Positions 1-64,000 of a stretch of 64,000 nucleotides of DNA are shown here, piece by piece (within the stretch, counting starts at the first letter, position 1; each line of letters begins with the position of its first letter). This DNA comes from Pseudo-nitzschia pungens (lineage: Eukaryota; Bacillariophyta; Bacillariophyceae; Bacillariales; Bacillariaceae). The DNA lies in contig CM074763.1 in the NCBI GenBank assembly GCA_037355855.1, positions 1,426,001-1,490,000 on the forward strand, read 5' to 3'. Below the pieces are notes generated by a model that ran no database searches, had not been told where the DNA came from, and saw only the letters and a list, made by a program, of their open reading frames with translations. A program made the position numbers and the translations under genes.

Positions 1-932
1 TAGTACAGGCCGGAATCGATAAGAACTCTGAGGTATTTTGTAGAGCACAGCGGACGGGAAAGTCGGAAGACACTACGTAGATCTGAGTGGTGTCTGTGAC
101 TGCGTCTGCTGGGAAGAGTCTCGGTCTAGAGGAACACCGCTATCTACCAGTCGATAGGTACGAGCACGCACCGTACGGCGAACCGACAAGTAATGTCGTT
201 GGAAGCAGTTTTCATGTCAGGAGCATATTATTTCGATTCAACGGGGGAGAGCGGCATTGACACTTCTACTATATGTTGTAATATAGTCCTTAAAGTCAGA
301 GACATCACATCTCAAGATGAATCGTAGATGAAACTCTATCATTCGTTGTACCGCATGCGTTCGAGGCAATACTGAAACTATGACCTGCTCGCACTCACAA
401 ATTTCAAATTGGGAAACATTCATCCTATCATGTCTACGTGTGGGAGAATAGTACTGAAATAAAAAGTATTTAATGTACAAGCAATTCATCCAACGCAATC
501 AACTTTTCTGCTGCGCTATTGATCTGATCGATTTGCCAAAATAATGTTTGTGACTGCGGTACTGTGCAGCCGGTCCGAGCGAGGCCCGACGGAAGTTCTG
601 TCAAGCTGTTTTTGTACCGTGCCGAATCTCGTTCACTCGAAATGAGTATCTAGTCTTGTCCGAGACAGTCCGCTTCCGTTAGCTATATTCAATGAGATCT
701 ATGAGATCCGTTGGCAAACGTTCTAGTGCACAAACAACACATAAGTAAGCATGTCAATGGCATGCCGCATCAATGAATCCATATCAATGGTTTGGAATTT
801 CCCACAGCGTTTCTCTCATCAACGTTCTGTTTAGCATGGTGCCGAATCATCCGAAAGAACGCCGTGTGATCCTTTCATTCTAATTCATTCTTCGGTTTTG
901 GTTTCGGTTCGTTTCATTGGATTTCTTTCCAT
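1..932. other. Left-end intergenic DNA
   Basis: I see no credible gene here. The short open frames lack protein-like composition or recognisable motifs. The right end should hold the 3' flank of the minus-strand gene that stops at 933. Confidence 0.5.
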
Positions 933-1679
933 TTACGTTTCTCTCATCAGGAGCCCCTCATGCATATCATTGTCGGAAAAAATAATGTCGTTCAGCATCG
1001 AACTCGGGGCGGACTGGTCTCTGCTCCCGTGTCCTCGCCGGAGCCGGTGATAAAAGGTGAACCAAGTTCCTCGCAGGTAGTAGTATATTCGATATCGATT
1101 GGACATTATTGCCCCAAACACAAAGAAGAACACAACCGCCAGGACCATCCAACAGGCGGTCTTGAAGAGGAACCACAACATTTTGATCCACCACTCTCTG
1201 CGAGGGTGATGAGGAGCTTGCGTTGGTGCTGCGGTAGTGGGCGGAATCGTCGTCGGAGGAGCGGTTGTAGGCGGTGAAGTGGTTGGTGGAGCAGTGGTTG
1301 GTGCAAGAGTTGTTGGTGCAGGGGTTGTTGGTGCAGGAGTTGTCGGAGCTGCGGTAGTGGGTGTCGCGGTAGTTGGTGAGGGAGTTGTGGGAGACTCCGT
1401 TGGTGACGCAGAAGGTGCCGGTGAGCTTGCAGTGGTATTTGACGAGGGTGTCACGGTAGGAGCTGGAGATATCGTGCTGTCGTCCTCGTTGCCCGTCCCG
1501 CTGCTTGCCGATCCTAGTAATGTTGCTTTGGCTCGTTCCATCAAAGCTAGATTCAATTTCGCAAGCCTCCGCTGCTTCCGACGCAGATGATTGCCTCCGT
1601 TGACAACTTCATCACTCGCCAAGGCAGCAGAAAACGAAAGAACGGCAACGAGAAGCAGGAGTTGTGGAATGGATCGCAT
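933..1679 (-). CDS. Mucin-like Thr/Pro-rich type I membrane protein
   Basis: A 248-residue protein opening with a clear signal peptide (residues 1-21, ending FSAALA). A Ser/Thr/Pro-rich stalk follows, containing about a dozen tandem APTT/PPTT-type tetrapeptides (about residues 85-155) that look like an O-glycosylated spacer. A very hydrophobic segment near residues 165-193 (from KMLWFLF to FGAIM) is the likely membrane span, followed by a short basic then acidic cytoplasmic tail. No catalytic domain is visible. The layout suggests a surface or wall-associated anchor protein, but the function is unknown. The start is an ATG directly before the signal peptide and no intron is needed. The matching open frame on the opposite strand is the complement of the repeat and is not a gene. 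Confidence 0.75.
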   Translation of the reverse strand: MRSIPQLLLLVAVLSFSAALASDEVVNGGNHLRRKQRRLAKLNLALMERAKATLLGSASSGTGNEDDSTISPAPTVTPSSNTTASSPAPSASPTESPTTPSPTTATPTTAAPTTPAPTTPAPTTLAPTTAPPTTSPPTTAPPTTIPPTTAAPTQAPHHPRREWWIKMLWFLFKTACWMVLAVVFFFVFGAIMSNRYRIYYYLRGTWFTFYHRLRRGHGSRDQSAPSSMLNDIIFSDNDMHEGLLMRET

Positions 1680-2466
1680 CGTTCTTTGCCAAAATAATGA
1701 TATTTTATCGTATTGATTGACCGGTCTCTGCCCCTAATGGATGTTAGACACTTGTTATGGTATGTATGGAGGGGATGAGATGTTTGCGTGACGGGTTTCG
1801 TAGTCACAGCTCAAAAGAAGATGGAAAGATTGAAATTGTTTCGTAGTACGAGTAACCTTATGTTGTTTGTTGTTCTTGTTGTACCGGTACCGTACTGTTC
1901 GCCTTAGTCTTGCGTATTTACAGTATCGTTTTCTCGCTTTTCGCTGTACATACGGTACCGGTAACCTTAATTACGGTAAGAGTTGAGAGTCACGAGTCAA
2001 AGAAGCTGTCAACGAACCTAAGTGACAACGCTCGATAAGATTTACTTCGTGCACGACAACTTCGGACGGTGTTTCTGTCGGTCGAAGTTCAAAGCCTTCG
2101 CGCGGTGTGTTCGTTTCGGAAATTCTGCGTTCGTTCGGTCCCCCGCATCGGGACCATGTGGGGTGAAACGCAAGAAATGGACATGGGGTACCCTCACACT
2201 TTTTTCCGGGTAAATTTACATTTTTTTTTTAACATACTACATTACCTACTTTAACTAAAAAATGTATGATGGTGAAAAATATCAATATGACGAAAGGAGT
2301 TCTTCTTCTCCATCACAGAATGTCGTGGAATAACATCCTCATTCTTTATTCTCCCAATTGCACTTTTATGCGTCTTGCAATACTCCAGTTCCAAATGGAA
2401 CTTGCTCCTTCAGTCATTCACAGCGGTACTACTCTCTGACGTTTTTGACCTCAGCAATTGCGTCAC
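1680..2466. other. Intergenic DNA left of the retroelement
   Basis: No supported gene. It carries the promoter side of the minus-strand gene ending at 1679 and the left flank of the retrotransposon insertion. The last five bases of the flank (ATTAC, 2467-2471) are the left copy of the outer target-site duplication. Confidence 0.5.
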
Positions 2467-2471
2467 ATTAC

Positions 2472-2660
2472 TGCCATACCCCGGGTCTACTAGTGATTAG
2501 AATAGTAGTGATATGCAAATTGTGAGCTCTATCGGTTAGTCTATCTGCTACAGTTCTAAGAGCCTTCCGAGTCAGCGATTCTGTCGACTCGCCGATTGTT
2601 TTTATCCTTATCCTTAATCCAGTCCCGAGTAGACTCGTGACTGTCTTCTGGTGCACGGCA
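2472..2660 (-). repeat. 3' LTR of the outer element
   Basis: This 189-bp long terminal repeat reads TGCCGTGCAC...GGTATGGCA on the element strand. It matches the copy at 13983-14171, including all variants that separate the outer pair from the inner pair. Confidence 0.93.
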
Positions 2661-2722
2661 TGCTCCTCCATGGTACTGTAACAATTACTTCTCTGGTTCA
2701 GGGCTATCCCTGCAATAATAGG
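2661..2722 (-). other. Outer element 3' internal tail, cut off from its pol
   Basis: These 62 bp are the 3' end of the outer element's internal region, including its polypurine tract beside the LTR. The same segment recurs at 2911-2972 in the inner element, joined to pol as it should be. Here the inner element separates it from the rest of the outer pol. Confidence 0.85.
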
Positions 2723-2910
2723 TGCCATACCCCGGGTCTACTAGTGATTAGAATAGTAGTGATATGCAAATTGTGAGCCCTATTGGTTAGTCTATTTGCT
2801 ACAGTTCTAAGAGCCCTCCGAATCAGCGATTCTGTCGGCTCGCTGATTCTTTTATCCTTATCCTTAATCCAGTCCCGAGTGGACTCGTGACTGTCTTCTG
2901 GTGCACGGCA
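2723..2910 (-). repeat. 3' LTR of the inner element
   Basis: This 188-bp LTR appears identical to 8381-8568. It lies next to the target-duplication copy ATAGG at 2718-2722. Confidence 0.93.
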
Positions 2911-2934
2911 TGCTCCTCCATGGTACTGTAACAA

Positions 2935-5900
2935 TTACTTCTCTGGTTCAGGGCTATTCCTGCAATAATAAGGATGGACTCTCCTGATGTTAACCCGGTC
3001 AGTTACAAAAGGAGCAGTTTCAATAGTTACAGTTCCATTATCATGGGCCTTGAGCACCTTGTAAGGTCCTTGCCGTGGGAAGGATAGTTTAGGAATAATG
3101 CCCTTCCTTTCCAGGGTGACATAGTCTCCTTCCTTGTAGACATGGGGGATCCTCTTTTGGTTCTCCCTGACGTTGCTCGTGTGGATGCTTTTCTGCTTCC
3201 TTGCTTGGATTGCTTCCCAATCCACTGGGAAATTCACGGGCATGAACATGTCTCTTCCAAACACCAACTGTGCCGGGGAGTACCCCAGGGTTGTGTGGAT
3301 GGCACTTCTGATAGCGTATGCTGCCTTGGTGGTGAATTCCTCAAAAGGGTCCTTCTCGTGGAGGTCCCTACTTTCCAGGTTGAAGGACAACAGACAGTCC
3401 TTTAATACCTGATGGATCCTTTCCAACACTGAATTGGATTGTGGATTCCAAGCCCCACTGGGCTTCCTTTTCATCCCCATGTTCTCACAGAGCTCTTGGA
3501 ACTCTGCCTTGAACTCGCTCCCGCCGTCAAAGCCAATTTCCTTTGGGCGTGGATATCTTGCTAGCCAGGTACTGTCCAACAATCGTTGAGTTTCTGCTGC
3601 ATTTGGGGAGTCCTTCAGGTGAGCCAGTTCAAACCATCCGGTCACTGGGTCCACCATGGTGAGGACATGGATTTGGTAGTCTTTACCATTTTTGTTGTGG
3701 ACAGTTGCAGGTCCCCAGAGGTCCACATTGACCCTCTGCCATTTGGTGACCTCAGCTGCTTTTTCCGGTAGTAGTCCATACTTCTTCCGGCCACTCTTCT
3801 TAAACATCTGACACGTGTGGCAGTGCTTACAAAGGTCCTGGACGTCCTTCCGTAGGCCTTTCCAGGTGAAGACTGAGCGTATGCTCTGTTCCATTCTCTT
3901 CTCGCCGGGATGGACCAACATGCTGTGGTACCATTCCATAACTCTATCCTTGAGTTTATCGGGAATCAGAATCTTTCCTTCTTTATGGATTAGGTTGTAC
4001 CCTTCCACCATTTTGGTAGTCAGTCGGTTGTCTTTTTCCAGAGCACTCACGATTCCTGTGTCCTTTTGCTGGTAGAACTGAATCATGTCCGGGGCAAGTG
4101 GGAATGCACTATTGCCCTGGAATTCTTCCGGAGCTTCTTCTCCAAGTGGGAATAGGAGTTGCCGGAGATGCTCTTCCTCATCCGCGTAGGTGAGGGGCTT
4201 GTTCGGTGGTAGCCATTCCACTGTGTCCGCTGGATCATCAGTAATGTCCAGGCGAGACAGTGCGTCTGCTGCATCATTGTCTTTGCCCGCAACATGCTTG
4301 ACTACTGGATGGAACTCCTCCATAAGGAGTCTCCACCGGACCATTCTCTGCGTCGGCATCTGCTGATACAGTAGGTTTAGGTGGTCTGTGTGAATAATCA
4401 CATCTTGTCCTCGTAGGATTCCTTCAAACGCTTTTAGCCCTTCTACTATGCCCAGGAGTTCTTTCTCTCCAACCGTGTAGTTGAGTTGCGCAGAGTTCAG
4501 CTTCCGGGTGTAGAAACCAAGGGGCTTGCCATCTTGGCATACAGTTGCTCCCAGTTGCCTGTCACTGGCGTCTGAGTAGAGATGAAATGGTTTCGTAAAG
4601 TCTGGGAATGCAAGCTTTGCTTCATCTGCGAGCATCCTTTTCGCCTCCATGAAAGCTTTCTGCTCTGCTGGACCCCAGTACCAATTCATTTTGCCCTTTT
4701 TCCCTGCTAGTTTGTTTAGAGGGGCTAGGATGTGGGAGCGGCGCTTCCACATGTCCCTGTAAAAGTTGACCATTCCAAGGAACATCTTGAGTTGCTTGGT
4801 GTTCTTGGGGGCTTCCAGGCGCTTCATCGCCTCCAGTTTCTTTGGCTGGGGCTGAATGCCCTCTGTTGTTAACAGAAATCCCAGATATTCCACTTCTTTT
4901 TGCATGAAAAAGGATTTTCGTAGGTTGGCTCTGAAGCCCGCATCATCCAGTCTCTGTAGGACTGTATCGATTTTGTTGAGGTGATCCTGTTCAGATTCTC
5001 CCTCCCTCTGTATGATTAGGATGTCATCGATGTAGACGAGGACATAGTCCAGGTCCCCTAGTAGGTTCATCATGACCGATTGGAAGATATCCGGAGCACA
5101 CGCAATCCCCATTGCTAGTCTCTTGTAGGCATACTTTCCCCACGGCAGAATGGTGGAGCAGATCTTCTGGCTCTCCTTGCAGATGGGGATGGTGTAGTAT
5201 CCTTGGGATAAGTCCAGTGCCGTAGCTGATTTGAACTTCTGCAACCTTTGGATCGTTTCCCCTATTCGTGGTAGTGGGAATGGTTTCCTTTGGATGGCTG
5301 CATTCATCTTCCGGAAGTCCGTTAGAACGCGAATGTCCCCTGTCTTTTTGGGTTGACAGAAGGTAGGGGATGCCCACGGTGAGTCGTCATCGTGGGGGAG
5401 TTTTTCCAGGACTCCAATATCACAGAGCCTGGTGATCTCCTTTCGGAGTGCTTGTTCAAAGGCATGGGGTACAGAATAGTACCTCTGCCGGACCGGTTTT
5501 ACCCCTGGTTGGAGTTCAATGGACACCGGTTCTATATTTTTGAGCAGGCCCAATCCTCCTCCAAAGAGTGTTGGGAATTTCTTCAGTGTTTTCTTCAGCG
5601 CTTCCTTGGACGCGTCTGTAATCTCCAGGTCATTGACCATGGCATCTATATCTACTTTGGAGTAGTCGGCGTCCAGGATTTTGGATTGCCTCTCTTCCTC
5701 CCGTTGGAGGATTGGACTTTGTGTGTTGGCAAAGAATACTGCCTCACATTTGTCCGGGTCAGAGAGCTCCCCCATCCCCTTCATGGGAATAGAGTCACCC
5801 TGCCATTCTATTGTTCGGGAGCTGTATTTGATATCCAGTCCCAGTTGTGCCATTAGGTCGGATCCTATAATCATGTCATAGGGTACTTCCTCATGGTGAT

Positions 5901-6210
5901 GATACTCATCCACTTGGAAGGTCCATTTGATGGTCTTGGAATTTGAAAATTCTATCAACCTCAGTCCCACTGAAGCCGCAGACTTGGTTCTGAACTTGCC
6001 TCCATACGTGTTGTAGGTGACAGATCTTTGGTCTCGGTTCGTTAGTTGACTTCGGTCGACAAAGTGCCTTAGTATGATGGATTTGGAGCACCCGGAGTCG
6101 AGTAGGCCCCGGAGCATCCTCCCCCTTCCCTTGTGGTCCAATACCTCCACACAGACGTCTGCGAATCGGTTGATTACGCGCGGTCCGGTGTGGATGGTAT
6201 CAGGAGCCAT
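2935..6210 (-). CDS. pol: Inner Ty3/gypsy Pol: protease, RT, RNase H, integrase
   Basis: A 1,091-residue polyprotein. The aspartic protease has the DSG triad at residues 38-40 followed by CSKSII. Reverse transcriptase has LTDFRK near 296 and the YIDD catalytic box at 393-396. RNase H shows D547, a glutamate near 582, D609 and the DAADALSR end. Integrase has an HHCC zinc site (H762, H767, C797, C800) and a D830-D895-E930 core with the usual 34-residue last gap. A C-terminal GPY/F-like module contains QGPYKV. Pol lies in the same frame as gag: gag's TGA is followed at once by the ATG of pol. I infer synthesis by stop readthrough or reinitiation rather than frameshifting. No chromodomain is evident at the C-terminus. 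Confidence 0.95.
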   Translation of the reverse strand: MAPDTIHTGPRVINRFADVCVEVLDHKGRGRMLRGLLDSGCSKSIILRHFVDRSQLTNRDQRSVTYNTYGGKFRTKSAASVGLRLIEFSNSKTIKWTFQVDEYHHHEEVPYDMIIGSDLMAQLGLDIKYSSRTIEWQGDSIPMKGMGELSDPDKCEAVFFANTQSPILQREEERQSKILDADYSKVDIDAMVNDLEITDASKEALKKTLKKFPTLFGGGLGLLKNIEPVSIELQPGVKPVRQRYYSVPHAFEQALRKEITRLCDIGVLEKLPHDDDSPWASPTFCQPKKTGDIRVLTDFRKMNAAIQRKPFPLPRIGETIQRLQKFKSATALDLSQGYYTIPICKESQKICSTILPWGKYAYKRLAMGIACAPDIFQSVMMNLLGDLDYVLVYIDDILIIQREGESEQDHLNKIDTVLQRLDDAGFRANLRKSFFMQKEVEYLGFLLTTEGIQPQPKKLEAMKRLEAPKNTKQLKMFLGMVNFYRDMWKRRSHILAPLNKLAGKKGKMNWYWGPAEQKAFMEAKRMLADEAKLAFPDFTKPFHLYSDASDRQLGATVCQDGKPLGFYTRKLNSAQLNYTVGEKELLGIVEGLKAFEGILRGQDVIIHTDHLNLLYQQMPTQRMVRWRLLMEEFHPVVKHVAGKDNDAADALSRLDITDDPADTVEWLPPNKPLTYADEEEHLRQLLFPLGEEAPEEFQGNSAFPLAPDMIQFYQQKDTGIVSALEKDNRLTTKMVEGYNLIHKEGKILIPDKLKDRVMEWYHSMLVHPGEKRMEQSIRSVFTWKGLRKDVQDLCKHCHTCQMFKKSGRKKYGLLPEKAAEVTKWQRVNVDLWGPATVHNKNGKDYQIHVLTMVDPVTGWFELAHLKDSPNAAETQRLLDSTWLARYPRPKEIGFDGGSEFKAEFQELCENMGMKRKPSGAWNPQSNSVLERIHQVLKDCLLSFNLESRDLHEKDPFEEFTTKAAYAIRSAIHTTLGYSPAQLVFGRDMFMPVNFPVDWEAIQARKQKSIHTSNVRENQKRIPHVYKEGDYVTLERKGIIPKLSFPRQGPYKVLKAHDNGTVTIETAPFVTDRVNIRRVHPYYCRNSPEPEK

Positions 6211-6213
6211 TCA
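6208..6213 (-). promoter_or_regulatory. gag TGA / pol ATG junction
   Basis: On the element strand the sequence is AAC TGA ATG GCT. The gag stop is directly followed by the pol start in the same frame, so one UGA separates two open frames that otherwise form a 1,565-codon unit. The same junction occurs in the outer copy (11809-11814). It could act by readthrough, as in gammaretroviruses, or by stop-start reinitiation. The sequence alone does not decide. Confidence 0.7.
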
Positions 6214-7632
6214 GTTGTGGGATCCTTTCTTTTTGAAGGTTTTCCGGTACTTTCTTCTGTACTCTTTGAGTTCCCGTTCGGAGATGTCGATCTCGTCATC
6301 GGAGACTTCATGGTCAGCTTGGGCCGTGGCCAGTACATAAGAGTACTCGTGGTTCGATAGGTTCCTTCCCCAGTGGGGTTTGGAGTGTTGCTCAGTGTCT
6401 GAGTCTTGTTCTTTTGCCACAAAATGCTCCTTGAGCAAGTTGATGGTCTCCCGGTCGAACTTTCCCTTCTTGGGGGGTCCGCCGGTTAGTTTCCAGCATT
6501 TGCCGGCATGGACCTTGCCACAGGTCTTGCATAGCTGCTTGTTGCTGTTGTCCACAGGGCGCTTCTTTTTGCCAGGGGATTTCCCGTGGTGGGTTCCTCC
6601 CCCAGATGCGGCCTTGGTATTCTTCTTGGTTCCACCATTTTGTTTTTCGAGGTCAGAGATTCGTTTGCGGAGTTCATCCTCGTTCCGGATGGTGATTTCC
6701 AAATTTTCGAGCTTGTCGATGGTGGTGTTAAAGGGGTGTTTGTAGACGTCCCAACTAATGTGCTCCAGCTTCTCGCGCTGTGAGTGGGTCATGTTGGCAT
6801 CTAGGATTTCCTTCATGTCCTCTTCCGAGTAACTGGATGGTGCAGTGCCTTTTGCAGCGCCACTCTCCCAGAGGCAATCGGGTAGATAGCTCTGTAGTTC
6901 GGCCATACGGTTTGCCCATGAGCGGATACCGTGTTTCATATCGATTTTTGTGTTCCGGATGAATCTCCGGAGCAGAATGTAGGAACGTTGGCCATTCATG
7001 TCATTGCCAAAGATTTTGAGCTTGAGGGCGTGCATACACTCCTCAATGATATCCTTTCTGTACTCCTGAGTTTGGTAGTACTGGATGAGGGTACTTGAGA
7101 CCCTTTTCTTTGGGACCGGACCGTCAAGTGCGGTTGGTTCCGGTTCTTGTTCGGACGCCGCCGTAGCAGTCGTGTTGTCCTTCGCGGTTGGGGCGCTGGC
7201 GCCCTCCACCGCCTTTTTGGATTTGTCAGTGGGGGGTTCCTTAGGAGGTTCCTTAGGTTCCCGCATGGCAATCCTCTCGAGTTTTTGTTGGATCAGTTGG
7301 TTGTTGTGTACCTTGTGTCCTGGTTCGGCATAATATGTCCGGCCCAAAACCATCTGGACAAGAGAGAGTGCCTCGAGGGAGAGGATTCTCTGTAGGACAT
7401 CCAGTTTCTGGTCTCCTTGGAGTTTCTCATTGTTGACAATCTTCTGGTCAAAGTCTCGCTTCCAGATGATGAAGAGTTCCGGTCTTTCAGTGTCGGTGAG
7501 TACCTTCAGATAGTCACTGAAGGCCACTCCCCCTTTCTCGGAGTCTATGCTCATCTTCACAGCATCGGCGTCTTCCGGCCAGTTCTCGCGAGTGAAGTTA
7601 AAGGGTTTCTGTTTGGTTCCTTTGGACGCCAT
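6211..7632 (-). CDS. gag: Inner Ty3/gypsy Gag
   Basis: A 473-residue structural protein, rich in Lys/Glu, with a helical capsid-like centre. A compact Cys/His knuckle (CKTCGKVHAGKC) lies about 100 residues from the C-terminus and follows a basic Gly/Lys-rich stretch, as in nucleocapsid domains. The knuckle spacing (C-x2-C-x3-H-x3-C) is shorter than the retroviral CCHC. The ATG at 7632 is the first good start. Gag ends in TGA directly against the pol ATG in the same frame. Two in-frame pieces of an almost identical Gag occur in the outer copy, broken by one extra base. Confidence 0.9.
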   Translation of the reverse strand: MASKGTKQKPFNFTRENWPEDADAVKMSIDSEKGGVAFSDYLKVLTDTERPELFIIWKRDFDQKIVNNEKLQGDQKLDVLQRILSLEALSLVQMVLGRTYYAEPGHKVHNNQLIQQKLERIAMREPKEPPKEPPTDKSKKAVEGASAPTAKDNTTATAASEQEPEPTALDGPVPKKRVSSTLIQYYQTQEYRKDIIEECMHALKLKIFGNDMNGQRSYILLRRFIRNTKIDMKHGIRSWANRMAELQSYLPDCLWESGAAKGTAPSSYSEEDMKEILDANMTHSQREKLEHISWDVYKHPFNTTIDKLENLEITIRNEDELRKRISDLEKQNGGTKKNTKAASGGGTHHGKSPGKKKRPVDNSNKQLCKTCGKVHAGKCWKLTGGPPKKGKFDRETINLLKEHFVAKEQDSDTEQHSKPHWGRNLSNHEYSYVLATAQADHEVSDDEIDISERELKEYRRKYRKTFKKKGSHN

Positions 7633-8096
7633 GGTTAATCAGTTTTTATTTAGTTAATTTAGTTACTTTAGTCTGTTATCTGCTAATCTGTTAATTTCAG
7701 TGTGGAAATGAGCAAAAGTGGTTGCTCCAGATTTTGCAGTTTTTGCTACTAAATTTGGTTTCCACGCGATAACTCGTGTTGTAACTGATTTTGCTCTCAT
7801 CCATCTTGGTGGTGGGAGTTGTTTCTCTCTTTGGCTTCCGGGAATCCTGTGGTTCTCCGGAGTTGTTTCTGTTTTTATTTTGTGGGATTCGATTCCCGTG
7901 GTTCTCCGGCGTTGCTTCTCTGTTAAGCGGTCACCGGGCCGGTCCCACTTCCCGTTTCTCGTGGGATTAGTGGTGTTCGGGTATTTATCATATACCTGTC
8001 CGGATATTTATATGTTCCGGTTTTGGTCGGCATGCCCTTTTTGGTCTGTCCGTCCACTCAGTGTTGGTCCAATTAGTCCACTCACTGGATTATGTG

Positions 8097-8354
8097 TCAC
8101 TTTTTCAGTGTGTATTTTCGAGTTTTTCGATTATTCCTGTTGTCGACCATGGTCCTGTTTAGGTCCTTAGGTGTCTCTGTTGCTGCAGTTGCTCCTTGTA
8201 ATGGAACCAACTGTTGCTGGGGTTGCTCTTCCTTAGTGCTGCAGACACCGGATGTTCTTTCCCCTGTTTGCTTCTTTGCGCCTCCATTTTTCGGCAGTTT
8301 CTTCGGTCCCGTCGGTTTGCTGACCGATCGGTCCCTTCTCTTGCTCATGGTCAT
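8097..8354 (-). other. Basic 85-codon open frame in the inner element leader
   Basis: An ATG frame starting 27 bases after the 5' LTR, rich in Lys/Arg. In the outer copy the first ATG is lost and a TAG interrupts the frame at about the 26th codon. That difference between two otherwise near-identical copies argues against an essential protein. It may be an untranslated packaging/leader segment or a dispensable uORF. Confidence 0.3.
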
Positions 8355-8360
8355 CAGCGC

Positions 8361-8380
8361 TCAGCTTGATTTTAAAATCA
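8361..8380 (-). promoter_or_regulatory. Primer-binding position of the inner element, palindromic
   Basis: Directly after the 5' LTR the element strand reads TGATTTTAAAATCAAGCTGA. The first 14 bases are a perfect palindrome. A tRNA-primed element would normally begin TGG here, complementary to the tRNA CCA end, and this one does not. The same sequence occurs at 13963-13982 in the outer copy. Confidence 0.55.
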
Positions 8381-8568
8381 TGCCATACCCCGGGTCTACT
8401 AGTGATTAGAATAGTAGTGATATGCAAATTGTGAGCCCTATTGGTTAGTCTATTTGCTACAGTTCTAAGAGCCCTCCGAATCAGCGATTCTGTCGGCTCG
8501 CTGATTCTTTTATCCTTATCCTTAATCCAGTCCCGAGTGGACTCGTGACTGTCTTCTGGTGCACGGCA
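8381..8568 (-). repeat. 5' LTR of the inner element
   Basis: This 188-bp LTR should carry the element promoter and RNA start, though I recognise no defined TATA box. It also lies inside the 3' end of the outer pol and adds an LTR-encoded tail to that frame. The flanking ATAGG at 8569-8573 is the right copy of the target duplication. Confidence 0.93.
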
Positions 8569-11500
8569 ATAGGGATGGACTCTCCTGATGTTAACCCGGT
8601 CAGTTACAAAAGGAGCAGTTTCAATAGTTACAGTTCCATTATCATGGGCCTTGAGCACCTTGTAAGGTCCTTGCCGTGGGAAGGATAGTTTAGGAATAAT
8701 GCCCTTCCTTTCCAGGGTGACATAGTCTCCTTCCTTGTAGACATGGGGGATCCTCTTTTGGTTCTCCCTGACGTTGCTCTTGTGGATGCTTTTCTGCTTC
8801 CTTGCTTGGATTGCTTCCCAATCCATTGGGAAATTCACGGGCATGAACATGTCTCTTCCAAACACCAACTGTGCCGGGGAGTACCCCAGGGTTGTGTGGA
8901 TGGCACTTCTGATAGCGTATGCTGCCTTGGTGGTGAATTCCTCAAAAGGGTCCTTCTCGTGGAGGTCCCTATTTTCCAGGTTGAAGGACAACAGACAGTC
9001 CTTTAACACCTGATGGATCCTTTCCAACACTGAATTGGATTGTGGATTCCAAGCCCCACTGGGCTTCCTTTTCATCCCCATGTTCTCACAGAGCTCTTGG
9101 AACTCTGCCTTGAACTCACTCCCGCCGTCAAAGCCAATTTCCTTTGGGCGCGGATATCTTGCTAGCCAGGTACTGTCCAACAATCGTTGAGTTTCTGCTG
9201 CATTTGGGGAGTCCTTCAGGTGAGCCAGTTCAAACCATCCGGTCACTGGGTCCACCATGGTGAGGACATGGATTTGGTAGTCTTTACCATTTTTGTTGTG
9301 GACAGTTGCAGGTCCCCAGAGGTCCACATTGACCCTCTGCCATTTGGTGACCTCAGCTGCTTTTTCCGGTAGTAGTCCATACTTCTTCCGGCCACTCTTC
9401 TTAAACATCTGACACGTGTGGCAGTGCTTACAAAGGTCCTGAACGTCCTTCCGTAGGCCTTTCCAGGTGAACACTGAGCGTATGCTCTGTTCCATTCTCT
9501 TTTCTCCGGGATGGACCAACATGCTGTGGTACCATTCCATAACTCTATCCTTGAGTTTGTCCGGGATCAGAATCTTTCCTTCTTTATGGATTAGGCTGTA
9601 ACCTTCCACCATTTTGGTAGTCAGTCGGTTGTCTTTTTCCAGAGCACTCATGATTCCTGTGTCCTTTTGCTGGTAGAACTGAATCATGTCCGGGGCAAGT
9701 GGGAATGCACTATTGCCCTGGAATTCTTCCGGAGCTTCTTCTCCAAGTGGGAATAGGAGTTGCCGGAGATGCTCTTCCTCATCCGCGTAGGTAAGGGGCT
9801 TATTCGGTGGTAGCCATTCCACTGTGTCCGCTGGATCATCAGTAATATCCAGTCGGGATAGTGCATCTGCTGCATCATTGTCTTTGCCCGCAACATGCTT
9901 GACTACTGGATGGAACTCCTCCATAAGGAGTCTCCACCGGACCATTCTCTGCGTCGGCATCTGCTGATACAGTAGGTTTAGGTGGTCTGTGTGAATAATC
10001 ACATCTTGTCCTCGTAGGATTCCTTCAAACGCTTTTAGCCCTTCTACTATGCCCAGGAGTTCTTTCTCTCCAACCGTGTAGTTGAGCTGCGCAGAGTTCA
10101 GCTTCCGGGTGTAGAACCCAAGGGGCTTGCCATCTTGGCATACCGTTGCTCCCAGTTGCCTGTCGCTGGCGTCTGAATAGAGATGAAATGGTTTCGTAAA
10201 GTCTGGGAATGCAAGCTTTGCTTCATCTGCGAGCATCCTTTTCGCCTCCATGAAAGCTTTCTGCTCTGCTGGGCCCCAATACCAATTCATTTTGCCCTTT
10301 TTCCCTGCTAGTTTGTTCAGAGGGGCTAGGATGTGGGAGCGGCGCTTCCACATGTCCCTGTAAAAGTTGACCATTCCAAGGAACATCTTGAGTTGTTTGG
10401 TGTTCTTGGGGGCTTCCAGGCGCTTCATCGCCTCCAGTTTCTTTGGCTGGGGCTGAATGCCCTCTGTTGTTAACAGAAATCCCAGATATTCCACTTCTTT
10501 TTGCATGAAAAAGGATTTTCGTAGGTTGGCTCTGAAGCCCGCATCATCCAGTCTCTGTAGGACTGTATCGATTTTGTTGAGGTGATCCTGTTCAGATTCT
10601 CCCTCCCTCTGTATGATTAGGATGTCATCGATGTAGACGAGGACATAGTCCAGGTCCCCTAGTAGGTTCATCATGACCGATTGGAAGATATCCGGAGCAC
10701 ACGCAATCCCCATTGCTAGTCTCTTGTAGGCATACTTTCCCCACGGCAGAATGGTGGAGCAGATCTTCTGGCTCTCCTTGCAGATGGGGATGGTGTAGTA
10801 TCCTTGGGATAAGTCCAGTGCCGTAGCTGATTTGAACTTTTGTAGTCTTTGGATCGTTTCCCCTATTCGTGGTAGTGGGAATGGTTTCCTTTGGATGGCT
10901 GCATTCATCTTCCGGAAGTCCGTTAGAACGCGAATGTCCCCTGTCTTTTTGGGTTGACAGAAGGTAGGGGATGCCCACGGTGAGTCGTCATCGTGGGGGA
11001 GTTTTTCCAGGACTCCAATATCACAGAGCCTGGTGATCTCCTTTCGGAGTGCTTGTTCAAAGGCATGGGGTACAGAATAGTACCTCTGCCGGACCGGTTT
11101 GACCCCTGGTTGGAGTTCAATGGACACCGGTTCTATATTTTTGAGCAGGCCCAATCCTCCTCCAAAGAGTGTTGGGAATTTCTTCAGTGTTTTCTTCAGC
11201 GCTTCCTTGGACGCGTCTGTAATCTCCAGGTCATTGACCATAGCATCTATATCTACCTTGGAGTAGTCGGCGTCCAGGATTTTGGATTGCCTCTCTTCCT
11301 CCCGTTGGAGGATTGGACTTTGTGTGTTGGCAAAGAATACTGCCTCACATTTGTCCGGGTCAGAGAGCTCCCCCATCCCCTTCATGGGAATGGAGTCACC
11401 CTGCCATTCTATTGTTCGGGAGCTGTATTTTATGTCCAGTCCCAGTTGTGCCATTAGGTCGGATCCTATAATCATGTCATAGGGTACTTCCTCATGGTGA

Positions 11501-11811
11501 TGATACTCATCCACTTGGAAGGTCCATTTGATGGTCTTAGAGTTTGAAAATTCTATCAGCCTTAGTCCCACTGAAGCCGCAGACTTGGTTCTGAACTTGC
11601 CTCCGTACGTGTTGTAGGTGACAGATCTTTGGTCTCGGTTCGTTAGTTGACTTCGGTCGACAAATTGCCTTAATATGATGGATTTGGAGCAGCCAGAGTC
11701 TAGTAGGCCCCGGAGCATCCTCCCCCTTCCTTTGTGGTCCAACACCTCCACACAGACGTCCGCAAACCTGTTGATGATGCGGGGTCCGGTGTGGATGGTG
11801 TCAGAAGCCAT

Positions 11812-13234
11812 TCAGTTGTGGGATCCTTTCTTTTTGAAGGTTTTCCGGTACTTTCTTCTGTACTCTTTGAGTTCCCGTTCGGAGATGTCGATCTCGTCAT
11901 CGGAGACTTCATGGTCAGCTTGGGCCGTGGCCAGTACATAAGAGTACTCGTGGTTCGATAGGTTCCTTCCCCAGTGGGGTTTGGAGTGTTGCTCAGTGTC
12001 TGAGTCTTGTTCTTTTGCCACAAAATGCTCCTTGAGCAAGTTGATGGTCTCCCGGTCGAACTTTCCCTTCTTGGGGGGTCCGCCGGTTAGTTTCCAGCAT
12101 TTGCCGGCATGGACCTTGCCACAGGTCTTGCATAGCTGTTTGTTGCTGTTGTCCACAGGGCGCTTCTTTTTGCCAGGGGATTTCCCGTGGTGGGTTCCTC
12201 CCCCAGATGCGGCCTTGGTATTCTTCTTGGTTCCACCATTTTGTTTTTCGAGGTCAGAGATTCGTTTGCGGAGTTCATCCTCGTTCCGGATGGTGATTTC
12301 CAAGTTTTCGAGCTTGTCGATGGTGGTGTTAAAGGGGTGTTTGTAGACGTCCCAACTAATGTGCTCCAGCTTCTCGCGCTGTGAGTGGGTCATGTTGGCA
12401 TCTAGGATTTCCTTCATGTCCTCTTCCGAGTAACTGGATGGTGCAGTGCCTTTTGCAGCGCCACTCTCCCAGAGGCAATCGGGTAGATAGCTCTGTAGTT
12501 CGGCCATACGGTTTGCCCATGAGCGAATACCGTGTTTCATATCGATTTTTGTGTTCCGGATGAATCTCCGGAGCAGAATGTAGGAACGTTGGCCATTCAT
12601 GTCATTGCCAAAGATTTTGAGCTTGAGGGCGTGCATACACTCCTCAATGATATCCTTTCTGTACTCCTGAGTTTGGTAGTACTGGATGAGGGTACTTGAG
12701 ACCCTTTTCTTTGGGACCGGACCGTCAAGTGCGGTTGGTTCCGGTTCTTGTTCGGACGCCGCCGTAGCAGTCGTTGTTGTCCTTCGCGGTTGGGGCGCTG
12801 GCGCCCTCCACCGCCTTTTTGGATTTGTCAGTGGGGGGTTCCTTAGGAGGTTCCTTAGGTTCCCGCATGGCAATCCTCTCGAGTTTTTGTTGGATCAGTT
12901 GGTTGTTGTGTACCTTATGTCCTGGTTCAGCATAATATGTCCGGCCCAAAACCATCTGGACAAGAGAGAGTGCCTCGAGGGAGAGGATTCTCTGTAGGAC
13001 ATCCAGTTTCTGGTCTCCTTGGAGTTTCTCATTGTTGACAATCTTCTGGTCAAAGTCGCGCTTCCAGATGATGAAGAGTTCCGGTCTTTCAGTGCCGGTG
13101 AGTACCTTCAGATAGTCACTGAAGGCCACTCCCCCTTTCTCGGAGTCTATGCTCATCTTCACAGCATTGGCGTCTTCCGGCCAGTCCTCGCGAGTGAAGG
13201 TAAAGGGTTTCTGTTTGGTTCCTTTAGACGCCAT
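11812..13234 (-). pseudogene. gag: Outer Gag, split by a one-base insertion
   Basis: Nearly identical to the inner Gag, but one extra T near 12775 (tcgttgttg against tcgtgttg in the inner copy) shifts the frame. The N-terminal part (start 13234) then runs into a stop at 12725, and the C-terminal part, including the zinc knuckle, continues in another frame to 11812. It could be a real inactivating mutation or an assembly error. Confidence 0.85.
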
Positions 13235-13982
13235 GGTTAATCAGTTTTTATTTGGTTAATTTAGTTACTTTAGTCTGTTATCTGCTAATCTGTTAATTTC
13301 AGTGTGGAAATGAGCAAAAGTGGTTGCTCCAGATTTTGCAGTTTTTGCTACTAAATTTGGTTTCCACGCGATAACTCGTGTTGTAACTGATTTTGCTCTC
13401 ATCCATCTTGGTGGTGGGAGTTGTTTCTCTCTTTAGTTCCCGGGAATCCTGTGGTTCTCCGGAGTTGTTTCTGTTTTTATTTTGTGGGATTCGATTCCCG
13501 TGGTTCTCCGGCGTTGCTTCTCTGTTAAGCGGTCACCGGGCCGGTCCCACTTCCCGTTTCCCGTGGGATTAGTGGTGTTCGGGTATTTATCATATACCTG
13601 TCCGGATATTTATATGTTCTGATTTTGGTCGGCATACCCTTTTTGGTCTGTCCGTCCACTCAGTGTTGGTCCAATTAGTCCACTCACTGGATTATGTGTC
13701 ACTTTTTCAGTGTGTATTTTCGAGTTTTTCGGTTATTTCTGTTGTCGACCATGGTCCTGTTTAGGTCCTTAGGTGTCTCTGTTGCTGCAGTTGCTCCTTG
13801 TAATGGAGCCAACTGTTGCTGGGGTTGGTCTTCCTTAGTGCTGCAGACACCGGATGTTCTTTCCCCTGTTTGCTTCTATGCGCCTCCATTTTTCGGCAGT
13901 TTCTTCGGTCCCGTCGGTTTGCTGACCGATCGGTCCCTTCCCTTGCTCATGGTCGTCAGCGCTCAGCTTGATTTTAAAATCA

Positions 13983-14171
13983 TGCCATACCCCGGGTCTA
14001 CTAGTGATTAGAATAGTAGTGATATGCAAATTGTGAGCTCTATCGGTTAGTCTATCTGCTACAGTTCTAAGAGCCTTCCGAGTCAGCGATTCTGTCGACT
14101 CGCCGATTGTTTTTATCCTTATCCTTAATCCAGTCCCGAGTAGACTCGTGACTGTCTTCTGGTGCACGGCA
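13983..14171 (-). repeat. 5' LTR of the outer element
   Basis: This 189-bp LTR appears identical to 2472-2660. It is followed by ATTAC (14172-14176), the right copy of the outer target duplication. Confidence 0.93.
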
Positions 14172-14176
14172 ATTAC

Positions 14177-14634
14177 CAATGACAGTAGTAGCAATTTTTG
14201 TGTCGGCATTGATGGCAAGCTTCTTCTCCCCGTTACTATTCCCGATATCTTCTTCAGGGGCCACTGTGCTCCCTTTCCTGCCTGGAATCGTCCTTGTCAC
14301 TAGCCATCGAGATGCGTATAATCCAGCAATTCTGAACTCAGGCACCAATTTGCATCATGGCATCACGAATCAACATTACGTCGCTTTTTGATTATTATGA
14401 ACTGGCAATTTATGAGGAGGATTATTCCCCATCTTTATTGTCAACATTCAGTGGTTTTACGGATGGAGCCGAGTGATATCCATGCACCCATGGACCCATG
14501 GACCCAACGGAGGTATGTCATAGTACCTTACCGCCATTTCTTTATTTCTTTACAAGAGTCAGGTGGATTGTTGACTTCTATTTTTGTATTATACCTATTT
14601 GTTCCCTCTGTCAGGATGCTCTTTGTTGGTCCAC
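14177..14634 (-). other. Right flank of the insertion, possible disrupted open frame
   Basis: Joining this flank to the left flank at ATTAC gives, on the minus strand, an open frame from about 14348 across the junction to a stop near 2415. Its composition is protein-like (segments such as GLYASRWLVTR and EKKLAINADTK), but there is no in-frame ATG and no family I recognise. It may be the last exon or a fragment of a gene hit by the retroelement, or chance. Confidence 0.3.
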
Positions 14635-14717
14635 AACGGATAAAGGTTTGGCACCAACGGATAAAGGTTTGGCGCCAACGGATAAAGGTTTGGTCACAAA
14701 GGAAAAGGTTTGGCGCC
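14635..14717. repeat. Short 20-bp tandem repeat
   Basis: About three and a half copies of a unit close to ACGGATAAAGGTTTGGCRCC. The last copy is degenerate. No gene overlaps it. Confidence 0.8.
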
Positions 14718-14756
14718 ACATTTAGTTATCATAAAAATAGAAAACCAATGCGGACC

Positions 14757-15090
14757 AATTGGGGACAGGCAGACAGTGGGGGGACAGGCAGACAGTGGGG
14801 GGACAGGAGGGGGGACAGACAGACAGTGGGGAAGCGAACAGGAAGGGGGGACAGACAGACAGTGGGAAAGCAGACTGGAAGGGGGGAACGACAGACAGTG
14901 GGGAAGTGGACAGGAGGGGGGACAGACTGATAGTGGGGAAGCGAACCGGAGGGGGGACAGACAGACAGTGGGGAAGCGAACCGGAGGGGGGGAACAGACA
15001 GACAGTGTGGAAGCAGACTGGAGGGGAGACAGACAGACAGAGGGGAATTGGACCAGAAGGGGGGACCGGACCAGAGGGGGGACCAACAGA
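14757..15090. repeat. G-rich minisatellite (GACAGACAGTGGGG type)
   Basis: A degenerate tandem array with a unit of roughly 35 bp, built from (GACA)n, GTGGGGAAGC and GGAGGGGG blocks. The plus strand is strongly purine- and G-rich with many runs of four or more G, so G-quadruplex formation is possible. Open frames through it on both strands are repeat artefacts. Confidence 0.85.
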
Positions 15091-15224
15091 CAGGAGTAAA
15101 CTCTTAAGGGTGCTTTGGAAACAAAAAGAATAAAAAAATCCAAGCTCTAGGGACTGCTCGTAGAAAAGCTGAGATAGAGGTGCTGATTGTTCCTCAGCAA
15201 CGGCAGGATTGGATAGCACGTGTA

Positions 15225-15305
15225 ATTCTACAGGGAGAATAATAGTAGCTCTATTCCATTTGCCCGCAACATGGAACAGAGCTACCACTATTCTCCCTGT
15301 AGAAT
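15225..15305. repeat. Near-perfect inverted repeat (hairpin)
   Basis: Left arm 15225-15260 (starting ATTCTACAGGGAGAATA) is nearly complementary to right arm 15267-15305 (ending TATTCTCCCTGTAGAAT), with a loop of about six bases. It could be a foldback element, a cruciform, or a remnant of a small MITE-like transposon. Confidence 0.8.
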
Positions 15306-15409
15306 ATACAGGGGATGGGGGAACAGACAGACGGGTGGATGAGCCAATGAAAAAATTCAAATTTTGTGTAGAATTGGTACCAGGAGCTAAGTAGAAAAAG
15401 AAATTGACG

Positions 15410-15716
15410 AAATAGAGGTGCGATCGATAGAGGTGCAGCAGGTCGACGCGATAGAGGTGCGGGTCGAGCGATGGAGGTGCGAGACACAATAGAGGTGCAG
15501 ATTGACGCGATAGAGGTGTGTTGCTCTTTTAAGACTTACAGAGAGGTGCATGGGAGGGATTGTAGTGCAACTCGATAGAGGTGCGAGTGATTGTGCTGCG
15601 AATCGACAGAGGTGCGAATGTATTGCTGTAAGGAGACCATGAAGGTGCAAGAATTTTTTGGGGTACAAAGAGTACTTGTACAGTAGGTGCGAGTTAATTA
15701 AGGTAGTAGAGGTGCA
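15410..15716. repeat. Degenerate GATAGAGGTGCG tandem repeat
   Basis: About a dozen dispersed copies of a core close to GATAGAGGTGCG at irregular spacing, with one outlying copy near 15173. No gene is visible. Confidence 0.75.
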
Positions 15717-16339
15717 TGTTAATTAAGGAGAAGAACGGAGAAGAATGAGGAGAAGAACGTTCTGACGTAGGTACGTTCATATGGTTGGAAAGTTCTGTAA
15801 GTAGTTGAAAAGTGTAAGGAAAAAGTGTGAGGTTACCCAAAAAAGTGTGATATTACCCTCGTACCGCAAGAAATTAGTCTTGTTTCATTCCCAGCGCTGA
15901 AACTCGTTCACGTTGTGGGTGCGACACGCGTCGAAAATCCGGGCGAGAGTGCTCGCGGCTTGCCTCCCAGCAAGAATTTGGATGGATTGTTTGCGACTTC
16001 GTTTGGGGAAAGTGCTCTCGTACGAGTCGTAAGAACTTATTGTATGCATCCGAGTTTAGTACCAGAACTATACGATATTTATCGTACGTATAGTTCAGTT
16101 GATTGTAGTACAAGTACAATGGAGATAGCATTTTTGTTAATTTGCCCTTCGAGAATAAGAGAGCTTCAACTTTCGAACCGAAATGAAACAGAACAAACGA
16201 GCCTATTGGGTTGGGTTCACGCAGCAGGCCATTGCGCTAAGTTTCCCCTCTTTTTGCAGTAGACACGATACCTTGCCAACACCAACACCATCCAAACCAA
16301 ACCGCGATTGACCAATCCATCACCAAAACGCCGCAAACA
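15717..16339 (+). other. Upstream region of the Rab gene
   Basis: No supported protein gene. The last 100 bases are C/A-rich and should contain the 5' UTR of the GTPase that starts at 16340. I recognise no specific promoter element. Confidence 0.45.
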
Positions 16340-17474
16340 ATGTCGGCCCCTCCAGTTGCTGCTCCCCCGCAAACATTCCCTTATGATTTCCTCTTCAAGG
16401 TGCTCATTATTGGAGATGCCTCGGTCGGAAAGGTCGGTTCATATTTGTTTCGTTTCGTGGCGTTCTTCGAATTTGCGTGTCATGTGAAAATATAAAATAA
16501 TATGGCTGTATTCGCAATCAATATGACGGCTTTGGACGATGTTATCTCACCTTTTTGGTTGGAACTCGACTCTTTTGATATTCGCGATTCCCATCCGTCA
16601 TGCGTTGCATATTTTTGTTGCAATGTGAACAATGCGAAAACATGACTCAATCGGAATCGCATTGATCCACCCAATCACACGATGTGTTTGTTCTCTAGTC
16701 GTCGATGCTACTCCGATTCACCGATGATTCGTTCGACGAGCACATCCAGTCCACCATTGGTGTCGACTTCAAGGTGAAACATCTCGACATGAGCGGGAAA
16801 CGAGTCAAACTCACCATTTGGGATACTGCCGGACAAGAGCGCTTTCGAACGCTGACGAGTTCGTACTATAGGGGTGCCCACGGCGTCGTCCTGGTATACG
16901 ACGTCACAAGGACAGATTCGTTTGAAAATCTCGAACAGTGGCTGAAAGAGGTTCAACTGTACAGGTAGGTAGTGCTGTTTTGATTCAGAGAGAGAGATCG
17001 CAGGTGGCATCGGAACCCTGTAGATGGGAAGGAAACACAAGGAGTCGGACGAATGTGGATTTCTTGAGCACCGGTCAAACTCTGTTTGCCCTCGATCTCC
17101 TTTGGTTCGCACTTCGGATTTGCTCATTATTTATAACATAATGTGTATTCGTGCTCGTGTTTTGTGTTTCGTGCGGGTGCAGTCCGAACAATGGAGAGTC
17201 GGTGGTCAAGTTGTTGGTGGGGAACAAGATTGATATGGAACGGCAGGTCGAACGAGAGAGGGCCGAGGCCTGGGCTCGATCGCACGGAATGTTGTTTTTA
17301 GAAGCATCCGCAAAGACCCGTTTGGGAATCAAGCAGGTATTCATGGAAGTGGTGCAAAAAATATTGGAAAATCCCGAAGCCCTCGCGTCGGCCGTGCCGG
17401 GCAAACCCAAATTGCAAATCAAGCGACCCGTGGAATCGATGGATGACGATGAAGACGATGGTGGTTGCTGTTAG
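16340..17474 (+). CDS. RAB18: Rab18/RabC-type small GTPase
   Basis: Three exons (16340-16432, 16699-16964, 17183-17474) joined by GT-AG introns give 216 residues. The protein has the P-loop GDASVGKS (residues 25-32), switch-I threonine in STIGVDFK, switch-[20 protein letters not shown], the base-recognition motifs NKID and EASAK, and a C-terminal GGCC for double geranylgeranylation. [23 protein letters not shown] and MLFLEASAK are closest to Rab18 (plant RabC), which acts in ER, lipid-droplet and membrane traffic. A short Ala/Pro-rich N-terminus precedes the GTPase fold. All exon phases agree. Confidence 0.93.
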
Positions 17475-18084
17475 ACAGCGTGTTGATGGGTGCATCGGCT
17501 GGAAAGCGAATCGGACAACAGATAAGTGAATGCGCTTGGAAGTGGCTTTTTGTAAAATAGATGACAACAACGATCCGGACCGCGACGAAAGGATTTTTTG
17601 TGAAAAGGGTCTTGGTCGTCGTGGAAGGAAAAACAGCACACCCGTACAAGTGCGAATAGATATTGAAACAAATGAACGTATCAAACAGAACGGTGCATGT
17701 ATCCTTACGGGATGCTAATAATTCAATCAAGGTTGTAGTTTGGAATTAACTAGATATAGTGGATGATATTATATCCGCCGAAAGAAAGTATGATGTGTAG
17801 GCAGTAACTTAGTCGAAATTTGCGCTATTTGTATTGCATACTGATTCTTCATGTACGTACTTCCGATGCGAATACCGCGGCACTCTCTATGGTGGTCAGC
17901 TCGTCGTACTCCATCTGCATCGGGTGCAGATGCCATACATTATCGATTTCAAACGAACAATTGATTGATTGAATAGGTGCATGCTTTCAAAGTAGATAAC
18001 TCAATAGGGTTACAGTAGCTGTGATACGATTGCAATGTCACCGGCGATAGATCTCTGCCCATCGCTGATTGAATTCTAGTCGAC
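17475..18084. other. Convergent 3' region between the Rab and RWD genes
   Basis: This stretch holds the 3' flanks of two genes that point at each other. I see no further gene. Confidence 0.5.
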
Positions 18085-19743
18085 TTATATATCTGGTTCT
18101 TCGTCCTCGTCGTCCTCGTCGTCGCTATCAAAATCCAGATCGTCCAGATCGTCCAGATCATCGTCCGAGACATCAAAGAGATCCTCGTCGACGACATTCG
18201 CTTCGTTTTCATCTTCTAGGGCGTTTTCGGCCGCTGCCTCGATCGCCTCCAGATTCAGGGCTCCTCCCGTCTTGCTGGTAAAGTGCTGGAATCCCGTCAG
18301 TCGCCCGGATTTGTCCGCTTCCTTCTCGGCGCCCTTGCTGCTTCCCTTTTTCCCGGCTTCGGCCGCGGCCTCCGCCTTGAACCGCTCGCGTGCTTCTTCC
18401 ATCTCGGCGTTGAATCGGTCTCGCCATTCCGCAAATGTTTCGTCCGTAACGGGCGTCCCCTCGGCCCGGCCTGTGGTTGGGTCGAGCAAACACAAACAAG
18501 AAACACCCACCCGATGAATGAGAGCTGTCCGGTTTGTCGTCGCGTGGCCGAATCACGCACGGAGCTACAAACAATCGCAAAAGCGCCGAACAACACCAAC
18601 GAACGATTCTTCAACAATGGCACACAAAACTCACGTCTTCGAACGGCTAGCTCTTCCGTTTCGGCCTCCGTCATTTCTTCCTTCTTCTTTTGTGCCTCGT
18701 ATACTTGCTTGGCTTTGTGCTGTGTTGTTGCAAGTCACGATTTCGACGTTGCGGTTTCGATGTACACGCAGAACACGATGCAGAAGACAACCAACAAGGT
18801 CACGGCTGAGTGAGTGGATCGTTCGGAGTCACCCGTATATCATTAACCACGTGTAGCGCAAACACTGGACCGCAGTGAACCGCGGGGTACTCCATCGCAG
18901 CGCATCGCATCGCATCGCATAAAATGTAATGCTGATATTATCCCACTGGATGGTGGAGTCCATCCCATCGCCTTGGCGGCGATCGAATGGTCACGTCTGA
19001 CAACCAATGGGATCTTGTCTGCTTCCAACAGGTGCTTCTCTAGCGCGAAACGGTCGTTCGAAGGGGACAGGGCAGCGTCTGTGGCATGGAAGTAATCTCC
19101 ACAGACGCCCGACGTCCCCGTTTGGCGCAAGCTCAACAAAGACAAAGAAAAAAACGCATCGCATCGCATAGCATCGCATCAAATCACATCGCATCAAATC
19201 ACATCCATTGCGCGACATCCCACCGTCATCGGCTTTCGATGTCCGACAACCGGATCGATAAGGCTCGTTTCCGCCGCGCGTTGAAGCACGTACCTCTTTT
19301 TGTTCCTTTTCCTTTTCTCGTTTCAGCATCTGCGTGTACATCGATCGATCGTCCATTCCCTTTTGGTTGTTTTCCAGCAGCCACTCTCGCAGCCGCTCGC
19401 AAACGGCGTAAACGACGGGCATGCCCCGGTTGTTCTCGGCCTCTTCGTTGGCCAGTTCCAACAATTCTTGCTCGTGTTCTTCGGTCAGACCCTTTAGAAC
19501 GTGGATGCTGAATTCCGGGAGTTCGTCCTCCGGATAGGTCAGGGGTATTTTGGCCACCACCTTGACCCCGACGTGGTTCTGTGGGGCGTCCTCGTCCTCC
19601 TCGTCCGCGGCGAGTTGCTCGGGGTACAGATCGATCGCCCATTCGAAGGGTTGCTCCGAGGATATGATTTCCAGGCAGTCGTCAAAGATGGCCGAGAGGG
19701 CCTCGGCCTCCATTTCTTGCTCTTCACAAAGTTCCTCCGACAT
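18085..19743 (-). CDS. RWD-domain protein, RWDD1/DFRP2-like
   Basis: Exons on the minus strand are 19743-19294, 18719-18635 and 18470-18085, giving 306 residues in consistent phase. Residues 1-130 form an RWD domain (EMEAEALSAIFDD, then LTYPEDELPEF), the fold shared with GCN2. A charged coiled-coil follows (MLKREKEKEQKE, then HKAKQVYEAQKKKEE). After that comes the RWDD1-type segment GTPVTDETFAEWRDRF, and the protein ends in a very acidic tail. RWDD1 proteins bind the translation-associated GTPase DRG2, so a role in translation or ribosome-linked stress is likely by family. The first intron (574 bp) is rich in CGCAT pentamers. The gene is divergent from methionyl-tRNA synthetase. Confidence 0.88.
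18894..19205. repeat. CGCAT pentamer repeats inside the RWD gene intron
   Basis: Two clusters (18894-18921 and 19155-19205) of tandem CGCAT/CATCG with some CAAAT variants lie inside the first intron. A similar tract occurs at 52872-52903, just upstream of the first LRR gene. Confidence 0.8.
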
Positions 19744-20573
19744 GGCAGTTGATCGTTCGTTTGAGATTGGTTGCCGTGTTGTGTGTGTGCGTGCGTGCGT
19801 GTGAAAGCGAGTGTGTGCTGGGAACTATCGGTTTTCGAATTGGCGGGCTCCGAACGCGCGGTGTGTGTTCCCTTGCGAAGGTGGCTGAAAAAAGCGCTGT
19901 TTCTGTGATCCTAGGTTGCCCGAAACCGACTGCAGTCGTCTGGTGTAAGGAACGAAAGAGAGGGAAGAAAGGCGTCTATTTTGATAGCACTCTACAGAAC
20001 TACGAAGTACCGTACGAGTAAGGGTACTCGCAATTGATTTACGATGGCTATCGTTATCAGTAAGGTTTAGAGCAACGCTGTGCCATGTTCGTGCCAATTG
20101 ACCTCGCAGGACGATTGTCAGGAAAGTTTTATTCCTGTAACTTACGGTAAGGTTTTACTGTATTTTTTTTCACCGTTCCATTCGTAAAGTAAGGCTTACG
20201 AATGCTGTTGTGCGCATTTTTGTTTCGGCGGTTGACGTACGGACTGGCGGCATTTTGTTGGAAAAGATTCCGAGGCTGTTTTGAAACTTGCGGTGGTCGT
20301 GCAGTTCGTGGGTTTCACATCATTCAAAAACGAAGCGCGAGTGTACTCGTAATTTGGTACCCGTACTTACTTACTGCGACACTGTTTTGCACCCTGTGGG
20401 AAGAAGATTGAACTGTGGGCTCGAGAGTTCTCCGTTGTCATCATCAACAACAGCAACGACAGAAGAACACAAAAATTGGATTCCGCAAAGCAAAAGAGCT
20501 GTTTGCCAATTTCTGGTAGTTATATCTCGAAATTGTGATCCGTTTTCTTTCAGACGCATTGTTTTTTTGTACC
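19744..20573. other. Divergent promoter region, RWDD1-like / MetRS
   Basis: About 830 bp between two genes transcribed away from each other; it must contain both promoters. A TG/GCGTGTG-rich stretch lies next to the RWD start. I see no gene here. Confidence 0.5.
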
Positions 20574-23243
20574 ATGAGCGAAGACAAAGCAATCGAAGAA
20601 CTCAGCAAGAAAGTCGATCGATGGACGTTGCAGGACGATTCCACCATTGATTACGGGTACCTGGCCCAAACGGGTGGAGCCGGCATCAAGGAGGCCAAGG
20701 AGGGTGACAAGACGTTCTACCTTACAACCGCCATCAACTACACCAATGGGCCCGCCCACATGGGACACGCCTACGAAGGAGCGTCGAGTGATGTCATCAG
20801 TCGTTTCCAGCGATTGAAGGGCGACCGACCCTGCTACTTTGTTACCGGTGCCGATGAACACGGACAAAAGGTTGCAACCTCGGCAGAGAAAGATGGAAAG
20901 GATCCCCAGGTGTATTGCGACAAGGTAGGTGCGCTCGCGGGTTGATGATGGCTGCTTCGGATCGGTTAGGTGGGGTGGGATTGGATTGGATTGGATTGGA
21001 TTGGATTCATCGGTACACAATACTTGTACCTTTCCATCCGTGGCCTTTTTCTGTGCTTGCTCACCAACCGGAATTCTCCCGTGTTTTGAACTCCGTGCGA
21101 CGTTGCAGTACGTGATTGGATTCAAAAACCTGAACCAGCGCCTCTTGGTTTCGAACGACGACTACATTCGAACCACGAGTGATCGTCACAAGCGCGTGGC
21201 GCAGGAACTCTGGAAGCGATGTGCCGCCAAGGGTGATATTTATCTGGATGCCTATTCGGGATGGTACAATGTCAAGGAGGAAACCTTTGTAACAGACATG
21301 GAGGCCGAAATGAACGACTACAAAGATCCTGCCTCGGGAATTCCACTCAAGCGAGTCGAAGAAGAATCCTATCTCTTCAAGATGTCGGCCTATGCGGACA
21401 GGCTCATTGAGCACATCAAATCGAACCCCGGTTTCATTCGTCCCGAACAGCATCGAAATGCCGTTTTGAGCCGTCTGACGTCGGATCCTCTCCGAGATCT
21501 CTCGATCAGCCGCACCACCTTCTCGTGGGGAATCAGCGTTCCGGAGGGATTCGATGACAAACACGTCATGTACGTGTGGATCGATGCCCTCTCCAACTAT
21601 TTGACCGGAATCGACTACTTTGGGACCAACGGCGACGGAAAGGAGGGAATCGAAAAGTTTTGGCCCTGCGATGTCCACATTATCGGAAAGGACATATTGT
21701 GGTTCCACACGGTCATCTGGCCGTGCCTTCTCATGTCGGCGGACATTCCCCTTCCCACCTCTGTCTATCTCCATGGATTTGTCAACGATCGGGAGGGAAA
21801 GAAAATGTCCAAAACCGTTGGCAACGTTGTGGATCCCCACGATGTTCTAGATGAATCCCACGTGGACTCCTTCCGATGGTACGTATCGCATCTTGTGGTT
21901 GGAGATTGTGCTCTCGAAACACATCTGTTGTGATAGACCGATCACGTGGCAGCACATGGACCCGAGACGGCGGCTATTACAGACGACTCTATCTTCAAAT
22001 CCAATCTCATTAGCCTTTTTGAATTGTGTTGTTCTTTGTGTTTCATTTCCTCGTAGGTACCTCTGTAAGGAAGCTCCGTACGGAGGAGAATTGTCTTACA
22101 ACATCGATAACATGCGGGAAATGCACAACGCCGACCTCTGCGATACTCTTGGAAACTTGGTGAATCGCGCCACCAACCTATGCAAGAAGTTTTGTGGCGG
22201 AGTCGTCCCCGACGTCCTCTCCACCCGCCAGCCCGGTCCTCGATCTGGCTTCGGTCATCGAGAACTACACTGCCAAAATGGACCAGTATGATTTGCAGGG
22301 AGGTGCCGCTGTTGCCATGGCGGGATTTCGTGATATCAATGGTTACCTACAGACGGAAGCCCCCTGGCTCAAAAAGGGTGACGAACACGCCGAGTTCCGA
22401 CAAATCGTGGTTCGTGCAACGCTTGAGGCCATTTACGCACTGAGCCACCTGTTGATGCCGTTTTTGCCCGTGGGATGCAAGACCATTTACGAAAAACTCG
22501 GTAAGGAACCCGTGACGCTTGCCACTCTCGACCGAGATTGCCGGAGCCTCGAGGTTGGCACCAAAGTCGAGATAGGCAAGGTGCTTTACGAAAAGATGCT
22601 TTCCGACGACGAGAAAAACAAGAAAGCAGGTGCATCCGGAAAGAAGAAGGAATCCTTCGAAGAGGCCCAGAAGCGCAAGAAAGAAAAGAAGGCGGCAGCC
22701 ATTGCTTCTTCCGAAAAAGGGAGGGCCCAGGGCGAAGCCAATCAATCCGACTTTACAAAGATGGAAATTCGCGTCGGAAAGATCACCGAGGTCTGGAATC
22801 ACGAAAGCGCAGACAAGCTGTTTTGCGAGAAGATCGACTGTGGGGAAGAAACCGGACCACGTGAGATCGCATCGGGATTGCGGGAGTTTTACACAATCGA
22901 GGAAATGAAAGACAAATTGGTTCTTGTTGTTTGCAACCTCAAAGCCTCCAGGATTTTGGGCTTCAACAGCAACGGAATGGTTCTTGCCGCAAAGGGAGAG
23001 GATGGCAAGACCGAGCTGGTGGAGCCACCCGAGGGTTCTCAGGTCGGGGAACGAGTGTTCATCGAAGGATTGACCGGTGAACCATTTTCATCGAGTCAGG
23101 TTAAGAAGAAGAAGGTTTGGAACACTGTCTCGGAAGATCTCAAGACAGGCGAAGGCGGTGTTGCGACATGGCAAGGAAAAACCATTCAAACTTCTACCGG
23201 ACCCTGCAAAGCGGCCAGCCTAGTAGGAGCTCCCATTTCATAA
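20574..23243 (+). CDS. MARS: Methionyl-tRNA synthetase with C-terminal EMAPII-like tRNA-binding domain
   Basis: Charges initiator and elongator tRNA-Met. Exons are 20574-20924, 21109-21878 and 22057-23243 (GT-AG). The class I signatures are HMGH (residues 62-65) and KMSKT (about 349-353). YFVTGADEHGQK and the DALSNYLTGIDYFG region are typical MetRS. After a Lys-rich linker, residues from about 605 form an OB-fold tRNA-binding domain (EIRVGKITEVWNHESADKL), as in plant MetRS, human TyrRS and Arc1p. There is no obvious targeting peptide, so I take it as cytosolic. Exon 3 needs one base skipped at the CCCC run 22207-22210; with that the protein is 768 residues. Without it the frame stops at 22291. 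The break looks like a homopolymer error. Confidence 0.92.
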
Positions 23244-23462
23244 AGCGGACCGTACACTCCGGGCTCGACTGTTATCATAGAATGCAATAAAGTTAACTGA
23301 AATGGAGTGTCGTAAAACAATCCTTTGATATCGGGCGAGTGTAGCTGATTGGTCGCAGCAGTAGCAATGGCATCTTGTCTAAAGGTTTAATATTCCACTA
23401 TGAAATTTCTTGGCTGAACGTTATGAGGAGTGTTTCGACTTCTTGTTACCCAAAGCAAGATC

Positions 23463-24728
23463 TTACGCCTTTGCTTTCGTAGCAGTGACTACAAACAGGG
23501 GATCACCAACAATACGCTTGTCTTTCCCTGCCTTTCTACTTGACAAATCTTTCGCTTGGATATTTTCGAACCCACCATTACAGAAATGGAGGTAAGAGCC
23601 CACGTAGTACGCGTGATCGATGTCATCTCCACCCGTCCATAACCCAACGGCCTTGCTCAGAAACAGGCGGTTGGAAAATATGATGTGAACCTGACCGCCG
23701 GGCTTCAAAACCCGGCCGACCTCTTTCAATACCTGCAACGGTTTTGTCAGGTAGTCTATGCTGAGTTGACACAGCACCACGTCGAAACTATCCGTCTCGT
23801 ATTTGCCGAGTTGCGGTGTTTCGTTCAAATCCTGAACCATCCAATCCGTTAGCGCCGGGTTGCGTTCGAGTTCTTTGGCATTCATGCCCAATCCCGCAAT
23901 CCGGGTCATTTTCTCCGCGACTTTTGGATCGATGTGGCTCGTCCAACTGGAGCAAAGATCGAGGACGACCGCATCGCGTCCGGGTCGGATCGCGGTTTCG
24001 GAGATGTATTCCGTCATGAGTTTCACGGCGTTTTCGTCGACGTGCTCGACAAATCGTGGATCCTGGTAGAAGATCGAGTCGGGCGCGTTGTCCAACCTCG
24101 CAAATTGCGTATTGGAATCGCCTCTGCCACCAACACCACCATCGGAGGAGTTGGAAATCGGGTTTTCTTCCTCGCTCCAGTCCGTCGGCACGGAATTTTC
24201 TATCTCTCCCGGATCTGGAAGGCGAATTCCTGTCTTGGGATCTACGGTCGTACCCCATGCAGGCCTAAGATCCACCAAGGCACTGAATGCTATTACCGAA
24301 CCCCTGATGAAGTTCTTTCGCCCGACCTGCCCCGTCGTTTTCGTCGTCGTCGTCGTCGAATCGTCGGAGAGAAGATGTGTCGATATCGAATTGAAATCAT
24401 CTTCCAAGTTGCCGGTAGACACCGATCGAAGTGCAAGAGTCGAAAGCAGTGGCCGATGTAGGGATGTTACATGTTCCGGCGTTGACCGATCAGGGCCAGG
24501 TGCTCGTACTTGTGGGAGCACACTATAGGATTGTACCAACAACGTTGGACAAACAATGACCTGGATCCACGGAACAAAGAAAATCCCAATCATGTTCAAC
24601 CACAGGGGGAAACGATTGCTGCGTGCAGCCACCGCAACAAAAATCATTGCGGACAAGCGTCGTTTGCCCCAGAACGAGAGGCGATAACGCAGCAGCTCTT
24701 TTCTTGAACTATCCCTCTCATCGTTCAT
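23463..24728 (-). CDS. SAM-dependent methyltransferase (Methyltransf_11 type), possibly plastid
   Basis: A 421-residue single-exon protein. The C-terminal half is a class I methyltransferase: the SAM-binding region VVLDLCSSWTSH with an acidic residue in the first strand, then SFDVVLCQLSIDYL and EVGRVLKPGGQVHIIFSNR. The substrate is not predictable. The N-terminus is long, with hydrophobic stretches after the second methionine (MIFVAVAAR, then MIGIFFVPWIQVIVC), which could be a signal peptide for plastid import. A second hydrophobic segment after RKNFIRG ends near DLRPAWG and resembles a lumenal signal. The true start may be residue 28 or 47. It converges with MetRS, 219 bp apart. Confidence 0.82.
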   Translation of the reverse strand: MNDERDSSRKELLRYRLSFWGKRRLSAMIFVAVAARSNRFPLWLNMIGIFFVPWIQVIVCPTLLVQSYSVLPQVRAPGPDRSTPEHVTSLHRPLLSTLALRSVSTGNLEDDFNSISTHLLSDDSTTTTTKTTGQVGRKNFIRGSVIAFSALVDLRPAWGTTVDPKTGIRLPDPGEIENSVPTDWSEEENPISNSSDGGVGGRGDSNTQFARLDNAPDSIFYQDPRFVEHVDENAVKLMTEYISETAIRPGRDAVVLDLCSSWTSHIDPKVAEKMTRIAGLGMNAKELERNPALTDWMVQDLNETPQLGKYETDSFDVVLCQLSIDYLTKPLQVLKEVGRVLKPGGQVHIIFSNRLFLSKAVGLWTGGDDIDHAYYVGSYLHFCNGGFENIQAKDLSSRKAGKDKRIVGDPLFVVTATKAKA

Positions 24729-25523
24729 CGGTTCGAGATAGTAAAAAAGCTTTCACATTGGTTGACAAGATTTTCGACTGACTACGAGTACTCTTACGTA
24801 CTGGTAACGTCATACCGTTCAGTTTTGGTCCTGCCGCAAGGTCTGGATTTGGTGGAATTGTACCCTTCAGTCGTGCGTTTGTTTTGTTAAATACGTAGTA
24901 ATAACAAATGTTATCATCATCTCTCACATTTTTTTCTGCATGCACGTATGAGTGAGTTCACATCTTGGACTTCGATAGATGTTCTTTTCTCCGGCCTACG
25001 CACGGTCGCAATCGACAATCGACTTCCAACGTAAAGGTTCGCGCCTGAGTTCTCAGACAGAATCGAGAAGAAACGCCGTATCCTTCGTATCATCATCAGT
25101 AATTAAGTTACTGTATTGTTATTAGAAGTATTTTAAATTTACGAATTCATCGTCTCCTCCGACAACCTGTCAGCCTGTTTGCACAAGTCCGACAACGGTC
25201 TCAACAGCACGTTGTCAACAACGCGCCTAGGATAAGAGGTGGAAAAAAAGGAAAAGGTCGGCGAAGGTGAAGGTGAATTCCACTTCCTTTGAAACTGCGG
25301 CTAACTTTCGAGACTTGTTTGCCTCCATCACCGCCTCCATCAACTCGCAAGTCAGTTTCAGACACCTTGCAGCGACAGGCACTTTGCGGTCGTGATTTTT
25401 GAACACTCGGACTTGGACCGAAAACGCCCCGCCCTTGGTGGTCTATTTGTGGAATCTATCGTCGTCACTGCTGCCGCTGCCGCTGCCGCTGCCACTATCA
25501 CCACAACCACAACCATCACCACT
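24729..25523. other. Divergent intergenic region, methyltransferase / F-box
   Basis: Non-coding as far as I can see. It ends in a short Ala-codon-like GCTGCC run just before the F-box start. Confidence 0.5.
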
Positions 25524-26156
25524 ATGTCATCAACAGTGACCTTCTCGAACCTTACGGAAGAACTTTTGCTCTTCATCGCCGACTACCTTCCTCCCAAGGA
25601 ACTTCTTCGGTTCCAATGCGTGTCGAAAGAACTATCGAAACTCGAGACGGAACCAATCTGGGAGAGGCGCTGCGAGGAACGATGGAAACCATGGCCTCGA
25701 TATCGTCTCACGAACGAGAAGAGATACGAATTGGGTTCGAAGGGTTCGGCCACCTTTCGAATGACCTGGAAGAGGAGGTATTTTGTGATCGAACGAGACG
25801 CGACGAGAACCACGCTTCGATCACGTGATCTGCAGAATCTCAAGTGGTATCTGAGTTTTGTCCTGTCGGGGCAACGGGGCGAGGGCCGATCCGATCACCT
25901 CCCCGTCGAATTCGCTCTGGGCCACGTCCTGCTCGTCCCGGGGTATCCCCCGCTTTCGTATCAGATCGTGAACGAAACCCCGCCGTCGAATGATGACCGC
26001 ATTCGACAGAACCTGAGAGGCGACCAGCCATTCTCGAGGACCCAATACCTTCGCATCAGTGACTTTCCTCCCCACTTTATCACCCGAAAAAGCTCCGATG
26101 CCGAGTGGCTGATTGTGAACGAGAACGTCATGATGGTGAGTCGCGGCGAAAGTTGA
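25524..26156 (+). CDS. F-box protein
   Basis: A 210-residue protein from the ATG at 25524. Residues about 5-50 form an F-box (LTEELLLFIADYLPPKELLRFQCVSKELSKL, seen as consecutive pieces), ending with the typical WERRCEERW. F-box proteins recruit substrates to SCF ubiquitin ligases through Skp1. The rest has no recognisable LRR, Kelch or WD repeat. A consensus-like donor (GTGAGT) occurs at 26136, so a short 3' exon is possible, but I found no convincing partner before the convergent gene. The in-frame upstream extension has no ATG and is ignored. Confidence 0.78.
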   Translation: MSSTVTFSNLTEELLLFIADYLPPKELLRFQCVSKELSKLETEPIWERRCEERWKPWPRYRLTNEKRYELGSKGSATFRMTWKRRYFVIERDATRTTLRSRDLQNLKWYLSFVLSGQRGEGRSDHLPVEFALGHVLLVPGYPPLSYQIVNETPPSNDDRIRQNLRGDQPFSRTQYLRISDFPPHFITRKSSDAEWLIVNENVMMVSRGES

Positions 26157-26589
26157 CGCTGGGTCGGGTGATGACGAGCAGACTTCGATCAACGAATACC
26201 GAGCGGTGAGGATTTGTTGGCTGCCGGTGTCTGTTTTGGTTTCGGGAGACTTTCATGGCAAACGAGAAGTGAGAGAACCTACCACTGTACTATATGTGTC
26301 GGAATGTCCTTCAATTGTTTTCGGCTCTCTATTATTTCCCCGAAGAGGCGTTCCGAAGGAAACCGATCGAGAGTTGACAAAAAATGTGTTTTGACAGCAA
26401 ATGGAGTGTTCAATTTCCTCTCTCATCGTGGGCCGTCTTTTGACATCTGCGTCTCACACCGATCGGAATTTGGAACATACTACTACTACTTTGTTGTGCT
26501 CAGTGGCTTCTTTTTCGGTAGATGTAACTATACAAATCTATGATGCAGTCTTAGTAGTATGTATTGCTGTGGTGTGCGATGTAACGGAT
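26157..26589. other. Convergent intergenic region
   Basis: Lies between the F-box gene and the 3' flank of the selenoprotein candidate. No gene is supported. Confidence 0.45.
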
Positions 26590-26680
26590 GAGTTATGTCG
26601 ATTCGCGTTTTCCAAAACAACGACAACGTTTTGTGCGATGTTCGGAAGTTTATAGTCAACACGAATGTCATTCCAACCTC
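26590..26680 (-). promoter_or_regulatory. Candidate SECIS element (form II-like)
   Basis: On the minus strand, starting 48 bases after the last TGA of the DCC gene, the RNA can form a lower helix GAG(G)TT/AACTC (26675-26680 with 26590-26594). Next is the non-Watson-Crick quartet UGAC (26667-26670) facing CGAC (26597-26600). A 9-bp helix ATTCGTGTT/AACGCGAAT follows (26658-26666 with 26601-26609). A 5'-side bulge of ten bases contains AAA (26649-26651), and an upper helix TTCCGAACA/TGTTTTGGAA (26639-26647 with 26610-26619) closes the structure. The quartet sits directly below the 9-bp helix, as the SECIS model requires. The AA lies slightly further from the quartet than usual. Folded by eye only. 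Confidence 0.68.
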
Positions 26681-26728
26681 GTCGCAGAACATCGGCACAG
26701 CACAACACAACACAGCTTAGGAATGGGC

Positions 26729-27313
26729 TCATCTTTCAAAGCCCCAACTTTCGGGTATGTGTTTTTCGTTTTCCAAGCCCAGAACGCTGTCTCTGTAGGG
26801 GTGCATGGCGGTGTCCCCCATCCCGGTGATCTTTTTGACGACTTTCCAGATCTTTCCCCGGTTCCGTGCGAACAATCTGTACCCGACATCCCGGAGGACT
26901 CTCGGGATCAGATACAACGCCAGGAATCCCAGAACAAAATAGGGAAACTTTAGATACGGATACAGCATGCGGAGGATCGAATCGGATTCGATGTACGCGC
27001 ATTCCTCCGCAAAGAGAACCGCGGTCGAAACGTCCGCGGGCATCCCGTGGGTGCGGCACAATTCTTGGGCCAGGCTCGATTGGATCGGTGCGAATCGAAA
27101 GTGATCGAGGGAATCCCGCTCGATGATGAACCCGGCCAAGAATTTTCACACGCCTCACCCGCCATCGTACAAGAACAGGGCGCGCTGGTGGCCCTTCTTG
27201 TCGACTCCCAGCAACCGTTTGGTGGACTCGAGCATCCCGGTGTCCCTGCCGCTGCTGCTGCTGCTGCTCCTGCCGCCGATCTCGACGACGCCATCTTCGT
27301 TGCCGTCCCGCAT
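26729..27313 (-). CDS. DCC-family (DUF393) selenoprotein candidate with U-x-x-U motif
   Basis: With two in-frame TGA codons (27155-27157 and 27146-27148) read through, the frame encodes 194 residues. The family is named for D-x2-C-x2-C; here FLYDGG is followed by TGA-Gly-Val-TGA-KFLAGF, so both cysteine positions (53 and 56) are TGA. The rest matches DCC proteins: RFAPIQSSLAQ, AVLFAEECAYIESDSILRML, a hydrophobic helix near YFVLGFLALYLIPRVLRD, and YRLFARNRGKIW. TGA differs from Cys codons by one base. Together with the SECIS-like hairpin downstream this indicates selenocysteine insertion. By family it is a thiol-disulfide oxidoreductase-like protein of unknown substrate. The frame is open further upstream without another ATG. 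The terminal codon is also TGA, with TAA four codons later. A pseudogene is the alternative but fits poorly. Confidence 0.8.
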
Positions 27314-28256
27314 GCTCGAAAACCGAGTGTGAGAATGCCAACGAATTGTAAGGTTATCGGAACCGATCGAAAGAGAAACCTGTCTGCTTCCGTTCTCAGA
27401 AGAAGCTAGCTGCCGTACGAGTCCAAGACCGAACTGCTTCGATCTAGTTGTGTGGCAAGTGTTCTGCGAATTCAATCCCGTCCTCGTAAGATCTTAATAC
27501 TGTACAACATTGTACAGAAACATAACGGATGAGCAGAATTGGCCATGACGTTCCATGACCCAGCCGTTGCACCTTTTTGAATCCCGTTTGTAAGGGACTC
27601 AATCTTTAACATACAGTACGGGGTACGATACATACGATAGTGCATTGATATTATGTATGGCCTGTACCGGTAGTTTGTAAGCTTACCTGGTAACCTTACC
27701 AAGTACCAGTAACCTTAATCTTACTCGTATCGTAGTTTGTAGTTTGTGGTTCATGGTGACTGTCAGGCCGTCGGACATGGCCCAGTGTCCACCCAGTTCT
27801 GTCAGTAGTTGTACCGTACGGTACAGAAGTATTTTCAAACGCCTACCGTTGATGAAATTGAAGGCAAAAATACTTATGCCTTGAGGCGTCATGTACCGGG
27901 TACACGTGCGTTAATTACCTCCCACTAAGGTTACTATTCGTTAATGGTATTTAAAATTACATAACTTACTTCGTACGGTACATTACAGATGGGTGAAAGG
28001 ACGACGGGAATGATGTCTAAAAAATACGGTACATGACCAACTCAAACTCGATCTGGTGTTGTAACTTCTCTGAAACTGCACATACTCGTACGCCGAAAGC
28101 CGAAGAACAAGTCTGTACCTACCGGCAATACATAGGAGCTTCTCATAAGCTAGACTGAGTGCAGCAGCAGCAACAACGATAACGACGACAACAACGAAGA
28201 CGACGACGACGACGACAACGACACCAGAAAGACGAACACACTTCACCGGAACGCCA
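27314..28256. other. Intergenic region, DCC gene / OCRE gene
   Basis: Divergent promoter space with short GGTTACC/GTACGG-like AT-rich tracts. A (GACAAC)n-like stretch near 28170-28230 is probably the 5' UTR of the downstream gene. Confidence 0.45.
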
Positions 28257-30496
28257 ATGGAAGAACGTCGCAACGATATTCCTCCCGGGGAAGGCCGGAA
28301 CAGCAGCAGCTTCGATCGCGGACCTCTTCCTCCCCGGCACATTCCGGGGGAACGAATCCCGAGCCACCAGTCCGCACAATGGAATCGAAGCGACAACCAC
28401 AACCACCACCAGCAGCAGCACGGCGACGGAAGCGTTCGACGAAGAAAGGAGCAGAGCAACCGGGGATACCGCACCGAACAGCCGCCGTCCATGGGTTTGT
28501 CGTCGTCGCCGCCGCCGTCGTCGTCATCGCGCCGGGACAATCTTTCCTCGGATCGCAGCCGCGGTAACACCCGTTTCGAGGCGGACGACCACCGAGACGG
28601 AAGGGACCACGATCGCCACAACGACAACAACGTCGACGACAACAACGACAACGACAACCACGAGGACGCTCGGCGAGCAAAATCAGCAGGTAGCCGCCAC
28701 AAAAACAAAATAGGAATTTTCTCTCCCCGCGAAACCGTGATTGGTGTGTATGTGTTCTAACGACGCGCATTCGTCGCTTCTTGTTGCTGCAATGATTGAT
28801 TGATTGATTGATTGATTGTGTTTTTGAAAAAGCAAAACCAAATGATCGCCACCGGAGCGATCGGTATGCGGATCGCAACCGCGAAGAGGATCGTTACGGT
28901 TACTGCTCCAGGAGACGAGACGATCGCTACGGAGACGGAGGAGACCACGATGGCGACGACCGCTACGAACGAGAGCGAGATCGCGACCGCGATTCGGTCC
29001 GACGGGGCAGGGAGAGAGACGAGAGCAGGGACCATCGCTACGGCGATCGGTACGACGAGGGTAGGAGACGAGGAGAACGAGAACGAGGTCGGGGAAGAGG
29101 ACGCTATTCGGACGACGAGAACGAACGGTATCGCGGCAGCTACCGGAGGCGATCGGACAGCGACTATTCCTCCGACGACGATCGCGGTGGTTCTCGTCGT
29201 TCCGAACGATATCGCCGGGAAGACCGGAGGAGGTCGTCCGATCGGGAGCGCAATCGCGATCGCAGCCGCCGTCGTTCTCGTTCCAGAGACTATCGAACCG
29301 ACAACAGCGACGGCGATGGCGACGGCAACAACAAAGACAATAACAACGACAAACCAAAAGAATGGCCGCCCTCGTTTCAAAACGACGGATCCGCATTCAC
29401 ATTCGATGCCCGTTCGGCCATGTTTTACGAACCACTTTCGGATTTCTTCTACGATCCAAAGAGCAAGTTGTACTACGGGAACAAAAAATCCGCCTATTAT
29501 CGCTACGACGAGACCAAGGAACCACCCTTTGTGGAAGTGAAGCGCATGACCTCCGAAGAAGTGGAGGAGCAACAACGAGGAGGCGGGGGTGGATTTTCCC
29601 AGGAAAAGCTGGCCGTGGGCGACCCGGCGGTGCCGGATGCGTCGAAACCGAAAATCGCCATCAAGTTAAAGACCAAAAAAGTCAGGTCGTCCGCGTCGAC
29701 CGTTGCCGCCATCGAGGGGAGAAACCACCACCAGCAGGCGGCAACAACGACGGTCTCCAGGGCGAAAAAGGAACAAATCGCAAACATTGGCAAGTGGACC
29801 GAGAAACAGGCAGAGCTCAAACAGACCGAACCGGGCAATGTTGCGGCGACGCCCGACGAAGAAAAACAAGCGCCGCAGAGCAAAGTCCGGACGACCGTCA
29901 AGGGGGAACCGATTTGTCTCTTGTGCAAGCGCAAGTTTCCCACCCTCGAAAAGCTTCGTCTGCACGAAAAGGCATCGGAGCTGCACAAGAAAAATCTATT
30001 GAAGCTGCAAGAGAAGAAGAAGAATAAGCAACAACAGCAACAGGGTGATTCCGGGACCAAACGAAAGCTGGACGAGAACCTCACCGACGCTTCGAATGCC
30101 ACTCCAACTAGCAGCAACGAACCCGTGTACACGGACCGTGCGCAGAAACGACGGCAGCTTCACGGGGTGGATTTGTCCACTCCGGCCAATGGATTGCCCT
30201 CGCTGCGACGCCAAGACCAGAGACACGCAGAAGCGCAGGTGGAAACGCACACGCAAATTGATCCGACTCCCGGAAGCGACTTGTTGGACGAAACGAATGT
30301 GGGACATCGCATGCTCCAAAAACTAGGGTACAAACAGCAACCACAACCGCAACAACAAAATCGAGGACAAGACCAGCCCGCGGACTCTGGCGATGGCAAC
30401 AAACCCAGGAGCGCGAACGAACACCTGCGCAAAGAATGGGATCGCATAGAAGCCATGGCTGCCAAGTCAAAGCCCCGTTATCGTTCAAACTATTAG
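28257..30496 (+). CDS. OCRE-domain RNA-binding splicing factor, RBM5/SUA-like
   Basis: Two exons (28257-28689 and 28833-30496) give 698 residues. Residues 1-145 are low-complexity (His/Asn/Ser/Arg). Then comes a long Arg/Asp/Ser-rich (RS-like) region. An OCRE domain follows at about 332-380 (FTFDARSAMFYEP, FFYDPKSKLYYGN), then a C2H2 finger at about 506-529 (C-x2-C-x12-H-x6-H). A short G-patch-like piece (NVGHRMLQKLGYKQ, about 633-646) precedes a basic C-terminus. This is the C-terminal order of RBM5/RBM10 and plant SUA, which control splice-site pairing, but no RRM or RanBP2 finger is visible. The 143-bp intron carries a TGAT tetranucleotide run. Confidence 0.85.
28796..28819. repeat. TGAT tetranucleotide repeat in an intron
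   Basis: About six copies of TGAT/GATT just upstream of the acceptor of the OCRE gene intron. Confidence 0.8.
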
Positions 30497-30834
30497 GCCA
30501 TGTCTGTCGGATGCCGCCTCGTGACTTGATCTGACCGAGTCCATCAGCTTTTTTCGAGATTATAGAAGACCACCGTGTTTCCATTATTTGGCTTTTGTGA
30601 AAACATCGCAACGGTTGTCTTCGATCCGGGAGACGAGCCTCGGAGGACACTTTAGATTGGATGCATATTGTACCAAGTACAAGTACTGTTGAGTAACGTT
30701 ACTAGGGCAGATTATTATTTCAGCAGGAACAAATCAATGGTTTAGATGCAATCGTTGACGAAAGTTCGCATCCAGCTGCTGCAGTGCTTAGGTATTTGCC
30801 TTGCTGCAGGAAATGATTTTTGTCCAAGCCGTTT
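30497..30834. other. Convergent 3' region
   Basis: Separates the OCRE gene from the minus-strand gag-like frame. I see nothing coding in it. Confidence 0.45.
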
Positions 30835-31614
30835 CTACCAAGTGTTTCTCTCTTCACCAAATCGTTCCGTGACGATAGTTTTTATGAAACGTTTTTCGAC
30901 GGCTCGATTGATTGGTTCCTTCTCGTCTTTGGTCATTTTTAGATACTGGTCATACGAAAACGACCCGCACTGGGTATTGTTATCGAGCTCATATTCCACG
31001 AGAGGCTGCATAATGATACTTCCACCCAACGATTTTAACCATTCGAGGTTGTACTTTATGATATTCGCGTATTCATATCGATCCAAGTCTCCCGGTTCTG
31101 TGCAGATTAGCATCTCCATCGCCCTGACCAGGTTTGTCACGGGATGAACGCTGATTTGACCGTATTGGTAGCAAATTTTCCGAATCAACTTGAGTAAGCC
31201 AATTACACACGATGAGGTTGAGATTTCTTCCCACTCCGAGTCAACCGCAAATCGCCGTTTGATTTTTCTGTCAATTTGACCCATGGTTAAGAAATAGATA
31301 TCGATCATATGTCTCTTGTATTCACTGAAGTCCTGCACCTTCCTCTTAACTTCCTCCTTGTACATAGTCACAGCCATTAACTTGGCGACGGTCTCGTTTG
31401 TCTCGTTGAGGAATTTCTTTGTGTAGTCTTCTTGACTTGGTATGCTTCGTGCCCACTCGTCACGAGATAATCTTTTTAGCTCCTTAATCGATGTTCCTAC
31501 TTTAGGATTGTACTCTACTCCGCCAAGATACTCGAGCCGTTTCTTCAACTCAATGTAGTGCTTTGGCGATGGGTTCTCCGGTATAGTGAATCCTTCCAAG
31601 TAGTCTTGGATCAT
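30835..31614 (-). CDS. Copia-type Gag-like protein, isolated
   Basis: 259 residues from the ATG at 31614; the frame stays open to 31767 without another ATG. The helical, charged sequence follows the pattern of copia/CoDi-type diatom Gag: IGLLKLIRKICYQYG, an Ala/Met helix, then YANIIKYNLEWLKSLGG. There is no zinc knuckle, protease, integrase or reverse transcriptase nearby and no LTR that I can see. It is therefore either a decayed retroelement piece or a captured gag gene. The coding start region overlaps a direct repeat of about 65 bp (31628-31755). The Gag assignment rests on pattern resemblance only. Confidence 0.5.
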   Translation of the reverse strand: MIQDYLEGFTIPENPSPKHYIELKKRLEYLGGVEYNPKVGTSIKELKRLSRDEWARSIPSQEDYTKKFLNETNETVAKLMAVTMYKEEVKRKVQDFSEYKRHMIDIYFLTMGQIDRKIKRRFAVDSEWEEISTSSCVIGLLKLIRKICYQYGQISVHPVTNLVRAMEMLICTEPGDLDRYEYANIIKYNLEWLKSLGGSIIMQPLVEYELDNNTQCGSFSYDQYLKMTKDEKEPINRAVEKRFIKTIVTERFGEERNTW

Positions 31615-31627
31615 TTTTCCGTTTTGT

Positions 31628-31755
31628 TTATTATAATATCGCAATGTTTCTTCTTGTACTTGTTCCTGGTTTGGTTTGGTGTGTGTTTTGTTGCGTAGGT
31701 CCTGATGTTTCTTCTTGTAGTTGTTCCTGATTTGGTTTGGTGTGCTTTGTTTTGC
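31628..31755. repeat. Two-copy direct repeat of about 65 bp
   Basis: The segment around TGTTTCTTCTTGTA.TTGTTCCTG.TTTGGTTTGGTGTG occurs twice in tandem at the 5' side of the gag-like frame, with small differences. Confidence 0.7.
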
Positions 31756-32217
31756 TGGGGGATACAACCGCCGTCAACGAAGATCGTATTAAGTCTAACG
31801 AGTGGCTACTAGTAGTTATAGGTGCTTGGATAACCCTGCTGAGTAGCAGAGAATGTCATAATATTAATTTAGCACCAGGACATGAGTTGTTTCGATTTGT
31901 CACTGTAATTTTACTTCATCACCATGACATCAGTTGGTTCGATTTGTCAGCCAATTATTTTACTTTTTCCATCGGTTTGCAATCTTCCAGAATGCTCTTT
32001 CAGTACGAGCACGAGTAAACCTTACGACAAAAGTAACTTGTGTAAGGGTTACTTGTAGATTGAAAAGATACCTAAAGTGCCGATACGGAATGAGAAACGA
32101 GATATTCAATGCTGTACCGTACTATGATTCCATGCGCCTTGATTTTTTTCCCTCTGACCACAGTAAGATCTTATGTACCAGGTATCATAGGAACGAATCA
32201 AAAGAACCTGGATTTAA

Positions 32218-32525
32218 GAATGTCAAAAAAACCCGGATGTATAAGTATAAATGTCAAACAAACCCGGATGTATAAGTGTCAAAAAACTCCGGATGTATAA
32301 TTTTAAATGTCAAACAAACCCGGATGTATAAGTGTTTAAAAAACCCGGATGTATAATTTTAAATGTCAAACAAACCCGGATGTATAATTTTAAATGTCAA
32401 ACAAACCCGGATGTATAAGTATAACTATCCAAAAATGCCGGATGTATAAGTATAACTGTCCAAAAAACCCGGATGTATAACTGTCCAAAAAATCCGGATA
32501 TAACTGTCCAAAAAACCCGGATGTA
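32218..32525. repeat. CCCGGATGTATAA minisatellite
   Basis: Around eleven copies of a core close to AAACCCGGATGTATAA, separated by variable AT-rich linkers such as TTTTAAATGTCAAAC or GTATAACTGTCC. Unit length changes along the array from about 30-35 bp to about 20 bp. Confidence 0.85.
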
Positions 32526-32900
32526 CGGATTGATCAAACTGAAGTAACTTGCTTACGGTAGCAGATTTCTGTGAATCAGAACTCATTCATGACTGATTTC
32601 ATTCAGTCCAAGAAAGGGTTCTCGCCTTCTTCTACCGTACGCTCATAAGGTTTACCGTAACTTACCTCGTACGAAGTAGAAGTATGTCGGATGAAGACAT
32701 ACGCCCGCCCCATGGGTATGTGCGGTCACTTATGAATCATCAATCACTGATCAACTTGATTGAAACTATTACTAACATTTTCTTGAGATGAAAGATCTTG
32801 TTTTTGTATCGCACTTCTTGCTCCATGATCCATTCGTGACACGACAAACGACACAACCTGAGCCAAGACAGTTGAATTGGTATTGTAACCTGGGACCGGC

Positions 32901-32955
32901 AGTTTGTTAGTAGTCTGTTAGCAGTCTGTGAGTAGTCTGTTAGTAGTCTGTTAGT
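32901..32955. repeat. AGTCTGTTAGT 11-bp tandem repeat
   Basis: About five imperfect copies of an 11-bp unit close to AGTCTGTTAGT, 200 bp upstream of the oxidoreductase gene. Confidence 0.75.
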
Positions 32956-33161
32956 GCGGTAGCAATTGAATGTGTTGAATACCACTTCAACGTCTCAGGA
33001 GCGAAAAGAATTGTTATCTCATCGTGTCGTGTTCCATCAGGTGTAAGCAAAAAAGACGAAGACAACAAGGTTGGTAAGCCGCAGACGAAAACAAAGCGAC
33101 GTGAAGTGCAAGATCACAGTATTGGTTCGCACTCGGACAAACACGCAATATATTTTATACG

Positions 33162-34878
33162 ATGACAACGCCCGGTACAGAGAAAACAGCATGCGTTTCT
33201 GCGAACATCGCCGTGATTGGAGCCGGCTGGTGGTAAGTGGCATCATATTGGAAACGAAAGTGATCCTGCCGTCACCTGTCAAACTGTTCAACTCCTCCAC
33301 GATGAATCGGGTCCTTCTGCTACTCGATTTGATTGCAGCGACGAAAAAGGCTCCCAATCCCGTTTACACTGATGGTTATCAGAGGGATTCGAGAAACGAA
33401 CAGACAAGAAAATGTCGCTAGATGACAAGAAATGCTGATAGAAGGTGATGAGATTCGTGCGATCTTTGAAATTCAGCCTTTCCGGAGCATCATTACAGCA
33501 AACGGCAGTATGAATCGATTGAGAGAGACGTGTGCTCAATCGTTCGCTTGCGGTGATACTCACGCAGCTTTTTGTGTTGATCGATTCCCATTTGATTGAT
33601 GGTTTCTTTGCGTTTTGGAAAGGTCTCAAGGTTGGCACCTACCTGTGTTGAACAACAACCCGAGATCGAACCTTGTGGCAATCGTAGATACTTCGCCAAA
33701 ACCGGCATCTAAGCTCAATCCCGATCTCGAGCCCCTGTCTGCTTTGGCGGAAAAGTACAACACTCGCACCTTCACTTCGGTTAAAGAACTCTTGGGGGAC
33801 TCAGAGATTGGACCATCTTTAGATGGGGTGCTTGTTGCAACTCCTCACGCAACGCATTACTTGGTTGGAAAAGAATTGATTCAAGTCGTAAACGAACGGA
33901 AAAAGAACAAGGGCAAGCCCTTGCATATTCTGATGGAGAAACCCATGACGACAGACATCGAAGATGCTATGTATCTGCACAGTCTAGTGGAAGCAGAATC
34001 AGACGGGGACTCGCAATTTTGGCTCAACCACACCGCGAACTACCGAGCACAAACAGCCATTGCACGAAAGACAATCGCATCGGGAAGGCTGGGGTCCGTT
34101 CGTCACGTGACAGCGTCGTTTGCAAGTCCACTGAAGTGGATTTTTCTGGATCCGGAAAACGATGGATGGAACAAACCCACCGGAAACATGATTGGAAATG
34201 GGTTTGGGTGGGGGCAGTCCTCCCATCTCCTTGCCTTCCTCTTTCACATTCTACCAGATCTGACACCCCAAACCGTCTTTTGCCGCATGACCCACGCGAA
34301 AACTACCGGAGCCGATATTGCACATTCCGCTACTATTGAATGTCTCGATTTAAAATCCAATGAACTCGTGATAATGAATATGTCGGGGACGGCCTTGCTT
34401 CCCGGGGATCAGTACGCTGACCCACCCGTCGCCAAACTGGTCCAAATCGACGTGTATGGCGACGACGGCAGTCTCCACTACGCCGGCAACGACCTTGACC
34501 CCTCCAGTGGATCGCTGGACTACAGAGCAACGAATGGTGCGGTCGAAGTATTGAGTGATCGGTTTGAATTCGAGGCGTATGACAACGAAAACTACGGGCC
34601 GGAGTCCTTGCAGGATTTTGTGGAACTCTGTTGTGGTGGTTGCGGTGACGAACTTCCAACCGCCGGTGCCAACATCGTGGACGGCCTGGTAAGTACTAGA
34701 ATGCGCTACGCAACTCTATTGTATGAGAATCGCATCAACCGTCGAAACTCATTTTGTATTGTCAAATTGTTTCTGTTTCTTTTGCTCCTAGCGCTCTGTC
34801 CAAGTGCTAGACGCGATGTACAAGAGTCATGCCTCCGGACGAAGTGAAACCGTTGTGCCAATTCCGAGCGAGAACTAA
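33162..34878 (+). CDS. Gfo/Idh/MocA-family NAD(P)-dependent oxidoreductase
   Basis: Three exons (33162-33232, 33623-34688, 34792-34878) give 407 residues; phases agree at both junctions. The dinucleotide-binding N-terminus ANIAVIGAGWW spans the first intron and is followed by SQGWHLP. LDGVLVATPHATHYLVGKELI and the HILMEKPMTTD motif (EKP lysine) are diagnostic of the family. The C-terminal domain begins near FWLNHTANYRAQ. Members oxidise or isomerise sugars, inositol or biliverdin-like substrates; the substrate here is not predictable. No targeting peptide is evident. Confidence 0.88.
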
Positions 34879-35100
34879 AATGCGACGGCTTTGATTCGTC
34901 TATTGTCGGCTTGTTGCTTTGAATATTATTGTATTCGAAAAAGTACTGTAACTCCGCATTACTTCTTTATTCCGACCGAAGCACTGAGCGTTTCCCCAAG
35001 ACTTTCTGTGAGAATTACAGCTATGACCAACACAGCACCGAACAACAGGTAACCATAACTCCATAGCGACGACGGCGGTCTCGTTGCACCCTCGCTGTCG

Positions 35101-35970
35101 TTACGTCGTCAAAAAGAGTTGCATCAGCCCCTGAATGTACATTAAAACTTCTTTCGTTCCTAGCTTCGATTCGCCATAGATTCGATCCACGAATGAGATC
35201 GGAACCTCGTTCACCTTGAAGCCAGCCTTTTTCGACCGAACAATGATTTCCATCTGGAAGGCGTAGCCCTTGCACTGGATCTGGGGAAGAATTTTTTCCA
35301 ACACCTTGCGCTCGTACAAGCGAAAGGATCCGGTCAGATCGGACACACCTGGATTGAGCAAAAAGTCGGCAAGGAAATTCGCTCCCTTGCTGCGTGTAGA
35401 TGTCGGTGTTTGTTTGCGTACCCAAGAAAAAGACACCGTGTGTGAGTGAAACGAAAGACAGGGCCACAAACGACGCATCGACAGTAGCAGGAACAAACAC
35501 AGCCAGCAGCAACAAACCCAATGTCATTCGAACATAAACTAAACGTACCTCGTCAATTTTCGTTTCAAGTCCCAGCCATACACACCCCCTCCTTGAGCGT
35601 ATCTCGTTCCCGTGACGATCTCTACCTTTGTCTCGTCCATGAGCTTGACCATTTGTGGAATGAATTTGGGATGGTGCGAGAGATCGGCGTCCATCAGAAT
35701 GATCCGGTCTCCCCTTGCTGCCTTCAAACCCGCAATATAGGCGGTTCCGAGACCGAGTTTTCCCTTTCGAGAGACGATCTGGACGTGCTCCTCTCCGTAG
35801 GATTTCTGGATGGCCTGCGCGACTTCTAGCGTGTTGTCGGGCGAGGAATCATCGACGATCACCACCTCGTAGGAAAGCTTGGCCTCGTTGAATACCTTGT
35901 CGAGGAGGTAGTAGATGATGGGGAGATTTTCGCGCTCGTTGTAAGTTGGCAGAATCACTGAGTACAACAT
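35101..35970 (-). CDS. DPM1: Dolichol-phosphate mannosyltransferase subunit 1
   Basis: Exons 35970-35549 and 35389-35101 encode 236 residues. It transfers mannose from GDP-mannose to dolichol phosphate on the ER for N-glycans, GPI anchors and O-mannosylation. The GT2 features are [15 protein letters not shown] at the N-terminus, [21 protein letters not shown] (the metal-binding DAD) and [23 protein letters not shown] and IYGESKLG complete the DPM1 signature. There is no C-terminal membrane span, as in the human-type soluble catalytic subunit that needs DPM2/DPM3. The ATG at 35970 is chosen because the upstream extension lacks an ATG. Confidence 0.95.
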
Positions 35971-36778
35971 GGCTTCGAATGGGAAAAAAGACCAGTTTGG
36001 TGTTTCTGATTTCAAATGGTTTTGTTGAATGGTTGGCCGCTTTGCTGATTGATTCCGATGCGATGGATTATCGAGGTTATCGTTAATTGCCAGACTATTA
36101 TTACTACGGTATGGTGAGTTAGATGCAAGATTGTTCTTGTGTGTCTCGTGTTGGTTGTCGACTTCTCATGTCTGGTCGAAAGCAATCAACTTTCAATAAT
36201 TATGTCTTCCGACAACTCTTCAACTCCTTCCACCATATTATTAAAAGATGTCGTCTGTCGTGCCTCCTCTGATGAGCCTATGGGCCCTTGGGCCCAGGTG
36301 TTCTTGGTTCTCTTCGTGTTCTCTTCGTTTTCGTCACAATCATAACAAGAAGATAGCTTGGACCTTTTTTGATAGGCACATAAGATACATGGATATGTGA
36401 AGTATGATAAAAAACGGTATGATGTCAAACAAAGAGGGGTAAAGATTGGAATTTCATGTTTTTGGGTACGAAATTTACTGGGAAGGACTTCCGTGTACGA
36501 GTGGTGTTTCTTCTGTTGAAAGAGAACCATAATCTCTCAATCAACAAAACATCACCGGTGGTGTCATCGACGATCTGCCCAAATGAACACAAAATGGTTC
36601 TTGTTCTTTGTCGTTGACACTCGACTCTCACTTTCGAAACTTCGAGAATACGCTTGGCCAAAGCATGATTGGGAAGTCAGGCGATGCCAGTCGGGTCAAT
36701 GGGAAGTGCGTGCCATGTCCAATAGATTGTTGACTCTTTAAAAACAACAATTCGAACCAACCAAAGCTTGCTTGCGCG
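35971..36778. other. Divergent promoter region, DPM1 / riboflavin synthase
   Basis: About 800 bp with no supported gene. It must hold both promoters. Confidence 0.45.
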
Positions 36779-37873
36779 ATGACGAAGGTTGCGACAAGGA
36801 CGATGTGTTCCGTGGCCGTCGTTGCTCTTGCATCGGCCTTCCGTTCCTGCTGGCAGTCCTCCCTTGCGTATGCACCAGCTCCAAGGCCATTGTCGGTGTT
36901 GCACGTTCTGCGATCCTCTGCCGACGACACCGTATCCGACGTGTTTTCCGGAATCGTCGAAGAAACCGGAACAATCATCGACATACAAGAACGAGGGGAC
37001 ACTGCCACGACCTCGTGGAACGATTCTTCGAGGGGACGCATCGAGTGTACGATCCGCGGTGACAATGGTGTCGTTGCAAGGGGAGCCTTTCCCGGATGCG
37101 GCATTTGTGTCAGTGGTTTGCGTTTGACGACAACCGCCATCGATCCGTCACGAAACGCGATCACCGTCGTCTTGGCGTCGGAGGAAACCCTCGACAACAC
37201 CTGCTTTCGGTCCCTGCAACGAGGGCAGGTCGTGAACTTGGAACGCGCGAACCCGGTTGTTGGAGGAAACCTCGTTCGGGGATGCGTCGACGGGACCGGA
37301 ACGATTGTCGAGAATCGCGCGGTGGATGGCGAGGGGTTGCAAATCAAGGTCGACGAACGGTTTGTCGATGGCGTGCTTCGTCGCGTGGCGCCGGGTGGCT
37401 CGGTTGCTATCGATGGCGTGTTGCTGGGTGTCACTGGTGTGGATCGGATGGAGCGAATCGTTTGCGTCGTGCCGGCGACACAAACGCAGAAGAAAGTCGC
37501 CCCGATTCAAAAGTCGATCGGCGAAAAAGTCAACATGGAGGTCGGCATCCATTGTTGCGAGTCGGCAATGGCATCTGTGTTTTCATCGCGACTCGACGCC
37601 CTGGAAGCCAAGGTAGAGATGTTGGAGCGGAGATTGTCACGAGTTGGTGGAAGCAAGGGCAGGATACACGACAAGGATTTCGATCAGTCAAGAATGAAAT
37701 CCTCCGCAAGAAACGGGAGGATGATTCAAGAAGCAACACCAAACTTTGGAAATTACATTCAGGAAGGAACCCCCGGTTACTCGAACCCATCGCTCTCTGC
37801 TGCTCGCCGCAAAAGAAAGGATGACGATGGCAACAAAGGAATTCGATTTGTCACGATTCAGGGCTCGTTTTGA
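36779..37873 (+). CDS. Riboflavin synthase (alpha-type), plastid-targeted, long C-terminal tail
   Basis: The enzyme dismutates two 6,7-dimethyl-8-ribityllumazines to riboflavin. The first 20 residues form a signal peptide ending in ASAF (18-21), the cleavage motif of diatom plastid preproteins. Two lumazine-binding repeats follow. The first starts FSGIVEETGTI and includes ETLDNTCFRSLQRGQVVNLER. The second starts NLVRGCVDGTGTIVE and includes GGSVAIDGVLLGVTGVD. The first repeat is diverged where GxSIxVNGxCLTV is usual (GICVSGLRLTTTAI). After the catalytic part a basic tail of about 100 residues has a short coiled coil (RLDALEAKVEMLERRL) and ends VTIQGSF; this is unusual for the family. Length is 364, against about 210 for bacterial RibE. 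Confidence 0.9.
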   Translation: MTKVATRTMCSVAVVALASAFRSCWQSSLAYAPAPRPLSVLHVLRSSADDTVSDVFSGIVEETGTIIDIQERGDTATTSWNDSSRGRIECTIRGDNGVVARGAFPGCGICVSGLRLTTTAIDPSRNAITVVLASEETLDNTCFRSLQRGQVVNLERANPVVGGNLVRGCVDGTGTIVENRAVDGEGLQIKVDERFVDGVLRRVAPGGSVAIDGVLLGVTGVDRMERIVCVVPATQTQKKVAPIQKSIGEKVNMEVGIHCCESAMASVFSSRLDALEAKVEMLERRLSRVGGSKGRIHDKDFDQSRMKSSARNGRMIQEATPNFGNYIQEGTPGYSNPSLSAARRKRKDDDGNKGIRFVTIQGSF

Positions 37874-38333
37874 AACTATCCGAATCGTACTCGATGCTGT
37901 CGTCCTATGTCATCCCAAGTAACCGCCGACGAGCTTTGCGATCACTTTGTTTTCGCACTCGGAATCGTCGGAATGACACGAAACTCCGCATAACACCCAC
38001 AATTCTGAGCTGCCGTTACGACGACGGTGAGAAAGAGGAGTTGAGTTTACTCTGGCGAGCTTTTCATCCGCATGGATGCACTGTGTGAACTCCACTACAC
38101 GTATGTTGCTTTTGGAGAGTGTTTTGCAACTGGGATTTCCTTCAAACTAATACCTGGTGTCGTTATTTGCATGCAATTTAATTATAATATTGATATTATT
38201 AGTAATAGGATATGTTATGGTACAGTGAAGTAGTGGTCTATCGAATGTAAATTCTATCCTTTATAAATTTTGAGAACTCGATGCAATTCCCGGATCTTCG
38301 ATGTCTGCTTACAAAATTGCATTTCCCGCAATC
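37874..38333. other. Convergent intergenic region
   Basis: Holds the 3' flanks of riboflavin synthase and the zinc-motif protein. No gene seen. Confidence 0.45.
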
Positions 38334-41300
38334 TTATACTTCAACTGAGTTCTCTATCTTGGCCATCTTCGTCTTTGATTCTATATCCGGCGAGTCAGAA
38401 GGGGATCCAGAGCGTTTCGTTCCTCTACTTGTCGACGCAGCAGCCTCTTCAAAACCTGCCTCCATATGTTTCCCATCTGCTTTTCCCCCCGTTGGCGCTG
38501 CCTCACTTTCAGTCAAGTTTGATTCTTTTTCTTCCTCATTCGCTTCCTTGCTCTTGGTTGGGGTTGCGGCACCCTCCATTTCTGAGAAAGTAAAAGCTGC
38601 AACTGAATTGATCGGGCTAGATTCTCCCCCAGTTCGAATTCCGTCCTTGGTATCTACCAAACCAAGTGCCTTTGCCGCCAAGGTGTAGTACTTTCGAAGG
38701 ACAGAGCTCAAAGACGATGCTCCCTTTTGCATATTTTTCAGCTTTGCCTTCGTAGTAGCCGGTAAATTTGGACAAGTGTCTAGGTGCAATCGATGGAATT
38801 CTTTCACGGACTCATAAATTCCGCTGATGGAAAATGGATAGGCAATAGCATGACCAATCGCATCATTCCCCTCTGAGATCGCACAGTGAATGCAGCGAAT
38901 GCCAACCTGTCCCACGCTGATTGGGTATTTGCGGTCCGCCTTCGCAGCTGCCACATCCTCCTCGGTCGCACAGAAAACTTCAAGTTGCTTTCTTACATAA
39001 GAATCAATGTCCGACAACCACTCCTTGTCTTCTGGTATCGCAACAAGGATTCGAGATGATGGTGATGGTGGTCCCGATCTACCCAATGCAGACTGCGCGA
39101 GCGCCTTTGCTGCTTCTTTTGCTGACCGCTGAATAACGAGAATGGTTTCATCACTTGTCACTGTCATACTTCCCGAATGAGAGAGTTCTTCAATGCTTTT
39201 CTCTGGGCTCGTTTTGATTGACGGAACGGGTGGACGACTAGTTTCCGATGCAGCTGGTGCAGTGGCCGAAGACTCGACAGCGACGTCATCGTCCTGGGGA
39301 TCACCTTCATGCAACCGCCTCCACATTCTCCGAAAGAATATTTTCTGTGACCCGCGTGGAAGCTTTGACATTTGGTCTGGATGGCCTCGTTTCAATCGCA
39401 TGAGTGCATCCTTGACCGTTTGGGGACACCGTCGACATTTTAAGACGTGACCTGGTATTTCAGCGAAACTATTGGCAAGGCGATCCACATTACTCCAAAA
39501 GAATTTACGTGACATGGGCATGTCTGCACAATGTATACATTGCAATCCACCGTACCCAATCTTAATTTTTTCTCTCTTTCCTCCCCTCGTCTTTCTATCG
39601 TTCTCGGTAAATCGAACCAAGCGTAGTTGCTTCATGAGCCAAAAGAAGTAGTCCGTTAGCAACAAATGGTCTTCGTCCAAAACCAATTTTGGTATCGCTG
39701 CAGACGCCTGATCACGGGCGTAGTAATCTGTTTCGAAATTTGCTAAAAAAGACATTGTATCTTTCATCGAGTCGGGCGTGGCACCAGCATCACTAAGTCC
39801 ATAGGAAGGACCTCTGGAGCCTGCCTGCTGCATGGATGGCATCATTGGACCTCCTCCTCGTTCAGCGTAGCCACCCCTGCTGTCACCTTGGCCCAAAGAA
39901 GGAAGAAATCTACCACCATTGCGACTACCTAGGCTAGTATCCATAGAATGAGGTTGAGCAATACCGGGATGCAAGTGTCGATGCTGTCCAAAGCGGTAGC
40001 CAGCATCCTGATACGGTTGCATAAGTCCTGCAGGAGGATATTGCATGTGGGCACCCATTCCGCCGAGACTTGCTGCCGCTTCCCAAGAGGCATGTGGATA
40101 TGATAGCTGACCTGGCATAACCTGTTGCATTGAAGAAGGATTTGCATAAGCTGGAACCGCGCCAAAGGATGATTGTTCAGATGGCATAACAACACGCCCG
40201 GGTGGCGCAGAAGAAAGGCTTTGCTGCCGGTAAGCCTGGCACACACTTAGGTGCTGGTCGATAAAACTGTCAGGAGGGTGAACTCCTGAATGAGACGCCC
40301 ATATCGACTTCGCGTCACGTGAATTATGGGGCACGTAACTGCAGTACTTGCAATGCCACGTTCTGTCGCTCTCTTGGTAAAAGGGGAAGTTCGGAGAAAA
40401 CGGATCAGTTCGGGGGTTTTGTTGCATCCAAGATGGCCTGTTTTGTATGGATGATGTAGCAGCAGAACCAATAAACTCTATCCCCAATTTATTGTTTCCT
40501 TGTTTCGCAATTTCCAGTCGTCGACACAGATCAACGCAGTAATCGATCAAGGCCGACCTACTAGCCTGCTCCTTTGCGACGGCGTTGCCCTCAGTCGAAG
40601 CTACAATCCCCATTTCACGTTGCTCTCTGCATGCTGCCTTTACGTCGGAATGCGTCATCCCGCAGGATATCAAATGGTGATCCGAAAGCTTCCTTACACA
40701 GTCCCCTACGGAATCGATGTCAACAGGAAATATAATTGCACCTGGTGTAGTGCTAATGGGGTTCCCCAAATTATTGTTGCTCCCGAAACCGCAATTTCTG
40801 CATCGAATACCAACTTGTCTGAGTTCAATTCGATTAGCATCACCGCTGCTGCGTTCGTATTCGGCAATGACCTCTGGCGTGGCCTCGAATAGCTCAATGT
40901 TCTGGCATGTCACTTGATCTAATCCATGGAGCCTTGATATCATTGGATCGGTAGGGGAATCGACGAGAGGAAAACACCGCGTGCTTGCTGCTATTTGAGC
41001 CGTAGGCAACAATCCTCCCATCGCAACGGACTTTTGCGGATAAGCTGCTTCCGCACCGGCGGCACCTTGTGCTGGAGCCATTCCTCTGTTGTATCTTCCA
41101 TAGGAGTCTGTTCGTGAATATGCATATGCTTCTGCCACGGTTGAGCCTGCTAAAGGTCCCATCCCACTCGTAAAACCGTGACGATGTGTTGGTTGCTGTT
41201 GTTGTTGTTGTTGTAAATAATAGCCGGGGTATTGTTGCGGCAGGCCTTGCTGCTGTTGAGGACCAAGGTATCCCATTGATTGCCGTGCCGATGCAATAGA

Positions 41301-41408
41301 AAGCGCTTGTCGACACTGAGTTTGTTCGTGTTCGATTGCTTCATCAAGAGTATCGTGCTGCAAGCCACAGTAATCGCAGGCAAAAAAGCCTCTGGACTGA
41401 GTTGGCAT
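38334..41408 (-). CDS. Large protein with repeated CxxC zinc-like motifs, diatom-type
   Basis: A single-exon protein of 1,024 residues starting at the ATG 41408. It begins with a finger-like CDYCGLQHDTLDEAIEHE...C unit, then a Gln-rich stretch. Three further segments share a V/L-G-I-R/Q-C-x2-C pattern: VGIRCRNCGFG, GGLQCIHCADM and VGIRCIHCAIS. Each is followed by Phe, Ser, Leu and distant His/Cys residues (HVLKCRRCP, RLHLDTCPNL). Another unit, HCKYCSYVPHNSRDAK...H...C, lies between. In the middle is a conserved-looking block around LLLTDYFFWLMKQLRLVRFTE. The C-terminus is acidic/Ser-rich and ends in a basic patch (TKMAKIE). This suggests a nuclear DNA- or protein-binding factor, but I do not recognise the family. 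Confidence 0.8.
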   Translation of the reverse strand: MPTQSRGFFACDYCGLQHDTLDEAIEHEQTQCRQALSIASARQSMGYLGPQQQQGLPQQYPGYYLQQQQQQQPTHRHGFTSGMGPLAGSTVAEAYAYSRTDSYGRYNRGMAPAQGAAGAEAAYPQKSVAMGGLLPTAQIAASTRCFPLVDSPTDPMISRLHGLDQVTCQNIELFEATPEVIAEYERSSGDANRIELRQVGIRCRNCGFGSNNNLGNPISTTPGAIIFPVDIDSVGDCVRKLSDHHLISCGMTHSDVKAACREQREMGIVASTEGNAVAKEQASRSALIDYCVDLCRRLEIAKQGNNKLGIEFIGSAATSSIQNRPSWMQQNPRTDPFSPNFPFYQESDRTWHCKYCSYVPHNSRDAKSIWASHSGVHPPDSFIDQHLSVCQAYRQQSLSSAPPGRVVMPSEQSSFGAVPAYANPSSMQQVMPGQLSYPHASWEAAASLGGMGAHMQYPPAGLMQPYQDAGYRFGQHRHLHPGIAQPHSMDTSLGSRNGGRFLPSLGQGDSRGGYAERGGGPMMPSMQQAGSRGPSYGLSDAGATPDSMKDTMSFLANFETDYYARDQASAAIPKLVLDEDHLLLTDYFFWLMKQLRLVRFTENDRKTRGGKREKIKIGYGGLQCIHCADMPMSRKFFWSNVDRLANSFAEIPGHVLKCRRCPQTVKDALMRLKRGHPDQMSKLPRGSQKIFFRRMWRRLHEGDPQDDDVAVESSATAPAASETSRPPVPSIKTSPEKSIEELSHSGSMTVTSDETILVIQRSAKEAAKALAQSALGRSGPPSPSSRILVAIPEDKEWLSDIDSYVRKQLEVFCATEEDVAAAKADRKYPISVGQVGIRCIHCAISEGNDAIGHAIAYPFSISGIYESVKEFHRLHLDTCPNLPATTKAKLKNMQKGASSLSSVLRKYYTLAAKALGLVDTKDGIRTGGESSPINSVAAFTFSEMEGAATPTKSKEANEEEKESNLTESEAAPTGGKADGKHMEAGFEEAAASTSRGTKRSGSPSDSPDIESKTKMAKIENSVEV

Positions 41409-43688
41409 TGGATGGACCAATCAGAGAAAATTTATCAGTGACGATACTAAAAATCCGTGGATTGGATGGAAAGACTTGAACCCTTTGTGCAACGCAATCG
41501 CTATTTGCTGTCGTCGCCGTGGTTGCCTTTCCTTACCAGTCGCAATCGGATAGGTTTTCAACTGTATACTTCGTGCCAAGCGAATATGTATTTCTAATGT
41601 AGATATCAGTGAAGCACCCGTTCACAAAATCCAAGGAAGTGGATCGGGGCTTTTGATTAAATGCTTGGATCCGGTTGAAAGAGTGGAAGGCGGGATGAAT
41701 GGTGCGGATGACGCTGACAAGGATGATGCACTGCTGAAATGCAATTTGATGGGACTGACGCAATTTGTGGCGCAAATGCATCAAAAATCAGAGCGATGGC
41801 TTCGATGTATCGATGGAAAAACTTCTGTGGCCAACGTTGTTGCTTGATAGCTAGTTTTCCTATGAGGTTCGATAGATGTGGAAATGAATTGGATCAAGGA
41901 GTACTGTAGGTAGCACATGAAGATGAACACATCAACATCAATGAACTTAGCGGAGAAGCTTCGAAATAAATTTTGTTTCATTTAATTTTTACTGAATGTG
42001 TCGGTTATTGCTGTCACATGAACCGAAACGAAGGAATTGGAGAAACTCATCAGATCCTGGCTCGCAGCGCATTCTCGTTGAATTGATTATGAGACGCGCG
42101 AAATGGCGTCACAGTCACCTGCAGACTCGTATTGAAGAGTGAATCGATACACATGTAATTCCACACGCCAGCGATTGATTCCCACATAAATTTTCGCAGA
42201 GACCCGCGCGATAGTTGAATGTGGAAAGCGGACATACTGTGGTCGCACACACGAGTCAAATGCGTAACGGCTTCGTTTATTTTGTAATTAATTGAGTCGA
42301 TGAACGGACATTAGTACGAGACACGACCGAAATGCACTGAGGGAATTAGACGCAGAAAATTCTCAAAATTTTGCAGCATAATTGCCATCGGATTTTGAAA
42401 TTAGAACCCTATGTTTTTAATGGAAGTTGATGGATAGAATGTGGTACGCCTCGTAGCGCTGGTCGTGTTTCGCTCGAGACCTTTTCAAAAGGAGCACATT
42501 GAGCCAAAATACCGTACGAATTTGCGAAGCGAAGTGAACGAAGACGGTTTTTTGATGCCAACCGATCAGCAACAATTGCATATGGTGATTGCGATGACGA
42601 ATTAATTATGGAATCCCGTTTGTAAGTCCTATTTCTGCTACGACTGACTGTTATCCCAACCGGGTATATTGTAACTGTTGCTTTTAGAATCCCCAAATGC
42701 AGTCAGCATGATTCAGTTCGATCTCAGCCTCCGCGTAGAAATGTTCACTACATGTGTGATGGATACTACTAGTACGAGTTGCCACAGCAGGCAGAATGGA
42801 GCGGAACGACTAGTACTAGTAATAGCAACACATCATAGTATTCTTGCTTGTTTCATTTAGGTGTCACATATTAGTAACTATTGCTGCAAGCAATGCTTGA
42901 AAGTGTTGGCAATAAGAATGGTTTCAACTGTTCATTGAGAGACAGTCCAAATGCCTTCCGTCACAAATTGCAGGTCTCGTACGCTAATTACTTGGGAGGT
43001 TCTTCTTCAAGTTGAGACAAGAATAATTAGCCTTCGAGAAGTGTGCGTACTACTACTACTACTACTACTACTAGTAGTACTACTACTAGTAGACCCCCAC
43101 TGCTTGAACCTGAAAAAAGCTCATAGAAGCAATGGGGGTGGTCCTCGAGGGCATACTCACAATGAAAAAAGGAGACAACATCCATTGGATCCCACAGCAC
43201 AAGATGCATGAAAAGATGCAGCAAAATGTGTTCCAACACCAGTAGTAGTTGTGTCGATCCAATGGGGATATTATTGAGAAATGACGAGTTAAGAAACAAA
43301 AAGTAACCATAGTTTTATGAGGATATTTCAGTCCAGTATACAAGGTAGGTGACAGGGCAAAGGTTAGATTGCTGGAGATGCGATCTTCGAACAACCAACT
43401 ACAATTTGCTTTTGCTACTTCGGTTGTGGTTGTGTGATTATTATAGCAGTTGATTGCACGTGTTTGGCAGACGGTCTAGAAGAATGGCTGGAGCAACAGG
43501 AAGTTCATTTGATGCATTTCAATAAAAGTCGAATCTAATGCTATTCATTCAACCCTTATATTTTTCTTTGATTGCCAAAAGAAGAGTAGATTTTGTTTGG
43601 GGCGAATCGATAATCGTAGAATAACAACACCAAATGCCTCCAATAAAAACTAGTAGTCATCAGGTGAACGACTCCGGAGACATCTTCT
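41409..43688. other. 2.3-kb intergenic region with TAC/TAG tracts
   Basis: No supported gene. Short palindromic ACTAGTACTAGT-like clusters occur near 42768-42822 and a longer (CTA)n(GTA)n tract near 43048-43093. The small open frames here lack ATG starts or motifs. Confidence 0.5.
43048..43093. repeat. TAC/TAG trinucleotide tract
   Basis: About fifteen consecutive CTA/GTA triplets with CTAGTAG switch points; partly self-complementary. Confidence 0.85.
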
Positions 43689-44456
43689 CTACCGCCTTGC
43701 CCCGAGAGGGAAAGCGGTTTGAGTTTGATCATCGGAAACGACTTTTTGGCCTTTCACATTGGTTGCAACGAAGCTGAAGCTTTGACCGGGAGACCATCCA
43801 GCTTTGATGGCCATGTCCATAGTCTCAAAAAACTGCCATTGCGGTTCTGCTGGTTGCTCCTCCGACACCAGTGCAATGTCTTCTTTCTCGTCCGCACCAC
43901 CAAAACCTTTCTTTCCTTGTGTGTTCTTCTTCTGCGTCTTTTTCTTTTTGCCCTTTTGCTTGGGTGGAGGGATGCTAACCTGCTCTATGCGAAATTCCTC
44001 TCTCGCAGTAGTGAACGGTCGGATGCTGTTTTGCTGCATGGCTTCTAAAATGGTTTCTCTCGCGCATTCATCCATGGCATATGCCCGATAGGTTTGTAGC
44101 AAATGAGGCGGAATAGTGCCCGGACGAAAACCTTGAAATCGTTGCCGCTTCGCGTCGTTTGTGATTTGCTTGTAAATAGCCTCGCTGAAGCGACCTAGAT
44201 CGGCCTCGACCCCATCGATCTGAATCACCCATTCGGTCACCTTGTCTTCGACCTGAGTCACCGAACATCCACGGATCGTCCCCGATGGAACGACTTCTCC
44301 GTTCCACTCATCCGCGCCGATAGAGGAGTAGAGAGTGTTGTGTCGAAGCTGAGCTCCAGCTGTAGGAACACCGCCAATCGAAAAAGCCGCAGCCCTCTGT
44401 GTGGAACACATCCACAGACCAAGCACAGAGAGAATATTTGTTGCTGCTTTCGTCAT
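43689..44456 (-). CDS. Plastid trigger-factor-like (N-domain) protein
   Basis: A 255-residue single-exon protein. It starts with a signal peptide ending RAAAFSIGG (AAAF at 22-25), the diatom plastid import motif. The body resembles the ribosome-binding domain of trigger factor: FSEAIYKQITNDAKRQRFQGFRPGTIPPHLL. There F-R-x-G in GFRPG is the ribosome-contact loop, and ARETILEAMQQNSIRP follows. A Lys-rich insert (KGKKKKTQKK) is followed by FFETMDMAIKAGW, and there is no PPIase domain. Bacterial trigger factor is about 430 residues, so this is a short version. I infer a co-translational chaperone in the plastid. The resemblance is clear over about 100 residues only. Confidence 0.75.
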   Translation of the reverse strand: MTKAATNILSVLGLWMCSTQRAAAFSIGGVPTAGAQLRHNTLYSSIGADEWNGEVVPSGTIRGCSVTQVEDKVTEWVIQIDGVEADLGRFSEAIYKQITNDAKRQRFQGFRPGTIPPHLLQTYRAYAMDECARETILEAMQQNSIRPFTTAREEFRIEQVSIPPPKQKGKKKKTQKKNTQGKKGFGGADEKEDIALVSEEQPAEPQWQFFETMDMAIKAGWSPGQSFSFVATNVKGQKVVSDDQTQTAFPLGARR

Positions 44457-45115
44457 CTTTAGAGAGTGCCTTTGTCACAAATGTATGGTTCGATCTGATT
44501 GTTGTTTTTACAGCGATCACGGCGCAGTCGGTGTGTCTTGTTGCCCGATTATCTTCCCTTCTGTCAGCACGATTGTTGCTTCTGATCGTCGAATGACAAA
44601 GAAAACAACGCAACTCACAACATTGGTATAACTGTCGTTTTCATACCATAACCTTACCGCAATCTGAAAAACGTTAGATTGCAACATCATCTTTGTTTTG
44701 ATGACACGTTGAACCTTTCGGTTCAATTTCGAGCGCGCGCTATCCGAGAAAAACTTGAGAATTTCGCGCGTTAGATCTTACACGACAGAAACAAAGATTT
44801 TTTGTTCCGGCTTCTCCGCAGTTTGTTTAGAAACGTGGTGTCAACTGTCAACCCAGGACCTTCTCTTCCTGATTGATGATGGGATTCAGCTTCCCGGAAC
44901 GATCATGCTCACAGAATGAAACGGGAGGCAACTCGCACGATCGTCGATTGTATACGAATGATTGCGGATTGATGGAAGAGGCGTCAAACAGCGAAGCGAA
45001 CTCACTATCAAAAGCGTTGAGCGCACCTTGAAGGCTCTGATAATCGTCATTGGAACCGTGAACCCAAGAACAATCTTTTTTGGAATGTCCCATTCCATAG
45101 CCTGCGGTATTGACT
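44457..45115. other. Divergent promoter region, trigger-factor-like / allantoinase
   Basis: Contains an 81-codon minus-strand open frame (44848-45093) of protein-like composition without recognisable domain; I do not count it as a gene. The rest is non-coding. Confidence 0.45.
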
Positions 45116-46708
45116 ATGGCATTGTTGGCAACAAGAACCTTTCTTTCCAGAAGGTTACTTCGCCGTCTAAATCAGAAAAATAGGCTCTCTCCATGTGGAA
45201 TGGAAAGATGGTCGTCGTCAACGACACTACGGAATGGAGAAGGATCCAGCAAGAAGTCAACGACGTTTTGGTCGCCCCGTGTAGTCTTTGGCGGTGACAA
45301 AATGGCTTGCATCATTGATCAAGGGTCCGTGGACGTTGGTAGTGATGGCATGATTGAGCGTTGCTTTCGAGGCGAATCGAAGGAGGAAGCGGCAGCAAGA
45401 GCAATAAACTTCTTGGATCTATCGAGCATTTATACATCCTCGCCATCGGACTGTTGTCTTTCTCCGGGAATGATTGACGTCCATACACACATCAGCTCCT
45501 TGGGCCGTGACTGGGAAGGTTACACCACAGCAACCAAAGCCGCGGCTGCAGGAGGAATAACTACTATCATCGGTATGCCTCTCAATTCTCTTCCCCCAAC
45601 CTGTTCGGCGGAGGTTGTAGAGCAAGAATTGAAATTCGCAAACACTCAATCCGAACTTTACGTCGATGTCGGCTTGTGGGGTGGGGTCCTTCCCGAGACT
45701 GCTTCTCGAACCGATCAACTGTCGGAGCTGTTGTCGCATCCTCATGTTCTGGGACTCAAGGCCTTTTTGAGTCCCTTGCCTCCGGGCGCCGGCTATCAAG
45801 CTGTGTGTCGCGAGGAGCTCCTGAACGTAGCAAAACTCTGCGGATCGTTTGAAAAACCGATTTTGGTGCATTCGGAACTGATGACTGTAGCAGAGTTGGA
45901 GGATTCGGTCCAATCGGCATATCCAGATGACGGAAGCTGCGATTACTCACATGACGCCCACGTGAAGTCTAGACCGGTTCGTTGGGAGCAAGAAGCTGTC
46001 AAGCTTGTTGTAGAATGTACAAATTATTGTGATATGCACATCGTTCATCTTTCGGATGGAAAGGGCTGTCTACCAATAATTCAAAGGGCAAAGGAAGAAA
46101 TAAAGAACTCGAATGGATCGATGCGAAAACTCACGGTTGAAACATGCCCGCATTATCTATTTCTCGACACAAGCCAAATTCGGGATAATGATACTAGGGT
46201 TAAATGTTTTCCTCCCATTCGTGAACGCGAGCAGAGAAAGGAGCTCTGGCGAGGCCTCGATTCCAATTTGATTGATATGATTGCGTCGGACCATAGTCCT
46301 TGTGAACCCTCCATGCGTAAACATTCAATCCGAGCTGCATGGGGTGGTTTGACGGGTTTACAGTACCAGCTACAGGCGAGTTGGACCGCAGCCAAGCGTG
46401 AAAATTACGATATAGATGAGTCCACTCTTGCGAAATGGTGGAGTTTCAATCCAGCAAAGTTGGCTCGCCTTGTTGATCGGGGAAGCATTGAGCCTGGGAA
46501 GCGAGCTGATTTTGTTTTTTGGAGTACAAAATATTCTGGAATTCCTGATGACTACACAAGAGAGTATCATCGATGGAAAGGAGATTGCTTCTATTCGACT
46601 CAAGAACTTTTTGGCCGTGTGCTGGGGACTTGGAAAAACGGCACAAAGGTGTATGATGGTGTGAATGACATTCTGCTCACGACAAGCGGTAAATACGTTA
46701 AGAACTGA
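45116..46708 (+). CDS. ALN: Allantoinase, probably mitochondrial
   Basis: Hydrolyses allantoin to allantoate in purine breakdown. A 530-residue single-exon protein of the cyclic amidohydrolase family. The binuclear metal site is complete: PGMIDVHTHI (His-x-His, about 121-125), the carboxylated lysine in GLKAFLSP (about 215), VHSE, IVHLSD and ASDHSPC. GGITTIIGMPLNSLPP is typical of allantoinase rather than dihydroorotase. The N-terminus (ALLATRTFLSRRLLRRLNQK) is basic and amphipathic, as in mitochondrial presequences. I start at the ATG 45116 because the codon upstream is not ATG. Length is slightly above the plant enzyme (about 500). Confidence 0.93.
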   Translation: MALLATRTFLSRRLLRRLNQKNRLSPCGMERWSSSTTLRNGEGSSKKSTTFWSPRVVFGGDKMACIIDQGSVDVGSDGMIERCFRGESKEEAAARAINFLDLSSIYTSSPSDCCLSPGMIDVHTHISSLGRDWEGYTTATKAAAAGGITTIIGMPLNSLPPTCSAEVVEQELKFANTQSELYVDVGLWGGVLPETASRTDQLSELLSHPHVLGLKAFLSPLPPGAGYQAVCREELLNVAKLCGSFEKPILVHSELMTVAELEDSVQSAYPDDGSCDYSHDAHVKSRPVRWEQEAVKLVVECTNYCDMHIVHLSDGKGCLPIIQRAKEEIKNSNGSMRKLTVETCPHYLFLDTSQIRDNDTRVKCFPPIREREQRKELWRGLDSNLIDMIASDHSPCEPSMRKHSIRAAWGGLTGLQYQLQASWTAAKRENYDIDESTLAKWWSFNPAKLARLVDRGSIEPGKRADFVFWSTKYSGIPDDYTREYHRWKGDCFYSTQELFGRVLGTWKNGTKVYDGVNDILLTTSGKYVKN

Positions 46709-47056
46709 CTTATCCCGTTCCGCGATCTCTTTATGTGTACATTGATCACCGAAAAACAGTCCAATGCTTGAAAGTCCATGTAGGAAGGAGGCAAGTCCCT
46801 TTCGGACTTTCTGACACGTGACAATCTGCACATTTGTACAGGGTACACAGGTGGAACTGAATGTGATTTGCTGAATAATGGTCAAAAATGAATTATCGCT
46901 GTGATTCGAACCAAAAAAATTGCGACACTGAGAACAAGACGCTTCTACACCTATAGGCAGGCGAAAGCTTTGATCAGATGTCAACAGCAACGTGAAAGTT
47001 TTTTTAATGCAAAATATCTATAGTTCTCACTATAAATGATTCGGTTCGGCTATCGT
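46709..47056. other. Convergent intergenic region
   Basis: About 350 bp between allantoinase and the TPR gene, which converge. No gene seen. Confidence 0.45.
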
Positions 47057-49145
47057 CTACGGATTCTTCTTGATTACAGAACTCAGAGCCTTCAGGACCT
47101 TATTTTTTTTCTTTTTGATGCCACTTTTTTGCGCTTGTCGAGACTTCTGCCTTGGGGGACTGCGCTGGCTCTTTGAACCTGTATGGGATGAACCCGAAAC
47201 AGAAGGAGGACCAGATGGCAAAGAAAATGTTCTTCGTAACTGGTCGATGGCGCCTTCATACTGAACCCCTTTGCCTTGAACCATGTTGATTTTGTCGACA
47301 GTAACAAAACAACGTCTGTCATGGGGGCCATACTCCCTCTGTTGCGATGTCAAGATACGATTGTACATCTATCAGGGAGTGTAGAAGACGAAAACGGAGG
47401 AAAGGGAATGGTTAAAACCTGAACTGAACGGCAAAAATTATGTTCTCCAAGTTCACACAGTTTTCTTACCAATGCGGCTTTTTCTTGAGCTCCATTCAGA
47501 AGATTCGACAGAGCCAAGTGGTCCATGGTTGCAATCAGAGTTTCGTTTGTACCTTTCAGTAATATCTGCTGCTCCATGAGTGCATTTTCAAACGCAGTGA
47601 TTGCAACTGGTAGGTCTTTCGTCACAAGTTTGAGGAAACCAATGTTTGCTCTTGCTATGGAAATATTGAGCGAGATTGATTGTCCTGATATTGCGTTCCC
47701 TAGGTACAAACTATCACTTAGTGCTCCAAATTGAATATCCATTGAATCACGGTAGTAAGAGCTGGCTGCTGCAGGTTGACCACTCATGTATGCAAGACAT
47801 CCAAGATTGTTCAATATTTCTGCCATTTGTAAACGATCTTCAAGTGTTGTTTTGCTAACTGCACGTCTTCTTCTAGCACATAGAAGTGCTTCTTCAAGGC
47901 CGGCATGGGCTTCGGGAAATTGATTGAGAGCATAGCGGCACACCGCTAAACGTACCAGAGAAGACTGCGAAATTCAAATGTCAGGAAACAAAGCATGAAA
48001 TACTATTTCGAACCGTGAATCAATGTTTCAAACTTACGATGTAGTGCGGATGGTCCTCTCCCAAATGTCCTCTCCTGTTTTCAAGTGCACGAAGAAAGTA
48101 CGATAGCGCTTCGTCGTAATTACCATTCAAGAGATTCAAAACGCCCAGATTGTGCAAGGCAGTGCCAATGTACGGTTTGAAGTTTGTCGTACTAACGTCC
48201 GCTTCGGATGACAGGTTCCGTTCCTGGCGATTGAGAGATCTTTCGAAGTAAGAGTAGTATGCAAAGGTTATGCCCTCAATCAGATCTGTAGCTTCATCGA
48301 TTTCGTCGCGCTTCAAGTGCAAGAGGGCGGCTCTTTGGACAGATGCAACAGTCTGTGAACCACCCATTACAACGGATTGGCGGGCCTCAGCTGGCAATTG
48401 AGTTAATACTCCGTCGCATTCTTCTTGCTCGCCAAATTGCCGCTTGGACTCGAGTAGCCCAAGTAGCGGCAGCAGATGTTTCAGCTCTTCCGGTGTTATC
48501 ACTCAAGAGTGATAGAAATATATCACCAGTAGCGATGCCATCAAAAGAATCCATTGAATTCAGCACAATTGGAACCTCGCCTGCCTCTAAATCGGAAAAA
48601 TTGACGCTGATGGAAGAATTACTCTTGAAGCTGTTGCTTTTCATCACGGTCTTTGCAATATCATTCCTTTGCAGTTCAATATTGTTTGTGCCAGACTTCC
48701 TCGCATCCAGTGAATGATTCGTTGACATTGGGCTACTGAACGCAACTGGCACAGCGCTCGAAAGAGGATCATGCACGATGTCTGTAAACGATTGCTCTCG
48801 CAAAGCTGCTCGGGTGTCGCTCGCAAACTTCATCATCTCGTGCTGAAGATCTTGGTATACCAAGACGGGCTGAAAGCCATAAAATCCGCTGTTGTCTCTC
48901 ACAGACTCGTCGGGGCCTGCCAGATCATCCCCCGGCTCTCCACTTTGATCGCTGTAGTCGAGTTTTCGAGGGAGGGGTATATCCTCTGGATCCTCGGGCT
49001 CTGCCATCATAAGGTTTCTTTGATCGTAGGCTGTGATAGCAGCTACTTCCTCATCCGTTGTGGACTGACTGTTTCGTAGCTCTGGAGGTGACGAAATCGA
49101 TGGAAGGTCATTGATGGCCGCGTTTGCATCGTCGTAATCACCCAA
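47057..49145 (-). CDS. TPR-containing C-terminal part of a large acidic protein
   Basis: The last exons are 48502-48038, 47964-47470 and 47368-47057, joined by GT-AG introns of 73 and 101 bp in phase. Tetratricopeptide units of the kinesin-light-chain/NPHP3 kind are clear: TALHNLGVLNLLNGNYDEALSYFLRAL, ENRRGHLGEDHPHYI, AEILNNLGCLAYMSGQPAAASSYY, IARANIGFLKLVTKDLPVAITAFENAL. The protein ends in a Lys-rich tail. Upstream, 48506-49145 encodes a Ser/Asp-rich segment in another frame. The text is continuous in sense if one base is skipped near 48500-48508, just before TPEELKHLLPLLGLLE. A scaffold or complex-assembly role is likely for TPRs; the partner is unknown. Start and full extent are uncertain because of the frame breaks. 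Confidence 0.72.
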
Positions 49146-50628
49146 ACCGTGCTGCCCTCTGGCTTCGATGGCATTGTTGATTTCGCGCTTTATGCCCGCC
49201 TCTTCGTCGAAGTTCTTCTTGCAGCCACTGGTGACTCTTGTCCGAACCTTGCAAGTCTTTCTTCGGGGTCATTTTTCGGTATTCAGTCGTAGAACGCGTG
49301 TGGTTGGATTTGTCGTGTGAGAATGATAGGTCTGTTGTTTCTACCGTGATATTCGCATCTCTTGCCTTGCACGCATCGTCATTGGACTCGTTGGGAAAAG
49401 AACCGCCATCGACCAGTTTTTGATCCGAGGGACTATGCCTTTTTGGTGTCATTATTTCGTCCTCTTCGTCGGCAAGCGGGTCGTCTGGTTCGAGATCGCT
49501 GGGCAACGTCGGGGCATCAATCGTACCAACCAACAAATCGTCTTGTTCAGCATGAATGCTTGGATGTTTTTCAGAATCATTTTCTCCGTTGGGCGAGATC
49601 ATAGCAACAGATTCTTCCAAACAATCGGATTCGTTTTGGGGGGCGTCGGGTCCGATCGAAGACTGCGATAGTTTGGGAGACGACGGCGTAGAATGGGAAG
49701 GGGCACTAGAACCAACCGAGGCGACTACAGGGACCTTTGCTGACTGCAATGTTGATGGAATGTCATTGAAGGTGTTTCCCTCATCAACGGAAGGACTCTC
49801 TTCGCTGCTTTCTTCCTCGTCGTTTTCATTCATTTCCTCGAGAGGAATCTGGTTTTGCACCTTGTTTACTCGCAGTTGCATGTTCATGTCGGACAGCGAC
49901 GATTTCAAGGACATAATGTCTCGTTGCAAAGCAGCCAGCCGATTGGATTCGCTGAAACTGTTTGGGGCGCTATCTATGGAAGACGTTCCAGCCATCGATA
50001 AAGTCGACATCGTCGCGGCGTTGGTTTCTTTGGTAGAGCGCGGGGGGGAGTTCCTCTCGCGCCGTTGATTGTGCTTCATAACCATCAATGATGTTCGTTT
50101 CATCGCTTCTTGGACCCGCGAAAGAGAGGGCGGTTCATCGATATGGTAATCCGAATCGGTGTCGTCGTGAGTCTTTGCTTTTTCGTCGTGGGTCGCTGTG
50201 TGGTTCTCTACCTTCCGGGATGAAGAGATCGTGGTTTTCGAGAATTCGTCCGCGTGGGTCTCTTTTTCGTTCTCTGCCATACGGGGTGGCGAGATCGTGC
50301 CTTTCGAAAATCCACCTGCCTTGGTCTCATCTTCATTCTCTGGCACCTGGGGCGGCGAGATCGTATCTTTTGCGTATCCCCCCGCGTGGGTCTCTTTTTC
50401 ATTCTCTGCCATACGGGGCGGCGAGATGGAATGTTTGGAGTATCCCGCCGTTGCTGTCGCTATCCCCTGCGCCGACAAGCGTTTCTTCGCTTTTTCTACC
50501 AAGGACAACGATGGTAGATCGTCCATTTCTTCGCTGGTCGGATCGTCGGACAAAACCGATTTTGCCTCGGTCGTTGTCGATACCGGTACTGGTCGCAGCG
50601 TGATGACTTCCTTCTCTGCTGGCGCCAC
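49138..50628 (-). CDS. Middle Ser/Glu-rich repeat segment of the same large protein
   Basis: A 496-codon frame without catalytic domains. Near the N-terminus four tandem units follow the pattern Ser-Ile-Ser-Pro-Pro-Arg-Met-x-Glu-Asn-Glu-x-Glu-Thr-His/Lys-Ala with Gly-Gly-Tyr/Phe-x-Lys (TISPPRMAENEKETHAGG type). A coiled-coil stretch around RLAALQRDIMSLKSSLSDMNMQLR follows, then acidic Ser-rich sequence. The frame ends out of sense (HKARNQQCHRSQ). The sense continues in the next frame as FDEEAGIKREINNAIEARG, which needs a one-base skip near 49205-49222. There is no ATG at the left edge. I read it as part of one gene with the neighbouring segments; a separate gene starting at an internal ATG (MDDLPSLS) is the alternative. 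Confidence 0.6.
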   Translation of the reverse strand: MAPAEKEVITLRPVPVSTTTEAKSVLSDDPTSEEMDDLPSLSLVEKAKKRLSAQGIATATAGYSKHSISPPRMAENEKETHAGGYAKDTISPPQVPENEDETKAGGFSKGTISPPRMAENEKETHADEFSKTTISSSRKVENHTATHDEKAKTHDDTDSDYHIDEPPSLSRVQEAMKRTSLMVMKHNQRRERNSPPRSTKETNAATMSTLSMAGTSSIDSAPNSFSESNRLAALQRDIMSLKSSLSDMNMQLRVNKVQNQIPLEEMNENDEEESSEESPSVDEGNTFNDIPSTLQSAKVPVVASVGSSAPSHSTPSSPKLSQSSIGPDAPQNESDCLEESVAMISPNGENDSEKHPSIHAEQDDLLVGTIDAPTLPSDLEPDDPLADEEDEIMTPKRHSPSDQKLVDGGSFPNESNDDACKARDANITVETTDLSFSHDKSNHTRSTTEYRKMTPKKDLQGSDKSHQWLQEELRRRGGHKARNQQCHRSQRAARFG

Positions 50629-50697
50629 TCTTGGAACATCGGTACGGGGATGCTGCAGTGTCCGCCATGACTGTCCTCACCGGCATCGAGTCTTTCA

Positions 50698-51851
50698 TCA
50701 TTGCCAGATAAAACCCTTGTGTCTTCCACCACGGGTGGCAATGAAGTGTGCCCCTTTTTTTCGTCGTCGGGTGCCGATTTGTCGTCGTCTTGACCAATGG
50801 AGTAATTCCGGGGTATCATCAATGCTTGGTTCTATCACCGGTGAGGATGGACTTTCCATCTTTTTTTCGTCGTCCGGCGCCGAATTTTCGTCGTCGTGAT
50901 CCGTGTTCTGATCCAAAGATTCGTCATTTCCAGATTCTATCGAGAGTGGCGATGGATCGCTCACTTTTTTCTCGTCGTCCGGCACCGATTCGGTATCGTC
51001 GTTGCTGGATTCTATCACTGTTGTTGGATCCAACGTGGGTGGGGGCAAATCCGCACTCTTTTTCTCGTCGTCTGGAACCGAGGCGGAATCCTCGTCTTTT
51101 TCGCAGTTTCTTTTGCTCCGAGGTCTCATCGTTGCGGGATTCTTTCTTCGTCCCTTCCGTTGCATTCACGGCCAACCCCTCTACCTTTTTTTCGTCTTCC
51201 GGGACCGAAGTCTTCGTCGTACTGGTCTGCTTCCAATTCGTTCTCGACTTCTTTCTTGTCGCCCGTGTTTTCTGTCGGTTCCTTCGCGGTCTCGTCAAAG
51301 GGTGTGGTACTGTCGGTCGTTGGCGACAAAGGCAACTCTTCGTCTCGCCTTTCTTCCCCGATTTCTGGCTCGAGCGAATTGATTCTCGTTGTGATTTTTG
51401 GAGGCTCCTCTATTTGCTCCATGGAATCGATTCTCGCCATGATTTTGGGTGGTTCGTCCCCCGGGAATTCGTCGCCCTCGTTCCCATTGCTTTTTTGGTC
51501 GTTCTCCTGTTCGTCTATGGGCGCATCATCCGCACCGAGGGATTCTTTTCCGGGATCTTCGTTGCCGCCTTCGCCTTCGTCTTCGTCTTCTTTTTTCTCT
51601 TCCCCGCTCTTGTCAATCTGAATGTCGGTATCGTTGTCTTTTCCGCAACTAGCAGAAGGCAATTTTGCCGAGAAGGGAGATTCTTTCGGGAAACGACGGG
51701 GAGTGTCCGGAGGTGTCGAGAGGGGAGAATCAACAGAAGGCACGAAAGAAGGATTGGCGGAATCCATGTTCAAATGAATGAGATCTGGGGGGTGTATGCT
51801 GTCCTGGGGATAGACTGTATGGCCACCATCTCCGATGTTGGTGTTATCCAT
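50698..51851 (-). CDS. Acidic N-terminal repeat segment of the same large protein
   Basis: Starts with ATG 51851 (MDNTNIGDGG). After about 200 acidic residues the sequence enters five to six repeats built on S/V-P/A-P-D-D-E-K-K followed by a Pro/Ser-rich spacer and a Glu/Ser/Asn-Asp segment. Successive repeats sit in different frames: breaks near 51200-51215, 51095-51118 and 50785-50810 each need a one-base skip, and near 50615-50660 one base seems missing. The sense is acidic and repeat-consistent on each side. Such tandem DNA repeats are prone both to real slippage and to assembly error. No fold is predicted; it is probably disordered. Confidence 0.55.
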
Positions 51852-51881
51852 TATGGCAGTCCTTACTCCGCGGAGCTCTCG

Positions 51882-52334
51882 ATGTCTTTTGAATTAGGAA
51901 GAGGCAATCTCAAACAATCCACTTTTTTCAGCCGTCGAGGATTGACGACGATGCTTTGCACTTCACTTGTTGCTCCTGTGATGGTGCTTTTGCTACTGCT
52001 CGTTAGCATTAGAGTTGTAAGGTACAAGGTACCTTTACCCAGAGCAGGACAACGAAGAGGGATAGATGCTGTTGAAACTCACGGCACGTTCGAAAAAAAT
52101 TCGGCGTCCGCGAAGGGGTCGGGGGAGCGTCGATCGATTTTGCTTGGAGACAAGCCAATGATGCGTCTCCTGCCACACCGTGAATGGACTCAATCGTTGA
52201 TGTCCGAATCAGACCTCTCCGAGGGCCGGTACTCGTACCGAGTGACGTCCAAAATCACTCTGGACGAAAAAAGTATTGCATGCCGGGCTCATTTGCACGA
52301 TTCCCACGATTGCATTCTCGGACTTTCAATATAG
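51882..52334 (+). CDS. Small predicted single-span membrane protein
   Basis: An ATG frame of 150 codons that does not overlap the divergent gene's coding region. It has one strong hydrophobic segment (TSLVAPVMVLLLLLVSIRVV, about residues 28-47) followed by a basic stretch and a neutral Ser-rich region. It has no family resemblance. Its position 30 bp from the opposite gene start makes it doubtful; it could also be non-coding. Confidence 0.3.
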   Translation: MSFELGRGNLKQSTFFSRRGLTTMLCTSLVAPVMVLLLLLVSIRVVRYKVPLPRAGQRRGIDAVETHGTFEKNSASAKGSGERRSILLGDKPMMRLLPHREWTQSLMSESDLSEGRYSYRVTSKITLDEKSIACRAHLHDSHDCILGLSI

Positions 52335-52871
52335 CCCCATTCTTCCCTCGATTCGTTTTTTTCCGTCGACGCAATTCCCATTAAATGATGAGAATCTCGC
52401 CAAAATCACTTCGAAGACGAATCTACCTTTTTTAAGATTAAGGTTACCGTACACTCACAAAAGAAACAATTTCTGTTCGGTCAAAAAATGAAGTCGTGTC
52501 GCACGGAACAAAAACTAACGCTGAATCATGAATAATTCAGATTTTAGGGAACAAGTGTGAGTCCGGAGTCCCGTTTGGAATGGTAGCGGTAACCTTATGA
52601 TGCCATTCGGAAAGAGGAAAGAGAAGAGTAATCTCAGCGTTTGACAGACATCATCACCGCACAACCGACACATCCACAAAGAGCCAGAGTGTGATACAGT
52701 ATCGGTGCACGCACCCGTGAGATTAGCAACAACTAATAATTTCCTAATAACAATATTGTCAGTAGCACCATTTTCAAAAAAGCGCATCGAGGCATCGCCG
52801 CAAGTTAGCAGTGCCTGGCAACGAACGACCATTTGAGCAAAGAAGCATCTCGATCCTATCGTATTTCAAAC

Positions 52872-52903
52872 GGCATCGCATCGCATCGCATCGCATCGCA
52901 TCG
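52872..52903. repeat. CGCAT/GCATC pentamer repeat upstream of the first LRR gene
   Basis: Six tandem GCATC units about 35 bp upstream of the ATG, probably in the 5' UTR. The same motif appears in the RWD gene intron. Confidence 0.85.
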
Positions 52904-52938
52904 TATCAGATCGGAAAGCAAATCAAATACCATTCAAC

Positions 52939-55900
52939 ATGAGTGACTCGTCGCCTCCAGAATGGATGAAAAAATACCAGGAAATTGGACAAAAGGCGGA
53001 GGAAGATGTCACGGAGGTGGGGATTCAAGGATTCATGAAACGAGCGGAATCCAGACGCATGAGCTTGGGCCTGGGGGATTCCGATACGGGCTTAGCGGTA
53101 GCCGAAGCCGACAAGAACGAAGCAACAACGAGCGCCGCGGACGATCCGGCTGCAATGTATCGTTCCGCTGCTCAACCAGCAGCAGAAGAGGTCGATGACA
53201 AACCCTCACCAGCGGAGGATCCGGCAGCGATGTTTTATTCCGCTTTATCCGAAGTAGGTGGAGCAAGGGACACGCCCGAACCAGCGGGAGCGAACGATTC
53301 GTACAGCCGAAGCACCAAGACCGATCCTCCCGATAGTTCGTCGTCGACCGATAGGGGCGGCGAAGGCTCCCTAACAAACGATCACGGTAACATGCTCACG
53401 GACGAGCAGTTCGGTGACAGTTGGGTCGTGGAAAGGAACCAAATTCAAGACGGTGGCAATGGGATTGGCGCGGATGCCGCAAACCAGTCTACGTACGAAG
53501 AGTCTCTTCGGGATGGTCTCGGCGGCAATCGCGACGCAACTGCCGCGAGCCAATCGACATTCGGGGGAGAAAGTTTCATCACGGAAGAATACTTCGTGGA
53601 CGAGGACGGGAACGAAATTCTTATCGATGAAGACGGCAACGAAGTAAGAGAGGAAGAGGTATCGTTGGATGAGGATGACAAGGATGACGAGGGGTTCTTC
53701 GCCGAGCAGAGACAAGAACTCAACCTTCTCTCCATGACAGATGTACCCCTGGGAGACGACGAAGAAGACGACGAAGAAGACGACGAAGAAGACGAAGAAT
53801 CCTTAAGTGAAAGAGAAGATTCCCAGGAGACAAGGCCTTCTAGTGCTGATTCGACTCGTCGTTCAAGGGCAACAAGAACATATTATGATGTTGAAGATCA
53901 GAAGCGGGTCCTTGGGGTTGGAAAACCAGAAAAGCGAAGTCGCGTGAGCTGGTTCATCCCGATGGTTGCATGTGCATTGATTCTTGCATCCATTTTGCTT
54001 GTTGTATTCTTCGTCCTACTGAATGATGATAGAAAATATTTCGGGAGTACCCCCACCATGGCCCCTACAGCAGGAGTTACTGTCCCGCTCGACCCATCAG
54101 CTTCAGGCAGTGGTAGTATAGATGCAGCAGCAACGACGGAATTCGATATCTTTCAAAACCGTTGTGATTTTGAGTCTATGGGGTTGGTGCAACCGAATAT
54201 TATTGATCAGTGCAATTGCAACGGCTCCGTCGATATCATTGCCGACGATGTCCGTGGCCGATGGAAACAACTAGTCGAAGGATTTATACCATCAGTTTAT
54301 CCCGAGTGGAATGAAGCAATCAATTCATGCGTAGCAGAAAATCAGGCTGTGTTGTGGATGTCATCAGGTGCCAATAACGGTGGAGAGTTGGATAACACTT
54401 TTCGTCTGCAACGCTATGTTCTGGCCACTCTGTACTATTCACAAGGAGGAAACGGATGGACTCGCTCGAGAAATTGGCTATCCAACAGAATTGTATGCGA
54501 ATGGGAGGGTGTTGAGTGCAATGACTATGCATACATTCGCAGTGTGAATCTCGATAACAATGGTTTGACAGGTCCGGTGAGTAATTTGTTGGTTTTCCCA
54601 ACCTTTTGAAAACAGTTTGACTCGAATTCGTGCGTGTTGCGATTGTGTTGTATCTCTAACCCTACCTCTTTCCGTGATAGCTTTCCAATGTTCCTAACTT
54701 ACTAAATGCAATTGAAGAGTTTTCCGTGGCAAAGAACAGTTTAGTGGGCTCCATCTGGGAATCTTACTTCACAAGCAATACCTTGACTTCCATCAATTTT
54801 AGTGGCAATAAACTGTCTGGTACGCTTCCAACGCTCACATCGAAGAACACAAAGCTAACGCATGTCAATGTTGGATCGAATAATCTAAGTGGACCTCTTG
54901 AGCAATTGCAGAACATTTCTGGTTTGAAGGTTCTAAACATAGAATCAAACGACTTTGTTGGAGCGGTACCGGCTATTTTATTTCTGTTGCCACTTACTGA
55001 GTTGTCCATAGGTGGAAATCAATTTGGAGGTGTGATACCCCCAGGTATTACAAATCTGTCTTCCCTGACTTCGCTTTCTCTCGGTCCAAACCTTTTCACC
55101 GGCGATATACCAACGAACCTCAGTAAGCTCACTGGCCTGGAACATTTATCTATCATTGAGATCCCTACGTTGGGCGGTAGATTGCCGGCTTCGTACGGTG
55201 TTCATTTGACGAACTTGAGGGAACTTATCATATCCAAAACTAACGTGGACGGTGACCTTCCAGCTCTAATTTGCGGGGATGAAGAAGTTGAAAACTCTAC
55301 GACTCAGCAAGAACAGACTAAGAGGAATCATTCCTGCTGATATTGGTCTGTTAACTGATCTCGGTAAGAATCCGTTGTCTCATCTTCCGTTATCCATTAC
55401 AATTTACACCGTTATCTTATTTGAATACTTCTGTTGTCGTGATTGATAGAAATCCTTCACTTAAGTGAGAACAGCTTTAGTGGAACTGTGCCATCTGAAA
55501 TTGGGCAACTTTCATCTCTTCAAAAACTCCATCTTCATAATAACAGGCTAGCTGGTACAATTCCTGATGAGTTTGAAAACTTGCTCGAGATTGGTAAGTT
55601 ATCAGGACATCCCTTCACTAAAGCAATAATGATAATGATGTTGTTTTTGATGGTGATGATGATGACGACGGTGGGTGTCTAAACGAAATCTGGCCCTTAT
55701 ATTCAATTCTTCCCTTTACACGTCTTTCCTCTCGAACTGACAGAGACTCTTACATTCGACGGCAATTTCATGGACGGTAGAGCACCAAGCGGAGTGTGTG
55801 ACCTACGAGACGCTGAACTCAGCAAATTTGTGGTTGATTGCCCAACTCTAGTTGGAGAATATAGAGTCAACGGTATCATTTGTGGCATCCCCGATTGTTG

Positions 55901-56402
55901 TACCAAATGTGTGAAGCCGACGGAAAATGTTGTTGCTGATGTTGACACTCTCGACACTGTCGAAAGTGAAACCATTGTCGGCATTGCTTCGAAAGAGACC
56001 GACCTGACATTTTTGGTTGGACTCGTAATGCAAGCCGGGTTGGTTGATCCGCTCACTTTCCAAGGTCCCTTCACCCTTTTTGCACCTGTAAATGCAAACG
56101 TCTTTTCGCTGCTAAATAGTCTAGGTTTAGACTCCTCCGAAGTGCAGGCGGTGGACCCTAGCCTTCTTTATGGTATTTTAACCTACCATATTGTTCCAGG
56201 AACCTATCTCGCCAAAGACATCACTGATGGCCTAACACTTAAAACAGTGATGGGAGAGTCGATCTCGTTTGCAGTCAGTGATAATGTCGTGACAGTCAAT
56301 GGAGCGGTAATCAGCGTTACTGATATCTCTGCCAGCAACGGAGTAATGCACAAAATCAATGGCGTCTTGATTCCATCGGCAGTGGGAAATTTACTGTCAT
56401 GA
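52939..56402 (+). CDS. LRR single-pass membrane protein with C-terminal fasciclin (FAS1) domain
   Basis: Exons 52939-54576, 54681-55363, 55450-55593 and 55744-56402 give about 1,040 residues. Residues 1-337 are acidic and disordered, with two D/E-D-P-A-A-M-Y/F units. A membrane span lies at 338-361 (FIPMVACALILASILLVVFFVLL). The outside part has a Cys-flanked cap (IIDQCNCNGSVDIIADD to CEWEGVECN) and then about nine plant-type LRRs of the L-x-x-L-x-L-x-x-N-x-L/F-x-G-x-I/L-P kind. The last exon carries a Cys cluster and a FAS1 domain (GPFTLFAPVNANVF, ILTYHIVPGTY). This suggests a surface adhesion or recognition receptor. Exon 2 needs one G skipped in GGGG 55275-55278; otherwise it stops at 55337. 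The introns near 54.6 and 55.4 kb interrupt the LRRs. Confidence 0.85.
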
Positions 56403-57587
56403 TGACATAAACTGTGGAAAGTTGGGTGATCTTTGAGCTTTCAACGCAAGATTACTTTCATTTAATGTTATTTTAACTTTTGTCGAAAACATACACTAGT
56501 ACTATCATACTGCTACAAGTACTACTAGTAGTAGTACTAGTAGTACTTCGTGCTTTTCAAAAGCTACCACGATGTACAGATACGTGGCAGCTATGCCCTA
56601 CCGGTGCTTACCTTACAGCTAAGAACAAGTTCATCTAGTAAACCTTAGTACGAATCTTCAATGATTGTTTCCCCCCTCAATATCTCAGTTGCAGTTACCT
56701 CGTCCTCCGATCACCATGCTTGCTTAAAATAGTAGTATTACCGTATGATTATTACTTCGGGAAAATCCTAAGATTTACTGTAATTGAAATGTAACCTTAC
56801 TCGTGCTCGTAGTAGCACCAACAATAGTCTACTACTAGGTATGTTGCGAGGTATGAATACCGGCGGCAGCACCTTCAGTCCTCCCTCACTTGCTACTAAT
56901 GATAAAAATACTAGTAGAACCACTACCGCCTGCTTCTTAGTACTACTAGTAGTACTAGTACTAGTAGAATGTGCTTTTGTTATTTTTTGTAGTGCTAGTA
57001 AGGTTACTACTAGTAGTAAGGTAAGTTACTGTAATGGATAGTTGCATAAGATTAATTACTTGTGTTCGGTTATCGTGCTTTTGCACTTGAGAGCTGCTTA
57101 CTCATACTATGTATCATACGTATTGTATCTAACACTTTCTACGTAACAATGTAGCAAGATAGGTACATGTAATAGATACGTAACCTTACCGTATGGATAG
57201 AAAAAAAATACGAAGCACAATGCGGCGAAGAGAACGGTTGAGATTGGAGATTGGGATCAAAGCACGACTGGCAGTCGCTTCCGGACCCATTTTTTTTCGT
57301 CGAGGTGTCTTGAAAGGAGGAAAATCTGAAAATGAAATAAAAGCTAAACGGACAACGGACCCTGGTAGTGACACCCTCCAACACTTCCCCACATGACGAC
57401 ACACTGCAGTGGCCAAACAGCACCCAAATACTTGTCCTCCAACGTCGAAGCACAAGAAGTTATCACCTCGCATTACAGCATCAACAAGTAGGCGCATTGA
57501 AATGCCTCCAAAACGTACAGTCAAGCTGGAGAAAACGTAGATAATTCCTTGAAACAAAGGAAAAACAAAGCATTACACGATAACACC
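56403..57587. other. Intergenic region rich in TAC/TAG motifs
   Basis: No gene supported. Several ACTAGTAGTACTAC-type clusters occur at 56494-56547, 56808-56840 and 56909-57020. Confidence 0.5.
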
Positions 57588-60274
57588 ATGGCTCTCACTG
57601 CGGCAGAAGAAGAAATCGCATCGCAGTATCGAAGGATGCTTCGTATGGGACTTCCAGAACAAGCTGTGCAGCACAGGATGGCAATAGGGCAGAGTTGCAC
57701 AAAACATCCAAGATGATGTCCTTGCCGGAGAGACCGCTGAATCAACACCTGGTACCGAAGAAGCAAGTGCCGATCAACCAGAAAGCGAAGTGGAGATTTT
57801 TTCGGATGAACCCGACGTACCTTCTACAGAAGAATCGAAAACACCTGGTGTAGAAGAAGTCAACAATCCTGAATCAGGGCCTCCAGTTCCCTTTTCTCAG
57901 CATGTCGATGATGGATCACAAGACGAATACACAGAAGAGTTAGAGGAGATAAACTACGAGGAAGGCCAAGCGTCCGTTGCTCGCACAAAAAGCACGGCAT
58001 CGTTTTATGAGGAAATAATCATTGACGACGATGAAATGATAGAAGAAGAGATTGTAGACGACAACGGTGAATACGAGGAGGAAATTTTGGAAGAATTTGT
58101 GGATGATATCGACCTTGATGAAGATGTCGACGACGACGACGACGATAATAAGAATGATAACGAAGTAGACGATGGTGAAGTGCTACATGAAGCTGATGTC
58201 GTAGGATCCACAACATCAGATCCCTATATTCCCATGGTTGATAGAGAATATCAGCCTGATTACGGCGCGAACGCTGCCAACGACTTCGGCGCTGGCCGGT
58301 CAATTTCGGACGTCGAAAGCCAATCTCTGCGAGGCAAAATACCACAAGAATCACAGCCCTCTCCAAGTTCCTGCTGGTACTGGATTGTTTGTTTCGTTCT
58401 GGTCGGACTTTTTGGCGCTAGCGGTGGAGTAGGATATTGGTTCACGACTCTTAATGGCGATAAAGTTTCAAGCTTTGAGGCACCAGTTTACACTAACCCA
58501 CCTACAGCTGCGCCATCAGTTCCCGTCTCAACATTATTCGATTCGATTCAGGGCGGTTGCGTCTTCTTTGAAGACTCGAATCCTAACCCAATCGATCAGT
58601 GCAAGTGTGCGGGAGAAATCACGATCATTCAACCCGATGTCAGAGAACGGTATCAATACAACGTTGACCATTTCATTCCGGAATATTTTGAAGATTACGA
58701 CGACGAAATTAGCTCCTGCAGCCCAAAAAATCAAGCTCTGGTCTGGATTTCATCTGGTAATGATGCGGTAATTACAAAGGAGCAAAGAGCACAAAAGTTT
58801 GCACTTGCAACCGTGTTTGCGTCTCTTGGTGGAACCGAGTGGTTGAACAACGAAAATTGGTTTACCTACACCGATATCTGTTCCTGGTTTGGAGTAAAAT
58901 GTGATCAAGGTTATGTAACGGAGCTAGTTCTGAGGGCGAATAACCTGAAAGGCTTGGTAAGTTGCACCTGTAGAAATCACAAAGATACAGGAAACATTTT
59001 GTTTTCGACTCATATTCCGTCTGACTTTTCTATTTCTCAGCTCCCATCTGAGCTAAGTCTGCTGGAGAGGCTGCAATTCCTCATGGTAGCTAATAATCAA
59101 GTCAATGGTCCGATGCCAGTATCACTTTTTTCAATCGAATCTCTTGGGACTGTCGATGTCAGTTTCAATGTCATCACTGGCGTCATTCCACCCACTGTTG
59201 GAGATGCCGTTTCACTCAACTCGCTTAATGTCGAGAATAATTTGATGAGCGGTCGGCTCACCAAAGATATTGGAAAGACGACCAATTTGGGCTACCTGAA
59301 TTTGAAATCAAATCAATTTGAATCCGAGCTTCCAATGGAATTATTCGACCTTCCAAGACTACAAGAACTCAACGTTGGAGATAACAACTTCGCTGGAACC
59401 ATCCCCGAAGAATTCTCCAAACTAAATTTCCTCACCAGACTTACACTTGGTCCTAATCTCTTTACCGGAACTATTCCGACAACGATGGGCACCCTGTACG
59501 AACTAAGCTATCTATCCATAAGTGGAGTAGCAGATCTGAGCGGGCGAATTCCCGCAGAATTTGGATTCCAGTTAGTTAAACTGGAAGAACTAATTATTTC
59601 TGGTACAAGAATATCAGGGAATATCGACAGGTCCTTTGGCAGATTACCGAGTCTAAAATCACTTGACTTCAGCGCGAACCAGTTGCGCAGCGTAATCCCA
59701 GTCGGATCTAGGAAATCTTTCAACCCTTGGTAAGTAGCACTGAATGGAACAAGCGTTCCAAGCAACAAAGAAACAGCGAAAATGTGGAATCACTTTTTTC
59801 TCATCCAAAATACGATTACTGTGGGTTCTTTCCCCTTGATACTTAGTCGCACTCGATTTGAGCAATAATTTTCTCGACGGTCCGATTCCAGAAACTATAG
59901 GCAAGATTACAACATTGGAGCAACTGCGACTAAACAACAATCTTCTGCAAGGAGGAATACCAGTCTCAATTGGTGATATGTTGTCTTTGAGTAAGTGACT
60001 TCTATCGACTGAACAAAAACTATGGGTTGGATCAAACGTTAACATCTTGCTTGTTCACTTCTCAACCCTCGTGTTTTTTCAAATTTCATCTTCAGACACT
60101 TTGCGGCTCGAGGCAAATAGATTCGAAGACCGCGTTGCAGATTCAATATGCGATTTACGCCAGGTTTCTTTGACGGCATTTGTAGTGGATTGTCCTATCG
60201 ACATCGAGGGCACAGAAATGTTTGGAGTGATGTGCAAAATTCCGGAGTGCTGCACTGCATGTGTTCCCCAGTAA
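57588..60274 (+). CDS. LRR single-pass membrane protein, relative of the upstream gene
   Basis: Exons 57588-58956, 59041-59729, 59847-59990 and 60096-60274 give about 792 residues. The N-terminus MALTAAEEEIASQYRRMLRMG is a motif common in diatom acidic LRR proteins. A very acidic segment follows, then a membrane span at about 263-284 (WIVCFVLVGLFGASGGVGYWF). The Cys cap (PIDQCKCAGEITIIQPD to CSWFGVKCD) and about ten LRRs match the upstream paralogue. It ends in a Cys-rich cap (IPECCTACVPQ) without FAS1. Two one-base skips are needed: GGG at 57687-57689 and near 59701 before SDLGNLSTL. The 84-bp first intron is a multiple of three and stop-free, so an intron-retained form would stay in frame. 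Confidence 0.85.
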
Positions 60275-61835
60275 CACACAGAATGGTAGTGAGTAGATGG
60301 ATGGAAACAAATACAAATCAATGTAGTCAGGGCACTTTGCCCCTCTTTGACACCTTCTACCAGTCTATTCCTTTTCAATTGAAGTAAACGTACAAAAATG
60401 CATGGTAAAAGAATAAATGTTATTATTTTATGTTCTCTCTAAATGTGTTGGATAATGAGTAGTTTAGCACATGATAACATTACAGTAAAGCTTGTGAAAG
60501 GACAATGCACTGCTGCTAGTAGTACTAGCACTACTACTAGTTTGGGGCCGAAGCGTACTAACAAGTAGAAAGTTTTTGTTGAAATATGGTGTGGTACTAC
60601 TAGTAGTATTAGTCTCACCAGCAGGCAATTCTCTTATTGTTCTTGTAATACCACGTGGACCTAGGTCATGGTAAGAGAAGTCTAGCTCCTGACGTGACCT
60701 TGACCCGGTCATGTGCTTCATGTTGTGGGCGTCGCTTCTTCCACTGCTCACTTGAATCAAGTAGTAGTGGGGTAGAGGTCCAACAAGAAGTGAGCTGTGA
60801 TTTGCTGAAACCGCACTTATCTACTCTAGTAGTAGTAATAGCTTTTTGTTCTTGTTCCTCTTCTTCCTAAGGAAAGCAAGCATGATAGTAGAGGAGAAAG
60901 TTATGTTCTTAGGATACTAAAATATTATTTTTTACCCCACACTATCATCATTCTCGTTGTTGTTGTTATCATCGTCTATGATGACGGTGATGTTGCTCGT
61001 ACTCGGTAATCTTGGTGCTTTGCATGCTGCACTCGCCATGACTTTCGGTTTGTAAAAGGTTGCTCTAAGGTTTCGAACTAGTACTACGGTACTAGTAGTA
61101 AACTTTAGTAATCATACTAGTACAAGTCAACACAAAAGATCGTGTCACGAATCAAAAGTAATTTACTTTCATCTTCAATCTCTAGCCAAAAGATGTCGCT
61201 GCGACACGTTCTTCAGAAATCGTGCTTGAGCTTGTCGCGGATACAGCAGGTAAGCCTTATGCAATTTTAATGATTGTGCACGTACTCGTAACCTTACCTT
61301 ACGGTACGTTTTTTGTTGTACGAGTATGCAGTATAACCTTATCTCGTACCCGTATGTAGAAGTGGTAATATTGCTGATACTGACTTCTGAAATTTTGGAT
61401 CTTGAATCTTCATTCACATAACGAGTTACTCATACTTAAGCCCAATAAGTGTAATGTACATTTCCTTGCTTTTTTAACTAACACCTTTCCTTTCTTGGTT
61501 GGGTATTGCATACCTTACTTTCCTTCTCGTACTTGAGCACGTGTTGACAAGTTGGGAATCCTTTTCCTTCTTTACTGACTTTCCTAGTCTTCCCGATGGC
61601 ATCAATCAAAACGGTACCTTTTTTGCTAACGCTTGGCAGACACGAATAAAAAAAGAAGAGCTAATTGTCTTGCAGCGACGCAGCGGGAATCATATCTCTC
61701 ATTCTTCATTTCTATGAATCTCAAACAATCTGAACATTCCGTGTGTTTCATTACGAAGTATTATAATATTATTGTGTACGGATTGGAACGACAAATCAGC
61801 TATTCTATCTTACTTTAAAGCATAATCGAATCATA
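60275..61835. other. Intergenic region before the HIR gene
   Basis: Contains TAC/TAG clusters (60515-60543, 60596-60611, 61078-61120) and a possible 5' exon of the next gene at 61193-61249. Otherwise I see nothing coding. Confidence 0.45.
61193..61249 (+). other. Possible upstream exon of the HIR gene
   Basis: ATG followed by 19 codons (SLRHVLQKSCLSLSRIQQ) and a consensus donor CAG|GTAAG. Splicing to an acceptor at 61820 would keep the frame into the HIR start (adding HNRII between). It could be a 5' UTR exon, a targeting-peptide isoform, or chance. Confidence 0.35.
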
Positions 61836-63102
61836 ATGTCTGACACGTGCTGCTGTTTAGTGTGCGTCCGCACACAAGAAGTTGGAGTCGTTGAAGATCT
61901 CGGTCAATTCAAGCAGCTTCTCCAACCAGGCCTCCATTGCATCTGCTGGCCACTTCAGAATGTCGTAGGACGCATGTCGTTGCGAATCCAACAGCTCGAT
62001 GTCATGTGTGAAACCAAGACAAAGGATAATGTATGTTGCCGCGCGATTCGTTTTGATCGCTTTGTTGATTTGTGGGGATTTCGTGCCAAATTTTGCAATA
62101 GTTGATAATCTATCAGCTAGAGTTCCGCAAGACAAAAAAGATTTATCTCGAGTTGACTTTTTCAAGCGTCGTTTAGTCTAACATTGCAATGTACCCCTCT
62201 GCTGCTTTTCAACACAAAATAGGTTTTTGTCCAAGTCGGCGTTGCCGTCCAGTACCGAGTCTTGGTTGACGGCGCATACGACGCTTACTATCGATTGACG
62301 GACCCCCGCAACCAGATTCAATCGTATGTCTTCGATGTTGTTCGTTCAACGGTTCCCCGTATGGATCTCGACGATGCTTTTATGTCGAAAGACGAAGTAG
62401 GTGAAGCCGTATTGACTCAGCTTCGAGATGTCATGAAGGACTACGGATACGAAATCAAAAAAACCTTGGTTACCGATCTATCGCCTGACGTAAGTTGTTT
62501 TTCTTCTTGACATGCAGTACATGAGCAATCCAATAGTGGACACAATATTACATGGCCTTTGACTTATCTTTTCATTTGTCTCTTTACCTTTTCTGATTCC
62601 CCTTCAGAATCGCGTCAAGGCTAGCATGAATGAAATCAACGCGAGTCGTCGTTTGAAAGAGGGTAAGTCTTTGCATCACAGATATTCCATCTGATGATGT
62701 CCTATGGACTGTGTTTTAATCGTGAATATTTCTCTGTTACACACACACTCACACATGCAATACTTTTGACACATGTCAGCTGCAAGCCACAAGGCCGAAG
62801 CCGATAAGGTGAAGCAAGTCAAGGCTGCAGAAGCTGAGGCCGAATCAAGATATTTGAGTGGTCTAGGTGTGGCTCGCCAGCGCAAGGCTATTGTAAACGG
62901 TCTGCAAGAATCCGTTGGAACTTTTTCTGAGGAAGTCGAAGGCGCGACTCCTAAGGATGTGATGGATATCTTGCTGTTGACGCAGTATTTTGATACGTTA
63001 GCTGCTGTTGGAGCGAACTCTTTGATTATTGAGCACGACCCCTCTACGGTTGCTGACTTGCGGAAGTCGGTTGGAGGAGCGTATTTGAGTGGTGGTAAAT
63101 AA
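61836..63102 (+). CDS. HIR-type SPFH/Band 7 (stomatin-prohibitin) membrane protein
   Basis: Exons 61836-62030, 62223-62489, 62608-62662 and 62780-63102 give 279 residues. It matches plant hypersensitive-induced reaction proteins along its length: [95 protein letters not shown] and KDVMDILLLTQYFDTL. The N-terminal CCC in SDTCCCLVC is a likely S-acylation site for membrane-microdomain anchoring. HIR proteins scaffold plasma-membrane domains and receptors. All splice phases agree. Confidence 0.93.
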
Positions 63103-64000
63103 GAGAAGGGCTTTCTTCAAAACTTTTGTGGTCAATTGATTGTTTCATTCCTTTCGCTGCCATCGTTTGATTCGTGTTCTACCAGGGAAAAATGAAACTA
63201 ATATTTTTTGTGAACGTGAAATAGTGTGTTAATGAAACTATCTTGATAATTTGTTTCTGTTAACAATTTTTGTTATCCGGGTTCGATCAAAGTAATGAGT
63301 CTAGTATTCTTTTTAGCCTTTATAGAAACACCAAATACAGTTGAGAATAACCAACGAATCACTGTTCATTTGTTCAGTATCAGCAGTCTTGTTGGACACT
63401 GAGCGAAAATGATAGAAAACTAGTCTAGTTGTAAACTGCGGATGAATCATAGTTTTGCTGGAATGCAATATATCTAATGATGTTGTTCCTTCGGCAACCG
63501 AAGTGCTACTTACTTGCTGGAAAAGGAAATCCGAAGTGAAATACATTTTGCTTTCCGCTGAAGCCTGAAACACATCGACGGTAGCAGTTGGCACGAGGTC
63601 AACAGGAACGCTTTTTGCGGAACACAGTAGTTTGCACTTTCATGAATTCAACCATATTTGGTCGAAGCATATGATGACGCTTGTCACGCGAGTATCCGTA
63701 CAGCGTAGCATGACACTCGGCTACTACGCCCTTCAGAATTTACTTCTACCCGCCATTACAATTATTCAAGACTAATTTCAGAAGGAAAAGGCCTAGACTT
63801 AACATCATGCTATGTCAAGGCCACTCTTATAAGTCTGACAGACCTTCGTTTGTCATAGCCTTGGTATTGATCATTATCATACAACAAAGAAACGCATCCA
63901 CAGATGAAAGCATGATTTCAAAAATTAAATTGCCTAGTGATGTCTTTACGTGTCCTTAGTTTCGATCATTTTTCGGCACGAATGACCACACATGCTGTTC
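63103..64000. other. Right-end intergenic DNA
   Basis: 3' flank of the HIR gene and about 900 bp without a supported gene. Confidence 0.45.

What the first reader, a model, noticed from the sequence alone, without database searches (positions are those of the whole stretch)
26729..27313. DCC/DUF393 protein with both active-site cysteines encoded by TGA (U-x-x-U selenoprotein candidate)
Seen directly: a continuous frame interrupted only by two TGA codons, at exactly the two cysteine positions of the D-x2-C-x2-C motif, with family-typical sequence on both sides. Established: DCC proteins are named for that motif, many algae insert selenocysteine at UGA, and Cys and Sec often interchange in redox sites. 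Inference: a diselenide-capable protein. I do not know of a described eukaryotic DCC selenoprotein with two Sec in this motif, so novelty needs a search.
Basis: partly seen in the sequence, partly recalled or inferred. Interest (0 to 1): 0.92.

Follow-up and report, generated by a model that had tools for sequence, protein, structure and literature searches.

The report
Diatom redox protein with two selenocysteines
A gene in what is probably a diatom genome appears to put the rare amino acid selenocysteine at both active-site positions of a redox protein family not previously recorded, as far as our searches show, as using selenium, and relatives with both, one or neither position converted let the evolution of that switch be studied.

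Summary
On the minus strand, 27313-26729 is one frame of 194 codons plus stop with only two internal stops, both TGA, at residues 53 and 56: exactly the two Cys positions of the DCC (PF04134, DUF393) motif, D-G-G-U-G-V-U. With TGA read as Cys it scores 68.4 bits (cut-off 27.8). The same genome has six tRNA-Sec(UCA) genes, SelD, SepSecS and eEFSec, and nine other loci with TGA at a textbook Sec site. Of 122 retrieved homologs, 97 span the motif: 88 C-x-x-C, 4 C-x-x-W, 5 W-x-x-W and no other letter, which is what TGA looks like when translated with code 4. Eight of the nine W-bearing rows and our gene form one clade (100/99). The 3' UTR holds a SECIS candidate like those of the genome's other selenoproteins (3 of 2000 shuffles match it), though Rfam's SECIS model is silent. 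I conclude that this is a real selenoprotein with a likely diselenide-forming U-x-x-U site. U-x-x-U selenoproteins are known (SelL, some SELENOW); I found no printed DCC selenoprotein.

The parts
26729..27313 (-). coding frame of the DCC selenoprotein, ATG 27313 to terminal TGA 26731-26729, 194 residues
   Evidence: PF04134 68.4 bits
26846..27172 (-). DCC1-like domain, residues 48-156
27155..27157 (-). TGA codon 53, first motif position (predicted Sec)
   Evidence: W or C in relatives
27146..27148 (-). TGA codon 56, second motif position (predicted Sec)
   Evidence: W or C in relatives
26729..26731 (-). terminal TGA, taken as the stop; the frame would run on only 3 more codons (A-H-S) to TAA
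26574..26692 (-). preferred SECIS candidate: GGA-AUGAC quartet at 26671-26667, CGA at 26600-26598, AAA in the apical part 16 nt after the UGA
26328..26447 (-). second, weaker SECIS-like fold: AUGA at 26426, AA 12 nt after the UGA; quartet flanks differ from the strict form seen in the control loci
   Evidence: 13 of 142 windows of this 64 kb, the locus's own included, score as well; 6 of 300 shuffles

Best explanation
The gene encodes a DCC-family oxidoreductase (probably thioredoxin-like in fold) in which both redox-active Cys codons have become UGA and are read as selenocysteine. Mechanism, step by step. (1) A SECIS element in the 3' UTR (best candidate 26692-26574) recruits the Sec-insertion machinery, and tRNA-Sec(UCA) is delivered at UGA53 and UGA56. 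This is inferred: tRNA-Sec, SelD, SepSecS and eEFSec were found in the genome; the SECIS-binding protein and PSTK were not searched for. (2) The protein places U53 just before, and U56 within the first turn of, the first helix, the place of CxxC in thioredoxin-like proteins; predicted model. (3) U53 attacks a disulfide or peroxide as a selenolate and U56 resolves it, giving a U-U diselenide that the thioredoxin or glutathione system reduces; inferred from the family and by analogy with SelL, not shown. The UGA at codon 195 ends the protein, and its closeness to the SECIS (58 nt) may help to keep it a stop; inferred.
For: Clean frame with internal TGA only at the two motif positions. PF04134 68.4 bits. 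Six tRNA-Sec genes, 77.6 bits, anticodon tca; SepSecS; SelD; eEFSec third domain at C9:524431-524982 beside SelB-like matches at C9:523648-524526. TGA at the canonical Sec site in SelT, two GPx, two SelM, MsrA and three SelU-like loci. Of 122 homologs retrieved, 97 span the motif: 88 CxxC, 4 CxxW, 5 WxxW, no other residue; 25 begin after it. P0004 and P0007 also read a W where the protein should end and run into W-rich tails, as code-4 translation of a TGA stop would. MMETSP-named P0010, P0013 and P0065, 'type:complete', begin at a Met after the motif. One clade for all 6 UU and 3 of 4 CU rows, 100/99. SECIS candidate -18.2, reached by 3 of 2000 shuffles; four control selenoproteins 0, 2, 7 and 10 of 2000. 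AF2 pLDDT 91.5, helix from residue 54.
Confidence: 0.92

Rival explanations
1. Pseudogene: the two TGAs are ordinary nonsense mutations in a decaying DCC gene.
For: Two in-frame stops; three CxxC DCC loci without stops exist in the genome.
Against: Stops only at the two Cys positions, no TAA, TAG or frameshift; W or C only at the same positions in relatives; both flanks conserved; GC by codon position 0.54/0.42/0.74, as in a coding frame. The paralogs have different motif surroundings (FDGVCNLC, FDGVCNLC, YDSKCNVC) and do not look like recent copies by eye.
Confidence: 0.03
2. The TGAs are read, but as Trp or Cys through a changed genetic code or a suppressor tRNA.
For: Relatives carry W or C in database translations.
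Against: The gene's own frame ends at TGA, and 8 of 18 long ATG frames in the window end at TGA (a mechanical count that includes spurious frames). Six tRNA-Sec(UCA) genes and the Sec pathway are present. TGA sits at known Sec sites in nine other loci. Trp at both positions would destroy the redox motif.
Confidence: 0.02
3. Partial decoding (not exclusive of the best explanation): only one UGA is decoded efficiently, or translation often stops at UGA53, so that the main products are a 52-residue peptide or a separate protein from a downstream Met; the annotated downstream ORFs of relatives would then be real.
For: 25 of 122 database relatives begin after the motif, among them P0010, P0013, P0015 and P0028 at the Met equivalent to residue 91. 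Two UGAs nine bases apart could be decoded inefficiently (inference).
Against: Conservation of residues 28-52 (18-23 of 25 in eight relatives) needs a product joining both sides. SelL takes two Sec two residues apart with one SECIS (PMC3316567, section 14).
Confidence: 0.1
4. Assembly or sequencing error at both codons.
For: None found.
Against: Two errors of the same kind at the two functional codons, matched by W at the same places in independent database relatives.
Confidence: 0.01

Closest known systems
Selenoprotein L (SELENOL); its UxxU motif and range in aquatic animals are recalled
   Same: Two Sec two residues apart, inserted in SelL with a single SECIS (PMC3316567, section 14).
   Different: This protein is PF04134/DCC by profile; SelL's own family was not tested and no direct sequence comparison was made.
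UxxU SELENOW (amphioxus, Ostreococcus lucimarinus; PMC7539508, section 10)
   Same: A CxxU family with rare members in which the first Cys also became Sec, like the CxxU/UxxU rows here.
   Different: SELENOW-like proteins are listed under PF10262 (PMC13188914, passage); here the parent family is DCC, with mostly CxxC members (88 of 97).
DCC / YuxK thiol-disulfide oxidoreductases (PF04134)
   Same: Domain, motif placement and conserved residues.
   Different: The great majority of relatives have CxxC; both Cys are UGA here. 'DCC' does not occur in the main text of PMC7539508 nor in its abbreviation list of algal selenoprotein families, though that list has unnamed classes ('Hypo', 'MSP') and its supplements were not read.
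Prokaryotic UxxU selenoproteins (Prx-like, metal-binding protein, FmdB)
   Same: UxxU motif (PMC13188914 and PMC9312934, passages).
   Different: Prokaryotic and of other families; DCC, DUF393, YuxK and COG3011 do not occur in the main text of either review.

Membership tests
DCC family (PF04134) | profile score over the curated cut-off | tested here: met
   68.4 bits against 27.8 with TGA read as C; 49.5 bits with stops read through
DCC family (PF04134) | D-x-x-C-x-x-C motif (meaning of the name recalled) | tested here: met
   D50-G-G-U53-G-V-U56, predicted Sec in place of both Cys; letter-for-letter Cys is absent
DCC family (PF04134) | thioredoxin-like fold | tested here: inconclusive
Eukaryotic selenoprotein | in-frame UGA at a position that is Cys in homologs | tested here: met
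Eukaryotic selenoprotein | host makes and uses Sec (tRNA-Sec, SelD, SepSecS, eEFSec) | tested here: met
   the SECIS-binding protein and PSTK were not searched for
Eukaryotic selenoprotein | SECIS element in the 3' UTR | tested here: inconclusive
   candidate by own descriptor; Rfam negative at the locus and at the GPx control
Eukaryotic selenoprotein | conservation of sequence on both sides of the UGA | tested here: met
Eukaryotic selenoprotein | selenium in the protein | not testable with these tools
   needs 75Se labelling or mass spectrometry
Selenoprotein L | sequence homology to SelL | not tested
   no SelL sequence was fetched; only the UxxU arrangement is shared

The most novel reading that the evidence does not exclude
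A previously unrecorded selenoprotein family, shared by a clade of diatom-like algae, caught at several stages of conversion of a CxxC redox site to CxxU and UxxU, with a second, separate CxxU origin outside the clade (P0042), and working through a diselenide/diselenol couple.
Probability: 0.75. Interest if true: 0.75.

Novelty: new variant of a known kind. Interest (0 to 1): 0.68.

Why it matters
Selenoproteins with two Sec in one redox motif are few, and new eukaryotic selenoprotein families are found rarely (both from recall and the passages seen). A clade with UU and CU members beside CC relatives would allow a direct test of what each Sec adds (rate, potential, resistance to over-oxidation) and of the order in which Cys becomes Sec. 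It also suggests that standard gene calling truncates or mistranslates such genes, so environmental surveys of selenium use in algae would miss them.

Tried and rejected
Rfam SECIS_1 at the locus and genome-wide found nothing; it also failed on the GPx L017 control, so the negative was set aside. The first SECIS scan (AA at 9-13 nt) favoured the element at 26426, but 13 of 142 windows of this 64 kb (the locus's own included) and 6 of 300 shuffles score as well, and its quartet flanks differ from the strict form. A stricter scan with flanks taken from controls favours 26671. No strict hit in 4 of 9 control loci: GPx L018/L019, SelM L029, SelM L030, SelU L027; the SelT control has two strict hits. 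Looking for eEFSec, the first two candidates checked were EF-Tu (L042) and IF-2 (L044); PF21208 (accession recalled, named euk_SelB_III by the output) then found it. Viral contigs gave no related locus. NCBIfam: no match for the protein. PDB by sequence: none at E <= 1. The overlapping open frame 27341-26736 (201 residues) was considered as the real gene; it has no Pfam match and is rejected because the conserved protein lies in the TGA frame. A first motif count looked only in the first 110 residues and missed three CxxC rows (P0051, P0091, P0123); the recount is.

Full report
What is there. The minus-strand frame 27313-26729 opens with ATG and has TGA at codons 53, 56 and 195 and no other stop. 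Codons 53 and 56 are the two Cys positions of the DCC motif: LFLYDGG-U-GV-U-KFLAGF. With TGA as Cys the protein matches PF04134 over residues 48-156 at 68.4 bits (cut-off 27.8). The whole-genome search finds four DCC loci, and only this one has stops inside, '2 TGA'. GC by codon position is 0.54, 0.42 and 0.74.

Host. The genome (G000, 66.9 Mb, 28 contigs) is unnamed. The closest relative bearing a eukaryote's name is a Nitzschia sp. protein (P0040, 60% identity over 85%, CxxC), and three relatives bear MMETSP names, so a diatom is likely but not shown. The genome holds six tRNA-Sec genes at 77.6 bits with anticodon tca, four of them in tandem on C10; SepSecS; SelD; and an eEFSec gene (PF21208, 39.6 and 34.0 bits). 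The SECIS-binding protein and PSTK were not searched for.

Controls in the same genome. TGA sits at the textbook site (sites recalled) in SelT (CVSU), two GPx genes, two SelM genes (CPxU), MsrA (GUFWG) and three SelU-like loci, one of them with the TGA in a different frame upstream, presumably another exon: nine loci in all. Other loci in the same searches have no TGA, for example the GPx L016 and most MsrA hits.

Relatives. Searches gave 122 distinct homologs, P0002-P0123 (one search had 178 matches, scored only the 7998 candidates sharing most words, and lists 120). Of the 122, 97 span the motif: 88 CxxC, 4 CxxW (P0003, P0008, P0009, P0042) and 5 WxxW (P0002, P0004, P0005, P0006, P0007); 25 begin after it. 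No residue other than C or W occurs at either place. Real Trp by drift should bring other residues with it; TGA translated with code 4 gives exactly W. P0004 and P0007 also carry W where the protein should end and then run on with W-rich tails, as a TGA stop read by code 4 would. P0010, P0013 and P0065 carry MMETSP names with 'type:complete' and start at a Met after the motif, as expected if TGA blocks the upstream frame. These are inferences: the DNA could not be fetched, and some of the 25 short rows may be short for other reasons (introns, contig ends).

Evolution. A tree of 49 chosen rows of the 123, with the motif residues set to Cys so that they do not drive it, places all six UU rows (our gene included), three of four CU rows and P0010 in one clade (support 100/99). 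That clade lies in a 38-row group (88/94) whose other rows are 27 CxxC, P0040 of Nitzschia among them, and one CU. This fourth CU row, P0042, pairs with a CxxC protein, P0051 (100/99). Parsimony over the three states needs 4 changes; shuffled labels needed 9.8 on average and were never as low in 200. Read simply, the second Cys became Sec twice, and within the clade the first position has varied between Cys and Sec. The root is a midpoint only and direction was not tested.

SECIS. Rfam's model finds nothing here or anywhere in the genome, and also misses the GPx L017 control. I therefore wrote a descriptor: quartet, helix II, unpaired AA or CC, helix I. A loose form found strong elements in the 3' regions of SelT, one SelM, MsrA and one SelU control, weaker ones in GPx L017 and one SelU, and none in the other GPx and SelM. 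A strict form using control quartet flanks (AUGAC ... CGA) finds elements in 5 of 9 control loci (MsrA -26, SelU L028 -30.6, SelU L025 -28.6, SelT -21, GPx L017 -14.1) and one in this 3' UTR, with AUGAC at 26671-26667, 58 nt after the stop, score -18.2. Its 16-nt spacing to AA is the same as in the two strongest SelU elements, L025 and L028. Besides this locus and L025, 4 hits at or below -18 occur in 349,786 strand-bases, two of them the two strands of one stretch of L003. Of dinucleotide shuffles, 3 of 2000 reach the score; the four controls tested give 0, 2, 7 and 10 of 2000. The spacing limit was widened after this candidate was seen, so these figures are somewhat generous. A second fold at 26426 scores -17.7 in the loose form, which 13 of 142 windows and 6 of 300 shuffles match. 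Plain folding of the preferred region is unremarkable (z -0.71). The distance from UGA56 to the preferred element is about 475 nt, within the range reported for mammals (207-5207 nt; PMC3316567, section 14); the terminal TGA, at 58 nt, lies at the edge of the 51-111 nt minimum quoted there.

Known or not. Papers were seen as follows. PMC7539508: outline, sections 5, 10 and 22, passages. PMC3316567: passages and section 14. PMC2375036, PMC2398784, PMC13188914, PMC9312934, PMC4602095 and PMC12587418: passages only. No paper in the library holds 'selenoprotein' with 'DUF393' or 'PF04134', or 'DCC family' with 'selenocysteine'. A wider search (two of three terms, 92 papers, 20 listed) and a search for DCC names (18 papers, all listed) showed no DCC selenoprotein in their listings. 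The algal survey's abbreviation list has no DCC family, but its supplements were not read, and unnamed classes there could hide it. Most subscription papers are not in the library. UxxU selenoproteins themselves are known.

Verdict. A real U-x-x-U selenoprotein of the DCC family, very probably functional. Sec insertion, the exact SECIS and diselenide chemistry remain inferences.

Noticed in passing
L007-L010 (G000 C10:2371879-2372342), L005, L006: Six tRNA-Sec genes of equal score, four of them in tandem at 126-base spacing; many copies for a tRNA that is usually single (recalled).
   Followed up: partly
26717-26731 (-): After the terminal TGA the frame runs only A-H-S to TAA; the 95% identical relative P0010 reads FER-T-A-H-P there, so the stop position differs between close relatives. 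A third Sec at codon 195 is possible but thought unlikely, as it lies 58 nt from the SECIS candidate.
   Followed up: partly
26736-27341 (-): A second open frame of 201 residues overlaps the selenoprotein gene on the same strand; no Pfam match. Probably chance in GC-rich coding DNA.
   Followed up: partly
P0042 (jgi protein): CxxW at the motif outside the main Sec clade, next to a CxxC protein: apparently a second, independent CxxU DCC lineage.
   Followed up: partly
L039, L040, L041 (G000 C5 and C7): Three equal-scoring SelB/EF-Tu-like genes with the same frame length on two contigs, on contigs that also hold many repeated tRNA-like matches; possibly organelle sequence joined to nuclear contigs.
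   Followed up: no
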